A stretch of DNA of 51,862 bases, taken from NCBI GenBank assembly GCA_009779265.1, contig WREP01000015.1, positions 1 to 51,862 of the forward strand, read 5' to 3'. The position numbers and the translations under genes were made by a program. The notes under the pieces are model-generated. The model saw only the letters and a program-made list of their open reading frames with translations, did not search any database and was not told the DNA's origin. Of the stretch, positions 1 through 51,862 are shown piece after piece. The DNA comes from Betaproteobacteria bacterium. Lineage in GTDB: Bacteria > Pseudomonadota > Gammaproteobacteria > Burkholderiales > Rhodocyclaceae. The first letter of the stretch is position 1. Each line of letters opens with the position of its first letter.

Positions 1-118
1 CCCAGTCTCCGCCAGACTCAGTTGCTTCATTGCTTTCTTCATGTCGCGTATCGCAATAATGACAATGGCGTTATTTTATCAGATCGGGCTGTGTGGTGGC
101 GGGTTGTGCAGAGGTTCC
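1..118 (-). mobile_element. End of an IS5-family insertion sequence (partial)
   Basis: On the minus strand the first 42 bases read MKKAMKQLSLAETG, which looks like the N-terminus of an IS5-family transposase running off the left edge. The outer end, read inward on the minus strand, is GGAACCTCTGCACAACCC, a terminal-repeat type common in IS5-group elements. Immediately outside lies CTAG (119-122), which fits the YTAR 4-bp target duplication of this group. The other end and most of the transposase lie outside the window, so completeness is unknown. Assignment rests on recalled family features, not a search. Confidence 0.6.
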
Positions 119-250
119 CTAGGCAAGGATCGGGTGGAAGCACTTGTCGCCGTGGGCGAGGATATCGTTCGGGTTGTCTATGATATTGTCGTCATTGGTC
201 CGCATGGGGGTGAATCAGGCACACAAACGTTTGACCCGCGATTCGACGGG

Positions 251-274
251 CGATCAGTCGATCAGTCGATCAGT
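251..274. repeat. Tandem octamer CGATCAGT x3
   Basis: Three perfect head-to-tail copies of CGATCAGT lie between the IS end and the exoprotein fragment. The stretch 119-340 holds no gene I can support. A 28-codon minus-strand ORF (205-119) ends at a TAG inside the putative target duplication and resembles nothing I know. Confidence 0.7.
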
Positions 275-339
275 TGCAAGACTACGAACGGAAAAAGCTT
301 TGCCCGAAAGGTTCTTTTTGGCGCATTTCCGATGCCTCA

Positions 340-822
340 CCTGAAAACTCCCCCCTCTCCACCCTGATCTCCAGCGCCGCCTCCGCCTTCACCGGCTTCA
401 CCGACCTCCCCGGCACAGCAGTAGCCCAAACTACCGGCACCTACAACAGCGGCCAGATCGTTCTCGACACCACCGCTGCCGGCTACACCTGGTACATCGA
501 CCCCACCCCCTTCGACAACACCGACGACTACCTCCCCACCGCCGACCCCAACATCTGGAAAGCCATCCCCGGCAGTGAAGCCGCCGGCAAGATGGACCTC
601 CTCTCTGTCCTGCTCCACGAATACGGTCACGTCCTCGGTCTGGAACACAGCGGCGACCCGCGCAACTTCATGGCCGCCACCCTGCAACCTGGCGAACGCC
701 GCCTGCCCAGCGCCGCCGAACAGCAACCGATGGCTGACCTGATCGCCCAGATCAAGACCCCCCAACCCCGCCAGCGGGCGAGGGGAGAAAAGAGGCCGAA
801 AGCCCCGCACCGACGGGCGTAA
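340..822 (+). pseudogene. Fragment of a large exoprotein with matrixin-like zinc-protease motif
   Basis: The frame contains TWYIDPTPFDNTDDYLP and then VLLHEYGHVLGLEHSGDP, a metzincin HExxHxxGxxH zinc site. This is followed by FMAATLQPGERRLPSAAEQ, which resembles the C-terminal region of large calcium-binding or adhesin-like exoproteins in Rhodocyclales. No credible start, signal peptide or N-terminal domain is present, and the only upstream ATG gives unrelated sequence. The last ~22 residues are read from a C-rich/G-rich repeat-like stretch (about 758-790), so the natural C-terminus may also be lost. I read it as a remnant of a much longer gene, possibly broken by rearrangement linked to the neighbouring IS. 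A short functional protein is unlikely. Confidence 0.6.
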
Positions 823-943
823 TACCCAGCCAAATCCGGCCGCCGGGGCTGCCGGCCCGTAAAAAATTCCGCCAGGAAAAGCAAAACGGAAATCACGAAG
901 GCTTTCTCACCAGCCTAAAATGTACCGATAGCATGCAGCGAGG

Positions 944-973
944 TTGTTTGCTGCGCCGCAGCACCTGTATACT
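944..973 (+). promoter_or_regulatory. Sigma-70 promoter for the MaoC-Pta gene
   Basis: TTGTTT (944-949), an 18-bp spacer and TATACT (968-973) lie 43 bp before the ATG at 1017. The spacing and -10 match are good. The rest of the gap 823-1016 shows only a GC-rich hairpin near 838-862. Confidence 0.55.
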
Positions 974-1016
974 GATTGATATTCCAAAATTCACAGACCC
1001 TATCCGGGAGTCCGCC

Positions 1017-2435
1017 ATGCAAACAAATAGCGAACAACAGCATCTGGTCAACAAGACCTTCGACGAGATCGCCATCGGCGATTCGGCCAGCCTGACCCGC
1101 ACGCTGATGCCGGAAGACGTCAAGTTGTTCGCCGTCCTGACCGGCGAGTTCAACCCTGCCGTCGTCGATCCGCAATACTCACAAAGCGGCATGTTCCGCG
1201 AGGTAATCGCGCATGGCATGTGGAGCAATTCGCTGATCTCGACCGTGCTCGGCACCCAGTTTCCCGGCCCGGGCACCATCCTCATCGACCAGTCGCTGCA
1301 TTTCGCCCGCCCGGTGACCATCGGCGACGTCATCACCATCAACCTCACCGTCAAGCAAAAATTCCAGCACAACCGGCACGTTCTTTTCGATTGTGTCTGC
1401 ACCAACCAGGAAGGTTTGCAGGTGGTCAGCGGCACCGCCGAGGTGCTGGCGCCGAGCGAGAAGGTTTCCTATGTGCGCCAGACGCATATGCCGGAGGTGC
1501 ATGTCGACGACAAGATGGAGCGCTTCAACCAGATGCTGTTGCGGGTCAAGGGCCTGGAACCGATTCCCACCGCGGTCGCGCATCCGTGCGACCACGAATC
1601 GCTGAAAGGCCCGGTCATGGCTTTCCAGGCCGGCATCATCGAGCCCATCCTGGTCGGCCCGGAGAGCAAGATCCGCGCGGTGGCCGAGGAATTCTCGCTC
1701 GATCTGTCCGGCATCCGCATCGTCAACGCCGCGCACAGCCACGACTCGGCGGCCCTGGCGGTATCCCTGGTGCGCGCCGGTGACGCCGAGGCGCTGATGA
1801 AGGGCAGCCTGCATACCGACGAACTGATGGGTGAAGTCATCTCGCGCGCCAACGGGCTGCGCACCAACCGCCGCATCAGTCACGTCTTCCTGATGAGCGT
1901 GCCGACCTACCACCGGCCACTGCTGATTACCGACGCCGCCATCAATATCGCGCCGTCGCTTGAGGAAAAGGTCGACATCATCCAGAACGCCATCGACCTC
2001 GCCCATATCATCGGCATCCCCGAGCCCAAGGTGGCGATCCTCTCGGCGGTCGAAACCGTCAATCCGAAAATCGAATCGACGCTGCACGCCGCCGCCCTGT
2101 GCAAAATGGCCGACCGCGGCCAGATCACGGGCGGCATCCTCGACGGCCCGCTGGCCTTCGACAACGCCGTTTCCATCGTCGCCGCCAAAACCAAGGGCAT
2201 CAAATCGGCGGTCGCCGGCCATGCCGAAATTCTCGTCGTCCCCGACCTCGAATCCGGCAACATGGTGGCCAAGCAACTGGAATATCTCGCCAACGCGCTG
2301 ACCGCCGGCATCGTGCTCGGCACCCGCGTACCCATCGTGCTGACCAGCCGCGCCGACACCGCCGAGACGCGCACCGCCTCCTGCGTCATCGCCGTCCTCA
2401 TCGCCCACGCCAACCGCAAGAAAGCGAGCGCCTGA
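1017..2435 (+). CDS. MaoC-like hydratase / phosphate acetyl(butyryl)transferase fusion
   Basis: A 472-aa protein. Residues ~10-150 form a hot-dog MaoC-like domain (TGEFNPAVVD at 42-51, HGMW at 66-69). Residues ~165-472 form a phosphotransacetylase/phosphotransbutyrylase domain, which swaps acyl-CoA and phosphate to give acyl-phosphate. Fusions of this type are annotated as bifunctional enoyl-CoA hydratase/phosphate acetyltransferase in proteobacteria. I chose ATG 1017 because CGGGAG precedes it and MaoC homology begins there; a longer frame from 933 adds unlikely residues. ackA follows after 2 bp, so the pair probably converts acyl-CoA to acyl-phosphate to free acid plus ATP. Oddity: the usual hydratase dyad D-x-N-P-x-H reads E44-F-N-P-A-V49, so hydratase activity is doubtful. 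Chain-length preference (acetyl, propionyl, butyryl) cannot be read from sequence. Confidence 0.9.
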   Translation: MQTNSEQQHLVNKTFDEIAIGDSASLTRTLMPEDVKLFAVLTGEFNPAVVDPQYSQSGMFREVIAHGMWSNSLISTVLGTQFPGPGTILIDQSLHFARPVTIGDVITINLTVKQKFQHNRHVLFDCVCTNQEGLQVVSGTAEVLAPSEKVSYVRQTHMPEVHVDDKMERFNQMLLRVKGLEPIPTAVAHPCDHESLKGPVMAFQAGIIEPILVGPESKIRAVAEEFSLDLSGIRIVNAAHSHDSAALAVSLVRAGDAEALMKGSLHTDELMGEVISRANGLRTNRRISHVFLMSVPTYHRPLLITDAAINIAPSLEEKVDIIQNAIDLAHIIGIPEPKVAILSAVETVNPKIESTLHAAALCKMADRGQITGGILDGPLAFDNAVSIVAAKTKGIKSAVAGHAEILVVPDLESGNMVAKQLEYLANALTAGIVLGTRVPIVLTSRADTAETRTASCVIAVLIAHANRKKASA

Positions 2436-2437
2436 CC

Positions 2438-3619
2438 ATGCAAGACGCCATCCTGACCATCAATGCCGGATCGTCGTCGATCAAGTTCGCCCTCTTTCCC
2501 CTCGCTCACCCGCTCTCGGCAGAAGCGGAAGTAGCCGGCCAGATCGACGGCATCGGCACCAGCGCCACCCGGCTTGTCGCCAAGGATCGGAGCGGCCAGC
2601 GCATCGCCGATCAGGCCATCGTCGGCGAGGCGGTGCGCCATGATCAGGCTTTCGATGCGCTGCTCAAATGGTTCCTCGCCAGCCAGAGCGGCTGGCGCAT
2701 CGTCGCCGTCGGCCACCGCGTGGTGCATGGCGGCGACCGCTACTCGGCACCCATCGTCATTGACGACACCGTGCTCGGCCATCTGACCAGCTTCATTCCG
2801 CTGGCGCCGCTGCACCAGCCGCACAACGTCACCGGCATCGAGGCGCTGCGCCTTCTGCTACCGCAAGTGCCGCAAGTGGCCTGCTTCGATACCGCCTTCC
2901 ACCGCAGCCAGCCCGAGATCGCCCAACTGTTCGCCCTGCCGCGCGCGCTGACCGCCGAAGGCATCCGCCGCTACGGCTTCCACGGCCTCTCCTACGAATA
3001 CATCGCGCGCGCCTTGCCGCAGCACTCGCACCGCGCCAATGGCCGGGTCGTCGTCGCCCATCTCGGCAACGGCGCCAGCATGGCGGCCATGGTCAAGCGC
3101 AAGTGCGTCGCCACCACCCTCGGCTTCTCCACCATCGACGGTCTGATGATGGGCACCCGCTGCGGCAACATCGACCCCGGCGTGCTACTGCACCTGATGG
3201 AAAGCAAGAATCTGTCGGCCAAGGACATGACCCGCATCCTCTACAAGGAATCGGGCCTGCTCGGCGTTTCCGGCATCAGCCAGGACATGCGCACCCTGCT
3301 CGCCAGCGACAAGCCGGAAGCGGATGAAGCCGTCGAGCTGTTCTGCTACCGCATCGTCCGCGAACTCGGCTCCCTCGTCGCCGCCGCCGGCGGCCTCGAC
3401 GCCCTGGTATTCACCGGCGGCATCGGCGAACATGCGGCCGAAGTCCGTCGGCGCGTCTGCCGCCAATGCGAATGGCTCGGCCTGCGCTTCGATCCCGAAG
3501 CCAACGCCCGCCACGATATCGTCATCAGCGCCGCCGACAGCCAGGTCGACGTGCTGGTGATCCCGACCAACGAAGAATGGATGATGGCGAACCACGCGCA
3601 GACTTTGCTGGCGCTCTGA
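2438..3619 (+). CDS. ackA: Acetate kinase
   Basis: A 393-aa protein, the normal family length. It interconverts acetate + ATP and acetyl phosphate + ADP in the cytosol; propionate is often a second substrate. Visible motifs are NAGSSSIKFALF at the N-terminus, HRVVHGGDRY, FDTAFH, RRYGFHGLSYEYIA, LGNGASM, STIDGLMMGTRCGNIDPG and FTGGIGEHA, all belonging to the acetokinase nucleotide/acetate-binding fold. The start lies 2 bp after the upstream stop, so the two genes are one operon and probably coupled. A strong terminator follows. Confidence 0.95.
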   Translation: MQDAILTINAGSSSIKFALFPLAHPLSAEAEVAGQIDGIGTSATRLVAKDRSGQRIADQAIVGEAVRHDQAFDALLKWFLASQSGWRIVAVGHRVVHGGDRYSAPIVIDDTVLGHLTSFIPLAPLHQPHNVTGIEALRLLLPQVPQVACFDTAFHRSQPEIAQLFALPRALTAEGIRRYGFHGLSYEYIARALPQHSHRANGRVVVAHLGNGASMAAMVKRKCVATTLGFSTIDGLMMGTRCGNIDPGVLLHLMESKNLSAKDMTRILYKESGLLGVSGISQDMRTLLASDKPEADEAVELFCYRIVRELGSLVAAAGGLDALVFTGGIGEHAAEVRRRVCRQCEWLGLRFDPEANARHDIVISAADSQVDVLVIPTNEEWMMANHAQTLLAL

Positions 3620-3640
3620 TTTTTCCAGCCCTTTTCCCAC

Positions 3641-3677
3641 AAGCCCCGCTGGCGAAAACCGGCGGGGCTTTGTTTTT
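3641..3677 (+). terminator. Rho-independent terminator after ackA
   Basis: AAGCCCCGC (3641-3649) pairs perfectly with GCGGGGCTT (3662-3670), followed by TGTTTTTT. It ends the acyl-phosphate operon. Confidence 0.9.
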
Positions 3678-3726
3678 TCGGGCATTTCCCGGTCATGAAA
3701 AAAAATGCCGTCGGCGCAACACACAA

Positions 3727-3776
3727 ACCCTATATTTAGTCAACGGATTGCATAGACCTACTACAGGTAGTAGATT
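3727..3776 (+). promoter_or_regulatory. nrdJ promoter with two candidate NrdR boxes
   Basis: A promoter TTGCAT (3748-3753), 17 bp, TAGATT (3771-3776) precedes nrdJ. Two palindrome-like sites flank it: ACCCTATATTTAGT (3727-3740) and CTACTACAGGTAGTAG (3758-3773). The second is a perfect 6-bp inverted repeat overlapping the spacer and -10. Their centres are about 32 bp apart, three helical turns, which is the usual spacing of paired NrdR boxes upstream of ribonucleotide reductase genes. The match to the NrdR consensus is partial. Confidence 0.5.
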
Positions 3777-3833
3777 ACACCCCATTCGAGAATTCTGAAT
3801 TCCATCGACCCATCGTCATCCCAGGAGCAAGAA

Positions 3834-6716
3834 ATGAGCCCAGTCGCCGAGCAGCTCTCGCTGACCGACATCCCCGCCCCGCCACAATTTGCTCCCTTGC
3901 AGGAACAGGAAATTTCCGGCGAGGTGCTGATCGAAAAATACGCCAAGGGCAAGGAAACCAATGTGCACGACGTGCGCAAGCGCGTCGCCTGGGCGCTGGC
4001 GCAGATCGAGGAGGAAAAGGATAGGGCGCACTGGGAGAACCGCTTTCTGTGGGCGCAGGAAAACGGCTTCATTCCGGCCGGGCGCATCAATTCCGCCGCC
4101 GGCACCGATTTGCAGGCGACGCTGATCAACTGCTTCGTGCAGCCGGTGGGCGACTCCATTGTCGAGAATGTCGATGGCCGTCCCGGCATCTACAACGCGC
4201 TGGCCCAGGCCGCCGAGACGATGCGCCGTGGCGGCGGCGTCGGTTATGACTTCTCGGCCATCCGGCCGCAGGGCGCGCGCGTCAAGGGCACCCAGTCGCG
4301 CGCTTCCGGCCCGGTGTCTTATATGCGCGTTTTCGACCGCTCCTGCGAAACCGTGGAATCGGCGGGCGCCCGGCGCGGCGCGCAGATGGGCGTATTGCGC
4401 TGCGACCATCCCGATATCGAGGATTTCATCCACGCCAAGGATCACGGCGATCTGACCAATTTCAATATTTCCATCGGCGTCACCGATGCCTTCATGGAGG
4501 CCGTGGACGCCGACGATTTCGCCGAACTGGTGCACCGCGCCGAGCCGAATGCCGACATGAAGGGCGAAGGCGCTTACCAGCGCGACGACGGCATGTGGGT
4601 CTATCGCAAGCTGCGCGCCCGCGATCTGTGGGATCAGGTGATGAAATCCACCTACGACCACGCCGAGCCGGGCATTCTCTTCCTCGATCGCATGAACAAG
4701 GACAACAACCTCAATTACTGCGAGGTGATCGAGGCCACCAATCCCTGCGCCGAGCAGCCGCTGCCGCCCTACGGCTGCTGCTGCCTGGGTTCGATCAATC
4801 TGACCCTGTTCATCCGCGATCCCTTCTCCGATAAAGCCGCTTTCGATTTCGACGCCTTCGCCGAGGTGGTGCGCGTTTCCACCCGCATGCTCGACAACGT
4901 GCTCGACACCACCCACTGGCCGCTTGAGCGCCAGGCCCAGGAAGCCGCCAACAAGCGCCGCGTCGGCCTCGGCTTTACCGGCCTGGGCGACGCCCTGGCC
5001 ATGCTGCGGCTGCGCTACGACAAACCGGAAGCCCGCGCCATGGCCGCGCGCATCAGCGAATTCATGCGCGACACCGCCTACCTGTACTCGGTCGAAATGG
5101 CTCAGGAGCGCGGCGCTTTTCCGCTCTTCAATGCCGAGTTGTACCTCTCCGGCGGCAATTTCGCCTCGCGCCTGCCGGCCGAGATCAAGGCCGAAATCCG
5201 CACGCACGGCCTGCGTAATTCACACCTGCTTTCCATCGCGCCGACCGGCACCATCTCGCTGGCCTTCGCCGACAACGCCTCGAACGGCATCGAGCCGCCC
5301 TTCTCCTGGACCTACAGCCGCAAGAAGCGCATGCCGGACGGCACGATCAAGGAATATTCGGTCGAAGACTACGCCTGGCGCCTGTACCGGCACCACGGCG
5401 GCGATATCGACAAGCTGCCCGACTATTTCGTCACGGCCCTGGAAATTTCGGCCAAGGCCCATGCCGATATGGTCGCCGCCGTCGCCCCGTACATCGACAC
5501 CTCGATTTCGAAAACGGTCAATGTGCCGGGCGACTACCCCTACGAAGATTTCCAGGATCTCTACATGCAAGCCTGGAAGGCCGGCCTCAAGGGCCTGGCC
5601 ACCTACCGTCCGAACAGCGTACTCGGCGCGGTGCTCTCCGTCGAGCCGGCCAAGGAAGCCGACGACGCCAAGGCGCCGCAGGATTTCGTCTCCGACGCCA
5701 ACCGCCGCCTGTCGATCAAGAACCTGCCGGCGCCGGTGCTCGCCAGCCTGCGCTGGCCGGGCCGCCCGAGCCTGCCGGAAGGCAACCTGTGCTGGACCTA
5801 CATGCTCGACTCGCCGATCGGCCGCTTCGCCCTCTTCGTCGGCCATGTCGAACCGGAAGGCCGCGCCTGGCCGTTCGAAGTCTGGGCCAACGGCCCGGCT
5901 GAACCGCGCGGCCTCGGCGCCGTCGCCAAGACGCTGTCCATGGACATGCGCGCCAACGACCACGGCTGGCTGGAAATGAAGCTCGACGCCCTGGCCAAGA
6001 CGCCGGGCGATTCCTTCGACATGCCCATGCCGCCGCATGGCGAAAGAAAGCGCATGCCCTCCGTCGTCTCGGCCATGGCCCAGGTCATCCGCTGGCGCGT
6101 CGAACAACTCGGCGCGCTCGCCAACGGCGGCCCGACGCCGGTCAAGGACGCCCTGTTCAGCGCCAAGGAGCCGAAAACCGGCACCGACGGCACGCTTTCG
6201 TGGACGGTCGATGTCAACAACGCCTCGACCGGCGAGGATTTCGTCCTCGGCCTCAAGGAAATCACCCTGCCCGACGGCGTCACCCGCCCCTACTCCATGT
6301 GGCTCGCCGGCAACTACCCGCGCGCCCTCGACGGCCTGTGCAAGCTGCTCTCGCTCGACATGCGCGTCATCGACCCGGCCTGGATCGGCATGAAACTCAG
6401 GAAACTGCTCGACTACTCCGAGCCGTTCGGCGATTTCATGGCCTTCGTCCCCGGCTCGCGCAAGCAGCAGACCTGGCCGTCGACGGTCGCCTACATCGCC
6501 CAGTTGATGATCCACCGCTACGCCATGCTCGGCATCCTCGACGAAGCCGGCTTCCCCTTGCAGCAAATGGGCATCCTCGAAGCCCCGGAAAGCAGCAGCA
6601 ACAAGGTGCTGCCAACCCAGGGCAAGCTGTGCGGCGAATGCGGCAACCACACCATGATCCGCAAGGACGGCTGCGACTTCTGCACCGCCTGCGGCGCGGT
6701 AGGGACTTGCGGCTGA
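3834..6716 (+). CDS. nrdJ: Adenosylcobalamin-dependent ribonucleotide reductase (class II)
   Basis: A 960-aa protein that reduces ribonucleotides to deoxyribonucleotides using coenzyme B12, with or without oxygen. ATG 3834 follows AGGAGCAAGAA. Seen motifs are [10 protein letters not shown] and LINCFVQP near residue 100 (a reductant cysteine), [27 protein letters not shown] at 303-308 (finger-loop cysteine, C305, the expected thiyl site), [14 protein letters not shown] and IAPTGTISL. After about residue 620 there are two TSCPD-type modules with the repeated pattern around [15 protein letters not shown]. The C-terminus carries CGECGNH and [14 protein letters not shown], a cysteine tail expected to shuttle electrons from thioredoxin. 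Length and domain order fit the long class II family. A class I enzyme may exist elsewhere in the genome. Confidence 0.96.
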
Positions 6717-6720
6717 CGGT

Positions 6721-6752
6721 CAAAAAACGGGCAACCACAAGGGGTTGCCCGT
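6721..6752 (-). terminator. Terminator after the CsgG-like gene
   Basis: ACGGGCAACC (6727-6736) pairs with GGTTGCCCGT (6743-6752). The T-run lies on the minus strand (six As at 6722-6727), so it serves the minus-strand gene ending at 6778. It may also limit read-through from nrdJ. Confidence 0.8.
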
Positions 6753-6777
6753 ACAGTTTGCCCGGCTGGTTACGGGC

Positions 6778-7608
6778 TTACTTACCCACCTTGAGCTGAC
6801 CGCCGGTGCCCAGGCCGCCCTTGACCTCTTGCGCCTTGTAATTGCGCAGCGAGATCACCATGTTGTTGTAGGCATCCATGAAGGCCGCGACCGTGGCCTT
6901 GCCTTCGGGCGTGCGCGAGAAGCCGCTCAGACCGCCGGCCGCCTTGCTACCGAAAGCGCCCAGGGCCGCACCGAAATTGGTTGACGTGGAGTTGCCCTCG
7001 GAAATCGCGATCTGCACGCCCGAACGGATATCGAACATGGTCAAGGTCACCACGGAAGCCTTGCTTTCCATGGCGCCGCCAAGCACCGCGCCCGCTTTGC
7101 CAAACAGGCCGCCGACGCCAGCGGCCATGCCGCCGGTAGTGTCGTTAATGATGATGGCCGGTTCCATATAGTAATCAGCCGCCACGCGCTGACCCTTTTG
7201 CTGCTTCGACCCGGCGCGGAATTCGCCCGAATTGCGCTGCTTGTCCGTGATGGCGGAAATCTTGCTCTCCGTGCGGGCGCCGCCGATGGAGGTGATGACA
7301 AAGCAGTTGGATTGCTGCACGGCCAGGCGGATCAGCGGCTCGATGGTGGTAACGCCTGTCGTTTTGCCAAAGCTGCCATACCACTCCTTGTCGCGGCCAT
7401 CGTCCACGGCCAGGGTGCCGAGGGGTGCGTCGCAACGCTCCAGGTTCGCATTGGCGTTCACGCTGGTGGCGCCGCCCGCAGCGCCGGTGGCGGCCGTGGG
7501 CGAAGTGCCGGTACTGACATTGCCGCCGCCGGTGGTCACGCAACCGGCCAGAACCAGGGAGGCCGCCAGGACAGTAAGATGCAAGCTGGTTTTCTTGAAC
7601 ATGGGCAT
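6778..7608 (-). CDS. CsgG/HfaB-like outer-membrane lipoprotein
   Basis: A 276-aa protein. It begins MPMFKK, followed by a lipoprotein signal with lipobox LAGC (LVLAGCVTTGG). The body has features of the CsgG/HfaB fold: AADYYMEPAIII, TLTMFDIRSGVQIAISEG and TPEGKATVAAFMDAYNNM. That family forms curli-type secretion pores or related envelope assemblies; no curli genes are near, so the substrate is unknown. A Gly/Ala-rich stretch (MAAGVGGLFGKAGAVLGGAM) lies mid-protein. I chose ATG 7608 because AAGGA sits 6 bp upstream; ATG 7602 is an alternative. It lies 35 bp downstream of the Sel1 lipoprotein gene, so the two are probably co-transcribed. Confidence 0.75.
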   Translation of the reverse strand: MPMFKKTSLHLTVLAASLVLAGCVTTGGGNVSTGTSPTAATGAAGGATSVNANANLERCDAPLGTLAVDDGRDKEWYGSFGKTTGVTTIEPLIRLAVQQSNCFVITSIGGARTESKISAITDKQRNSGEFRAGSKQQKGQRVAADYYMEPAIIINDTTGGMAAGVGGLFGKAGAVLGGAMESKASVVTLTMFDIRSGVQIAISEGNSTSTNFGAALGAFGSKAAGGLSGFSRTPEGKATVAAFMDAYNNMVISLRNYKAQEVKGGLGTGGQLKVGK

Positions 7609-7643
7609 GTTTTCCTTAGGGTTGATTTCGGAGATTCTGGCAA

Positions 7644-8282
7644 TCAGCGCGACCGCGACCTGCCTGATTGCTGACGCCAGCCTGAAGACGACCAGGCATA
7701 GTTGTAGGGAAGGGTAGGAACCCAAGCAGTATTGTTCGCCATGGTCTCGTAGGTTTCCTTGAGATCCTTGCGCTCCTGGTATTTGTCCTGAGCCTCACGC
7801 TTGGCTGCCTGCGCCTGCGGCAGCAGGCGTTTGGCCTCCTCGTTGCCCTTGGCGGCGGCACGCGAAAGCCAGGCTTCTGCCTCCGCCGGATCGGAGCCCA
7901 TTTCCTCGAAGCCCAGGAGATACAGGCGACCCAAGGCGAACTGGGCAGCGCCATCACCGCGGTCACCGGCCTTGCGCATCCATTCGATAGCTTGGTAGGT
8001 ATTGCGCTGCACGCCGTCGCCGCGCAGCAGACGCAAGCCGACATCATAGGCAGCCTTGGGGTTGGTTTCCGCCATGGCGATCAATTCAGCCATGCGTCGC
8101 TCCGCTTCCGGATCACTCGGCTCGTCTTGGAAAGTAGTGATATTGCTCGGCTGATCCGCGCACTGATTGCCGCTGCACACGCGCACCGTCGGTCGGGGCG
8201 TAAGTTGCTCCTCCGGCGTCTGCGCCGCGCAACCCACCAATCCCAATGCTGCCAGGGACAGACTGATAAGAGTAAGACGCAT
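7644..8282 (-). CDS. Sel1-repeat lipoprotein
   Basis: A 212-aa protein with a signal peptide and lipobox (LVGC, AALGLVGCAAQ). Residues ~60-150 hold at least two Sel1/TPR-like repeats: AAYDVGLRLLRGDGVQRN followed by AIEWMRKAGDRGDGAAQFALGRLYLLG, and AEAWLSRAAAKGNEEAKRLL. Such repeats mediate protein contacts at the envelope. The C-terminus is charged, then aromatic (WVPTLPYNYAWSSSGW). GGGGGAG precedes ATG 8282. It is first in a two-gene unit with the CsgG-like lipoprotein, which suggests a joint envelope role; this is inference. Confidence 0.8.
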   Translation of the reverse strand: MRLTLISLSLAALGLVGCAAQTPEEQLTPRPTVRVCSGNQCADQPSNITTFQDEPSDPEAERRMAELIAMAETNPKAAYDVGLRLLRGDGVQRNTYQAIEWMRKAGDRGDGAAQFALGRLYLLGFEEMGSDPAEAEAWLSRAAAKGNEEAKRLLPQAQAAKREAQDKYQERKDLKETYETMANNTAWVPTLPYNYAWSSSGWRQQSGRSRSR

Positions 8283-8407
8283 GAACTCCCCCGGAATTTA
8301 TGATGAATTGGAAGTGTATCAGGTTTGATTTTTTGTCCAATCCCCCAGAAATCATCCGGATACTCCAAAAATCCTCCCGCTGCGGGAATAACGGATGGGG
8401 CGAATAA

Positions 8408-8439
8408 AAAAACCCGCCGGAACCAGCCGGCGGGTTTTT
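8408..8439 (-). terminator. Terminator after the thiolase gene
   Basis: AAAAACCCGCCGG (8408-8420) pairs perfectly with CCGGCGGGTTTTT (8427-8439) around a 6-base loop. Both strands carry a T-run. It lies just past the thiolase stop. Confidence 0.9.
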
Positions 8440-8459
8440 GCGGGGTGTTACCGGCGCAA

Positions 8460-9641
8460 TCAGGCGCGTTCGAGGATTACCGCGATGCCTTGGCCGCCGC
8501 CGATGCACATGGTCACCAGGGCGTATTTGCCGGCGACGCGCTCCAGTTCGTAGAGGGCCTTGGTGGCGATGAAGGCGCCGGAGCAGCCGACCGGGTGACC
8601 GAGGGCGATGGCGCCGCCGTTCGGGTTGGTTTTGACCGGGTCGAGGCCAAGCCCTCTGGAAACGGCGATGGCCTGGGCGGCGAAGGCTTCATTGGATTCG
8701 ATGACATCCATCTGGTCGAGCGTCAGGCCGGCTTTTTTGAGCGCCAGCTTAGAGGCCGGGATCGGGCCTTCGCCCATGACATCGTTCGGCACGCCGGCGA
8801 CGGCATAGCTGACGAGGCGGGCGCGGGCCTTGTAGCCAGCCTTGGCGGCGACATCGGCGGCGGCGAGGACGAAGAAGGCAGCGCCGTCGTTGATGCCGGA
8901 AGCGTTGCCGGCGGTAACCGTGCCGTCTTTCTTGAAGGCCGGTTTCATTTTGGCCAGCGTTTCCATGGTGGTGCCGCGCTTGAGATGCTCGTCGGTGTCG
9001 AAGATGACTTCGCCCTTCCGGGTCTGCTTGACGATGGGCACGATTTGCGACTTGAAGCGGCCGGCGTCGATGGCCGCCGCGGCGCGGGTTTGCGATTCGA
9101 CGGCGCAGGCATCCTGATCCTCGCGGCTGATGTTCCACTTGACCGCCAGGTTTTCGGCGGTAAGGCCCATGTGGCCAACGCCAAAGGGGTCGGTCAGGAC
9201 GGAAACCATCATGTCGATGGCCTTGGTATCGCCCATGCGTGCGCCGGAGCGCAGGGCCGGCAGCATGTAACCGCCGCGCGACATGACTTCGACGCCGCCG
9301 CCGATGCCGTAGTCGCAATCGCCGAGCATGATCTGCTGGGCAGTGGTGACGATGCCCTGGAGGCCGGAGGAACACAGGCGGTTGACCTGCATGGCGATGG
9401 AATCCATTGGCAGCCCGGCCTGGATCGAAGCGACGCGCGGCACATAGGGGTAACGCGAATCGGTGGGAATGCAGTTGCCCACGGTGACATAGTTGATTTG
9501 CTGCGGATCGACGCCGGAACGGGCGATGGATTCCTTCATCACGATACCGGCCAGTTCCGCCGGCTCGATATCGGCCAAGGAACCGCCAAACGCGCCGATG
9601 GGGGAACGAACCGCGCTCAGAACAACAACCTCTCTGCTCAT
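8460..9641 (-). CDS. Acetyl-CoA C-acetyltransferase (PhaA/BktB-type thiolase)
   Basis: A 393-aa biosynthetic-type thiolase that condenses two acyl-CoA units into 3-ketoacyl-CoA, or the reverse. The nucleophilic cysteine is in NRLCSSGLQ (about residue 89), the histidine in GGAIALGHPVGCSGA and the second cysteine in MCIGGGQGIA. The length equals PhaA/BktB. The N-terminus MSREVVVLSAVRSPIGAFGG resembles BktB-like enzymes, which accept C3-C5 units. ATG 9641 is preceded by AGGAGTGTGAA. No phaB or phaC is adjacent, so a role in polyhydroxyalkanoate synthesis versus acyl-CoA degradation cannot be decided here. The next gene upstream is the CbiB-like protein, 26 bp away. Confidence 0.93.
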   Translation of the reverse strand: MSREVVVLSAVRSPIGAFGGSLADIEPAELAGIVMKESIARSGVDPQQINYVTVGNCIPTDSRYPYVPRVASIQAGLPMDSIAMQVNRLCSSGLQGIVTTAQQIMLGDCDYGIGGGVEVMSRGGYMLPALRSGARMGDTKAIDMMVSVLTDPFGVGHMGLTAENLAVKWNISREDQDACAVESQTRAAAAIDAGRFKSQIVPIVKQTRKGEVIFDTDEHLKRGTTMETLAKMKPAFKKDGTVTAGNASGINDGAAFFVLAAADVAAKAGYKARARLVSYAVAGVPNDVMGEGPIPASKLALKKAGLTLDQMDVIESNEAFAAQAIAVSRGLGLDPVKTNPNGGAIALGHPVGCSGAFIATKALYELERVAGKYALVTMCIGGGQGIAVILERA

Positions 9642-9667
9642 TTCACACTCCTTGGAAGAATTATTTA

Positions 9668-10597
9668 TCAGCCCGCCAACCGGGCAAGCTCCAACAGGAA
9701 CAGCACCAACATCCACAACACCGTGGCTCGCCAGACGAGCGCAACGGCGCTTTGCATGAAATCGACATCGGGCGGATCGCCCGCCCCCAACTCGGCGCCA
9801 CCGGCAACTTCCACCCCCGTCAGTGGCGACCACTGCAAGCGGACGCCCAGCGCGCCCGCGCCGCTGGCGAGAACGATGCCCAAGTCGCGGTCGGGACAAT
9901 CGGCCGCTTGCGTCCGCCAGCAATGAACCGCATCCTCGAAATTGCCGACAATGGCAAAGGCCGCCGCCGTGGCGCGCGAGGGCAACCAGTCGATGACAGC
10001 GAAAAGCCGCCGGGCGAAGCGGGAAAAATCGTCGTCCGCCGCGCCGCCAGCCTCGCTCCCGCCCCAACGCTGGCGCAGGATGGCGGCAATGCGGTAGAGC
10101 GCCGCGCCGCACGGGCCGGGCAGGATGACGAAGCAAAGCAACACAGCGAAAACATGGCGATGCGCGGCGGCCAGCCCCTCTTCGATGGCCCGGCGGGCGA
10201 TTTCCTCGGCGCTGAGGTCGGCGGTCGGCTGATCGAGCCACTCGCCGAGTAGTTCGCGGGCACGCGGCAAATCGTCGAGGCGCAAGGCCACCTGAATTTC
10301 GCTGTAATGATGGCTGAACTGACGAAAACCCATGGTCAGATAGAGCGCGCCAACATTGAGAATCCAGGCCAGGAGCGGACTCAGGCGATAGAGGAAGGCA
10401 TAGACAGCGGCCAGTAGCAAGACCGGCGGCAGGAGCGCGAGGCACCAGGCGGCCACGCCGTGCTGGCGGTCGCCGGCATTGCAGCGCGATTCGATGAAAT
10501 CCGCCCAGGCGGCGAGCGGTTCGGCAACCAGCCGGCGGTAATTGAGGGATTGCCACTGCTCGATGAGGAAAACCGCGATCAGCGAGAGAAAACTCAT
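9668..10597 (-). CDS. CobD/CbiB-family membrane protein
   Basis: A 309-aa protein with membrane segments near residues 1-15, 52-90, 150-172 and at the C-terminus (ATVLWMLVLFLLELARL). The layout, including FRQFSHHYSEIQVALRLDDLPRAR and FARRLFAVIDWLPSRATAAAFAIVGNF, matches the divergent CobD/CbiB family of betaproteobacteria. True CbiB makes adenosylcobinamide-phosphate in B12 synthesis; the divergent branch may instead resemble AmpE, and its role is unproven. It lies 36 bp downstream of the Nudix gene and is probably co-transcribed with it. Confidence 0.75.
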   Translation of the reverse strand: MSFLSLIAVFLIEQWQSLNYRRLVAEPLAAWADFIESRCNAGDRQHGVAAWCLALLPPVLLLAAVYAFLYRLSPLLAWILNVGALYLTMGFRQFSHHYSEIQVALRLDDLPRARELLGEWLDQPTADLSAEEIARRAIEEGLAAAHRHVFAVLLCFVILPGPCGAALYRIAAILRQRWGGSEAGGAADDDFSRFARRLFAVIDWLPSRATAAAFAIVGNFEDAVHCWRTQAADCPDRDLGIVLASGAGALGVRLQWSPLTGVEVAGGAELGAGDPPDVDFMQSAVALVWRATVLWMLVLFLLELARLAG

Positions 10598-10633
10598 GGG
10601 GCGAAATGCCGTGGGCCGGCTTATTGTCTTGTG

Positions 10634-11245
10634 CTAAAGCGCCACCATACCACAAGGCGCCGAGGCTTGGAGACGCTCGCTCAGGGAGCGGATCATGCCG
10701 GCGGTCGCGCCCCAGATGAAATAGTCGCCATAGGGCATCGCGTAATAGCGGCGCAGGGAGCCCCGGTAGTGCATCTCGTGCTGCTGGTGATTGCCCGGGT
10801 CGAGCAAAAAATCCAGCGGCACCTCGAAGACTTCGGCCACTTCAAAGGGATCGGGCCGCAGCTCGAAAGGCGGCTCGACCAGGGCCACCACCGGCGTAAC
10901 TCTAAAGCCGGTGCCGGTACGATATTCCGGCAAAAAGCCGAGAATCTGGACATGCTCGCGGGCGAGGCCGATCTCCTCCTCGGTTTCACGCAGGGCGGTG
11001 TGCACCGGCGAGGCATCCCCTGCCTCGACCCGGCCACCGGGAAAGCTGATCTGACCGGCATGATCGCGCAGATGAGCGGTGCGCTGGGTGAGTAGCACCG
11101 TCGCCCGCGCCGGATGGCGGACAATGGGAAAAAGCACGGCAGCCGGCGTCAAGGCTTCATGCAACGCGCCATCCTCAGTGACGAAAGCGCCGGTCAACGG
11201 GTGCGGCAAGAGGCTGGCCTTCAGGCGTTGCAGGTCGAAACTCAT
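10634..11245 (-). CDS. Nudix CoA pyrophosphatase (NudL-like)
   Basis: A 203-aa protein. The Nudix box is complete: GGRVEAGDASPVHTALRETEEEIGL (given here by its key residues G...E...REtEEE.GL). It is preceded by LLTQRTAHLRDHAGQISFPG, the extra signature of CoA pyrophosphatases that split CoA into phosphopantetheine and 3',5'-ADP. The C-terminal YFIWGATAGMIRSL is also typical. The final ~10 residues are unremarkable. It heads the run of minus-strand genes toward the thiolase. Confidence 0.85.
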   Translation of the reverse strand: MSFDLQRLKASLLPHPLTGAFVTEDGALHEALTPAAVLFPIVRHPARATVLLTQRTAHLRDHAGQISFPGGRVEAGDASPVHTALRETEEEIGLAREHVQILGFLPEYRTGTGFRVTPVVALVEPPFELRPDPFEVAEVFEVPLDFLLDPGNHQQHEMHYRGSLRRYYAMPYGDYFIWGATAGMIRSLSERLQASAPCGMVAL

Positions 11246-11277
11246 GCGCGGGCTGGTGAATACTCGATTCCGCGTTC

Positions 11278-11940
11278 CTAGAACCGCTGGCGCAGCGTCA
11301 TGGTCTGACCATCGCGCTGCATTTCCATGCGATTGAGGAAAGACATGCCGAGCAGGGCATACGGCATGTCGGCCCGATTGATCAGCGCATCGACCTGATG
11401 CAGCGTCACGCCGCCGATGCTGACGCTGTCGAGCTTGATCTTGCTCACCTCGGCCTGGCCGTTGGCTGTCTGCGCATAACCCTTCTGGCCGCGGTTGAAA
11501 TCCAGGCCGAGGCGGCGGGCATCGCTGGCGCCGAGGGAAATCATGGAGGCGCCGGTATCGACGATGAAGCGCAGCGAGGTGCCGTTGACCGTCCCGGTGG
11601 TGTAGAAATGCCCCCGCGCATCGGCGGTCAGCACGATCTTGCCGGAACCATCCGCCGCCGACGCCCCGACTGCGTGCTGGCCGACGCGCAGCGGCCGCTT
11701 GCGACCGCCGATCTCGACAATCACCTGCTCGTCCTGAATCGCCAGCAGCTTGACACCGCCGAGCGATTCGCCGACGCGCAAGGCCTCCGGCTGGCCGCCG
11801 TTGACGATCAGCATCGCCTTGCTGCCGACGATGCCGGCCAGGCCGACATCCTGCGCCGCCAGCGGCGGCGCCGCGCCCAACAGCCAGAGCGACAGCAGCG
11901 CCAGATAAACGCCCCGACCAACGCCCCGCAGCGGCAGCAT
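11278..11940 (-). CDS. Retropepsin-like aspartic protease (TIGR02281 type)
   Basis: A 220-aa protein with an N-terminal hydrophobic signal/anchor (VYLALLSLWLLGAAPPLAA). The C-terminal ~120 residues form a clan AA aspartic protease with the single catalytic motif FIVDTGASMISLGASDARRL and the hydrophobic ALLGMSFLNRM near the end; such enzymes act as homodimers. Substrate is unknown, probably periplasmic. I prefer ATG 11940 (preceded by AAGGGATAGC) to the in-frame ATG at 11955, which lacks a good ribosome site. Confidence 0.8.
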   Translation of the reverse strand: MLPLRGVGRGVYLALLSLWLLGAAPPLAAQDVGLAGIVGSKAMLIVNGGQPEALRVGESLGGVKLLAIQDEQVIVEIGGRKRPLRVGQHAVGASAADGSGKIVLTADARGHFYTTGTVNGTSLRFIVDTGASMISLGASDARRLGLDFNRGQKGYAQTANGQAEVSKIKLDSVSIGGVTLHQVDALINRADMPYALLGMSFLNRMEMQRDGQTMTLRQRF

Positions 11941-12077
11941 GCTATCCCTTGCCATTCTTCATCATTCCCAAACCGAAACACCCCGCCATTTTGCCATATC
12001 CCTCAGCTATCAACGGATTCCCTGCGCCTGATCGGCACGGGGATCAAACCGATTCGCGCACCGATTCGCAGCGCGGC

Positions 12078-12283
12078 GGATTGCATGCAGGGCAATCGCA
12101 TGAATGCCCTTGTCGTGGCCGACAACCCCTCCCCGCCCCTCCCCTGCTTCGCAAGGGAGGGAGAAAACCGGCGCGCGCTGCAAGCTTGGCCCCCTCCCTT
12201 GCGGGCGCAGCCCGGAGGGGAGGGTCGGGGAGGGGTGGTTTTTATGGCGCCAGCATTCATGCGATTGCCCTGGGATTGCATGC
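12078..12283. repeat. Composite palindromic repeat element
   Basis: The gene-free stretch 11941-12493 is dominated by this element. Outer arms GGGCAATCGCATGAATG (12090-12106) and CATTCATGCGATTGCCC (12254-12270) are a perfect 17-bp inverted repeat. Each is bordered outside by GGATTGCATGC in direct orientation (12078-, 12273-). Inside lies a second, imperfect inverted pair of C-rich/G-rich blocks (about 12124-12165 and 12190-12240). A one-mismatch copy of the outer arm is at 15172-15190. I see no ORF in it. Confidence 0.8.
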
Positions 12284-12493
12284 CAGCCGCCTCCCCGGCA
12301 AACCCTGTCGTGCCTGGGCAAGATGAAAAAACGCCATCCCGCCAGAATCGGCTGGTCAAAAAGAAGCCAAAGCGCTCAGGTGGAAATATACTGATTCGTT
12401 TCATCCTGTCTGGCGCCATTCCTGTGTTTCAGCAAAGCCGCCGCAATACCCGCCCCGATGGGGCAGATTCCATTCTGCCGTGAGGCTTGACCC

Positions 12494-13039
12494 ATGCCCA
12501 CGATATTCACCCACGCCGCCGTACCGCTGATGCTGGGCGCCGTCGCCGGGCGGCGGCGAATCAGCGGGCGCCTGCTTGCCGCTGGCGCCATTGCCGCCAT
12601 GCTGCCGGACGCGGATGCCATCGGATTCGTGCTTCATGTTCCCTACGCCGCCGCCTTCGGCCATCGCGGCGCCACGCATTCGCTGCTATTTGCGCTGCTG
12701 CTCGCCGCGCTTGCCGCCCTCTGCCACCGGCCGCTACGAACCACGCCGTGGCGCGGCGCGTTTTTCGTCGGCCTCGCCGCCTTGTCGCATCCCCTGCTCG
12801 ATGCCTGCACCAATGGCGGTCTGGGCGTCGAATTGTGGTGGCCTTTCAGCGAGCAACGCTGGTTCGCGCCATTTCGCCCCATCATCGCCTCGCCCCTCGG
12901 CCCCCGCTTTTTCAGCGCGCGCGGCTGGCAGGTCATGCAGTCGGAATTTCTGTGGATCTGGCTGCCGGCTGCTGTTCTGGCGGCGTTCATTGCCGTGTGG
13001 CGGCTGATCCGATGGCGCTCGCAAGGCGCTACAAATTGA
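12494..13039 (+). CDS. YdjM-like inner-membrane metal-dependent hydrolase
   Basis: A 181-aa protein with the signature of the YdjM/DUF457 family: N-terminal FTHAAVPL, then MLPDADAIGF, HRGATHSLLFALLLAAL and LSHPLLDACTNGG. The His/Asp residues probably bind metal. Three or four membrane segments lie around 28-45, 62-80, 88-105 and near the C-terminus (FLWIWLPAAVLAAFIAVW). In E. coli the relative YdjM is an SOS-regulated membrane protein; I see no LexA box here. It stands alone, between the repeat element and a shared terminator. Confidence 0.85.
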   Translation: MPTIFTHAAVPLMLGAVAGRRRISGRLLAAGAIAAMLPDADAIGFVLHVPYAAAFGHRGATHSLLFALLLAALAALCHRPLRTTPWRGAFFVGLAALSHPLLDACTNGGLGVELWWPFSEQRWFAPFRPIIASPLGPRFFSARGWQVMQSEFLWIWLPAAVLAAFIAVWRLIRWRSQGATN

Positions 13040-13078
13040 TGGCTTGCGCAAGCCCGATCCACCCGAAATCGCACCCAT

Positions 13079-13109
13079 AAAAAACGGGACGCCGTGGCGT
13101 CCCGTTTTT
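13079..13109. terminator. Bidirectional terminator between ydjM-like gene and rplS
   Basis: AAAACGGGACGCC (13081-13093) pairs with GGCGTCCCGTTTTT (13096-13109) with a minimal loop. Both strands end in a T-run, so it serves both convergent genes. Confidence 0.92.
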
Positions 13110-13127
13110 GCTTGGCGCGACAGCCGA

Positions 13128-13505
13128 TTAGCCGGCGGCGACGACTTTCTTGGCCGGCAGCTTTTCCTTGATGCGGGCGGACTTGCCGGAACGCTCGCGC
13201 AGATAGTAAAGCTTGGCGCGGCGCACATCGCCGCGGCGCTTGACATCAATTGCGGCAACCAGCGGGGAGTAGGTCTGGAAGGTACGCTCGACGCCTTCGC
13301 CGGACGAAATCTTGCGCACGGTAAAGGCGGAGTTGAGGCCGCGATTGCGCTTGGCGATAACGACGCCTTCGTAAGCCTGCAAACGCTCGCGGTTGCCTTC
13401 CTTGACTTTCACCTGGACGACGACGGTGTCGCCCGGGGCGAATTCGGGGATGGTTTTGCCCAGGCGGGCGATTTCTTCTTGTTCCAGTTGTTGAATCAGG
13501 TTCAT
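13128..13505 (-). CDS. rplS: 50S ribosomal protein L19
   Basis: A 125-aa protein of the 50S subunit at the 30S-50S interface. It starts [20 protein letters not shown] and contains [18 protein letters not shown] and [13 protein letters not shown], as in bacterial L19. ATG 13505 follows AAGGAAACTCAC; a longer frame from 13532 is not conserved. Last gene of rpsP-rimM-trmD-rplS, 23 bp after trmD. The Ala/Lys tail AKKVVAAG is a little longer than in E. coli. Confidence 0.97.
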
Positions 13506-13528
13506 GTGAGTTTCCTTCTTGTCAAACA

Positions 13529-14296
13529 TCATTGCTCACCGCATTGCTCCGCTCCGGGAATTTCCGTGAGGAGTTGCGTTTCTTCCGCAGTCAGACTGCG
13601 TTGCGCCAGTAAATCCGGCCGGCGCTTCCGGGTTCGCGCCAGCGACTGTTGCAGCCGCCAGCGACGAATTCTTTGATGATCGCCGGAGAGCAGCACTTCC
13701 GGCACCGTCAGATCTTCATAGACCTCGGGCCGGGTGTAGTGCGGACAATCCAGCAAACCACCGACAAACGAATCTTCTACCGCCGAAGCGGCATCTCCAA
13801 GCACCCCCGGCAACTGGCGGACGACGGCGTCGATCAAGGCCATCGCCGGCAACTCGCCGCCGGAGAGTACAAAATCCCCGATCGAAATTTCCTCATCGAC
13901 GCAGCGCTCGATCACACGCTCGTCCACTCCTTCATAGCGACCGCAGAGCAGGATCAGCCCTTCCTCGCCGCCGGCCAGCCGCATCACCCGCTCATGGGTC
14001 AGCGGCGCGCCCTGCGGCGAGAGGTAGATGACCCGGCTCTTCGCCAGTCCCGCCTCGCGCTGCCGCGCCTTGGCCGCGGCAATCGCCTTTTCCAGCGGCC
14101 CCGGCTGCATCACCATGCCCGGCCCGCCGCCAAACGGCCGGTCGTCCACCCGCCGCCAGGCATTGTCGGCGAAATCGCGCGGATTCCAGCCCTGCCAGGC
14201 CCAGCGCCCCTCTTCCAAAGCGCGCCGGGTAATGCCGCTGGCGGTCACGGCGGCGAACATCTCGGGAAAGATGCTGACGCAGTCGAAGCGGATCAC
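13529..14296 (-). CDS. trmD: tRNA (guanine37-N1)-methyltransferase
   Basis: A 255-aa enzyme that methylates G37 next to the anticodon using S-adenosylmethionine, preventing +1 frameshifts. The trefoil-knot SPOUT signature is visible: [50 protein letters not shown] and [25 protein letters not shown] (key residues only). I set the start at GTG 14296 because GGAG lies 6 bp upstream, the frame then begins [14 protein letters not shown] as in other TrmD proteins, and the length equals E. coli TrmD. A GTG at 14341 would overlap rimM. Confidence 0.95.
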
Positions 14297-14315
14297 TTGT
14301 CGCTCCAGCCGCGAC

Positions 14316-14834
14316 TCACCAGTCGCTTTCCCACTCGACACGAATCTGCCGCGCCGCCCGATCCACCGCCAGCACCACCGTTGCCACGAAAGGCAAAAGG
14401 CGCTCGCTGCCGTCAGCGCCGACGACGCGCAAAACGTCGTTGGCGCCGGTTTCGATCAGCCCGGCCACCGTGCCGAGTTGCTCGCCAGCGGTATTGACGA
14501 CCGTCAGATCGAGCAGATCGGCCCAGTAGAACTCATCCTCGCCGGTCGCTGGTAGCGCCGCGCGCGGCGCGCCGACCAGAACCCCTTTCAGGGCTTCGGC
14601 GGCGTTGCGGTCGGTAATTCCCTCAAGGGCAACCAGCAGGCCATCGCCATGCGCTTTCAATCCCTTCAGCGCCACTTCGCGCCACGATTCGCCCGCGCGC
14701 GCCATCCACCAGACCGGCATGTTCCCCCAACTCAGGGGATCATCGCCGAAGGCTTGCAACTTCATCCAGCCGCGAATCCCGTAGGGGTCGGCGAGCCGCC
14801 CCAGAACGACGATATCGTTACCGGACAAGAGCAA
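14316..14834 (-). CDS. rimM: 16S rRNA processing protein RimM
   Basis: A 172-aa protein that helps assemble the 30S head by binding S19. The N-terminal RimM domain is [20 protein letters not shown] and the C-terminal PRC-barrel is [13 protein letters not shown] through [10 protein letters not shown]. No ATG or GTG is available; the frame opens with TTG codons at 14834 and 14828. TTG 14834 lies 2 bp after the rpsP stop, which suggests translational coupling. The C-terminus EWESDW is close to the trmD start. Confidence 0.93.
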
Positions 14835-14836
14835 AC

Positions 14837-15088
14837 TCAGACCGCCTTGGCGGCGTTCTGCTTGACCAGACGGGCAACGGTCGGCGACAGTTGAGCGCCG
14901 TTTTTCTGCCAGTAGTCCAGACGATCCGTGGCAATACGCAGGGCCTCGGCATTGCCGGCGGCCACCGGATTGTAGAAGCCGATCCGCTCGACGAAGCGGC
15001 CATCGCGGCGGTTACGGGAATCGGTGACGACCATGTTATAGAAGGGGCGCTTCTTGGCGCCGCCCCGGGCAAGACGAATAACAACCAT
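14837..15088 (-). CDS. rpsP: 30S ribosomal protein S16
   Basis: An 83-aa protein of the 30S subunit. [20 protein letters not shown] and [15 protein letters not shown] are diagnostic. ATG 15088 is chosen by homology; a longer frame to 15202 is not conserved and runs through the promoter. First gene of the rpsP-rimM-trmD-rplS operon. Confidence 0.97.
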
Positions 15089-15123
15089 GTGATGAATTTC
15101 CCAACTGGAAAAAAAGACTTGGG

Positions 15124-15151
15124 ATTGTAGCGTTTTGGCGAGGAAAAACAA
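15124..15151 (-). promoter_or_regulatory. Promoter of the rpsP operon
   Basis: On the minus strand TTGTTT (15151-15146), a 16-bp spacer and TACAAT (15129-15124) lie about 36 bp before the rpsP ATG. A T-rich run follows the -10. Confidence 0.6.
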
Positions 15152-15171
15152 GCTGTTTACGCGAGTTTGCC

Positions 15172-15190
15172 GGGCAATCACATGAATGCC
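15172..15190. repeat. Third copy of the GGGCAATCxCATGAATGCC arm
   Basis: GGGCAATCACATGAATGCC differs by one base from the outer arm of the palindromic element at 12090. It sits upstream of the rpsP promoter and has no opposing arm nearby. Confidence 0.6.
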
Positions 15191-15248
15191 TCGCGCGGGC
15201 AAGCTACCTGCTGGCGCAATGATGAATATTTGCTATTCTTCCTGCCTA

Positions 15249-16763
15249 ATGAGCGCCATACCTGAACCCCCGCTTTCCCCGGCAAGCGAAGCCGTCATCC
15301 AGAGCGTCCTCGATTGGCTGATAGCAGCGCGCGACCGTAGCGACAGCGACAATATCGAGCAGGTTCATTACCAGTTGCTCAAGCTGCATGACACGCCATT
15401 GCCGGCCTTTCATCGCTCCCGGCTGCTCGGCATGTTGCACGAGCATGTCGAGCACTCCGTCAAGGCCGAGTTGCCGGCTTTCCAGAAAATCTCGCTGCCG
15501 GTGGCGCGCCGGCTGCGTCAGCGCATTCGACGGGTCAACGAGTTGCTCGAAACGCTGACCCAGGATTACTTCAACGCCCTGACCGAACTGTTCGACCTAC
15601 AAGCCGGCACCGCGCGCTACCCGCTCGACGACTCGCTGCGGCGCGCCCTGCAAGGCATCGCCTGGCGGATCAGGATCGACCATCTGGTCGCCGCGCCGAA
15701 CGGCATCGGCCTGTGGCAGCAGTTGCATGACGGCTTTCGCACCGCCTGCCGCATCGGCCTGGAGACTTTTCCCAAGCCGTACGGCGCTTCCACTATCCAG
15801 CGCATTTACAGCGACACCCTGCTGGTCGCGATCGCCCAGCCGGCTTCCTTCTCGGCCAGCGAACTGGAGTTCATCCACGATTACATCGAAGCCAGCCCGT
15901 TCTGCATCGAGCCCTCGGAAGCGCCGCCGGACGGCGCCGAGGCCGTGTTCTGGATCGATCCCGAGCAGGATTTCCCCGCCCACGCGCTGATCCGCCGCCT
16001 GCCGGCGAACGATGCGCAACCGCTGTACTTCGCTTGCGACGCCATTGCCGGCGAAATCGTCCGCCAGCTTGACGAACTCGGGAGCGGCGGCAGCGCCGCC
16101 GCCCTCAAACTGCCGGTCTTCGCCGAAACCCGAAATGGCCGCGGCGTCCTGCGGCGTTTGGCCAAGCTATGGGGCAAGCCAGTCAGACGGCGTTTTTCGC
16201 GGCGGCGGCAATCCTCGCGCGCGCACCTCTTTTTCGGCCTGGACAATCTGTGGCGCCTGATGCGGCAAATCGGCGACCAGGCTCCGGTCAGCGAATGGAT
16301 GATCACCAACGAAAGCCCGGACGGCTATGCATTGATGCATGTCAGCGACGATACCAGCGCTCTGTGCGTCGGCGGCGTCGTAGCGATGCGCATGATCGAC
16401 GCCCAGGACGACAGCGAACAGCCGTGGAGCATCGGCATCATCCGCTGGGTTATTTCGGAAAATCCGGAACATCTCGAACTGGGCCTGCAAGTGATCGCCC
16501 GCCATGCCGTCGCCGTCGAACTCGCCCGGCCTTACGAACTGGAAGCCGGCTCCGTGGCCGCGCTGCTTCTGCCAGAAGCGCCTCCCCTGCAAGCTTTCGA
16601 ATCCTTGCTGGTGGCTTCTGGCACGATCCGCAACGACGACGCCACCATGCTCCTGCTGGTCGAACGGGACAACCTGGTCGTCCGGGAAATCCGCACCGGG
16701 GAACCCACCGAGCAGACCAGCAGCATCGAACTGATCAGCGTTTCCCCGCAGGACTCAGCCTAG
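15249..16763 (+). CDS. Putative cyclic-di-GMP effector with PilZ/FimW-like C-terminus
   Basis: A 504-aa soluble protein with no signal or membrane segment. Residues ~20-230 are helical. The C-terminal third has the shape of a divergent PilZ-like domain as in FimW-type receptors: NESPDGYALMHVSDDT, CVGGVVAMRM, then WSIGIIRWVISENPEHLELGLQVI. A basic patch RRRFSRRRQSSR (about 314-325 of this start) lies before it and could supply the RxxxR element that binds c-di-GMP. The start is uncertain: ATG 15249 (MSAIPEP) lacks a clear ribosome site, and ATG 15219/15222 are alternatives. Its 3' end overlaps the convergent yihY-like gene by 29 bp. The GGDEF proteins at the right end make c-di-GMP signalling plausible in this organism. 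Confidence 0.6.
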   Translation: MSAIPEPPLSPASEAVIQSVLDWLIAARDRSDSDNIEQVHYQLLKLHDTPLPAFHRSRLLGMLHEHVEHSVKAELPAFQKISLPVARRLRQRIRRVNELLETLTQDYFNALTELFDLQAGTARYPLDDSLRRALQGIAWRIRIDHLVAAPNGIGLWQQLHDGFRTACRIGLETFPKPYGASTIQRIYSDTLLVAIAQPASFSASELEFIHDYIEASPFCIEPSEAPPDGAEAVFWIDPEQDFPAHALIRRLPANDAQPLYFACDAIAGEIVRQLDELGSGGSAAALKLPVFAETRNGRGVLRRLAKLWGKPVRRRFSRRRQSSRAHLFFGLDNLWRLMRQIGDQAPVSEWMITNESPDGYALMHVSDDTSALCVGGVVAMRMIDAQDDSEQPWSIGIIRWVISENPEHLELGLQVIARHAVAVELARPYELEAGSVAALLLPEAPPLQAFESLLVASGTIRNDDATMLLLVERDNLVVREIRTGEPTEQTSSIELISVSPQDSA

Positions 16764-17568
16764 CCGCCAAGAGGCCGCCAAACAGCACAATGGCCCACGA
16801 CAGGTCGAGCCAGACGAGAAAAATGGGCACCGCCGCCAAGGTGCCGTAAATACTCTGAAACAGGCCCGAAGCGCCGAGATAAAGTTCGAACAGCTTCTGC
16901 CCGGCCACCACCGCCAGAGCCGCGAAGGCGCCGCCAATCAGCGCCGCGCGCTTGCTGACCGGCGCATTGGGCACCGCGTAGTAGAGAAAGGCGAAAAACA
17001 GGCCAAGCAACAGCACCGAGGGACCTTTCGCCAGCAGCAAGTGACTCCAGGTCGGCCAGGCGAAGATGCCCAGCGAAACCGTCACCGCCAGCGAAATGGC
17101 CAGGGCGATGGCGCCAAGGAGAAAAGGCCAGACCGCCATCACGAAAATGTACAGACCGAGGCGGGCAATTAGCGGCCGCGGCTCGACCCGCCACAGATGG
17201 TTGAAAGTGCGCTCGATGGTATGCAGCAGCATGAAGGCCGTCAGGCCGAGCAGCAGCAGGCCGGCGACAGTCAGTCCCTGCGCCCGGTGCGAGAAATGGT
17301 CAATGCTGCCGGCAATGGCGCCGGCTGCGCCGCCGGGCAGCAGCGTCTCGCGCAACGACTGTTGCAGACGGGCAAGCAGCAAATCGAAATAAGGCACCGC
17401 ATCGGCCACCGCGAGAATGACCGCGATCAGCGGCACCAGCGCCAGCAGCGTGGTAAAAGCCAGCGCGGCGCTGGTTTGCAGCATGTTTTCGCGAAAGAAA
17501 CGGCGGACGATGCCGCCGCCCGAGGCGAGCAAGCGACGGCGGGTACGATGACGGAAACGGCATGACAT
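16735..17568 (-). CDS. YihY/UPF0761 family inner-membrane protein
   Basis: A 277-aa protein with six predicted membrane helices in the YihY (formerly RNase BN-like) arrangement. Family motifs include ENMLQTSAALAFTTLLALVPL, LLLGLTAFMLLHTIERTFNHLW, LLLGLFFAFLYYAVPNAPV and SIYGTLAAVPIFLVWLDLSW. It is not a nuclease; function is unknown, possibly transport or envelope related. I chose ATG 17568 (MSCRFRHRTRR). Its start is only 21 bp from the divergent DUF2069 gene, and its stop lies inside the convergent PilZ-like gene. Confidence 0.88.
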   Translation of the reverse strand: MSCRFRHRTRRRLLASGGGIVRRFFRENMLQTSAALAFTTLLALVPLIAVILAVADAVPYFDLLLARLQQSLRETLLPGGAAGAIAGSIDHFSHRAQGLTVAGLLLLGLTAFMLLHTIERTFNHLWRVEPRPLIARLGLYIFVMAVWPFLLGAIALAISLAVTVSLGIFAWPTWSHLLLAKGPSVLLLGLFFAFLYYAVPNAPVSKRAALIGGAFAALAVVAGQKLFELYLGASGLFQSIYGTLAAVPIFLVWLDLSWAIVLFGGLLAARLSPAGKR

Positions 17569-17589
17569 GGGGCCATATAATACCCGGCC

Positions 17590-17952
17590 ATGCAAGCCAA
17601 AAACATTTCCCTCTGGCAGACGCTGACCAGCGCCAGCCTGATTGCCCTGATTTTCCTGTGTCTGGCCTGGGAAGGCTGGCTGGCGCCGCTGCGTCCCGGC
17701 GGCTCGTGGCTGACCCTGAAAGCCGCCGTACTGCTGCTGCCGCTATTCGGCGTCCTGCGCGGCAGGCGCTACACCTATAAGTGGCTGTCGCTGCTGATCC
17801 AGTTCTACCTTCTCGAAGGTCTGGTCCGCGCCAGCAGCGAGCGCGGCGCGGCGCAATGGCTGGCAGCCGGCGAAACGCTGCTGGCGATGGTGGTTTTCGT
17901 CGCGGCCATCCTCTACGTTCGCGCCACGCGCCCGGCTCCGCCGGTGCAATGA
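17590..17952 (+). CDS. DUF2069 small membrane protein
   Basis: A 120-aa protein with four hydrophobic segments (about 12-28, 43-58, 64-80, 92-110). SLIALIFLCLAWEGWLAPLR, WLTLKAAVLLLPLFGVLRGRRYTYKW and QFYLLEGLVRA match DUF2069, a conserved proteobacterial family of unknown function. TATAAT (17576-17581) ends only 8 bp before the ATG, so the message may be leaderless or nearly so. A longer or different promoter is possible, as no good -35 is visible. Confidence 0.85.
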   Translation: MQAKNISLWQTLTSASLIALIFLCLAWEGWLAPLRPGGSWLTLKAAVLLLPLFGVLRGRRYTYKWLSLLIQFYLLEGLVRASSERGAAQWLAAGETLLAMVVFVAAILYVRATRPAPPVQ

Positions 17953-17975
17953 GACTGTCGCGAAAGCCCGATACT

Positions 17976-18153
17976 CCCCTCCCCCCCTCGCGGGGGAGGG
18001 GCCGGGTGAGAGGGGGAGGCGGCAAGTGAGACGGCGGCTGGTTCGTCCATCGCGCTTGCGTACGCCGCTTCGCGGGCAGGAGTGACGGGGAACGCCCCTT
18101 TCTCCGGTGAACCTCCCCCTCTCCCCAACCCCTCCCCCGCGAGGGGGGAGGGG
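17976..18153. repeat. Inverted pair of C-rich/G-rich repeats
   Basis: Left arm (17976-18019) and right arm (18112-18153) are near-perfect inverted copies of a roughly 43-bp unit that is itself a hairpin, CCCCCTCGCGGGGG at its core. The unit resembles the blocks at 12124-12240 and a partial version near 765-785. About 90 bp of unrelated sequence lies between the arms, with no ORF I can support. Confidence 0.8.
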
Positions 18154-18197
18154 CTTCAAGGGCGCGGATTGAGCCTTTTGCGACAACCTCCAATAGC

Positions 18198-18346
18198 GTA
18201 GGGTGGATAAGGCCGAAGGCCGCCATCCGCCGGTCGTATCCTCCGATGCCAAGCATCGCAAATTGAAAATTGGTGACGCTTCGCGTCGAAGGAGAACGGC
18301 GGATTGCGCCGCTTCGCGGCTTATCCGCCCTTGGGCCTGGGCTACG
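18198..18346. repeat. GTAGGGTGGATAAG-type intergenic repeat
   Basis: GTAGGGTGGATAAGGCCG... at the left and ...GGCTTATCCGCCCTTGGGCC at the right are imperfect inverted ends around GCATCCGCC-like blocks. Repeats of this wording are widespread between genes of beta- and gammaproteobacteria. With the preceding element it fills the gene-free gap 17953-18414. Confidence 0.6.
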
Positions 18347-18414
18347 CTTGCTGTCAGAGCCGCGCTCTATACTGATGGGTCGATTACAAACTGTTGCCTG
18401 AAAAGTTCCCCGCC

Positions 18415-18681
18415 ATGTCCCTTCACGCCATTCACCTGCCCCGCTTTCCCGAATGCTGGAAAAGTTGCGGCGCCTGTGCCGCCGGTACTGTTTTCATTCT
18501 CGAACTGTCGATACAGGTCGGTGACTGGGTAGAGCGTGACGAAACAATCTTGACGCTGGAGACCGGCAAGGTGGCGCTGGACATTCCTTCGCCGTGGTCC
18601 GGGCGGATTGTCGAAGTGCATGTCACAGCGGGCGACACAGTCGATGAGGGAGCGCTACTGGCAATGCTGGCGACAGACTGA
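18415..18681 (+). CDS. Stand-alone lipoyl/biotinyl-domain protein
   Basis: An 88-aa protein. Residues ~24-88 form a single lipoyl/biotinyl attachment domain: VGDWVERDETILTLETGKVAL (key part ETGKVALDIPSP) carries the modifiable lysine K52, and VHVTAGDTVDEGALLAML completes the barrel. A cysteine-rich lead-in FPECWKSCGAC (C14, C18, C21) precedes it. Full-size E2 subunits or carboxylases are far longer, so this is a free carrier or a truncated relative. I chose ATG 18415; a TTG at 18394 is in frame. No 2-oxoacid dehydrogenase, glycine-cleavage or carboxylase gene is adjacent, so the partner is unknown. Confidence 0.7.
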   Translation: MSLHAIHLPRFPECWKSCGACAAGTVFILELSIQVGDWVERDETILTLETGKVALDIPSPWSGRIVEVHVTAGDTVDEGALLAMLATD

Positions 18682-18686
18682 GTGCA

Positions 18687-18760
18687 TAGGCCGGGATGGA
18701 AGAAAGTGGAATCCCAGCTTCAATCGCTGGAATTGCGCTGCGCTTCATTCCAGCCTACAG
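18687..18760. repeat. Imperfect inverted repeat (GTAGGCTGGAATG type)
   Basis: AGGCCGGGATGGAAGAAAGTG... and ...GCGCTTCATTCCAGCCTAC are imperfect inverted ends. This word family recurs between genes in many proteobacteria. It separates the lipoyl gene from the integron cassettes. Confidence 0.55.
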
Positions 18761-18784
18761 CCCTGATGGTTGGCTGTGTGCGCT

Positions 18785-18845
18785 GCCTAACGGCAAACTT
18801 AACCGGCTTGCCGTAGGCAAGTCCGGGTTGAGCGAAAGGTTAGGC
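18785..18845 (-). other. attC recombination site 1 (integron cassette end)
   Basis: The 61-bp site is bounded by GCCTAAC (18785-18791) and GTTAGGC (18839-18845), perfect matches to RYYYAAC and GTTRRRY. The interior is an imperfect palindrome, with CGGCTTGCC facing GGCAAGTCCG and CTTAACC facing GGGTTGAG. Two unpaired bases lie in only one arm, as required for bottom-strand recognition by an integron integrase. The side of the extra bases orients the cassette on the minus strand, and the site starts 31 bp after the stop of the minus-strand gene at 18877. Found by eye. Confidence 0.85.
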
Positions 18846-18876
18846 CACTATAGCAATATGCGAAGGGAAACATCAC

Positions 18877-19953
18877 TCAACGCCTCCCGACTTCAGAAAC
18901 TATAAAGTTCCGCAAAATTGCTTGGGATGCCAAGCCAACCTCTCGATCCGACGATTCAAATTGAATGTCATTCGAAATTTGACCAACTCGATATTTGACT
19001 TTCTTAAATAACTCTTGCTGTGGTTTAATAAATTCTGCGCGCGCCTGAGGAATGCAAATTAAGTCCCTATGATCATAGTATGCCTTACCTCGCAAACCGC
19101 TTTTAATCGCCTCTTGCATACATAATTCCGACAAATTACTAATAATTCCCGACGAATTGGCATTACTCTTTTCCGGTTCGGCAAGATAGGCTATTAATTT
19201 TTCTAGAATTATTTGCAAAACAAGCGATTCAATCTCATTGGCTCTACGATTCACGAACCTTTCCCCGTCAACTGCGCAAAAAGCATTAATTTCGACTGCC
19301 TTATCACATTTAAGGCTATCGTTATAGGCTAGTCTAGCCGCATGCCGCAGGATATCTGCCTTGCAATAAACTTCCTTGATATCTCCGCACTCGGTATCTC
19401 CAGTGTGTTCGCTGACAAACTCTACGATACTGGCTGTGGCGGATTGCCGCGCCATACGACCGTGTAGTGCAGCAACAGGCAACGATGCGGTTTGTTGGGG
19501 CATCGATATATCCGGTTCTGACGCTACTGATTCCTCATTTAGGGGTGATGCAGGTTGATTTTTCAATACTAGGGTACTGGGTGACTTGAGAGCAGAGTTA
19601 ACACTATTCTGTACTGTAGTTCCGCTGACACTACTTTCGAGTACTTCTTGTTCTTTTCTCGTAGTAGCATCACCTCTCACGGCAGCTTCATTGGGAGCGT
19701 CAAAAGCAATATACACACAAAAAACCAAAAATAGCACAAGCAAAACCAACGAAAACTTAAATACTCGCCAAAACCAATGCAAAGTATTTTTGCCGCGCCT
19801 ATGCCTAAATTTTATATCCGAAATATCGTCAAGCTTGTCATCGTTCAGCTTAGTTGTTGCGCGCTCAATTGAAGAGCGAGGGATAGTTGCGCCTGTCTGT
19901 ATTGCATTGCCCACCTGTAGATATTTTTTTCTTAGTTCGTCACTCACCTTCAC
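18877..19953 (-). CDS. Unknown single-pass membrane protein, cassette gene B
   Basis: I do not recognise this 358-aa protein. Residues 1-55 are cytoplasmic and end in the basic RHRRGKN. Residues 66-84 are one membrane helix, positive-inside rule giving N-in. Residues 90-180 are a Ser/Thr-rich linker. Residues 185-358 form a domain with six cysteines (189, 197, 216, 226, 278, 300), compatible with disulfides outside the inner membrane. The start is GTG at 19953, overlapping the stop of gene A (GTGA); a second GTG at 19947 has GGGAGA 6 bp upstream and may be the true start. The N-terminus VSDELRKKYLQVG echoes that of gene A. Base use is AT-rich, unlike the flanking genes. It is the second gene of a two-gene integron cassette. 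Confidence 0.8.
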   Translation of the reverse strand: MKVSDELRKKYLQVGNAIQTGATIPRSSIERATTKLNDDKLDDISDIKFRHRRGKNTLHWFWRVFKFSLVLLVLFLVFCVYIAFDAPNEAAVRGDATTRKEQEVLESSVSGTTVQNSVNSALKSPSTLVLKNQPASPLNEESVASEPDISMPQQTASLPVAALHGRMARQSATASIVEFVSEHTGDTECGDIKEVYCKADILRHAARLAYNDSLKCDKAVEINAFCAVDGERFVNRRANEIESLVLQIILEKLIAYLAEPEKSNANSSGIISNLSELCMQEAIKSGLRGKAYYDHRDLICIPQARAEFIKPQQELFKKVKYRVGQISNDIQFESSDREVGLASQAILRNFIVSEVGRR

Positions 19954-20939
19954 TCTCCCATATTTAGAAGCTCGAATGCAGTGTCTTCATTCAGGTCGGG
20001 CAACTCCCAATCCTGCAATCCTGTCGCCAATGCGTCAATTGCATCAATTGACGTTTCGACAATCTGAGTTGTTGCTGCTATATTCAACAAAGCAATTTCT
20101 TCACGCAGATTGTTTTTCATAATTTCAAGATCACTCGCAAATCCCTTTACCTTTCTAGCACTACCCACTTGCCCTTCTATCCTCTGCATCATTTCATTCC
20201 ATTTTTTCTCTACTTTGACTCGAAACTTTTCTCTTTGGCTTATTTTTCCCAAGGTTGAGTCACGAAGTTTCTCATTATTGGATGAATTTACTTTTCTTTT
20301 TGTGATTTCATCATTATTGCGCCCATTCTCTATATCATTTATCACCTCATCACGAATATGTTTCATGTCTTCTATGCCGGCAAGCCCGAATTTAGATAGA
20401 TATTCAAACACAAAAGATACGAGCTCATATGCAATGATTGAACTTCTTAAATAGAGGTTAGTTTTTTCCATGCGTTTTACGCCGCTATCTGCCTGGCCTA
20501 GCGCAACAAGTTCTTTACCAATTTCTGCATTTGCGCGTTTGAAAATTTCCACAACAGCAGAGAGCGTTGCATATGATAAATTTATTTTCTTTTGCGCACT
20601 TGCCAATTCCAAAAGACGCTGGCGATCAATAGCTTGAAGCGCCGCACCGACCTTGCTAATTGCCTCGTCTGTTTTTTGGATTTTATGCTCTTCGATGAAA
20701 TATGCGGTTGCTAGGATAATTTTCCCAACGTTCTCAGATCGCTCTCGAATGGCCACCTTAATTGTTTGGTGAATATCACGATTAGCAATAAGAGAGGTGG
20801 AGAGCAAGTCAACGTTTTTGATTGGATTTTTTTGCCCATATGCGACCATATCAGTCGCCTGGCACTCGAATTCATCCTTGATCAACATTGCACCCTCATT
20901 CAAAAACTTGTCGCGTAAATCATTCGATACGTTTTCCAT
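19950..20939 (-). CDS. Unknown helical protein, cassette gene A
   Basis: I do not recognise this 329-aa protein. It is soluble, strongly charged and predicted mostly alpha-helical, with heptad-like stretches around RQRLLELASAQKKINLSYA and the C-terminal third. A hydrophobic stretch SIIAYELVSFVFEYLSKFG lies mid-protein; it is too polar for a clear membrane helix. The N-terminus NVSNDLRDKFLNEG resembles VSDELRKKYLQVG of gene B, which suggests a shared docking element. ATG 20939 follows GGAAGAGTGGATT and is preferred to the in-frame start at 20981. It overlaps gene B by 4 bp, so the two are translationally coupled. Its AT-rich composition and flanking attC sites mark horizontal acquisition. Confidence 0.8.
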   Translation of the reverse strand: MENVSNDLRDKFLNEGAMLIKDEFECQATDMVAYGQKNPIKNVDLLSTSLIANRDIHQTIKVAIRERSENVGKIILATAYFIEEHKIQKTDEAISKVGAALQAIDRQRLLELASAQKKINLSYATLSAVVEIFKRANAEIGKELVALGQADSGVKRMEKTNLYLRSSIIAYELVSFVFEYLSKFGLAGIEDMKHIRDEVINDIENGRNNDEITKRKVNSSNNEKLRDSTLGKISQREKFRVKVEKKWNEMMQRIEGQVGSARKVKGFASDLEIMKNNLREEIALLNIAATTQIVETSIDAIDALATGLQDWELPDLNEDTAFELLNMGE

Positions 20940-20992
20940 AATCCACTCTTCCTTATGCTCGGCGAATAAAACAAATCTCAATATAACCAGAA

Positions 20993-20998
20993 ATTATA
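20993..20998 (-). promoter_or_regulatory. Possible -10 element at the head of the two-gene cassette
   Basis: TATAAT on the minus strand, 54 bp before the gene A start and just inside the cassette boundary. A weak GTTAGC (21021-21016) sits 17 bp upstream, within attC 2. A cassette-borne promoter would allow expression far from an integron Pc promoter. Confidence 0.4.
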
Positions 20999-21002
20999 GT
21001 TA

Positions 21003-21059
21003 ATATAACGCTCAAGCTAACCGGCGGCGAAGCCGTCCGGGTTGAGCGCAATGTTAGAC
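21003..21059 (-). other. attC recombination site 2
   Basis: The 57-bp site runs from ATATAAC (21003-21009, one mismatch to RYYYAAC) to GTTAGAC (21053-21059, perfect). The interior pairs CTAACCGGCGGC with GCCGTCCGGGTTGAG around GAA, with the same two extra bases in the same arm as attC 1, so both sites point the same way. The two sites share the CCGGGTTGAGCG block, typical of one host's cassette family. It follows the 51-aa gene on the minus strand. Confidence 0.85.
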
Positions 21060-21066
21060 AGAAATC

Positions 21067-21222
21067 TCATGAAATAAAAATTTTTAATTTGCTTCTAGCG
21101 ACGGCGATGACGACAAAAAATAAAATAATAAAAATGTGCTCCCAACGGAACCAACGCAACCAAACAAAAATCATCAATAGGCAAAAAATTATTATTAACG
21201 GGAGGTAAACTAAGGTTTGCAT
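21067..21222 (-). CDS. 51-aa membrane microprotein, cassette gene
   Basis: The frame reads MQTLVYLPLIIIFCLLMIFV, then WLRWFRWEHI, then FIILFFVVIAVARSK, ending KIFIS. This gives two hydrophobic helices (about 4-21 and 29-43) joined by a Trp/Arg-rich turn, and a basic C-terminus. It starts ATG 21222, 10 bp after an AAGAAG stretch, and its stop is 8 bp before attC 2, a usual gene-to-attC distance. I do not know a homologue. Holin-like, toxin-like or small accessory proteins share this build. Confidence 0.6.
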   Translation of the reverse strand: MQTLVYLPLIIIFCLLMIFVWLRWFRWEHIFIILFFVVIAVARSKLKIFIS

Positions 21223-21237
21223 ATATCTTCTTGAGTG

Positions 21238-21244
21238 GCCTAAC
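21238..21244 (-). other. Outer integron core site next to leuA
   Basis: GTTAGGC on the minus strand, 22 bp after the leuA stop, is a perfect GTTRRRY core with no attC hairpin around it. It would be the upstream boundary of the first cassette (about 21009-21244), either a former attI/attC junction or a secondary integration point. Confidence 0.6.
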
Positions 21245-21266
21245 TGGAATTAGACGACAAAGCCGC

Positions 21267-22811
21267 TCAAATATCCCCCTGCGCCCGCACCTTATCCAGC
21301 GAGGAATGCAGCTTGTTCAGCGCATTGGTATAGGAGCGGGCCGAGGCGATGACGATGTCGGTATCGGCGCCATTGCCGTTGACGATGCGCTTGTTCTTGG
21401 CCAGCCGCGTCGTTACCTCGCCCTGGGCGTCGGTGCCGGTGGTGATGGCGTTGACCGAATAAAGCAGCAGTTCGGCGCCGCTGCCGACGATGTTTTCGAT
21501 GGCCTTGAAGACGGCGTCCACCGGCCCGCCGCCGACGGCTTGCGCCTCGCGCTCGTCGCCGCCGACACTGAGGATGACGGTGGCGCGCGGCATTTCGCCG
21601 GTTTCCGAGCAGACGTGCGAATAGAGGAGCTTGTAGTGCTCCTGCTCCGGCGTCACGACTTCATCGGAAGCCAGGGCGTGCAGATCCTCGTCGAAAATTT
21701 CGTGTTTCCGGTCGGCCAGTTCCTTGAAACGGGCGAAGGCGGCGTTCAGCGCCTCGTCGCTGCCCAATTCGATGCCCAGTTCGGCAAGGCGGGTCTTGAA
21801 GGCATTGCGCCCGGAATGCTTGCCCAGCACCAGCTTGTTCTGTGCCCAGCCGACATCCTGGGCGCGCATGATTTCGTAGGTTTCGCGGTGCTTGAGCACG
21901 CCGTCCTGGTGGATGCCGGCTTCGTGGGCGAAGGCATTGGCGCCGACCACGGCCTTGTTCGGCTGCACCGGGTAGCCGGTGATTTGCGATATCAGCTTGG
22001 AAGCCGGGACGATCTGCGTCGTGTCGATGCGCGTCTCGACCGGGAAAATGTCCGGGCGCGTGCGCACGGCCATGACGATTTCTTCCAGGGAGGCGTTGCC
22101 GGCCCGTTCGCCGAGGCCATTGATGGTGCATTCGACCTGGCGCGCACCGGCCAGCACAGCGGCCAGCGAGTTGGCGACGGCCAGCCCGAGGTCGTTGTGG
22201 CAATGCACCGACCACACCACCTTGTCGGCATTGGGCACGCGCTCGATCACCCGGCGCAGGTTTTCGGCGTACTGGAAGGGAATGGCGTAGCCGACCGTGT
22301 CCGGCACATTGATGGTCGTGGCGCCGGCCTTGATGACCGCCTCGAAGACGCGGCACAGAAAGTCGATGTCGGAGCGCCCGGCGTCCTCGGCCGAAAACTC
22401 GACATCGTCGGTAAACTGCCGCGCCCAGCCGACGGACTTGACCGCCTGCTCGACGACCTGATCGGGCGTCATGCGCAGCTTTTTCTCCATGTGGATCGGC
22501 GAGGTGGCGATGAAGGTATGGATGCGGCCCGAGGCCGCCGGCTTGATGGCTTCGCCGGAGCGCCGGATATCCGCCTCGTTGGCGCGCGCCAGCGAGCAGA
22601 CTGTGGATTCGCGGATAACCTGGGCAATGGCCTGGATGGCCTCGAAATCGCCGGGCGAGGCGGCGGCGAAACCGGCCTCGATGACGTCGACGCGCATTTT
22701 CTCCAGTTGCCGGGCGACGCGGATTTTTTCTTCCTTGGTCATCGAGGCGCCCGGGCTCTGTTCGCCGTCGCGCAGGGTCGTATCGAAAATGACGAGATGT
22801 TGCTTGCTCAT
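21267..22811 (-). CDS. leuA: 2-isopropylmalate synthase
   Basis: A 514-aa enzyme making 2-isopropylmalate from acetyl-CoA and 2-oxoisovalerate, the first step of leucine synthesis. [45 protein letters not shown] and [13 protein letters not shown] mark the HMGL-like TIM barrel with its metal-binding His residues. The C-terminal ~120 residues (from about 390) form the leucine-sensing dimer domain. ATG 22811 follows GGAGCGCCCC. It is last in the ilvI-ilvH-ilvC-pssA-leuA run, 19 bp after pssA. The integron cassettes begin just past its stop, which they leave intact. Confidence 0.96.
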
Positions 22812-22830
22812 GGGGCGCTCCGGGAATTCA

Positions 22831-23622
22831 CTAGGTCTTGCGCCTGACGAGGCCGATAGCCGCCAGCACATAACCGGACAGGCCATAGATCACGAAAAAG
22901 GCAAACAACGCGATTTCCGGACTGTAGGCAACCAGCGCGAAACCGAGGGCGATGGCGGCGATGACGAAGAAAGGCACGCTCTTTTTCAGGTTCACATCCT
23001 TGAAGCTGTAGTAGCGGATGTTGGAAATCATCGTCAGACCGGCAAAAATGGTCAGCGCGCAGGCCAGCCAGCGGACATCGTGGCCCACCGCCTGCGCCGC
23101 GACGGCCGGCGTGGTTGACGTAGCGCCGACGAGATCACTTCCGGTCATCACCCAGACCAGGCCGGCGACCAGCGCCGCCGCTGCCGGTGAGGGCAGGCCC
23201 TGGAAAAAGCGTTTGTCGATGACTTCCAGCGTCGTGTTGAAGCGCGCCAGTCGCAGCGCGGCGCCAGCGCAGTAGATGAAGGCGGCGATCCAGCCGAGAC
23301 GGCCGAGATCGCGCAGCGCCCACTCGTACATCACCAGGGCGGGGGCCGCGCCGAAACTGACCATGTCGGACAGCGAATCGTATTCGGCGCCAAAGGCCGA
23401 CTGGGTGTTGGTCAGGCGGGCCACCCGGCCATCCAGCCCGTCGAACACCATGGCGATGAAAATGGCCATCGCCGCGCGCTCGAAATCGCCCTGTATCGCC
23501 TGGACGATGGCGAAGAAGCCGGCGAACAGCGCCGCCGTGGTGAACAGGTTGGGCAGGATGTAGATGCCGCGCCGCTTGAGTTCGGGATTGAAGAGGGTCT
23601 TACGGGGCTTGAGTTCGGTCAT
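22831..23622 (-). CDS. pssA: CDP-diacylglycerol--serine O-phosphatidyltransferase
   Basis: A 263-aa integral membrane enzyme (type II PssA) that makes phosphatidylserine, precursor of phosphatidylethanolamine. The CDP-alcohol transferase signature is complete: [18 protein letters not shown] followed by [13 protein letters not shown] (D..DG..AR........G...D...D). About eight membrane helices follow. The start at ATG 23622 ([11 protein letters not shown]) fits the family; the in-frame extension to 23709 is not conserved. Between ilvC and leuA, as in many betaproteobacteria, but after a terminator. Confidence 0.93.
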
Positions 23623-23664
23623 GGGAAATGGCGATGGTCCAGAACGGCGCAAGGATACACCCGC

Positions 23665-23708
23665 CGCCCAAAAAACAAATGGGCGGTGCAGACTTCCTGC
23701 ACCGCCCA
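23665..23708 (-). terminator. Terminator between ilvC and pssA
   Basis: TGGGCGGTGCA (23680-23690) pairs perfectly with TGCACCGCCCA (23698-23708). On the minus strand it is followed by TTTGTTTTTTGG. It would end or attenuate the ilv transcript before pssA-leuA. Confidence 0.85.
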
Positions 23709-23796
23709 CAGCGAAGACGAGGCGAGACGCGAGCGCGCAGACAGGTCGTTAGTACGGCCAGCGCGAACAACGGCGCAACGTCGAGCCGGTAAACAC

Positions 23797-24843
<1,047 letters not shown>

Positions 24844-25335
24844 TCAAACCTTGAGAATGCGGTCGCCACGACCCACGCCACAGACGCCGGTGCGCACCGT
24901 TTCGAGTATCAGGCCGCCATCGAGGGCGGCGATGAAGGAATCGAGCTTGGAACTGGCGCCTGTCAACTCGATGACATAAGTCGTCTCGGTGACGTCGATG
25001 ATGCGGCCGCGGAAAATATCGGCCATCCGCTTCATTTCTTCGCGATCCTTGCCGGTAGCGCGCACCTTGATGAGCATCAGTTCGCGCTCGACATGGGGCG
25101 CCTCGGAGAGATCGACCAGTTTGACCACATCGACCAGCTTGTTGAGCTGCTTGGTGATCTGTTCCAGTACGTCGTCCGAACCCCAGGTCAGGATAGTCAT
25201 GCGCGACAGCGACGGGTCTTCCGTCGGCGCCACGGTCAGCGATTCAATGTTGTAGGCACGGGCCGAGAACAGCCCGGCAACGCGGGACAGCGCGCCCGCT
25301 TCGTTTTCAATCAGGAGGGAAATGATGTGTCGCAT
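24844..25335 (-). CDS. ilvH: Acetolactate synthase small (regulatory) subunit
   Basis: A 163-aa subunit with an N-terminal ACT domain (RHIISLLIENEAGALSRVAG, FSARAYNIESLTVAPTED) and the usual C-terminal domain. It confers valine feedback inhibition on the large subunit. ATG 25335 follows GGGGAAGGAACACAAC. It starts 18 bp after the large-subunit stop. Confidence 0.97.
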   Translation of the reverse strand: MRHIISLLIENEAGALSRVAGLFSARAYNIESLTVAPTEDPSLSRMTILTWGSDDVLEQITKQLNKLVDVVKLVDLSEAPHVERELMLIKVRATGKDREEMKRMADIFRGRIIDVTETTYVIELTGASSKLDSFIAALDGGLILETVRTGVCGVGRGDRILKV

Positions 25336-25353
25336 GTTGTGTTCCTTCCCCGC

Positions 25354-27054
25354 TTACAGTTCTTCGGCGAGGATCATTTCGGTCAGGCCCTTGCCGGCGG
25401 CGACCATCGGGAAAACGTTGGCAGTCGGATCAATGATGAAATCCATGAATACCAGATCGTCCTTGTGCTCGGTAAAAGCCTTTCGCAGCGCCGGCTCGAC
25501 ATCCTCCGGCTTCTCGATGCGCATGCCGACATGGCCGTAGGCTTCGGCCAGCTTGACGAAATCGGGCAGCGAGGCGACGTAGGTGTGGGAATAGCGCTTG
25601 GAATAGAACATCTCCTGCCACTGGCGGACCATGCCCAGCATGCCGTTATTCAGGTTGATGATCTTGACCGGCAAGGCGAACTGCTTGCAGGTGGACATTT
25701 CCTGGATGCACATCTGGATCGAGCCTTCGCCGGTGACGCAGGCGACCGTCGCGCCGGGATTGGCGAACAGCGTACCCATGGCGAAAGGCAGGCCGACGCC
25801 CATGGTGCCGAGGCCACCGGAATTGATCCAGCGGCGCGGCTTGTCGAACTTGTAATACTGCGCGGCGAACATCTGGTGCTGGCCGACGTCGGAAGTGATA
25901 AAGGCGTCGCCGCCGGTCACTTCGTACAGCTTTTCGATGACGAACTGCGGCATGATGCGCTGATCCTGGCGATAGGTCAGCGATTTGCGGGCGCGCCAAG
26001 TTTCGATTTGCGTCCACCAGTCGGCCAGTTCCGGATCGGCCTTGAAACCGCCATCCAGCAGCTTGAGCATTTCGTCGAGCACATCGGCGACATTGCCGAC
26101 AATCGGCACATCGACCTTGACGCGCTTGGAAATGGACGAGGGGTCGATGTCGATATGGATGACGCGCCGCTTCTCGCTGGCGAAATGTTCGGGACTGCCG
26201 ATCACGCGGTCGTCGAAGCGGGCGCCGACGGCCAGGATAACATCGGCGTAATGCATCGCGTTATTGGCCTCGAAGGTGCCATGCATGCCGAGCATGCCGA
26301 CGAACTGGCGGTCGCTGGCCGGATAGCCGCCCAGCCCCATCAGCGTATTGGTGACCGGGAAGCCGAGCAGACGGGCGAGCCGGGTCAGCTTCTCGGCGGC
26401 ATTCGAGAGGATCACCCCGCCGCCGGTATAGATGATCGGCCGCTTGGCCTCCTGCAACACCTGCACGGCCCTCTTGATCTGGCCGAGATGGCCCTTGACC
26501 ACCGGGTTGTAGGAGCGCATCTGAATCGACTTCGGATAGTCGAACTCGATCATCTGGGCGGTCACGTCCTTGGGAATATCGACCACGACCGGGCCGGGCC
26601 GGCCGGTGGTGGCGATATGGAAGGCCTTTTTGATGGTGACGGCCAGATCCTTGACATCCTTGACCAGGAAATTGTGCTTGACGCAAGGCCGCGTGACGCC
26701 GACTGTATCGCACTCCTGGAAGGCATCCTGGCCGATGTAGTTGGTCGGCACCTGGCCGCAGAGCACGACCATCGGACTGGAATCCATGTAGGCGGTGGCG
26801 ATGCCAGTAATGGCGTTGGTCACGCCGGGGCCGGAAGTCACCAGCGCCACGCCGACCCGCTGCGACGAGCGCGAATAGGCGTCGGCGGCATGCACCGCGG
26901 CCTGCTCGTGGCGCACCAGAATATGCTTGATATCGCCCTGCTTGAACAAGGCGTCATAAATGTGCAAAACGGACCCGCCAGGGTAACCGAAAACACAATC
27001 GATCTTTTCTTCCTGCAGGCACCTGATTACAATTTCCGCACCGCTGATCATCAT
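25354..27054 (-). CDS. ilvI: Acetolactate synthase large (catalytic) subunit
   Basis: A 566-aa ThDP/FAD enzyme making acetolactate or acetohydroxybutyrate. CVFGYPGGSVLHIYDAL, RHEQAAVHAADAYSRSS (catalytic Glu), and the ThDP motif GEGSIQMCIQEMSTCKQFALPVKIINLNN (GDG variant GEG, then NN) are visible by their key residues. The start is MMISGAEIVIRCLQEE, at ATG 27054 or 27051; GGGA precedes them closely. In-frame ATGs at 27093 and 27108 run through a leader hairpin and are less likely. It heads the ilv operon and is divergent from the sigma-factor gene. Confidence 0.94.
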   Translation of the reverse strand: MMISGAEIVIRCLQEEKIDCVFGYPGGSVLHIYDALFKQGDIKHILVRHEQAAVHAADAYSRSSQRVGVALVTSGPGVTNAITGIATAYMDSSPMVVLCGQVPTNYIGQDAFQECDTVGVTRPCVKHNFLVKDVKDLAVTIKKAFHIATTGRPGPVVVDIPKDVTAQMIEFDYPKSIQMRSYNPVVKGHLGQIKRAVQVLQEAKRPIIYTGGGVILSNAAEKLTRLARLLGFPVTNTLMGLGGYPASDRQFVGMLGMHGTFEANNAMHYADVILAVGARFDDRVIGSPEHFASEKRRVIHIDIDPSSISKRVKVDVPIVGNVADVLDEMLKLLDGGFKADPELADWWTQIETWRARKSLTYRQDQRIMPQFVIEKLYEVTGGDAFITSDVGQHQMFAAQYYKFDKPRRWINSGGLGTMGVGLPFAMGTLFANPGATVACVTGEGSIQMCIQEMSTCKQFALPVKIINLNNGMLGMVRQWQEMFYSKRYSHTYVASLPDFVKLAEAYGHVGMRIEKPEDVEPALRKAFTEHKDDLVFMDFIIDPTANVFPMVAAGKGLTEMILAEEL

Positions 27055-27064
27055 TCCCGAATCC

Positions 27065-27118
27065 AAAAAACTGTTGCATAAAGGATGCAACATTAATCGA
27101 CCGCCCATTTTCGGTCAA
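27065..27118 (-). promoter_or_regulatory. ilv operon promoter and leader hairpin
   Basis: On the minus strand TTGACC (27118-27113), 17 bp, TAATGT (27095-27090) form a promoter. Overlapping its -10 is GTTGCAT (27091-27085) pairing with ATGCAAC (27079-27073), followed by AGTTTTTT. The hairpin has the form of a terminator just before the ilvI start. It could work as an attenuator only if transcription starts further upstream than this promoter predicts. Confidence 0.45.
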
Positions 27119-27171
27119 GATTTGCCGGGGCAGGCTCCGGCCTGTCCGGCCTTCTACTGGAAGAAACGCTC

Positions 27172-27726
27172 CTGGCTTCACCCCGACAACTTTCCGGCTT
27201 TCTCGAATCGGTCGAGCGGCGCGCCTTCAAGCAGGCCCTGTTCGCCGTCCGCGAGGAAGAAGATGCCCTTGACATCGCCCAGAATGCGATGCTGAAGCTG
27301 GCCGAGAAATACGGCGACCGGCCGGCGGAAGAGTTTCCCATGCTCTTTCAGCGCATCCTGCAAAACACCATCCGCGACTTCTACCGGCGCAGCCGGGTGC
27401 GCTCGCTGTGGACCACCCTGCTCTCGACCTTCTCCGCCGCCGACGACGAAGATCATGACCCGCTCGAAACGCTGCGCATCGACGACGGCCCGAAAACGCC
27501 GGAAAGCGCCTTGCTGCAAGCGCAAACCCTGAGCCTGATCGACGGCGAAATCGAAAAACTGCCGACCCGTCAACGCCAGGCCTTCCTCCTGCGTTACTGG
27601 GAAGAAATGAACGTTGCCGAAACCGCCGCCGTCATGGGCTGCTCAGAAGGCAGCGTCAAGACCCACTGCTCCCGCGCCACGCACGCGCTGGCCAGCGCGC
27701 TATCCGCCAAGGGCATCGAGCTATGA
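27172..27726 (+). CDS. RNA polymerase sigma factor (ECF-like), apparent CTG start
   Basis: A 184-aa sigma-70 family protein. Region 2 spans FLESVERRAFKQALFAVREE to ILQNTIRDFYRRSRVR, and region 4 is LPTRQRQAFLLRYWEEMNVAETAAVMGCSEGSVKTH (helix-turn-helix, key residues). The first in-frame ATG (27289) would remove half of region 2. The in-frame, homologous reading goes back to LASPRQLSGFLESVERRAF, where CTG 27172 lies 8 bp after GGAAG and stands where relatives have ATG. I therefore propose a CTG start. It overlaps the DUF3619 gene by 4 bp (ATGA). No anti-sigma gene of the usual type is seen; the small membrane protein that follows might play that role. Confidence 0.75.
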   Translation: MASPRQLSGFLESVERRAFKQALFAVREEEDALDIAQNAMLKLAEKYGDRPAEEFPMLFQRILQNTIRDFYRRSRVRSLWTTLLSTFSAADDEDHDPLETLRIDDGPKTPESALLQAQTLSLIDGEIEKLPTRQRQAFLLRYWEEMNVAETAAVMGCSEGSVKTHCSRATHALASALSAKGIEL

Positions 27727-28121
27727 ACGAACAACGCGCCGCCTCCCGTATCCGGCAAACGCTGAACCACGGACTGAACGACATGCCGCCGGCTGCCAAG
27801 CGTCGCCTGGAAGCGGCGCGCCATCTGGCGCTGGCGCGGCAGAAGCAGGAAGCGCCGCAACAGATGCTCGCCGCCGCCGGCGCCCGCATGCGCTGGCCGG
27901 CCCTTGCCAACGCCGGCATCGACCTCGCCCGCTTCCGGCCCATCCTGGCCACCATTGCCCTGCTCGCCGGCATGTGGCTGTCCTTTTATTGGCACAGCGT
28001 GCAATACGTCAATGAAATCAAAGCGCTCGACATGGCGCTGCTGGCCGACGACCTGCCGCCCGAAGCCTTTCTCGACCCCGAATTCCTCGAATGGCTACAA
28101 GACGATTCCTCGCCCCGTTGA
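27723..28121 (+). CDS. DUF3619 membrane protein
   Basis: A 132-aa protein, residues 1-75 charged and helical, one membrane helix (about 78-95, ILATIALLAGMWLSFYW), then an acidic tail ending PEAFLDPEFLEWLQDD. It matches DUF3619, always coded after this sigma factor in betaproteobacteria. The topology (cytoplasmic N-terminus, one helix) resembles anti-sigma factors, but that role is inference. It overlaps genes on both sides. Confidence 0.85.
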   Translation: MNEQRAASRIRQTLNHGLNDMPPAAKRRLEAARHLALARQKQEAPQQMLAAAGARMRWPALANAGIDLARFRPILATIALLAGMWLSFYWHSVQYVNEIKALDMALLADDLPPEAFLDPEFLEWLQDDSSPR

Positions 28122-28603
28122 TCCTCGGCCTGGCCCTGTCCGGCGGCGCCCTGGCCGAACCGCCGCCGACCGCCATCATCGGCACCCCGCCGCAACCCGA
28201 CTGGCTACAGTTGAGCCGCGCCCAGCAAGACATTCTGGCGCCGCTGGCCAATGACTGGGATGGGCTGGACAGCATCGCCCGCAAGCAATGGCTGGGCATC
28301 GCCGAACGCTACCCCGCCATGCCAGCCGCCAGACAGCAGCGGGTGCAGGCGCGGATGCACAAATGGGCCGCCATGACGCCCGATCAGCGCGCCCAGGCGC
28401 GCCAGTTCTACAAGAATTTCAAACAGTTGCCGGAAGAAAAGAAGCAAGAAATCAGGGAAAAATGGAAAACCTACCGCAACCTGCCCGCCGAAGAACGCCA
28501 ACGCCTGCGCGAAAAGCGGAGGGCGACACAGTCAGCCGAAACGACGAGCGACACAGCCCCGCCAGCGCCGGAAGCCGCCGCAACAACGGAGAGCCCGCGA
28601 TGA
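28091..28603 (+). CDS. DUF3106 periplasmic protein
   Basis: A 170-aa protein with a signal peptide (LAPLILGLALSGGALA). The mature part is rich in short W-x-x-(L/M)-x-P-x-x-R repeats: KWAAMTPDQRAQARQFY, KTYRNLPAEERQRLREK and QPDWLQLSRAQQ, characteristic of DUF3106. The tail is Ala/Thr/Pro-rich. It begins inside DUF3619 (31-bp overlap) and ends overlapping the RDD gene by 4 bp, so the four genes form a tight operon. Confidence 0.85.
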   Translation: MATRRFLAPLILGLALSGGALAEPPPTAIIGTPPQPDWLQLSRAQQDILAPLANDWDGLDSIARKQWLGIAERYPAMPAARQQRVQARMHKWAAMTPDQRAQARQFYKNFKQLPEEKKQEIREKWKTYRNLPAEERQRLREKRRATQSAETTSDTAPPAPEAAATTESPR

Positions 28604-29013
28604 GCCAACCGCTCGCCAACATCGGCCGCCGTCTGGCCAGCATGCTCTATGAAGCCCTGGTCGTCTTCGCCGTGCTGCTCATCGGCTTCTGGCTGCCGCA
28701 AACCCTGCTCGCCGCCAATGGCATCAGCTTTGGCCCGCGCCTCATGTGGCTGCATGTCCTCTTGCTGCTGATGCTCTATTTCGTCTGGTTCTGGCTGCAC
28801 GGCGGCCAGACCCTGCCGATGAAAACCTGGAAACTACGTCTGATCGACGCCAACGGCGGCCCGCCGCGCCCACTCCAGGCCGTATTACGCTATCTCGCCG
28901 CCTGGCCGGGCATCCTGCTCGGCGTCGGCATCCTCTGGGCGCTGTTCGATCCCGACCGCCAGTTCCTGCACGACCGCATCGCCGGCACCCGCATCGTCAA
29001 CCAGCCGTCCTGA
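28600..29013 (+). CDS. RDD family membrane protein
   Basis: A 137-aa protein with three membrane helices, opening NIGRRLASMLYEALVVFAVL, a diverged RDD motif. MKTWKLRLIDANGGPPRPLQA and the C-terminal DPDRQFLHDRIAGTRIV are diagnostic of the family. Function is unknown; some RDD proteins move ions or small solutes. ATGA overlap with DUF3106. Its TGA abuts the lptG stop on the other strand (TGATCA at 29011-29016). Confidence 0.88.
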   Translation: MSQPLANIGRRLASMLYEALVVFAVLLIGFWLPQTLLAANGISFGPRLMWLHVLLLLMLYFVWFWLHGGQTLPMKTWKLRLIDANGGPPRPLQAVLRYLAAWPGILLGVGILWALFDPDRQFLHDRIAGTRIVNQPS

Positions 29014-30099
29014 TCAACGCCGCTCGACCCACCACAGCATGCCGGCTGCCGCCAGCATGAAGAGGATGGACGGCGCCGTGGCGCTGGCCAGCGGCGGCCA
29101 GGCGTTGATGATGCCGAGATTGGAAAAGAGGCCGTTGAGCGCGTAGAACAGGATACCAAGCATGACACCGGCAAAAATCTTGAGGCTGACGCCGCCGACC
29201 CGGTTGTGCGAATAGCCGAAGGGCAAGGCCAGCGCCACCATGACCAGGGCGGTCAGCGGATAGATCAGCTTCTTCCAGATGGCGATTTCGTAGCGTTCGG
29301 TCTGCTGCCGGTTTTCCGTCAGATGGCGGGTGAAATTGACCAGTCCGAACAGGGTCATGCGTTCCGGCGCCACCATCAGCACCGACAGCAGGTCGGGCGT
29401 CACCGCCGAAGTCCAGCCCAGTTCCGGCAGCTGTTCGACGCGCGTCGAGTCCCCGAACAGCGAGGTGCGCGAAACATTACTCAAGCGCCAGACGTCGGCG
29501 CTTTTGTCGAAATGCGCTTCGTCGGCATTGGTCACCGACTCCAGGGCATTATCCGGGTCGAATTTGTAGATAAGCACCTGGTGCAGCGCCGAATCCGGCA
29601 TGACCATGCGGATATTGATGAAACTGCGCCCATCCTTGACCCACAGCCCCGACACGCCGCCCTGCCGGGCGATGGCGCCGCTCATCGCCTTGACTTTGAT
29701 TTCATTGCTGAGGCGCTCGGTATACGGCACCAGGGCTTCGCCGACGATGAAGGTGAGCAGGGCCAGTACGCCAGCGACACGAAACAGGGTCAGCAACAGG
29801 TCGCGGGTGGCGAGGCCCGAGGCGCGCAGAACGGTGATTTCCGAATGCCGGGCCAGGGTCGACAGGGCGTACAGTGCGCCGATCAGCGCCGCGATGGGTA
29901 TCAGTTCGTAAATCAGGCTGGGCAGGCTGAGCGCAACGGTGAGGATGGCGTAGCCGAGCGGATAGCTCTTGCCGACACTGCGCAGTTCGTTGATCAGGTC
30001 GAAAAAGCTGAACAGCGCGAGAAAGGCCAGCAGAACGAGAAAAACAGCGGCGAAGGTTTCGCGCATCACATAGCGCTGGTAAATCCTGCGGCGAAACAT
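29014..30099 (-). CDS. lptG: LPS export ABC transporter permease LptG
   Basis: A 361-aa inner-membrane permease. With LptF and LptB2 it extracts lipopolysaccharide and feeds LptC-LptA. It has three N-terminal membrane helices (FAAVFLVLLAFLALFSFFDL, LGYAILTVALSLPSLIYELI, then VAGVLALLTFIVGEAL), a periplasmic jellyroll of ~150 residues, and three C-terminal helices. LRASGLATRDLL is the coupling-helix region that contacts LptB. ATG 30099 follows GGAGGCGTGGCTG and overlaps the lptF stop by one base (TGATG). Confidence 0.94.
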   Translation of the reverse strand: MFRRRIYQRYVMRETFAAVFLVLLAFLALFSFFDLINELRSVGKSYPLGYAILTVALSLPSLIYELIPIAALIGALYALSTLARHSEITVLRASGLATRDLLLTLFRVAGVLALLTFIVGEALVPYTERLSNEIKVKAMSGAIARQGGVSGLWVKDGRSFINIRMVMPDSALHQVLIYKFDPDNALESVTNADEAHFDKSADVWRLSNVSRTSLFGDSTRVEQLPELGWTSAVTPDLLSVLMVAPERMTLFGLVNFTRHLTENRQQTERYEIAIWKKLIYPLTALVMVALALPFGYSHNRVGGVSLKIFAGVMLGILFYALNGLFSNLGIINAWPPLASATAPSILFMLAAAGMLWWVERR

Positions 30100-31181
30100 C
30101 AGCCACGCCTCCGGGAGAAGAAATTGCCAACGCTCATGCGCCGGAAAAACAAGAACAGGAGCGGCACCAGCATCAGCGCATGGACGACCCACAGGCCGAC
30201 CCAGAACGACAGGCGGCCCTGCGCCACCCAGGCCTGGCTGACCGACAGCAGATTGTTGTAAATGGCATAGATCAGAATGGCGATCAGAAAATTGGCCGAA
30301 CGTCCCGCCCGCGGATTGACGAAGCCGAGCGGTATCGCCAGTAGCGCCAGAACCAGCGCCGAAAGCGGCACACCGATGCGCCACACCAGTTCGCCACGCG
30401 CCTTGTCGCTGGTCTCGAACAGCAGGTCGGTGATCGGCATCGTCTTGGGCGAAGGGTCTACCGGCTGTGCCTCGCCGTCCTCGACGCGCACCTGATAAGT
30501 CTCGAATTCCATGACCCGAAATTCCGCCGTACCCGGTTCGACTTCGTAGCGGCGCCCGCTTTCCAGCACCACGAAGCGGTCGCCGTTTTCGGCGATGCGT
30601 TGATGGGCGGTGTCGGACATAACCACGCCGAGTTTGCCTTCCTGCATCGAGGCGACGAACACATTGCCCACCGCGCTGGCGTCGTCGGCCACGGCCTCGA
30701 CGAACAATATCCGCCGCCCCTCGCTGGCTTCCTGGAAGGTGCCGGGCGATATCTGCGAGAGTTCGCTGCGCGCCGACAGCTTCTGCTTGTATTCGTCGCG
30801 ATTCAGATTGGCCCACGGCGACAGGAACCAGGAAAGCAGAGCGACAGCGACGACGATGGGCAAGGCAAAACGCAGTACCGGGCGCATCCAGGCCGTCAGC
30901 GGCTGGCCGCTGGTGAACCAGATGACCATTTCCGAATCCCGGTAGGTGCGCGACAAACTGAGCAAAATGGCGACAAAAAGCGTCAGCGACAGCAAAACCG
31001 GCATGAAATTCAAAGCGGCGAAGCCGAGCAGCGAGGCCACCGCCTCCGGCGCGATGCGACCGCCGGCCGCCTCCTTGAGCAGGCGGATCAATTGCGTGGA
31101 AATCAGAATAGCCAGCAGCGCAACGCTGATGCCGGCGGCCGCCTGGGCGAATTCGCGCCGGGCGGCGCGCTCGAATATCAT
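30099..31181 (-). CDS. lptF: LPS export ABC transporter permease LptF
   Basis: A 360-aa partner of LptG with the same 3+3 helix plan and a periplasmic domain at about 130-260. Family features are IFERAARREFAQAAAGISVALLAI, SRTYRDSEMVIWFTSGQPL (coupling helix) and AIPLGFVNPRAGRSANFLIAILIYAIYNNLL (last helices, key residues). ATG 31181 begins MIFERA. First gene of lptFG, divergent from pepA with 71 bp between. Confidence 0.94.
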   Translation of the reverse strand: MIFERAARREFAQAAAGISVALLAILISTQLIRLLKEAAGGRIAPEAVASLLGFAALNFMPVLLSLTLFVAILLSLSRTYRDSEMVIWFTSGQPLTAWMRPVLRFALPIVVAVALLSWFLSPWANLNRDEYKQKLSARSELSQISPGTFQEASEGRRILFVEAVADDASAVGNVFVASMQEGKLGVVMSDTAHQRIAENGDRFVVLESGRRYEVEPGTAEFRVMEFETYQVRVEDGEAQPVDPSPKTMPITDLLFETSDKARGELVWRIGVPLSALVLALLAIPLGFVNPRAGRSANFLIAILIYAIYNNLLSVSQAWVAQGRLSFWVGLWVVHALMLVPLLFLFFRRMSVGNFFSRRRG

Positions 31182-31184
31182 GCT

Positions 31185-31214
31185 TTGACGAAACCGAAAA
31201 ATTGCGGGGATAAT
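31185..31214 (+). promoter_or_regulatory. pepA promoter
   Basis: TTGACG (31185-31190), 18 bp, GATAAT (31209-31214), 38 bp before the pepA GTG. Strong match on both elements. It lies in the 71-bp divergent region shared with lptF. Confidence 0.65.
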
Positions 31215-31252
31215 CGCGGCAAAACCGGCATTCCCCTGGACAGGAGCAATTT

Positions 31253-32749
31253 GTGGAATTTAGCATAAAAAGCGGCAGCCCGGAGAAGCAGCGCAGCGCC
31301 TGTGTCGTGGTCGGCGTCTTCGAATCGCGCCGCCTGACCCTGGCGGCGGAATTACTCGACAAGGCCGCCGGCGGCTACATCGGCGACATCGTCCGGCGCG
31401 GCGACATGGAAGGCAAAAGCGGCACCACCCTGCTGCTGCACAAGGTGCCCGGCACCCTGTGCGACCGTGTGCTGCTGGTCGGTCTGGGCAAGGAAAAGGA
31501 TTTCCGCGAAAAGGAATTCACTCAGGCCATCCGCGCCGCGATCAAGGCGCTGCACGAAACCGGCGCTCTCGACGCCTCCATTTTTCTCACCGAACTCGCC
31601 GTCAAGAAGCACGATATTGCCTGGCGTATCCGCCAGACCGTTATCGCCGCCCGCGACGCGACTTACCGTTTCGAGCAATTCAAGAGCAAAAAAGACGAAA
31701 ACCGCCGGTCACTGCGCCGCCTGACGCTCGGCGTCGAGCGCCGCAACGAGCTGGCCCAGGCCGAAGAGGCGCTGATCCAGGGCCAGGCCATCGCCGCCGG
31801 CATGGCTCTGGCAAAGGATCTCGGCAATCTGCCGGCGAATGTCTGCAATCCGGCCTATCTGGCCAGCCGGGCACAGGCCCTGGCCGACGAACTGGGCCTC
31901 GAGTGTGAAATCCTTGAGCGCGCCGATATGGAAAAACTCGGCATGAACGCCCTCCTGTCGGTCGCCAACGGCGCCCGACAGCCGCCGAAGTTGATCGTCC
32001 TCGGCTACCGCGGCGCCCGCATCAACGACAAGCCACTGGTGCTGATCGGCAAGGGCATCACCTTTGACAGCGGCGGCATTTCGCTCAAGCCGGGCGCCGA
32101 CATGGACGAAATGAAGTACGACATGTGCGGCGCCGCCAGCGTTCTCGGCGCCCTCGCTGCGGCGGCGCGGATGAAGCTGTCGCTCAATCTGAAAGCCATC
32201 ATTCCGGCCAGCGAGAACATGCCCGGCGGCAATGCCAGCCGCCCCGGCGACATCGTCACCTCGCTCTCCGGCCAGACCATCGAAATTCTCAACACCGACG
32301 CCGAGGGCCGTCTGCTCCTGTGCGACGCGCTGAGTTACGCGGAACGCTTCGACCCCGACACTGTCATCGACGTCGCCACCCTCACCGGCGCCTGCGCCGT
32401 CGCCCTGGGCGGCGTCGCCAGCGGCCTGTTCGCCAACCGCGACAACCTGGCGCGCGACCTCATCGCAGCCGGCGACGAGGCGCACGACCGCGTCTGGCAC
32501 CTGCCGCTGTGGGACGATTATCAGGAATTGCTGAAAAGCCCCTTCGCCGACATGGCCAATGTCGGCGGCCGCTGGGCCGGCGCCGTGACAGCCGCCTGCT
32601 TCCTCTCGCGCTTCGCCAAAAAGTTCGACTGGGCGCATCTCGACATCGCCGGCACGGCCTGGAAATCGGGCAAGGACAAGGGCGCCACCGGCCGGCCGGT
32701 GGCTCTGCTCGCCCATTACCTTCTGCAACGCGCGGGCAAACTCAATTGA
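31253..32749 (+). CDS. pepA: Leucyl aminopeptidase (M17)
   Basis: A 498-aa two-metal aminopeptidase, normally a cytosolic hexamer that releases N-terminal residues. The M17 signature [16 protein letters not shown] is present, as are the metal ligands in [16 protein letters not shown] and [12 protein letters not shown]. The start is GTG 31253 (AGGAG 7 bp upstream). In some proteobacteria PepA also binds DNA; nothing here tests that. The stop overlaps the holC start (TTGA). Confidence 0.96.
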
Positions 32750-33171
32750 CCCAGGTCTTTTTCTACCACGGCGCTTCCGACCGGCTGGCCGCGGCCTGTG
32801 CCCTGATCGGCGGCGCCTGGGCCAAGCGCAAGGCGATGCTCATCTACGCCCCCGACGCACCGGTCGCCGACAGCCTCGACCGCCTGCTGTGGACGCAGGC
32901 GCAATTGAGCTTCATCCCGCACTGCCGCGCCGATTCGCCGCTGGCGGCGGAAACGCCGATCCTGATCGCCGACCGCGTAGACAACACAACGCAGCAGGAG
33001 CGACTGATGAATCTGGCGCGCGCCATCCCGCCCGGTTACGAGCGCTTCCAGAACCTGATCGAAGTCGTCGGCCGCGACGAGGACGACCGCCTGGCGGCGC
33101 GCGAGCGTGTCCGCCAGTACAAGGAACAGGGCTGCGAAGTGCGCTTTTTCGACCTTTCCGCACGCGACTGA
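32746..33171 (+). CDS. holC: DNA polymerase III subunit chi
   Basis: A 141-aa subunit that links the clamp loader to single-strand-binding protein. The frame reads [20 protein letters not shown] at the N-terminus, then [22 protein letters not shown] and [17 protein letters not shown], as in HolC. No ATG is available; the start is TTG 32746, sharing TTGA with the pepA stop, so translation is probably coupled. pepA-holC-valS is the conserved order in proteobacteria. Confidence 0.92.
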
Positions 33172-33189
33172 TTGCTCAGGCGGCCCATC

Positions 33190-33759
33190 ATGCCCAGCCC
33201 CATCCTCGCCCGCGCCGACGCCCTCATGCACCGCCAGCGCAAAAGCGCCGGCACCGACGAATTGCCGGTGCTGACCGACGCCGTCACCCCGGCGACAGCC
33301 GACGACGATATTCCCATACTGCTCGATGTCGCCGCCAGCGCGCCGCGCCAGCCGGCACAGCCCAAGCCGCCCGCGGCCCCAGCGCCGGAGCCGGCCAAGG
33401 CCGCCGGCCCGAAGCCCTTCCCCACGATCGACAGCAAATTTCTCGACGACGCCGCCCCGGCAGCGCCTGCGCCCGCGATAAATCCGCCCCCGGCGGCAAC
33501 GACGCCCGCTCAGCGCCACTCGCCCAGTCCATCCGCGCCAGCGGCAAGCCCGCTCCCGGCGGCGCCCGCGCCGAACCCGCCGGCCAAACCGTCCGCGCCA
33601 GCCGCTGCCGTGCTCGCCAAACTCGCGGCCAGCAGCCGCGAGGACATCGCCCGCGACATCGCCCACCGGGTCGAGCTGCGTCTGGTGGCCGAATTGCCGC
33701 GCCTGATCGCCGCCGCCGTGCGCGACTATCTCGCCGAACAGAACGCCGCGCCCCGCTGA
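33190..33759 (+). CDS. Ala/Pro-rich protein with repeated [12 protein letters not shown] motif
   Basis: A 189-aa protein of unknown function. The N-terminal part has two versions of one short motif, DELPVLTD (24-31 of this start) and DDIPILLD (about 40-47). A long low-complexity Ala/Pro linker (about 50-145) follows, then a helical C-terminus [33 protein letters not shown] (key part only). Similar proteins sit between holC and valS in related genomes, and the layout recalls Burkholderia DUF2486 proteins. AGGCGG lies 8 bp before ATG 33190. No signal or membrane segment. Confidence 0.7.
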
Positions 33760-33818
33760 CCGGGCCGGGCCAGCGGCGCTCCGGTACAATGTCGGGTTTT
33801 CCCATTGCCGCCACGCCC

Positions 33819-36674
33819 ATGGAACTCGCCAAAACCTTTGAACCGGCCGATATCGAACGCCGCTGGTACCCCGAGTGGGAAGCCAGAAACCACTTCGCCG
33901 CCGGCATTGACGGCGACAAAACCGAGCATTTCTGCATCCTCTTGCCGCCGCCCAATGTCACCGGCACGCTGCACATGGGCCACGGCTTCAACCAGACGAT
34001 CATGGACGCCCTCACCCGCTATTACCGGATGCGGGGCCACAACACGCTGTGGCAACCGGGCACCGACCATGCCGGCATCGCCACGCAAATCGTCGTCGAG
34101 CGCCAGTTGGATGCTCAGGGCGTTTCCCGCCACGATCTCGGGCGCGAAAAATTCCTGGAGAAGGTCTGGGAGTGGAAGGCATATTCCGGCGACACCATCA
34201 CCCGCCAGATGCGCCGCCTGGGCACCAGCCCGGACTGGACGCGCGAACGCTTCACGATGGACGCCGGCCTCAACAAGGTGGTTAGCGAAACCTTCGTCCG
34301 CCTTTACAACGAGGGCTTGATTTATCGCGGCAAACGCCTGGTCAACTGGGATCCGAAGCTGCACACCGCCGTCTCCGACCTGGAAGTTGTGCAGGAGGAA
34401 GAAGACGGCTTCATGTGGCACATCCGCTATCCTCTGGCCGATGACTCGGGCAGCCTGACGGTGGCGACGACGCGGCCGGAAACCATGCTCGGCGACACGG
34501 CGGTGATGGTGCATCCGGAAGACGAACGCTACAAGGCGATGATCGGCAAGATGGTCAAGCTGCCGCTCACCGGGCGGGAGATTCCCATCATCGCCGACAG
34601 CTACGTCGATCTCGAATTCGGCACCGGCTGCGTCAAGGTCACGCCAGCGCACGATTTCAACGACTACGCCGTCGGCCAGCGGCACAAGCTGCCGCTGATT
34701 TCGATCCTGACGCTGGATGCGAAGATCAACGATCAGGCGCCCGAAAAGTACCGCGGCCTCGACCGCTTCGCCGCCCGCGCCGCGGTCGTCGCCGATCTCG
34801 AAGCCCTTGGTCTTTTGGAAAAGACCGACAAGCACAAGCTCAAGGTGCCGCGCGGCGACCGCACGGGCGTCGTCATCGAGCCGATGCTGACCGACCAGTG
34901 GTTCGTCGCCATGAGCAAACCCGGCGCCGACGGCAGTTCGATCACCGAAAAGGCGCTCACCGCCGTGCGTTCCGGCGAAATCAAGTTTTATCCGGAAAAC
35001 TGGATCAATACCTACAACCAGTGGCTGAATAACATCCAGGACTGGTGCATCTCGCGCCAACTGTGGTGGGGGCACCAGATTCCCGCCTGGTACGGCGCTG
35101 ACGGCGAGATTTTCGTCGCCCGCAACGAGGCAGAAGCGCGGGCCGCCGCCGCCAAAGCGGGCTACGCCGGCCCGCTGAAGCGCGACGAGGATGTCCTCGA
35201 CACCTGGTTCTCGTCGGCCCTGTGGCCTTTCTCGACGCTGGACTGGACGGGCGATGCGGCCACCGACGCGGCCAATCCGCTGCTCCGGCAATATCTGCCC
35301 TCCTCCGTGCTGGTCACCGGCTTCGACATCATCTTCTTCTGGGTCGCCCGCATGGTCATGATGACCAAGCAGATCACCGGCCACATTCCCTTCAAGCACG
35401 TCTATGTGCATGGCCTGATCCGCGATGGCGAAGGGCAGAAAATGTCCAAGTCCAAGGGCAATGTGCTCGACCCGATCGACTTGATCGACGGCATCGGCAT
35501 CGACGCGCTGGTGGAAAAACGCACCTTCGGCCTGATGAACCCCAGGGACGCGGCCAACATCGCCAAAAAAACGCGCAAGGAATTCCCCGACGGCATCCCC
35601 GCCTTCGGCACCGACGCCCTGCGCTTCACCTTCGCCTCGCTGGCCTCGCCCGGCCGCGACATCAAGTTCGACCTCAGCCGCTGCGACGGCTACCGCAATT
35701 TCTGCAACAAGCTGTGGAACGCCACCCGTTTCGTGCTGATGAATGTCGAAGGCCACGACCTGGCGCTCGACCACCAGCAATTGCCGCACACCGGCGCCTG
35801 CGCCGTGCCGGCCGGCGGCCCGGCCCGCCTCGACTTCAGCTTCGCCGACCGCTGGATCGTCAGCCGCTTGCAGCGCCTCGAAGCCGACCTTGAGCAACAT
35901 TTCGCCGACTACCGCTTCGACCTGCTGGCGCAGGCCATCTACCAGTTCGTCTGGGACGAATTCTGCGACTGGTATCTGGAAATCGCCAAGGTCCAGATTC
36001 AGACCGGCAGCGACGCGCAACAACGGGCCGCCCGACGGACCCTGGCGCGAGTGCTGGAAGCCGTGCTGCGCCTGGCGCACCCGCTCATCCCCTTCATCAC
36101 CGAAGAGCTGTGGCAGGTCGTCGCCCCCATCGCCGGGCGCAAGACGCACGACTCGATCATGCTCGCCGCCTGGCCGCAAGCCGACCTGTCGCGCCTCGAC
36201 GCCGCCAGCGAAGCCAAGATCGAGCGCCTCAAGACGCTCACCCACGCCTGCCGCAACCTGCGCGGCGAAATGGGCCTCTCGCCGGCCCAGCGCATGCCCC
36301 TGCTGATCACCGGCGGCAGCGCCGAAATGGCCGCCGAATTGGCTGAATTCGCCCCCATCCTCGCCGCCCTGGGCAAGCTGTCGGCGGTGGAAATCGTCGC
36401 CGACATGCCGGCGGACACCCTGGCCCCGGTCGCCATCGTCGGCGAAACGCGGCTCATGCTCAAAATCGAAATCGACCCAGCCGCCGAAAAAGAGCGCCTG
36501 AAAAAGGAAATCGAGAAACTGGAAAAACAAATCGCCATCGCCCAAGGCAAGCTAAGCAACGAAAGCTTCACCGCCCGCGCCCCCGCCGCCGTGGTCGAGC
36601 AGGAAAAACAGCGCCTCGCCGACTTTTCGGCGACGCTGGAAAAACTGCGGCAACAGTTGGGGAAGCTGGGCTAA
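33819..36674 (+). CDS. valS: Valine--tRNA ligase
   Basis: A 951-aa class I synthetase that charges tRNA-Val. The HIGH signature is [15 protein letters not shown], and [12 protein letters not shown] carries KMSKS. The editing domain lies between ([19 protein letters not shown]). The C-terminus from about residue 885 is a coiled coil ([20 protein letters not shown]), the tRNA-binding arm of ValRS. I start at ATG 33819 ([16 protein letters not shown]); ATG 33789 overlaps a TACAAT that may be a -10. The family length fits. Confidence 0.96.
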
Positions 36675-36694
36675 AACGCGCCGCGCTCGTGAAC

Positions 36695-36733
36695 AACCCG
36701 CCAGTCCGCGCAAACGCGCAGCGGCGGGTTTTA
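36695..36733 (+). terminator. Terminator after valS
   Basis: AACCCGCC (36695-36702) pairs with GGCGGGTT (36723-36730), with an inner CGCG/CGCG pair, followed by TTTT. The stem is interrupted, so efficiency is uncertain. Confidence 0.6.
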
Positions 36734-36755
36734 GTGATGCCGCATTGCTCCAGGC

Positions 36756-36770
36756 ATTGCAATATGCAAT
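36756..36770. promoter_or_regulatory. Palindromic operator candidate before higBA
   Basis: ATTGCA-ATA-TGCAAT, a perfect inverted repeat ending 9 bp before the toxin ATG. HigA-type antitoxins repress their own operon through such sites. Confidence 0.45.
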
Positions 36771-36779
36771 AATCCAATC

Positions 36780-37070
36780 ATGCGAGTCATTACCAATCGC
36801 CGCCTGATCGAGTTCGCTATCCGCCATCCAGTCGCCAGCGAGCCATTGCAGTCATGGCGGCGGGCGATGGAATCGCGCTCATTTGCAAGTTTCTCTGAGT
36901 TGCGTCAGACCTTCGGCAGTGTGGACAAGGTCGCCGACTTATATGTGTTTGACATTGGCGGCAACAAATTCCGGCTGATCGCGTTTCTGCGCTTCGACCA
37001 GCAAATTGCTTACATCAAGCACGTTTTGACCCATGTCGAATACGACCGCAACACATGGAGATCATCATGA
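36780..37070 (+). CDS. higB: HigB-type mRNA interferase toxin
   Basis: A 96-aa toxin of the RelE superfamily, HigB branch, which cuts mRNA at the ribosome. Diagnostic parts are the N-terminal MRVITNRRLIEFAIRHP, PLQSWRRAMESRSFASFSEL, DLYVFDIGGNKFRLIAFL and the C-terminal YIKHVLTHVEYDRNTW, with the conserved His and Tyr. Toxin first, antitoxin second, is the higBA order. Its stop overlaps the antitoxin start (ATGA). Confidence 0.9.
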   Translation: MRVITNRRLIEFAIRHPVASEPLQSWRRAMESRSFASFSELRQTFGSVDKVADLYVFDIGGNKFRLIAFLRFDQQIAYIKHVLTHVEYDRNTWRSS

Positions 37071-37492
37071 ATCTCAACATGATTCGCAGCACCTGGACTG
37101 CCTTTGAAAACGCCAGCGGCATCGGCCCCATCCGCGATACCGACCATTACGCGCGCATGGTGGCGCTGGCCGATGCACTCATCGACAGCGGACAGGCCGG
37201 GGATGGCGGCGAGTTGGCCGGATTATTCGGCGTCGTCTGCGAACTCATCGCCGACTATGATCGCCAGCACTATCCGGTGCCTGATGCGTCACCGCGAGAC
37301 GTGTTGCGCTTTCTCATGCAGCAGCACGGGCTGACCCAGGCGGATTTGCCGGAAGTCGGCAATCAGAGCGTCGTTTCGCAAATTCTCTCCGGTCGCCGCT
37401 TGTTGAACGCCCGACAGATCGCCGCGCTGGTGGCGCGTTTTGGCATTGGCGCGGACGCGCTGATCGAGCGTCAGCCAGAGCAGATCCACTGA
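37067..37492 (+). CDS. higA: HigA-type antitoxin (XRE HTH)
   Basis: A 141-aa antitoxin. Residues ~80-130 form an XRE-type helix-turn-helix (LRFLMQQHGLTQADLPEVGN, then SVVSQILSGRRLLNARQIAALVARFGI by its key residues). The N-terminal ~75 residues, with acidic helices, probably wrap the toxin. ATG 37067 has GGAG 6 bp upstream and overlaps the toxin stop. It likely also represses the operon from the palindrome at 36756. Confidence 0.9.
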   Translation: MNLNMIRSTWTAFENASGIGPIRDTDHYARMVALADALIDSGQAGDGGELAGLFGVVCELIADYDRQHYPVPDASPRDVLRFLMQQHGLTQADLPEVGNQSVVSQILSGRRLLNARQIAALVARFGIGADALIERQPEQIH

Positions 37493-37500
37493 ACGACGGT

Positions 37501-37731
37501 TTATTTCCGCTTCAAAAAGAACTCGAAAACGCCGTTTTCTTCCTGCTGGCCGATCAATTCGTTGCCGGTCTGCCGGGCAAAGACGGGAAAATCCTGCACC
37601 GCCCCGGGATCGGTCGCCTGCACGCGCAGCACCTGGCCGGATGCCATTTCGGCCAGCGCCTTTTTGGTTCTTAGGATGGGCAGCGGGCAGTTGAGGCCCT
37701 TGACGTCGAGATCGCGGTCGCGGTCGTGCAT
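37501..37731 (-). CDS. tusA: TusA-family sulfurtransferase
   Basis: A 76-aa sulfur-carrier protein. NCPLPILRTKKAL holds the CPxP motif with the persulfide-forming cysteine (about residue 15). The alpha-beta pattern ends VFEFFLKRK. TusA proteins pass sulfur for tRNA 2-thiolation, molybdenum-cofactor enzymes or sulfur oxidation; moaC nearby may hint at the second. It starts 12 bp after the stop of the upstream membrane protein, so the two may be one transcript. Confidence 0.88.
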   Translation of the reverse strand: MHDRDRDLDVKGLNCPLPILRTKKALAEMASGQVLRVQATDPGAVQDFPVFARQTGNELIGQQEENGVFEFFLKRK

Positions 37732-37743
37732 GATGTTTGGCTT

Positions 37744-38241
37744 TCAGATTGTGGGCGCGATTTCAATAGGCGCTGGCGAAGGAGCGAGATATTTCTTTTT
37801 CAGCAGAGCCTTGGCGCTGGCTTGCTCGATATGTTTGAACTGCGGCTTCCCGCCCGCCGAGTCGGATCGGAAATAGAACCAGAAGTACTCACCAGCCTCA
37901 TTCCTGGCGATCCTGGTCAGCGTGTAGGCGATAAACCCGTTTCTAGCTCTCTCAATACCTTCCTCGTCTTCGATAATCTGCGCTGTTTTTCCATCGAATT
38001 GAAAGCGCGGCTCGCTTGAATGGATGGACAGTTCGCTGAAGGCATTCAGTGCGGCGGGACGGTGGATCGCCATGTAATCGCACCCTATTCTGTGCGAAAA
38101 CGCAAGCAATAGCCCAAACAGGAGTACCCAAAAAGCGACGAATGCCGGCTGGGCTTGGTAGATAAGTGCCAGCAACAGTCCGACCACGAGCTGCCCAAGA
38201 GCAACGCTGGCAATGGTCACATCCCATTTCGTCAGCTTCAA
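37744..38241 (-). CDS. Unknown two-helix membrane protein
   Basis: I do not recognise this 165-aa protein. Two membrane helices (about 10-28 and 33-49) are followed by a soluble domain with ALNAFSELSIHSSEPRFQFD and EYFWFYFRSDSAGGKPQFKH and a Lys-rich tail. Composition is less GC-rich than its neighbours. The start is probably TTG 38241, sharing TTGA with the stop of the M48 protease gene, which would couple them; no ATG is near. Confidence 0.65.
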   Translation of the reverse strand: MKLTKWDVTIASVALGQLVVGLLLALIYQAQPAFVAFWVLLFGLLLAFSHRIGCDYMAIHRPAALNAFSELSIHSSEPRFQFDGKTAQIIEDEEGIERARNGFIAYTLTRIARNEAGEYFWFYFRSDSAGGKPQFKHIEQASAKALLKKKYLAPSPAPIEIAPTI

Positions 38242-39686
38242 TCGCGCCGTTCCCTCATCTCATCCAGGCGCTGGCGCTTGAGTTCGCGCAGGCGGGCGTC
38301 GATGGCGGACATGACGAAAAAATCGGCATCGCCGGCCTTTTGCGCCAGTTCCAACTGCTCAATGGCGGCCAGCGTCAGCCCTTGCAGGGCAAAGACATCG
38401 GCCAGCGCCTGGTGCTGCTGCGCCTCGTGGCCGAGGCCGGCGTGGCTGGCCGCGCGCACGCGGAGGTGGCGGGTCGATTCCGGCTGCCACTGCAACTGCT
38501 CGTCGGCAAAACGCAGCGCCTCGGTGAAGCGGCGGCTCGTCAGCAGCGCCTGGGCGTAGCCGTCGTGCAAGCCGGCATGGCGCGGCGAGCGCGCCAGCGC
38601 GCCGCGATAAATAGCTAGCGCGCCGTCGGCATCGCCGCGGGCGAGGCGGATTTCGGCGTAGAGCCGCTCGATCATCGGGTCCGCCGCCTTGCCGCCGCGC
38701 GCCTTTTGCACCTCCCTTTCCGCCGCCGCCCAGTCGCGGGCGCGGAACAGGGCGTAAGCAAGGCCGTAGCGGGTAGCCTCCTCGGAGGCAAACTTGCGCT
38801 CGGCGAGCAGGCGCTCGAAATGGCCCGTCGCTTCCGCCGGCGTACCCTGCATCGCCCGCAGCTTGGCCCGCGCCAGATGGAATTCGGGACTGTCCGGCAC
38901 CTGCCGGTAGTGCACGCCGCCTTCGCGGTTCTGCATATCGGTCAGGCGCTCGCCGGTAATCGGATGGGTGCGCAGGTAAGCGGTGGCGTTGTTTTCGTAA
39001 TGGCGCGTCGCCTGTTGCAGACTGCCGAAGAAAACGGCCATGCCGCGCACGTCGAACCCGGCCTTGCGCATGAGTTCGAAGCCGATGCGGTCGGCCTCGC
39101 GCTCGAAATCCCGCGAGTAGGCCAATTGCGCCGCGATTGATCCAGCCGTCGTGGCGGCGATCGCACCGCTGGCCACCTGCGAATTGGAGCGTGCCGCCAG
39201 CAACGCCAGGCCCATCGCCAGCATCGAGGGCAAACTCATTTTCGAGGATTGATATATCTGGCGGGCGATATGGCGCTGGGTGACGTGGGAGATTTCGTGC
39301 GCCAGCACCCCGGCCAGTTCCGATTCGGTCTGGGCGGCCAGGATCAGGCCGCTATGCACGCCGATGTAGCCGCCGGGCAGCGCGAAGGCGTTGATGCTCG
39401 GATCGGAAAGGGCGAAAAAGACAAAACCCAGGTCGGGTGCGACGCTGGCGGCGACCAGCTTGCCGCCGAGCGCGGTGAGATAACCCTCGATGTCGGCATC
39501 GTCGAGATAGGACGGCTCGGTCAGGCGGATTTCGTTCATGATCTGCCGTCCGATCCGCTTTTCCATCAGCGGCGGCAATTCGTTGCTGGCGACATCGCCA
39601 AGCTCCGGCAAATCGTCGGCGGCACGGAGCGGCTGCAAGGCCAAGGCACAGGCAAGCAGAACGGCGGTCAGGCGGCGCGGGATCAT
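38238..39686 (-). CDS. BepA-like M48 metalloprotease with TPR domain
   Basis: A 482-aa periplasmic protease. The signal peptide is [17 protein letters not shown]. The M48 zinc site is [12 protein letters not shown] with the third ligand in [31 protein letters not shown] is family-typical. Residues ~285-470 form TPR repeats ([18 protein letters not shown] and similar). The plan matches BepA (YfgC), which assembles or degrades outer-membrane proteins such as LptD. ATG 39686 is chosen by the signal peptide; a longer frame to 39758 is unlikely. Confidence 0.9.
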
Positions 39687-39760
39687 GGTGCTATGATAGC
39701 CCACCTCTGCGCCGCCTTCGGCGGCAAAAACGCAAGACCTTGCCCATTCCTTTAGCATCC

Positions 39761-40234
39761 ATGAATCTGACCCATTTCGACAGCGCCGGCCAGGCTCACA
39801 TGGTCGATGTCGGCGGCAAGCTCGAGACGGCGCGCAGCGCCCGCGCCGCCGGCAGCATTTTCATGAAAGCGGAAACCCTGGCGTTGATCCGCGACGGTTC
39901 GGCGAAAAAGGGCGACGTCCTGGGCATTGCCCGCATCGCCGCCATCCAGGCCGCGAAACGCACCGCCGAGCTGATCCCGCTGTGCCACCCGATCGCCCTC
40001 AACCGGGTCGCCGCCGAGTTCGCCATCGACGAGGCCAACCATGCCGTGCATTGCGAAGTCACGGCTGAATGCCACGGCCGCACCGGCGTCGAAATGGAGG
40101 CGCTGACCGCCGTTTCCTGCGGTCTGTTGACCATTTACGACATGTGTAAGGCCGTTGATCGCGGCATGCGCATCGACAATGTCCGCCTCGTCGAAAAACA
40201 GGGCGGCAAGTCGGGGCATTGGACGGCGCCGTGA
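39761..40234 (+). CDS. moaC: Cyclic pyranopterin monophosphate synthase
   Basis: A 157-aa enzyme that with MoaA turns GTP into cyclic pyranopterin in molybdenum-cofactor synthesis. Signature parts are [49 protein letters not shown] and [14 protein letters not shown]. The length is normal. No ribosome site is clear before ATG 39761. Divergent from the M48 protease gene. Confidence 0.96.
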
Positions 40235-40348
40235 GCAAATCAGCCGCTTGCCTGTTTGGCCGATTATGCCAATAGAGTATTGCTTGGCGCTTTTTTCTAC
40301 TGGAAAACACCCCTTGCCCCAATTTTGCCCCACTTGGGAGCAAGAAAG

Positions 40349-40450
40349 ATGGCAAGTTTTCGCAAACATGGACGGAGCTGACAGGCTCGCGTCGGGCGCC
40401 ACGGGTACCGCCTAAACTCGGAGTCGAGCCAACCGCGAAGCCGCCCCGCG
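40349..40450 (+). pseudogene. Stump of a tyrosine-recombinase (phage-type integrase) gene
   Basis: ATG 40349, with GGGAGCAAGAAAG before it, opens MASFRKHGRS, then TGA at 40379. The frame continues QARVGRHGYRLNSE. This matches the opening of many phage/ICE integrases (MASFRKxGxxWQARVRRxGY) with the expected Trp codon changed to TGA. After about 40430 similarity ends, so only the N-terminus survives. The gap 40235-40478 otherwise holds nothing I recognise. Confidence 0.6.
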
Positions 40451-40478
40451 TCGCCATGCAGGCGCTGCTTGGCGAAAC

Positions 40479-40790
40479 TCAGGCGTGTACACCCGGCGTC
40501 TGAATTGGCTGCACCGCGAGACGCAGACCCATCGTTTTGAGAATAGCCGACAGGCTGCGAATTTCCGGGTTGCCCCTGGCGGACAGTGCGCGGTAGATGT
40601 GGGTGCTATTGATCTGCGCCTTTTCGGCCACGCTTGACACGCCACCGAACGCTTTTGCCATCTGGCGAAGCGCAATCAGAAGCTCGCCTTGATCGCCATC
40701 CTCAAGGATGCTGTTCAGCAGTTCCACTGCGTAGGTGGGGTCTTTGCGAAAAACCTCGGCCATCGCTTCGTCGTGACTACGATCTTTCAT
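40479..40790 (-). CDS. HTH antitoxin of a RelE/ParE-type module
   Basis: A 103-aa protein matching the addiction-module antidote family: an N-terminal part (MKDRSHDEAMAEVFRKDPTY, AVELLNSILEDGDQGELLIALRQMAKAFGG by key residues), then a helix-turn-helix VSSVAEKAQINSTHIYRALS followed by RSLSAILKTMGLRLAV. It should neutralise the toxin coded just upstream and repress the operon. ATG 40790 overlaps the toxin stop by 4 bp. Confidence 0.85.
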   Translation of the reverse strand: MKDRSHDEAMAEVFRKDPTYAVELLNSILEDGDQGELLIALRQMAKAFGGVSSVAEKAQINSTHIYRALSARGNPEIRSLSAILKTMGLRLAVQPIQTPGVHA

Positions 40791-41110
40791 TTTGATCTCC
40801 GTTGCCAGTCGTTCCAATACCCGATAGCGCGTTTGATGTCGGCATCTTGAGACTTTTTATCGCCGCCGCACAGCAGCAGCACCATCACGGTTCCGGCCAG
40901 CGCGTAATAGACGCGATAGCCAGCCCCTGCGTCGATCCGCAATTCCCACACGCCATCCCGACATGGTTTGTGATCGCCGAAATTACCAAGCTCGACACGG
41001 TTGATGCGTCGGTCGATGGCGATTTTCGCCTTACCGTCCCTCACGCTGTCGCGCCAGTCCTCGAACACATCAAGGCCGTCATCGGTAAGATAGTGTTTTA
41101 TCTCGAGCAT
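40787..41110 (-). CDS. RelE/ParE-family toxin
   Basis: A 107-aa toxin of the addiction-module killer type. GKAKIAIDRRINRVELGNFGDHK, VWELRIDAGAGYRVYYAL and the C-terminal LLCGGDKKSQDADIKRAIGYW (given by key residues) are diagnostic. It probably cleaves mRNA at the ribosome. Toxin-first order. ATG 41110 lies 6 bp from a 22-bp perfect palindrome that overlaps its promoter. Confidence 0.88.
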   Translation of the reverse strand: MLEIKHYLTDDGLDVFEDWRDSVRDGKAKIAIDRRINRVELGNFGDHKPCRDGVWELRIDAGAGYRVYYALAGTVMVLLLCGGDKKSQDADIKRAIGYWNDWQRRSK

Positions 41111-41115
41111 GCTTT

Positions 41116-41137
41116 ATTTTCGCTTATAAGCGAAAAT
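41116..41137. promoter_or_regulatory. 22-bp palindromic operator of the RelE/ParE module
   Basis: The two arms ATTTTCGCTTA and TAAGCGAAAAT (41116-41137) form a perfect palindrome. On the minus strand TTGACT (41143-41138) is directly upstream and an AT-rich -10-like AAAATA lies 17 bp on, so the palindrome fills the promoter spacer. That is the classic place for autorepression by the antitoxin. Confidence 0.7.
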
Positions 41138-41275
41138 AGTCAACGGCTTCACCGTGCGTCCTGTCGGGAGAGCCGCACTCCGGGCAAACGAGAGCATCGG
41201 CGCCAAGGGGCCACATGGCAACCCACTCGCGGCCACACTCAAGGCACTCTGCCGTGCCGAAACGGCGCGCGCGAC
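41124..41275 (-). pseudogene. Zinc-ribbon protein remnant
   Basis: The minus frame reads GTAECLECGREWVAMWPLG, then ADALVCPECGSPDRTHG and stops at TAA inside the operator palindrome. The two CxxC knuckles 16 residues apart form a zinc ribbon like those of small phage/ICE proteins. No start codon exists in frame upstream, which runs straight into the cspA terminator, so the 5' part is gone. It lies next to the integrase stump and the toxin module. Confidence 0.5.
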
Positions 41276-41302
41276 CGGCTGACTTTCCCGCCCGCCAATG
41301 AA

Positions 41303-41329
41303 AAAGCCCGTCCGTAACGGACGGGCTTT
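41303..41329 (-). terminator. Terminator after the cold-shock gene
   Basis: AAAGCCCGTCCG (41303-41314) pairs perfectly with CGGACGGGCTTT (41318-41329). The minus strand continues with TTTTTC after the stem, just past the cold-shock stop. Confidence 0.9.
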
Positions 41330-41348
41330 GACTTGGCGAAAACCGCGC

Positions 41349-41552
41349 TCAGGCGCGCTGGATGTTGGAAGCTTGCTTGCCCTTGGGGCCTTGCACGACT
41401 TCAAACGAAACCTTTTCGCCTTCCTTCAGGGTCTTGAAGCCATTCATGTTGATCGCGGAGAAATGGGCGAACAGATCCTCGCTGCCATCATCCGGCGTAA
41501 TGAAGCCAAAACCCTTGGAATCATTGAACCACTTCACAGTACCAATTGCCAT
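41349..41552 (-). CDS. cspA: CspA-family cold-shock protein
   Basis: A 67-aa single cold-shock domain that binds single-stranded RNA/DNA and melts RNA structure. RNP1 is [10 protein letters not shown] and RNP2 is [24 protein letters not shown] is the family opening. Whether it is truly cold-induced is unknown, but its long leader (about 110 nt from the promoter at 41668-41696) is typical of regulated members. Confidence 0.96.
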
Positions 41553-41667
41553 GTTTGGAATACTTTCTTACAAAAAACGAATAAACCCCCGGGTCTCCCC
41601 GACTCCCTGTTTGCGCCCAGTGACCCGGTTCATGCTGCAAACCTTGATACAAAGCCAAACACGGTGC

Positions 41668-41696
41668 TTTCTACGCCACTTGGATGCTGTCGTCAA
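41668..41696 (-). promoter_or_regulatory. Promoter of the cold-shock gene
   Basis: On the minus strand TTGACG (41696-41691), 17 bp, TAGAAA (41673-41668). It gives a leader of about 110 nt before the ATG. Confidence 0.55.
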
Positions 41697-41784
41697 CAAT
41701 CTGGCACAATCGCCGCGCCGATTTACCAAAGAGCGTGGCAACTTGCCAACACTGGGCCGGTCAGCGTTTTAGCTGGCGCTCCAT

Positions 41785-41813
41785 TTGCCCCAACATGAAT
41801 TCGACTGTATAGA
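41785..41813 (+). promoter_or_regulatory. Promoter of clpS-clpA
   Basis: TTGCCC (41785-41790), 17 bp, TATAGA (41808-41813). The predicted start of transcription falls within 2-3 nt of the clpS ATG (41822), so the mRNA would be leaderless. Confidence 0.55.
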
Positions 41814-41821
41814 ATCAAAGT

Positions 41822-42129
41822 ATGGCTACTAAGTTTGAAGAAGGCGGACAACTGCTGGCACAGCGCACGAAGCTGGAGCCGCCGAAAATGTACCGGGTGG
41901 TGTTGCTGAACGATGACTACACCCCGATGGATTTCGTCATCGCCGTTTTGCAACGCTTTTTTTCCCTGGGCACGGAACAGGCGACGCGCATCATGCTCAA
42001 GGTTCACAATGAGGGCCGGGGCATTTGCGGCGTTTTCCCGCGCGACATCGCCGCCACCAAGGTGGGACAGGTGAGCGCCTTTGCCCGCCAGCATCAACAC
42101 CCGCTCGCCTGCGTCATGGAGGAAAACCG

Positions 42130-42133
<4 letters not shown>
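41822..42133 (+). CDS. clpS: ClpS adaptor protein
   Basis: A 103-aa adaptor that delivers N-degron substrates to Clp[22 protein letters not shown] is the N-end-binding pocket region, and [20 protein letters not shown] follows as in the family. The N-terminal extension (~20 residues) is the part that enters ClpA. Overlaps clpA by 4 bp (ATGA), so adaptor and unfoldase are coupled. Confidence 0.96.
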
Positions 42134-44382
<2,249 letters not shown>

Positions 44383-44419
44383 TCCGTCCGCCGCCGGCAA
44401 GCGGCTTTTCCCACGAGGC

Positions 44420-44510
44420 AGCCACCTTCGGCGGCGTCACGTTCGTTCCCGGCGAATGGCTGTACGCCGACGAGGACGGCGCGCTGGTTTCCAGCCGGCC
44501 GCTGCTGTAA
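44420..44510 (+). pseudogene. rraA: C-terminal fragment of an rraA-like gene
   Basis: The frame ending at TAA 44508-44510 reads ATFGGVTFVPGEWLYADEDG then ALVSSRPLL, the C-terminal end of RraA, the regulator of RNase E (compare VxFxPGxxLYADEDGVLVS). Nothing upstream resembles the catalytic-fold remainder and clpA ends at 44382, so the gene is truncated. A perfect 10-bp hairpin (44518-44540) follows without a T-run. Confidence 0.6.
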
Positions 44511-44702
44511 TTTTTTCGGGCGGCGGCTACGCCGCCGCCCATGCCCGGAAAGCGCCATTCCGCTACCAGCGCCCCAGGGGATGCCGATAGCGTTCGCCGG
44601 CCAGGCGGGCGCATGGAAAAGCCTGACAACATTTCACTAATGCGAATACCGTTTCACACTGCAAAACAACGCTCGCAATAGATTGTTTTTAAACACGAAA
44701 AT

Positions 44703-44729
44703 ATAGTCTTATATCTTATATAAGACTAT
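44703..44729. promoter_or_regulatory. 27-bp palindromic operator candidate upstream of aceA
   Basis: ATAGTCTTATAT-CTT-ATATAAGACTAT, a perfect 12-bp inverted repeat with a 3-bp spacer. Its right edge touches the aceA -35, so it is likely the binding site of a dimeric regulator. The regulator is not identified. The remainder of the gap 44541-44824 shows no ORF. Confidence 0.65.
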
Positions 44730-44757
44730 TGCTGCACCGCAAAATTACTTCTATACT
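44729..44757 (+). promoter_or_regulatory. aceA promoter
   Basis: TTGCTG (44729-44734), 17 bp, TATACT (44752-44757), giving a leader of about 60 nt before the aceA ATG. Confidence 0.6.
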
Positions 44758-44824
44758 TTTTCAATCGCTTGGCCGTTTGGCCCCGCGTAACCACAATCCC
44801 AAACCGAATTTTGAGGAGTTTCAG

Positions 44825-46123
44825 ATGAGCACTCGTCAGCAACAAATCGCCGAACTGGAAAAAGACTGGGCCACCAATCCCCGCTGGAAGGGCATCAAGC
44901 GCGGTTATTCCGCCGCCGACGTCGTGCGCCTGCGCGGCTCCTTTCAGGTCGAGCACACCCTCGCCCGCCGCGGCGCGGAAAAACTCTGGGAACTCGTCAA
45001 CAACGAACCCTACGTCAACTGTCTCGGCGCCCTGACCGGCGGCCAGGCCTTGCAACAGGCCAAGGCCGGCATCAAGGCCATCTACCTGTCCGGCTGGCAG
45101 GTTGCCGCCGACAACAACGAATACGCCGCGATGTACCCGGATCAATCGCTGTATCCGGTCGATTCCGTGCCCAAGGTCGTCGAGCGCATCAACAACTCTT
45201 TCAATCGCGCCGATGAAATCCAGTGGTCCAAGGGCATGAATCCGGGCGACGCCTGCTACATCAATTACCACCTGCCCATCGTTGCCGACGCCGAGGCCGG
45301 TTTCGGCGGCGTGCTGAACGCCTACGAGTTGATGAAGTCGATGATCCGCGCCGGCGCCGCCGGTGTGCATTGGGAAGACCAATTGGCTTCGGTCAAGAAG
45401 TGCGGCCACATGGGCGGCAAGGTTCTGGTGCCGACCACCGAGGCGGTGCAGAAGCTGATCGCCGCCCGCATGGCGGCCGACGTCTATGGCGTGCCGACCC
45501 TGGTTATCGCCCGTACCGACGCGGAAGCGGCCGATCTGCTGACTTCCGACTACGATCCGAACGACCAGCCCTTCCTCACCGGCGAGCGCACCCCGGAAGG
45601 CTTCTACAAGACCAGGAAGGGTTTGGAGCAGGCCATTTCCCGCGCCGTCGCCTATGCCGACTACGCCGACCTGGTGTGGTGCGAGACCGGCACGCCGGAT
45701 CTGGAATTCGCCCGCAAGTTCGCCGAGGCCGTGCGCGCCAGGCATCCGGGCAAGCTCTTGGCCTACAACTGCTCGCCCTCCTTCAACTGGAAGAAGAATC
45801 TGGACGACGCCACCATCGCCAAGTTCCAGCGCGAACTCGGCGCCATGGGCTACAAGTACCAGTTCATCACCCTCGCCGGCATCCATTCCATGTGGTACAA
45901 CATGTTCGATCTGGCCAAGGACTACGTCAAACGCGGCATGTCGGCCTATGTCGAGAAGGTGCAGGAGCCGGAATTCGCCGCCCGCGACCAAGGCTACACC
46001 TTCGTCTCGCACCAGCAGGAAGTCGGCACCGGCTACTTCGACGACGTCACCACCGTGATCCAGGGCGGCAAGTCCAGCGTCACCGCGCTGACCGGCTCGA
46101 CCGAAGAGGAACAGTTCCACTGA
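44825..46123 (+). CDS. aceA: Isocitrate lyase
   Basis: A 432-aa enzyme that splits isocitrate to glyoxylate and succinate, first step of the glyoxylate shunt used on acetate and fatty acids. The catalytic signature is [15 protein letters not shown] (KKCGH), with WEDQLAS before it and [11 protein letters not shown] after. ATG 44825 follows GGAGTTTCAG. No malate synthase is adjacent. Its own promoter, operator palindrome and terminator make it a single-gene unit. Confidence 0.97.
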
Positions 46124-46161
46124 GCGACGATTGCCAACCGCCGCCACATCCGGCGGCGGCG

Positions 46162-46192
46162 GGCCGGCGTCCACAAGACGCCGGCCTTTTTT
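46162..46192 (+). terminator. Terminator after aceA
   Basis: GGCCGGCGTC (46162-46171) pairs perfectly with GACGCCGGCC (46177-46186), followed by TTTTTT. Confidence 0.95.
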
Positions 46193-46271
46193 CATTGCGC
46201 GCCGCCGCGCACCGGCATCCCATCCGCGGCGACGAGCGCCCGCCAGTTGGGCCGATTGAGGAAAAATTCCA

Positions 46272-46302
46272 TTGCAATGGCTTGTCAAGCTGATGCTAGA
46301 CT
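46272..46302 (+). promoter_or_regulatory. Extended -10 promoter of the first PhnD-GGDEF-EAL gene
   Basis: TTGCAA (46272-46277), 19 bp, TAGACT (46297-46302) preceded by TGC, an extended -10. The second paralogue has the same arrangement, TTGCGG-19-TAGACT with TGA (49678-49708), which supports both. Confidence 0.5.
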
Positions 46303-46348
46303 TCTCCAATATTTTTAGCCACTTGGCCGGCTGTAGGGGACTGGGGAC

Positions 46349-49300
46349 ATGCCAACTGCCCAACATGCGTTGCTGCCACTGATACGGAACTCGTGTTTTG
46401 CGCTCGCGCTGCGGCGCCCGGCGCTCGGCATCGGGACGCTGTTGCTCGCCGGCCTGCTCCTGCTGGCTTCCTGCCTCGCCCCCGGCGCGGCGCGCGCCGA
46501 TGACAAGGCGCCGCTGCGCATCGGCATACTCTCCTACAACAAGCGCGACATCACCGACCAACGCTGGGAACCGCTCGCCCGCTACCTGGACGAACAGTTG
46601 CCCGACCAGCATTTCGAATTGCATGGTCTGTATTTCGACGACCTGGCCAAGGCCATCGAAGACGACAAACTCGATTTCGTGCTGACCAATCCCCAGCACT
46701 ATGTCCAGATCCGCAAACTGCTGCGCGGCTTCGCCCCGATCGCCACGCTCGCCATCAACCACGATGGCCACGCCATTTCCAGGTTGGGCGGGGTAATCAT
46801 CCGGCGCAAGGATCGCGACGACATCGCCAGCCTCGCCAATCTGCGCGGCAAGCGGATCGTCGCCGCCAACCAGAATTCCGCGGGCGGCTTCAGCCTGGAG
46901 CAGTTGATACTGTTGCAGGCGGGCATCAATATCCAAAAGGAAGCCGCCACTTTCATTTTCACCGGCCAGCCGCTGGAGCGGGTCATCGAGTTCGTGCTAC
47001 AGGGCAAGGCCGATGCCGGTTTCATCCGCACCGGCGTGATCGAGGAGATGGTCGCCGAAGGCAAGCTGACCCTGGATGCCCTGCGGATCGTCAACCAGCG
47101 CCACGAGCCGGATTTCCCCCTGCTGTTGTCCACCCCGCTGGTGCCGGAATGGCCCTTCCTGGCCAACGAGCGGCTGTCGCAGTCGACCATCAAGGCGGTG
47201 GCCCACGCCCTGCTGCGGATCACCCCGAACGACCCGGTCGCGCAGTCTGCCCGCTTTCACTCCTTCCTGCCGCCGGCCAACTACGGCCCGGTCGAAACGA
47301 TGATGCTGAAACTGCGCATCCATCCGGAACAACTGGATTATCTGGGCCTGTCGGACATCATCGACAAATATCCGCATGCGGTTTTCTCGACGCTCAGCGC
47401 GCTGCTGCTCCTGACCCTCGCCGGCACGGCACTCCTCATCCGTTCCCGCCAGCAGGTCGGCAACACCCTGCGCGAACGCTCCAGCCTCCTCGACAGCCTT
47501 GACGAGGGAATCTACGGCGTCGACAGCAAGGGTCTGTGCACCATCATCAATCCGAAGGCGCTGAAAATACTGGGTTACCAGCGCGATGAAATCATCGGCC
47601 AGGACTCGCACGCGCTGTTCCACCACCACCGGGCGGACGGCAGCGACTATCCGGCCAGCGAATGCCCCATCCACCTTTCCCTGCGCGATGGCCAGCAGCG
47701 CCAGCGCGAGGAATATTTTTTCCGCCGCAATGGCGAAGCCTTTCCGGTGACCTATACGGTCACTCCCATCGCGGGTTCACAGTCGCGCCAGCGCAGCGTG
47801 GTCGTTTCGTTCCGCGATATTTCGGAAGAGCGCCGCATCGACGAGATGACGCGCATCGCCGCCATCGCCTTCGAGACCCAGGAAGGCATGATGGTGACCG
47901 ATGCCGATAACCGCATCCTGCGCATCAACCAAGCCTTCACCCAGATCACCGGCTATACGGCCAAGGAAGCGGTCGGCCAGACGCCGGCCCTGCTCAAGTC
48001 CGGCCACCATGATGCCGCTTTCTACCAGGAGATGTGGGGCGCGCTGCAACAACAAGGGCTGTGGCGCGGCGAAATCTGGAACCGGCGCAAGGACGGCGAA
48101 ATCTACCCCGGGTGGCTGAACATCTCGGTCGTGCGCGATGAAAAGGGGCAAACCAGCCACTACATCGCCACCTTTCTCGACATCACGCAACGCAAGGCAG
48201 CCGAGAAACAAATCCAGTTCCTCGCCTATTACGACCCGCTGACCGGCCTGCCCAACCGCAGCATGCTCAACGAATGCCTGCTCAAGGCCCTGGCCGCCTG
48301 CGCCCGCCACAAGCGCTACGGCGCCGTGTTGTTCATCGATCTGGATGATTTCAAGACCCTCAACGACACCATGGGCCATCTCGTCGGCGACCAGTTGCTG
48401 ATCCAGGTCGCCCACCGTTTGCAGCAATCGGTACGGGCCAGCGACCTGGTGGCCCGCCTGGGCGGCGACGAATTCGTCATCCTGCTCAAGGATCTCAATC
48501 CCAACCTGCGCGACGCTATCCCCCAGATCCGCCATACCGCCGAGCACATCCTGGCCGCCATCGGCAAACCCTATTCGCTCGGCGGCATTACCTATCACGC
48601 CACCGCGAGTATCGGCGCCATACCCTTCCGCGATAACGGGGAAAGCATCGAAAACCTGCTCAAGTCAGCCGATGTGGCCATGTACAAAGCCAAGGATGGC
48701 GGCAAGAACGCCCTGTGCTTCTTCGACCCGGCGATGCAGGCCAGGATTGATCAACGCATGTGGCTCGAACGCGAACTGCGCCAGGCCCTGGACGAAAATC
48801 AGTTCGTCCTCTACCTGCAAGGCCAGGTCGACCACGACGGCAAGCTGCTGGGCGCCGAAGCCCTGATCCGCTGGCAACACCCGCAGCGCGGCCTGATCCT
48901 GCCGGGAGAATTCATACCGGCGGCGGAAAGCAACCGGCTGATCCTGCCCATCGGCGAATGGGTGCTGCGCAAAGCCTGCCGGCAACTGGCCCGCTGGCAG
49001 CGCCACCCGGCCACCACCGAACTGAGCCTGGCGGTCAATGTCAGCGCCGTGCAATTCCGCGACGAAGCATTCATCGACAAGCTCGCCCGCGTTCTGGGCG
49101 AAAGCAATATCCGCCCCGCCTTGCTCAAGCTCGAAATCACCGAGTCGCTGCTGCTCGACAACATCGGCGATGCGGTCGAGCGCATGCGCATACTCAAGGA
49201 GAAACTGGGCGTGAGTCTGTCGCTCGACGACTTCGGCACCGGCTATTCCTCGCTCAGCTACCTGCAACAATTGCCGCTCGACCAGATCAAGATCGACCGC

Positions 49301-49522
49301 AGCTTCATCACGGACATCGACAGTAATCCCAACGACGCCGCCATCGTCGACGCGGTCATCGCCCTGGGCCGCGCCTTTAATCTGACCGTGATCGCCGAGG
49401 GCGTCGAAAACGCCATCCAGCGCGACATACTGTTAGCGCGCGGCTGCCATGCCTTTCAAGGCTACCTGTATGGCCGCCCGGTCACGGCCGAAGAATTCAC
49501 CCGTAGCATCAGCGAGACATAG
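46349..49522 (+). CDS. PhnD-PAS-PAS-GGDEF-EAL cyclic-di-GMP enzyme
   Basis: A 1057-aa membrane receptor. A signal/anchor helix (about 27-48) is followed by a PhnD-like periplasmic binding domain (about 55-320; LRIGILSYNKRDITDQRWEP, VLTNPQHYVQIR, FVLQGKADAGFIRTGVIEEM), as in phosphonate-binding proteins of ABC importers. A second membrane helix (about 345-365) leads to two PAS domains (about 375-500 and 505-630), a GGDEF domain (GGDEF at 705-709) and an EAL domain (E837-A-L, ITESLLL, DDFGTGYSSLSYL, KIDRSFI). Both catalytic signatures look intact, so synthesis and breakdown of c-di-GMP are both possible. The ligand is unknown; oxyanions are one option. ATG 46349 is preceded by GGGGAC. Confidence 0.9.
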   Translation: MPTAQHALLPLIRNSCFALALRRPALGIGTLLLAGLLLLASCLAPGAARADDKAPLRIGILSYNKRDITDQRWEPLARYLDEQLPDQHFELHGLYFDDLAKAIEDDKLDFVLTNPQHYVQIRKLLRGFAPIATLAINHDGHAISRLGGVIIRRKDRDDIASLANLRGKRIVAANQNSAGGFSLEQLILLQAGINIQKEAATFIFTGQPLERVIEFVLQGKADAGFIRTGVIEEMVAEGKLTLDALRIVNQRHEPDFPLLLSTPLVPEWPFLANERLSQSTIKAVAHALLRITPNDPVAQSARFHSFLPPANYGPVETMMLKLRIHPEQLDYLGLSDIIDKYPHAVFSTLSALLLLTLAGTALLIRSRQQVGNTLRERSSLLDSLDEGIYGVDSKGLCTIINPKALKILGYQRDEIIGQDSHALFHHHRADGSDYPASECPIHLSLRDGQQRQREEYFFRRNGEAFPVTYTVTPIAGSQSRQRSVVVSFRDISEERRIDEMTRIAAIAFETQEGMMVTDADNRILRINQAFTQITGYTAKEAVGQTPALLKSGHHDAAFYQEMWGALQQQGLWRGEIWNRRKDGEIYPGWLNISVVRDEKGQTSHYIATFLDITQRKAAEKQIQFLAYYDPLTGLPNRSMLNECLLKALAACARHKRYGAVLFIDLDDFKTLNDTMGHLVGDQLLIQVAHRLQQSVRASDLVARLGGDEFVILLKDLNPNLRDAIPQIRHTAEHILAAIGKPYSLGGITYHATASIGAIPFRDNGESIENLLKSADVAMYKAKDGGKNALCFFDPAMQARIDQRMWLERELRQALDENQFVLYLQGQVDHDGKLLGAEALIRWQHPQRGLILPGEFIPAAESNRLILPIGEWVLRKACRQLARWQRHPATTELSLAVNVSAVQFRDEAFIDKLARVLGESNIRPALLKLEITESLLLDNIGDAVERMRILKEKLGVSLSLDDFGTGYSSLSYLQQLPLDQIKIDRSFITDIDSNPNDAAIVDAVIALGRAFNLTVIAEGVENAIQRDILLARGCHAFQGYLYGRPVTAEEFTRSISET

Positions 49523-49677
49523 GCGCGCGCCCCATCGACCCGCTTCGCATTCTGCATCCGCCGCCGCTTGACCCGGGCATTGATCCGCGACGCCACGCGC
49601 CCTCCCCAAGACATCAGCGGATCGCCAGCCGCGCCAATCTGGCCAATGCAAAAAATCCTGAAAACCCAATTTACCTA

Positions 49678-49708
49678 TTGCGGCAGCATTAAAGGTCAGT
49701 GATAGACT
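49678..49708 (+). promoter_or_regulatory. Promoter of the second PhnD-GGDEF gene
   Basis: TTGCGG (49678-49683), 19 bp, TAGACT (49703-49708) preceded by TGA. Positions and words mirror the first paralogue. The spacer 49523-49768 contains nothing else I can support. Confidence 0.5.
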
Positions 49709-49768
49709 TAAGAATAAATTTAGTCACTCAAGATCATTAGCCGCCCTTGGCTGATCGGAAAGCAGACT

Positions 49769-51862
49769 GTGAGCGTGCCAATTGTTCAAGGCACAGCGGT
49801 GCGGCTGATGCGTAATCCGCGCTCTACCGCCATGTGCCAGCACCCGATTGCCGGCATGGGGATTCTGTTATTCGTCTGTCTGTTCCTGCTGGCCCCGTTT
49901 ATCGCCCCCGCCACGGCGCACGCCGATGACGACGCGCCATTGCGCATCGGCGTGCTTTCCTACTACGAACTCGACCTCACCAACCAGCAATGGCAACCGC
50001 TCGCGTACTACCTGACCGAACAACTGCCCGGTCAGCGTTTCGAATTGCGCACCCTGTTTCTCGATGACCTGACCAAAGCCGTCGAACGCGACGAATTCGA
50101 TTTCGTGCTCACCAACCCGCAGCACTATGTTCGTCTCCGGGCGCAACATCGCAACTTCGTCCCCATCGCCACGCTCGCCACCAACCACAATGGTCACCCC
50201 CTTGCCAGTCTGGGCGGGGTAATCGTCCGCCACCAGAATCGCAAGGACATCACCAGCCTCGCCGACTTGCGCGGCAAACGGATCGCCGCCGCCAACCGGA
50301 ATTCCACGGGCGGTTTCCTGTTGCAGCAGTGGGCGCTGATGAATGCCGGCATCGATATCCAAGAGAAAGCCGCCGAGATCGTTTTCGTCGGCCAGCCGCT
50401 GAATCGGATCATCGAACTCGTGCTACAGGGCAAGGTCGACGTGGGTTTTGTCCGAACCGGCGTAATCGAGGACATGATCGCCAAAGGCAAGTTGAAACCG
50501 AACGCCCTGCAGGTCATCAATCCACGCCACGAAGCGGATTTCCCGCTCTTGCTGTCCACGTCGCTGGCGCCGGAATGGCCTTTCCTGGCCAACCAGCGGG
50601 TACCGCTGCCGATCCTCAAGGCGCTAACCCGCGCCCTGCTGCTGCTGGAACCGGATAACCCGGCTGCCTTGGCCGGCAAATTCCACTCCTTCTCGCCGGT
50701 GGCCGACTACAGCCAGGTCGAAATGATGATGCTGGATCTGCACGCCCATCCGGAGCGAGAGGATCGCTTCGATCTGACGGATGTCATCGAGAAATACCCC
50801 ATCGAGGCTTTCTCGGCGCTCGGCGGGCTGCTGCTCCTGACCCTCGCCGGCACCGCCCTCCTTATCCGTTCCCGCCAGCAGGTCGGCACTACCCTGCGCG
50901 AGCGCTCCAGTCTCCTCGACAGCATCGGCGAAGGGATCTATGGCATCGACAACGACGGCCGGTGTACCTTCATCAACCCGAAGGCGCTGGAAATGCTGGG
51001 TTATCAGCACGATGAAATCATCGGTCGGGACTCGCATGCGCTGTTCCATCATCACCGGCTAGACGGCAACGATTATCCGGTCAAAGAATGCCCGGTCTAT
51101 CGCACCCTGATCGACGGCCAGCGCCGCCAGGGCGAGGAATGGTTTTTTCGCCGTAGCGGCGAAGCCTTCCCGGTCGCTTTTCTGGTCACCCGCATCAGGA
51201 GCCGCCAGTCGGTTCGCCGCGGCGTGATCGTCACCTTCCGCGACATTTCACAGGAGCGCCTTGCCGACGAAATGACGCGCATCGCCGCCATCGCCTTCGA
51301 GACCCAGGAAGGCATGATAGTGACCAATGCCCATAACCGCATCCTGCGCGTCAACCAGGCTTTCTCCCAGATCACCGGCTATACGACCGCGGAAGCGATC
51401 GGCCAGACGCCAGTCCTGCTCAAGTCCGGCCGCCATGACGCCGCTTTCTACCAGGAGATGTGGGACGTACTGCTGCGCCAGGGGCTTTGGCGCGGCGAAA
51501 TCTGGAACCGGCGCAAAAACGGCGAGATCTATCCCGAGTGGCTGAGCATCTCGACCGTGCGCGATGCGCAAGGAAAAATCAGCCACTACGTCGGCGCCTT
51601 CCTCGACATCACGCAACGCAAGGCGGCCGAGAAGCAAATCCATCATCTCGCCTATTACGACCCGCTGACCGGCCTGCCCAACCGCAGCCTGTTGAACGAG
51701 CGACTGTCCAAGGCGCTGGCCGCCGGCAGCCGCTACCGTCGTCACAGCGCCCTGCTGTTCATGGACCTGGATGATTTCAAAACGCTCAACGACACCATGG
51801 GCCATGTCGTTGGCGACCAGTTGCTGATCCAGGTCGCCCGCCGCCTGCAACAATCAGTTCGC
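49769..51862 (+). CDS. Second PhnD-PAS-PAS-GGDEF protein (runs off the window)
   Basis: At least 698 codons, open to the right edge. It aligns end to end with the previous gene: signal helix, PhnD-like domain (LRIGVLSYYELDLTNQQWQP, VLTNPQHYVRLR, LQGKVDVGFVRTGVIEDM), second membrane helix, two PAS domains and the start of GGDEF (YYDPLTGLPNRSLLNERL, LFMDLDDFKTLNDTMGH). The window ends before the GGDEF motif and any EAL domain. Start: GTG 49769 has GGAAAG 6 bp upstream; GTG 49775 aligns exactly with the ATG of the first gene. A tandem duplication is evident, with more divergence in the periplasmic domain than in the PAS region. Confidence 0.9.
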   Translation, partial: MSVPIVQGTAVRLMRNPRSTAMCQHPIAGMGILLFVCLFLLAPFIAPATAHADDDAPLRIGVLSYYELDLTNQQWQPLAYYLTEQLPGQRFELRTLFLDDLTKAVERDEFDFVLTNPQHYVRLRAQHRNFVPIATLATNHNGHPLASLGGVIVRHQNRKDITSLADLRGKRIAAANRNSTGGFLLQQWALMNAGIDIQEKAAEIVFVGQPLNRIIELVLQGKVDVGFVRTGVIEDMIAKGKLKPNALQVINPRHEADFPLLLSTSLAPEWPFLANQRVPLPILKALTRALLLLEPDNPAALAGKFHSFSPVADYSQVEMMMLDLHAHPEREDRFDLTDVIEKYPIEAFSALGGLLLLTLAGTALLIRSRQQVGTTLRERSSLLDSIGEGIYGIDNDGRCTFINPKALEMLGYQHDEIIGRDSHALFHHHRLDGNDYPVKECPVYRTLIDGQRRQGEEWFFRRSGEAFPVAFLVTRIRSRQSVRRGVIVTFRDISQERLADEMTRIAAIAFETQEGMIVTNAHNRILRVNQAFSQITGYTTAEAIGQTPVLLKSGRHDAAFYQEMWDVLLRQGLWRGEIWNRRKNGEIYPEWLSISTVRDAQGKISHYVGAFLDITQRKAAEKQIHHLAYYDPLTGLPNRSLLNERLSKALAAGSRYRRHSALLFMDLDDFKTLNDTMGHVVGDQLLIQVARRLQQSVR

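Follow-up and report, generated by a model that had tools for sequence, protein, structure and literature searches.

The window (the whole stretch of DNA analysed, 51 862 nucleotides) contains, between a DUF2069 gene and leuA, a region (positions 17953–21266) that related genomes lack at this place. A search of 15 same-genus relatives gave 13 loci (L013–L025; two relatives gave no usable locus, and a contig end truncates L014). The DUF2069 gene and leuA are direct neighbours in 12 of these 13 loci, in which the end of leuA is reached 53–127 bases past the DUF2069 match. Region 17953–21266 is therefore most simply explained as an insertion. Just past the DUF2069 gene, the inserted DNA carries a pair of GC-rich 30-nt inverted repeats (17977–18006 and 18124–18153) resembling a small repeat element. 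A 95-aa ORF with a biotin/lipoyl domain (18394–18681, plus strand) is also located within the insert, on the strand opposite to the cassettes described below.

The part of the insert adjoining leuA is a two-cassette array, read on the minus strand. It starts with an attI-like stub (21238–21258), which lies 8 bases past the leuA stop codon. The stub is identical at 19 of 21 positions (BLAST match of 20 bases) to a sequence located beside an integrase-like gene on another contig (C12) of the same genome. The first, short cassette contains a 51-aa hydrophobic ORF (21067–21222), for which no Pfam match was obtained at E values up to 0.1. This cassette ends with a 57-bp attC site (21003–21059) with a degenerate right core (GTTATAT), which was spotted by eye and by folding; a scan with the attC core consensus listed only the second, 61-bp attC (18785–18845), whose cores pair perfectly. 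Between the two attC cores, as delimited by the inferred recombination points, lies a two-gene cassette (18791–21008) carrying the genes designated A and B. This is a genuine integron gene cassette: (i) it has a 3′ attC with paired cores, (ii) a further site is present on its far side and (iii) it is accessory with respect to related genomes. The G+C content of genes A (0.40) and B (0.43) is lower than that of the window (0.62), and the disparity is larger at third codon positions (0.39 and 0.38, respectively, compared to 0.85 in the adjoining leuA).

As defined in PMC8618304, CALINs are attC clusters lacking an integrase. The window array is similar in that it has two attC sites and no match to the integron integrase model (TIGR02249) on its contig (C15). 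It differs from a CALIN as defined there in that it opens with an attI-like stub resembling the sequence beside the C12 integrase-like gene. Elsewhere in the same genome, TIGR02249 gave matches on contigs C12, C2 and C61, all below the cut-off; since this model also responds in 14 of 14 control genomes, the C2 and C61 matches say little and only that on C12 (229 bits against a cut-off of 265, model positions 160–315 only) is telling. The C12 locus (L048; C12:48000–59775) appears to be an integron of the host itself, with an integrase-like ORF (7554–8300), whose match is confined to the C-terminal half of the family model, and five attC-like sites of 61–71 bp after it (8665–11660).

As an earlier note on this DNA had described, the cassette carries two genes. 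They are adjacent minus-strand ORFs placed between two attC sites (all coordinates given for A and B refer to the minus strand). Gene A (19950–20939) encodes a protein of 329 aa. Hydropathy analysis agrees with the solubility claimed in the same note, as nowhere does the profile reach the level of a membrane segment (highest Kyte-Doolittle mean over 19 residues, 1.24). The protein has only two prolines (residues 39 and 314), and its composition suggests a helical fold. Gene B (18877–19947) encodes a protein of 356 aa with a GTG start assigned by homology, and its predicted layout, in which a linker and a six-cysteine domain follow a cytoplasmic tail and a single membrane helix, fits the stub, helix and external domain described earlier. 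The helix (residues 62–82; 19702–19764) is preceded by basic residues and reaches a Kyte-Doolittle mean of 2.75 at residue 62, compared to 1.31 for the next best stretch elsewhere. One of the seven cysteines of B (residue 77) lies within the helix. The remaining six (residues 187, 195, 214, 224, 276 and 298) are outside it and delimit the outer domain (residues 187–298; 19054–19389); they are invariant in all five aligned B sequences and probably form disulphides. Two further claims, concerning the gene junction and the promoter, fared less well. The proposed 4-bp overlap exists only if B starts at an alternative GTG at 19953 (the TGA stop codon of A occupies 19952–19950). The three B homologues possessing an N-terminus (P0011–P0013) all point to the GTG at 19947 in the alignment, and with this start the two genes are 2 bases apart. 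The suggestion that the cassette has its own promoter was not borne out: a scan of positions 18700–21300 found three promoter-like sites against 5.1 expected, none of them upstream of A on its strand; visual inspection detected only a lone TATAAT.

A protein search identified eight homologues of A besides the query, i.e. two entries from Paraburkholderia sp. SG-MS1, one from Paraburkholderia sp. MM5477-R1 (P0003) and five others. In SG-MS1, a homolog of A (60% identical to window A) and a homolog of B are adjacent and separated by 3 bases. SG-MS1 B (464 aa) shows 28% identity over residues 1–324 of window B (pairwise E value of 1e-41), in an alignment spanning the N-terminal motif described below, the membrane helix and the six-cysteine domain. 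Another pair was found in genome G1303, of the same class as the window (locus L034), where a 145-aa ORF lies 14 bases ahead of the A homologue (46% identical to window A), so that the two genes stand in the opposite order to those of the window. In the product of this ORF, a low-complexity linker connects an N-terminal motif to a single membrane helix at the C-terminus, and there is no outer domain; the motif is N-terminal only if an internal ATG at codon 22 (21 codons in) is the start, which shortens the protein to 124 aa. The pairing of A and B, of which only three cases are known, is well supported. The earlier note would have abandoned its proposal had the genes proved to occur independently and to belong to known unrelated families; they are instead paired in two other genomes and no family was matched above cut-off.

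A direct search with window B retrieved only itself. The view of B as an orphan was nevertheless rejected, since the neighbour of SG-MS1 A together with a profile search gave four relatives. The profile search itself contributed P0012–P0014. Its scoring was confined to the 8000 candidates with the most words in common, and SG-MS1 B was not among its matches, so that a miss in it does not amount to absence. DUF4087 (PF13316) forms the C-terminal domain of the B proteins P0011–P0013 (above cut-off, E values from 3.3e-12 to 8.7e-14); this domain was not matched in window B (0 Pfam families) or in the G1303 membrane protein. P0014, which has no N-terminus, decides nothing in this respect, as its sequence stops just before DUF4087 would begin. 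No paper naming the domain was found in the literature searched.

The outer part of the B partner thus varies from none (G1303) through a six-cysteine domain (window) to a six-cysteine domain plus DUF4087 (SG-MS1). The best-kept segment between window B and SG-MS1 B is the N-terminal motif (10 identities in residues 1–16, i.e. 10/16), compared to 57/164 in the six-cysteine region and 8/36 and 14/70 in the linkers. A similar motif is located at the N-terminus of A (residues 4–21; 20877–20930), its counterpart in B occupying residues 1–18 (19894–19947). In A it is the start of a longer conserved stretch, and in B it precedes an unconserved linker. In P0003, as annotated, 14 residues lie ahead of it.

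The similarity of the two N-termini was examined by a shuffle test and by HMM searches. In 26 of 32 pairs (8 A × 4 B), the observed match was reached by at most 5 of 2000 shuffles, the six exceptions involving P0008 (2 pairs) and P0010 (4 pairs). When the B tail was scanned along whole A proteins, the A N-terminus was the best place in 29 of the 32 pairs. The N-terminal resemblance pointed out in the earlier note is accordingly beyond chance in most pairs and persists in most homologues. To avoid circularity, an HMM built from eight A N-termini only (P0010 left out; window, SG-MS1 and G1303 A in the training set) was run against 2533 stop-to-stop frames, and ranked the three motif-bearing membrane genes 4–6, behind three A genes. 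The E values of these membrane genes were weak (0.0047, 0.18 and 0.36), the next match having an E value of 8.3. The converse search with a B-only HMM recovered SG-MS1 A (0.53), the G1303 membrane protein (1.8) and window A (4.1, barely above the noise at 4.5), and G1303 A was absent from the matches at E values up to 50. A joint motif HMM, which contains the sequences it finds, matched only A and B in the window's own genome and in SG-MS1 (next match, E value of 1.0). Comparison of the whole A and B family profiles gave no match at the N-termini.

The motif of the G1303 membrane protein was similar to seven of the eight N-termini tested (at most 5 of 2000 shuffles), the exception being that of its own A. 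It is nearer to window A (score 45, 0/2000 shuffles) than to its own partner (score 27, 47/2000), which is not what tight co-evolution would predict.

Taken together, A and B look like a real membrane-linked module, so far uncharacterised. Since A and an A-like N-terminus of its partner are kept while gene order, linker and outer domain change, the shared N-terminus would serve to hold A and B together at the membrane. In the mechanism that we favour, to which we assign a probability of roughly 45%, A and B are parts of one membrane-tethered module. A would be a cytoplasmic helical scaffold or effector and B its inner-membrane anchor. The first 16–18 residues of B would imitate the start of the first helix of A and dock on A, possibly replacing that helix within an A oligomer. 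The single B helix would cross the membrane, a flexible linker would reach into the periplasm, and the disulphide-bonded outer domain would there read or hold something, adding a specific input or attachment. The outer domain may be exchangeable, with the motif, the membrane helix and A forming a constant core. Three elements of this mechanism are proposed from sequence: that the motif mediates binding, that A is recruited to the membrane and that the outer domain has a sensing role. Of the interpretation put forward earlier, the shared docking element is the better half, as the joint motif HMM found only A and B above noise in the window's own genome and in SG-MS1; that the motif mediates binding is a supposition.

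Alternatively, the shared N-terminus may be a tag by which a third partner encoded elsewhere, such as a protease, a chaperone or a polar landmark, recognises both proteins, in which case A and B would not touch each other through it. Its location at or near the N-terminus of both proteins is consistent with such a tag. So is the fact that, as for a short recognition element, it is followed by an unconserved linker in B and stands at the head of a longer conserved stretch in A. We regard this explanation as unlikely, because no third motif protein was found in the window's own genome or in SG-MS1, and the host partner would presumably need to exist in all three hosts. Docking of A and B fits better than a tag placed on many clients, since the joint motif model finds only these two proteins above noise in the two genomes.

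Many proteins encoded by integron cassettes are uncharacterised, and the A/B pair offers a way into mechanism: the two proteins, unrelated apart from a terminal peptide that they have in common, have stayed paired in three hosts despite changes in gene order and outer domain. If the docking model is true, it would define a docking principle and give two unannotated protein families a testable role.

Single-pass proteins with a cytoplasmic tail, a linker and a periplasmic domain include the RodZ-like and TonB-like proteins. B is like them in layout only; Pfam, NCBIfam and PDB sequence searches found no sequence relation. A different comparison is offered by two-ORF integron cassettes, some of which are toxin-antitoxin systems according to a figure legend of PMC8618304. 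The likeness consists in two genes between two attC sites; the differences are that neither A nor B matches a toxin or antitoxin family (Pfam, NCBIfam, PHROGs and PADLOC searched) and that B is membrane-anchored.

Neither protein could be assigned to a family. No Pfam or NCBIfam match exceeded the cut-off for A or B, comparison with PHROGs gave weak matches only (E values of 0.1 or more; e.g. 0.23 for B and the phage family “Zot-like toxin”), and no PADLOC family was matched, such hits as there were being sub-threshold and to unrelated families. Searches of PDB sequences with the A and B profiles yielded no credible match (best E value of 0.049, a spectrin helix). The idea that A is a relative of toxic-anion-resistance (TelA) proteins was dropped, as no such Pfam match was present in the A relatives scanned. 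SG-MS1 B matched GltJ (E value of 5.4e-5) and PADLOC PD-T4-6 (E value of 2.5e-6); both matches were set aside because they cover an Ala/Pro-rich part of the protein. One of two glycine-rich proteins encoded beside the G1303 pair (L045, 2264–3360, minus strand) matched PADLOC LeoBC (E value of 5.6e-7) over a glycine-rich stretch. The cassette, designated a candidate two-component system in the earlier note, is not one in the usual sense, as neither A nor B matched a kinase or receiver family in Pfam at E values up to 10. The more general idea of a pair acting from cytoplasm to envelope fits the predicted topology.

The pair is rare and patchily distributed, as judged by counts of genomes matched by the A and B profiles. 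With the genome carrying the window counted where included, A was detected in 2 of 369 genomes of the class (again 2 of 369 with a wider profile), 1 of 399 of the order and 1 of 398 of the phylum. Within the genus of SG-MS1 only SG-MS1 itself was positive (1 of 144), and 8 of 42 genomes were positive in the family of the second class match. B was found in 1 of 60 relatives, namely the genome carrying the window. This sporadic occurrence of A, the mobile cassette and a base composition unlike that of the neighbouring genes would suit a defence or abortive-infection system, with A as the effector and phage being sensed either by A or by the outer domain. We nevertheless consider such a role rather improbable. 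Besides the lack of family matches described above, no A was found in phage, plasmid or viral contig collections, nor were A relatives in the phage and plasmid sets tried, and the LeoBC and PD-T4-6 matches fall in glycine-rich and Ala/Pro-rich stretches. The phage-defence half of the earlier functional hypothesis thus gains no support from A and B or from their homologues and neighbours.

In the family of 42 genomes, the A profile matched 11 places. At six of them (L033, L036, L037, L039, L040 and L042) the A relative has a hydrophobic, signal-peptide-like N-terminus. Two others (L034, of the G1303 pair, and L043) are cytosolic, one (L038) is cut at a contig edge, and L041 and L044 are fragments of one gene. 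No motif-bearing gene was seen near the six signal-peptide-like forms (about 1.5 kb of flanking DNA; the whole 15-kb contig for L033) or near the cytosolic L043, where 179 bases of contig follow the gene. A can therefore exist without B.

These forms bring in a wider version of the docking model, possible in our view, though with the odds against it. The pair would belong to a modular membrane system in which a cytosolic helical scaffold is captured at the inner membrane by partners copying the start of its first helix, freely exchanged periplasmic domains set the response, and an exported form of the scaffold exists as well. The same relatives bear on the idea of a device for envelope organisation, with A a purely structural scaffold, B its anchor and no signalling. 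The low-complexity linkers of B point in this direction, as do the signal-peptide-like A relatives at six loci, three of which (L033, L036 and L037) lie near FGE-type proteins (by Pfam match in L033, by eye in L036 and L037). This neighbourhood may be due to chance, and we judge the purely structural reading improbable. That the cassette encodes a toxin-antitoxin or effector-immunity system, in which B would be a membrane toxin or A its neutraliser, is highly improbable, since, despite the close spacing of the genes and the precedent of two-ORF cassettes mentioned above, both proteins exceed the usual size of toxin-antitoxin proteins and lack above-cut-off matches to known families, and in G1303 A is kept although its membrane partner has no outer domain.

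Inspection of the loci of A relatives yielded several additional observations. At L041 (1468–2456, minus strand; genome G1308), the A relative is split between two frames, possibly representing a pseudogene or an assembly error. Locus L033 contains an overlapping gene pair (2140–3743), the first gene coding for a protein that looks exported and the second for a small membrane protein with one helix; its consideration as another A/B pair (2140–3231 and 3228–3743) was rejected after profile comparison, which revealed no relation to A or B. Adjoining the signal-peptide form of A at this locus, genes for an FGE-sulfatase-domain protein, a bAvd-like protein and a reverse transcriptase are arranged in a row (5724–8112) and resemble a diversity-generating retroelement.
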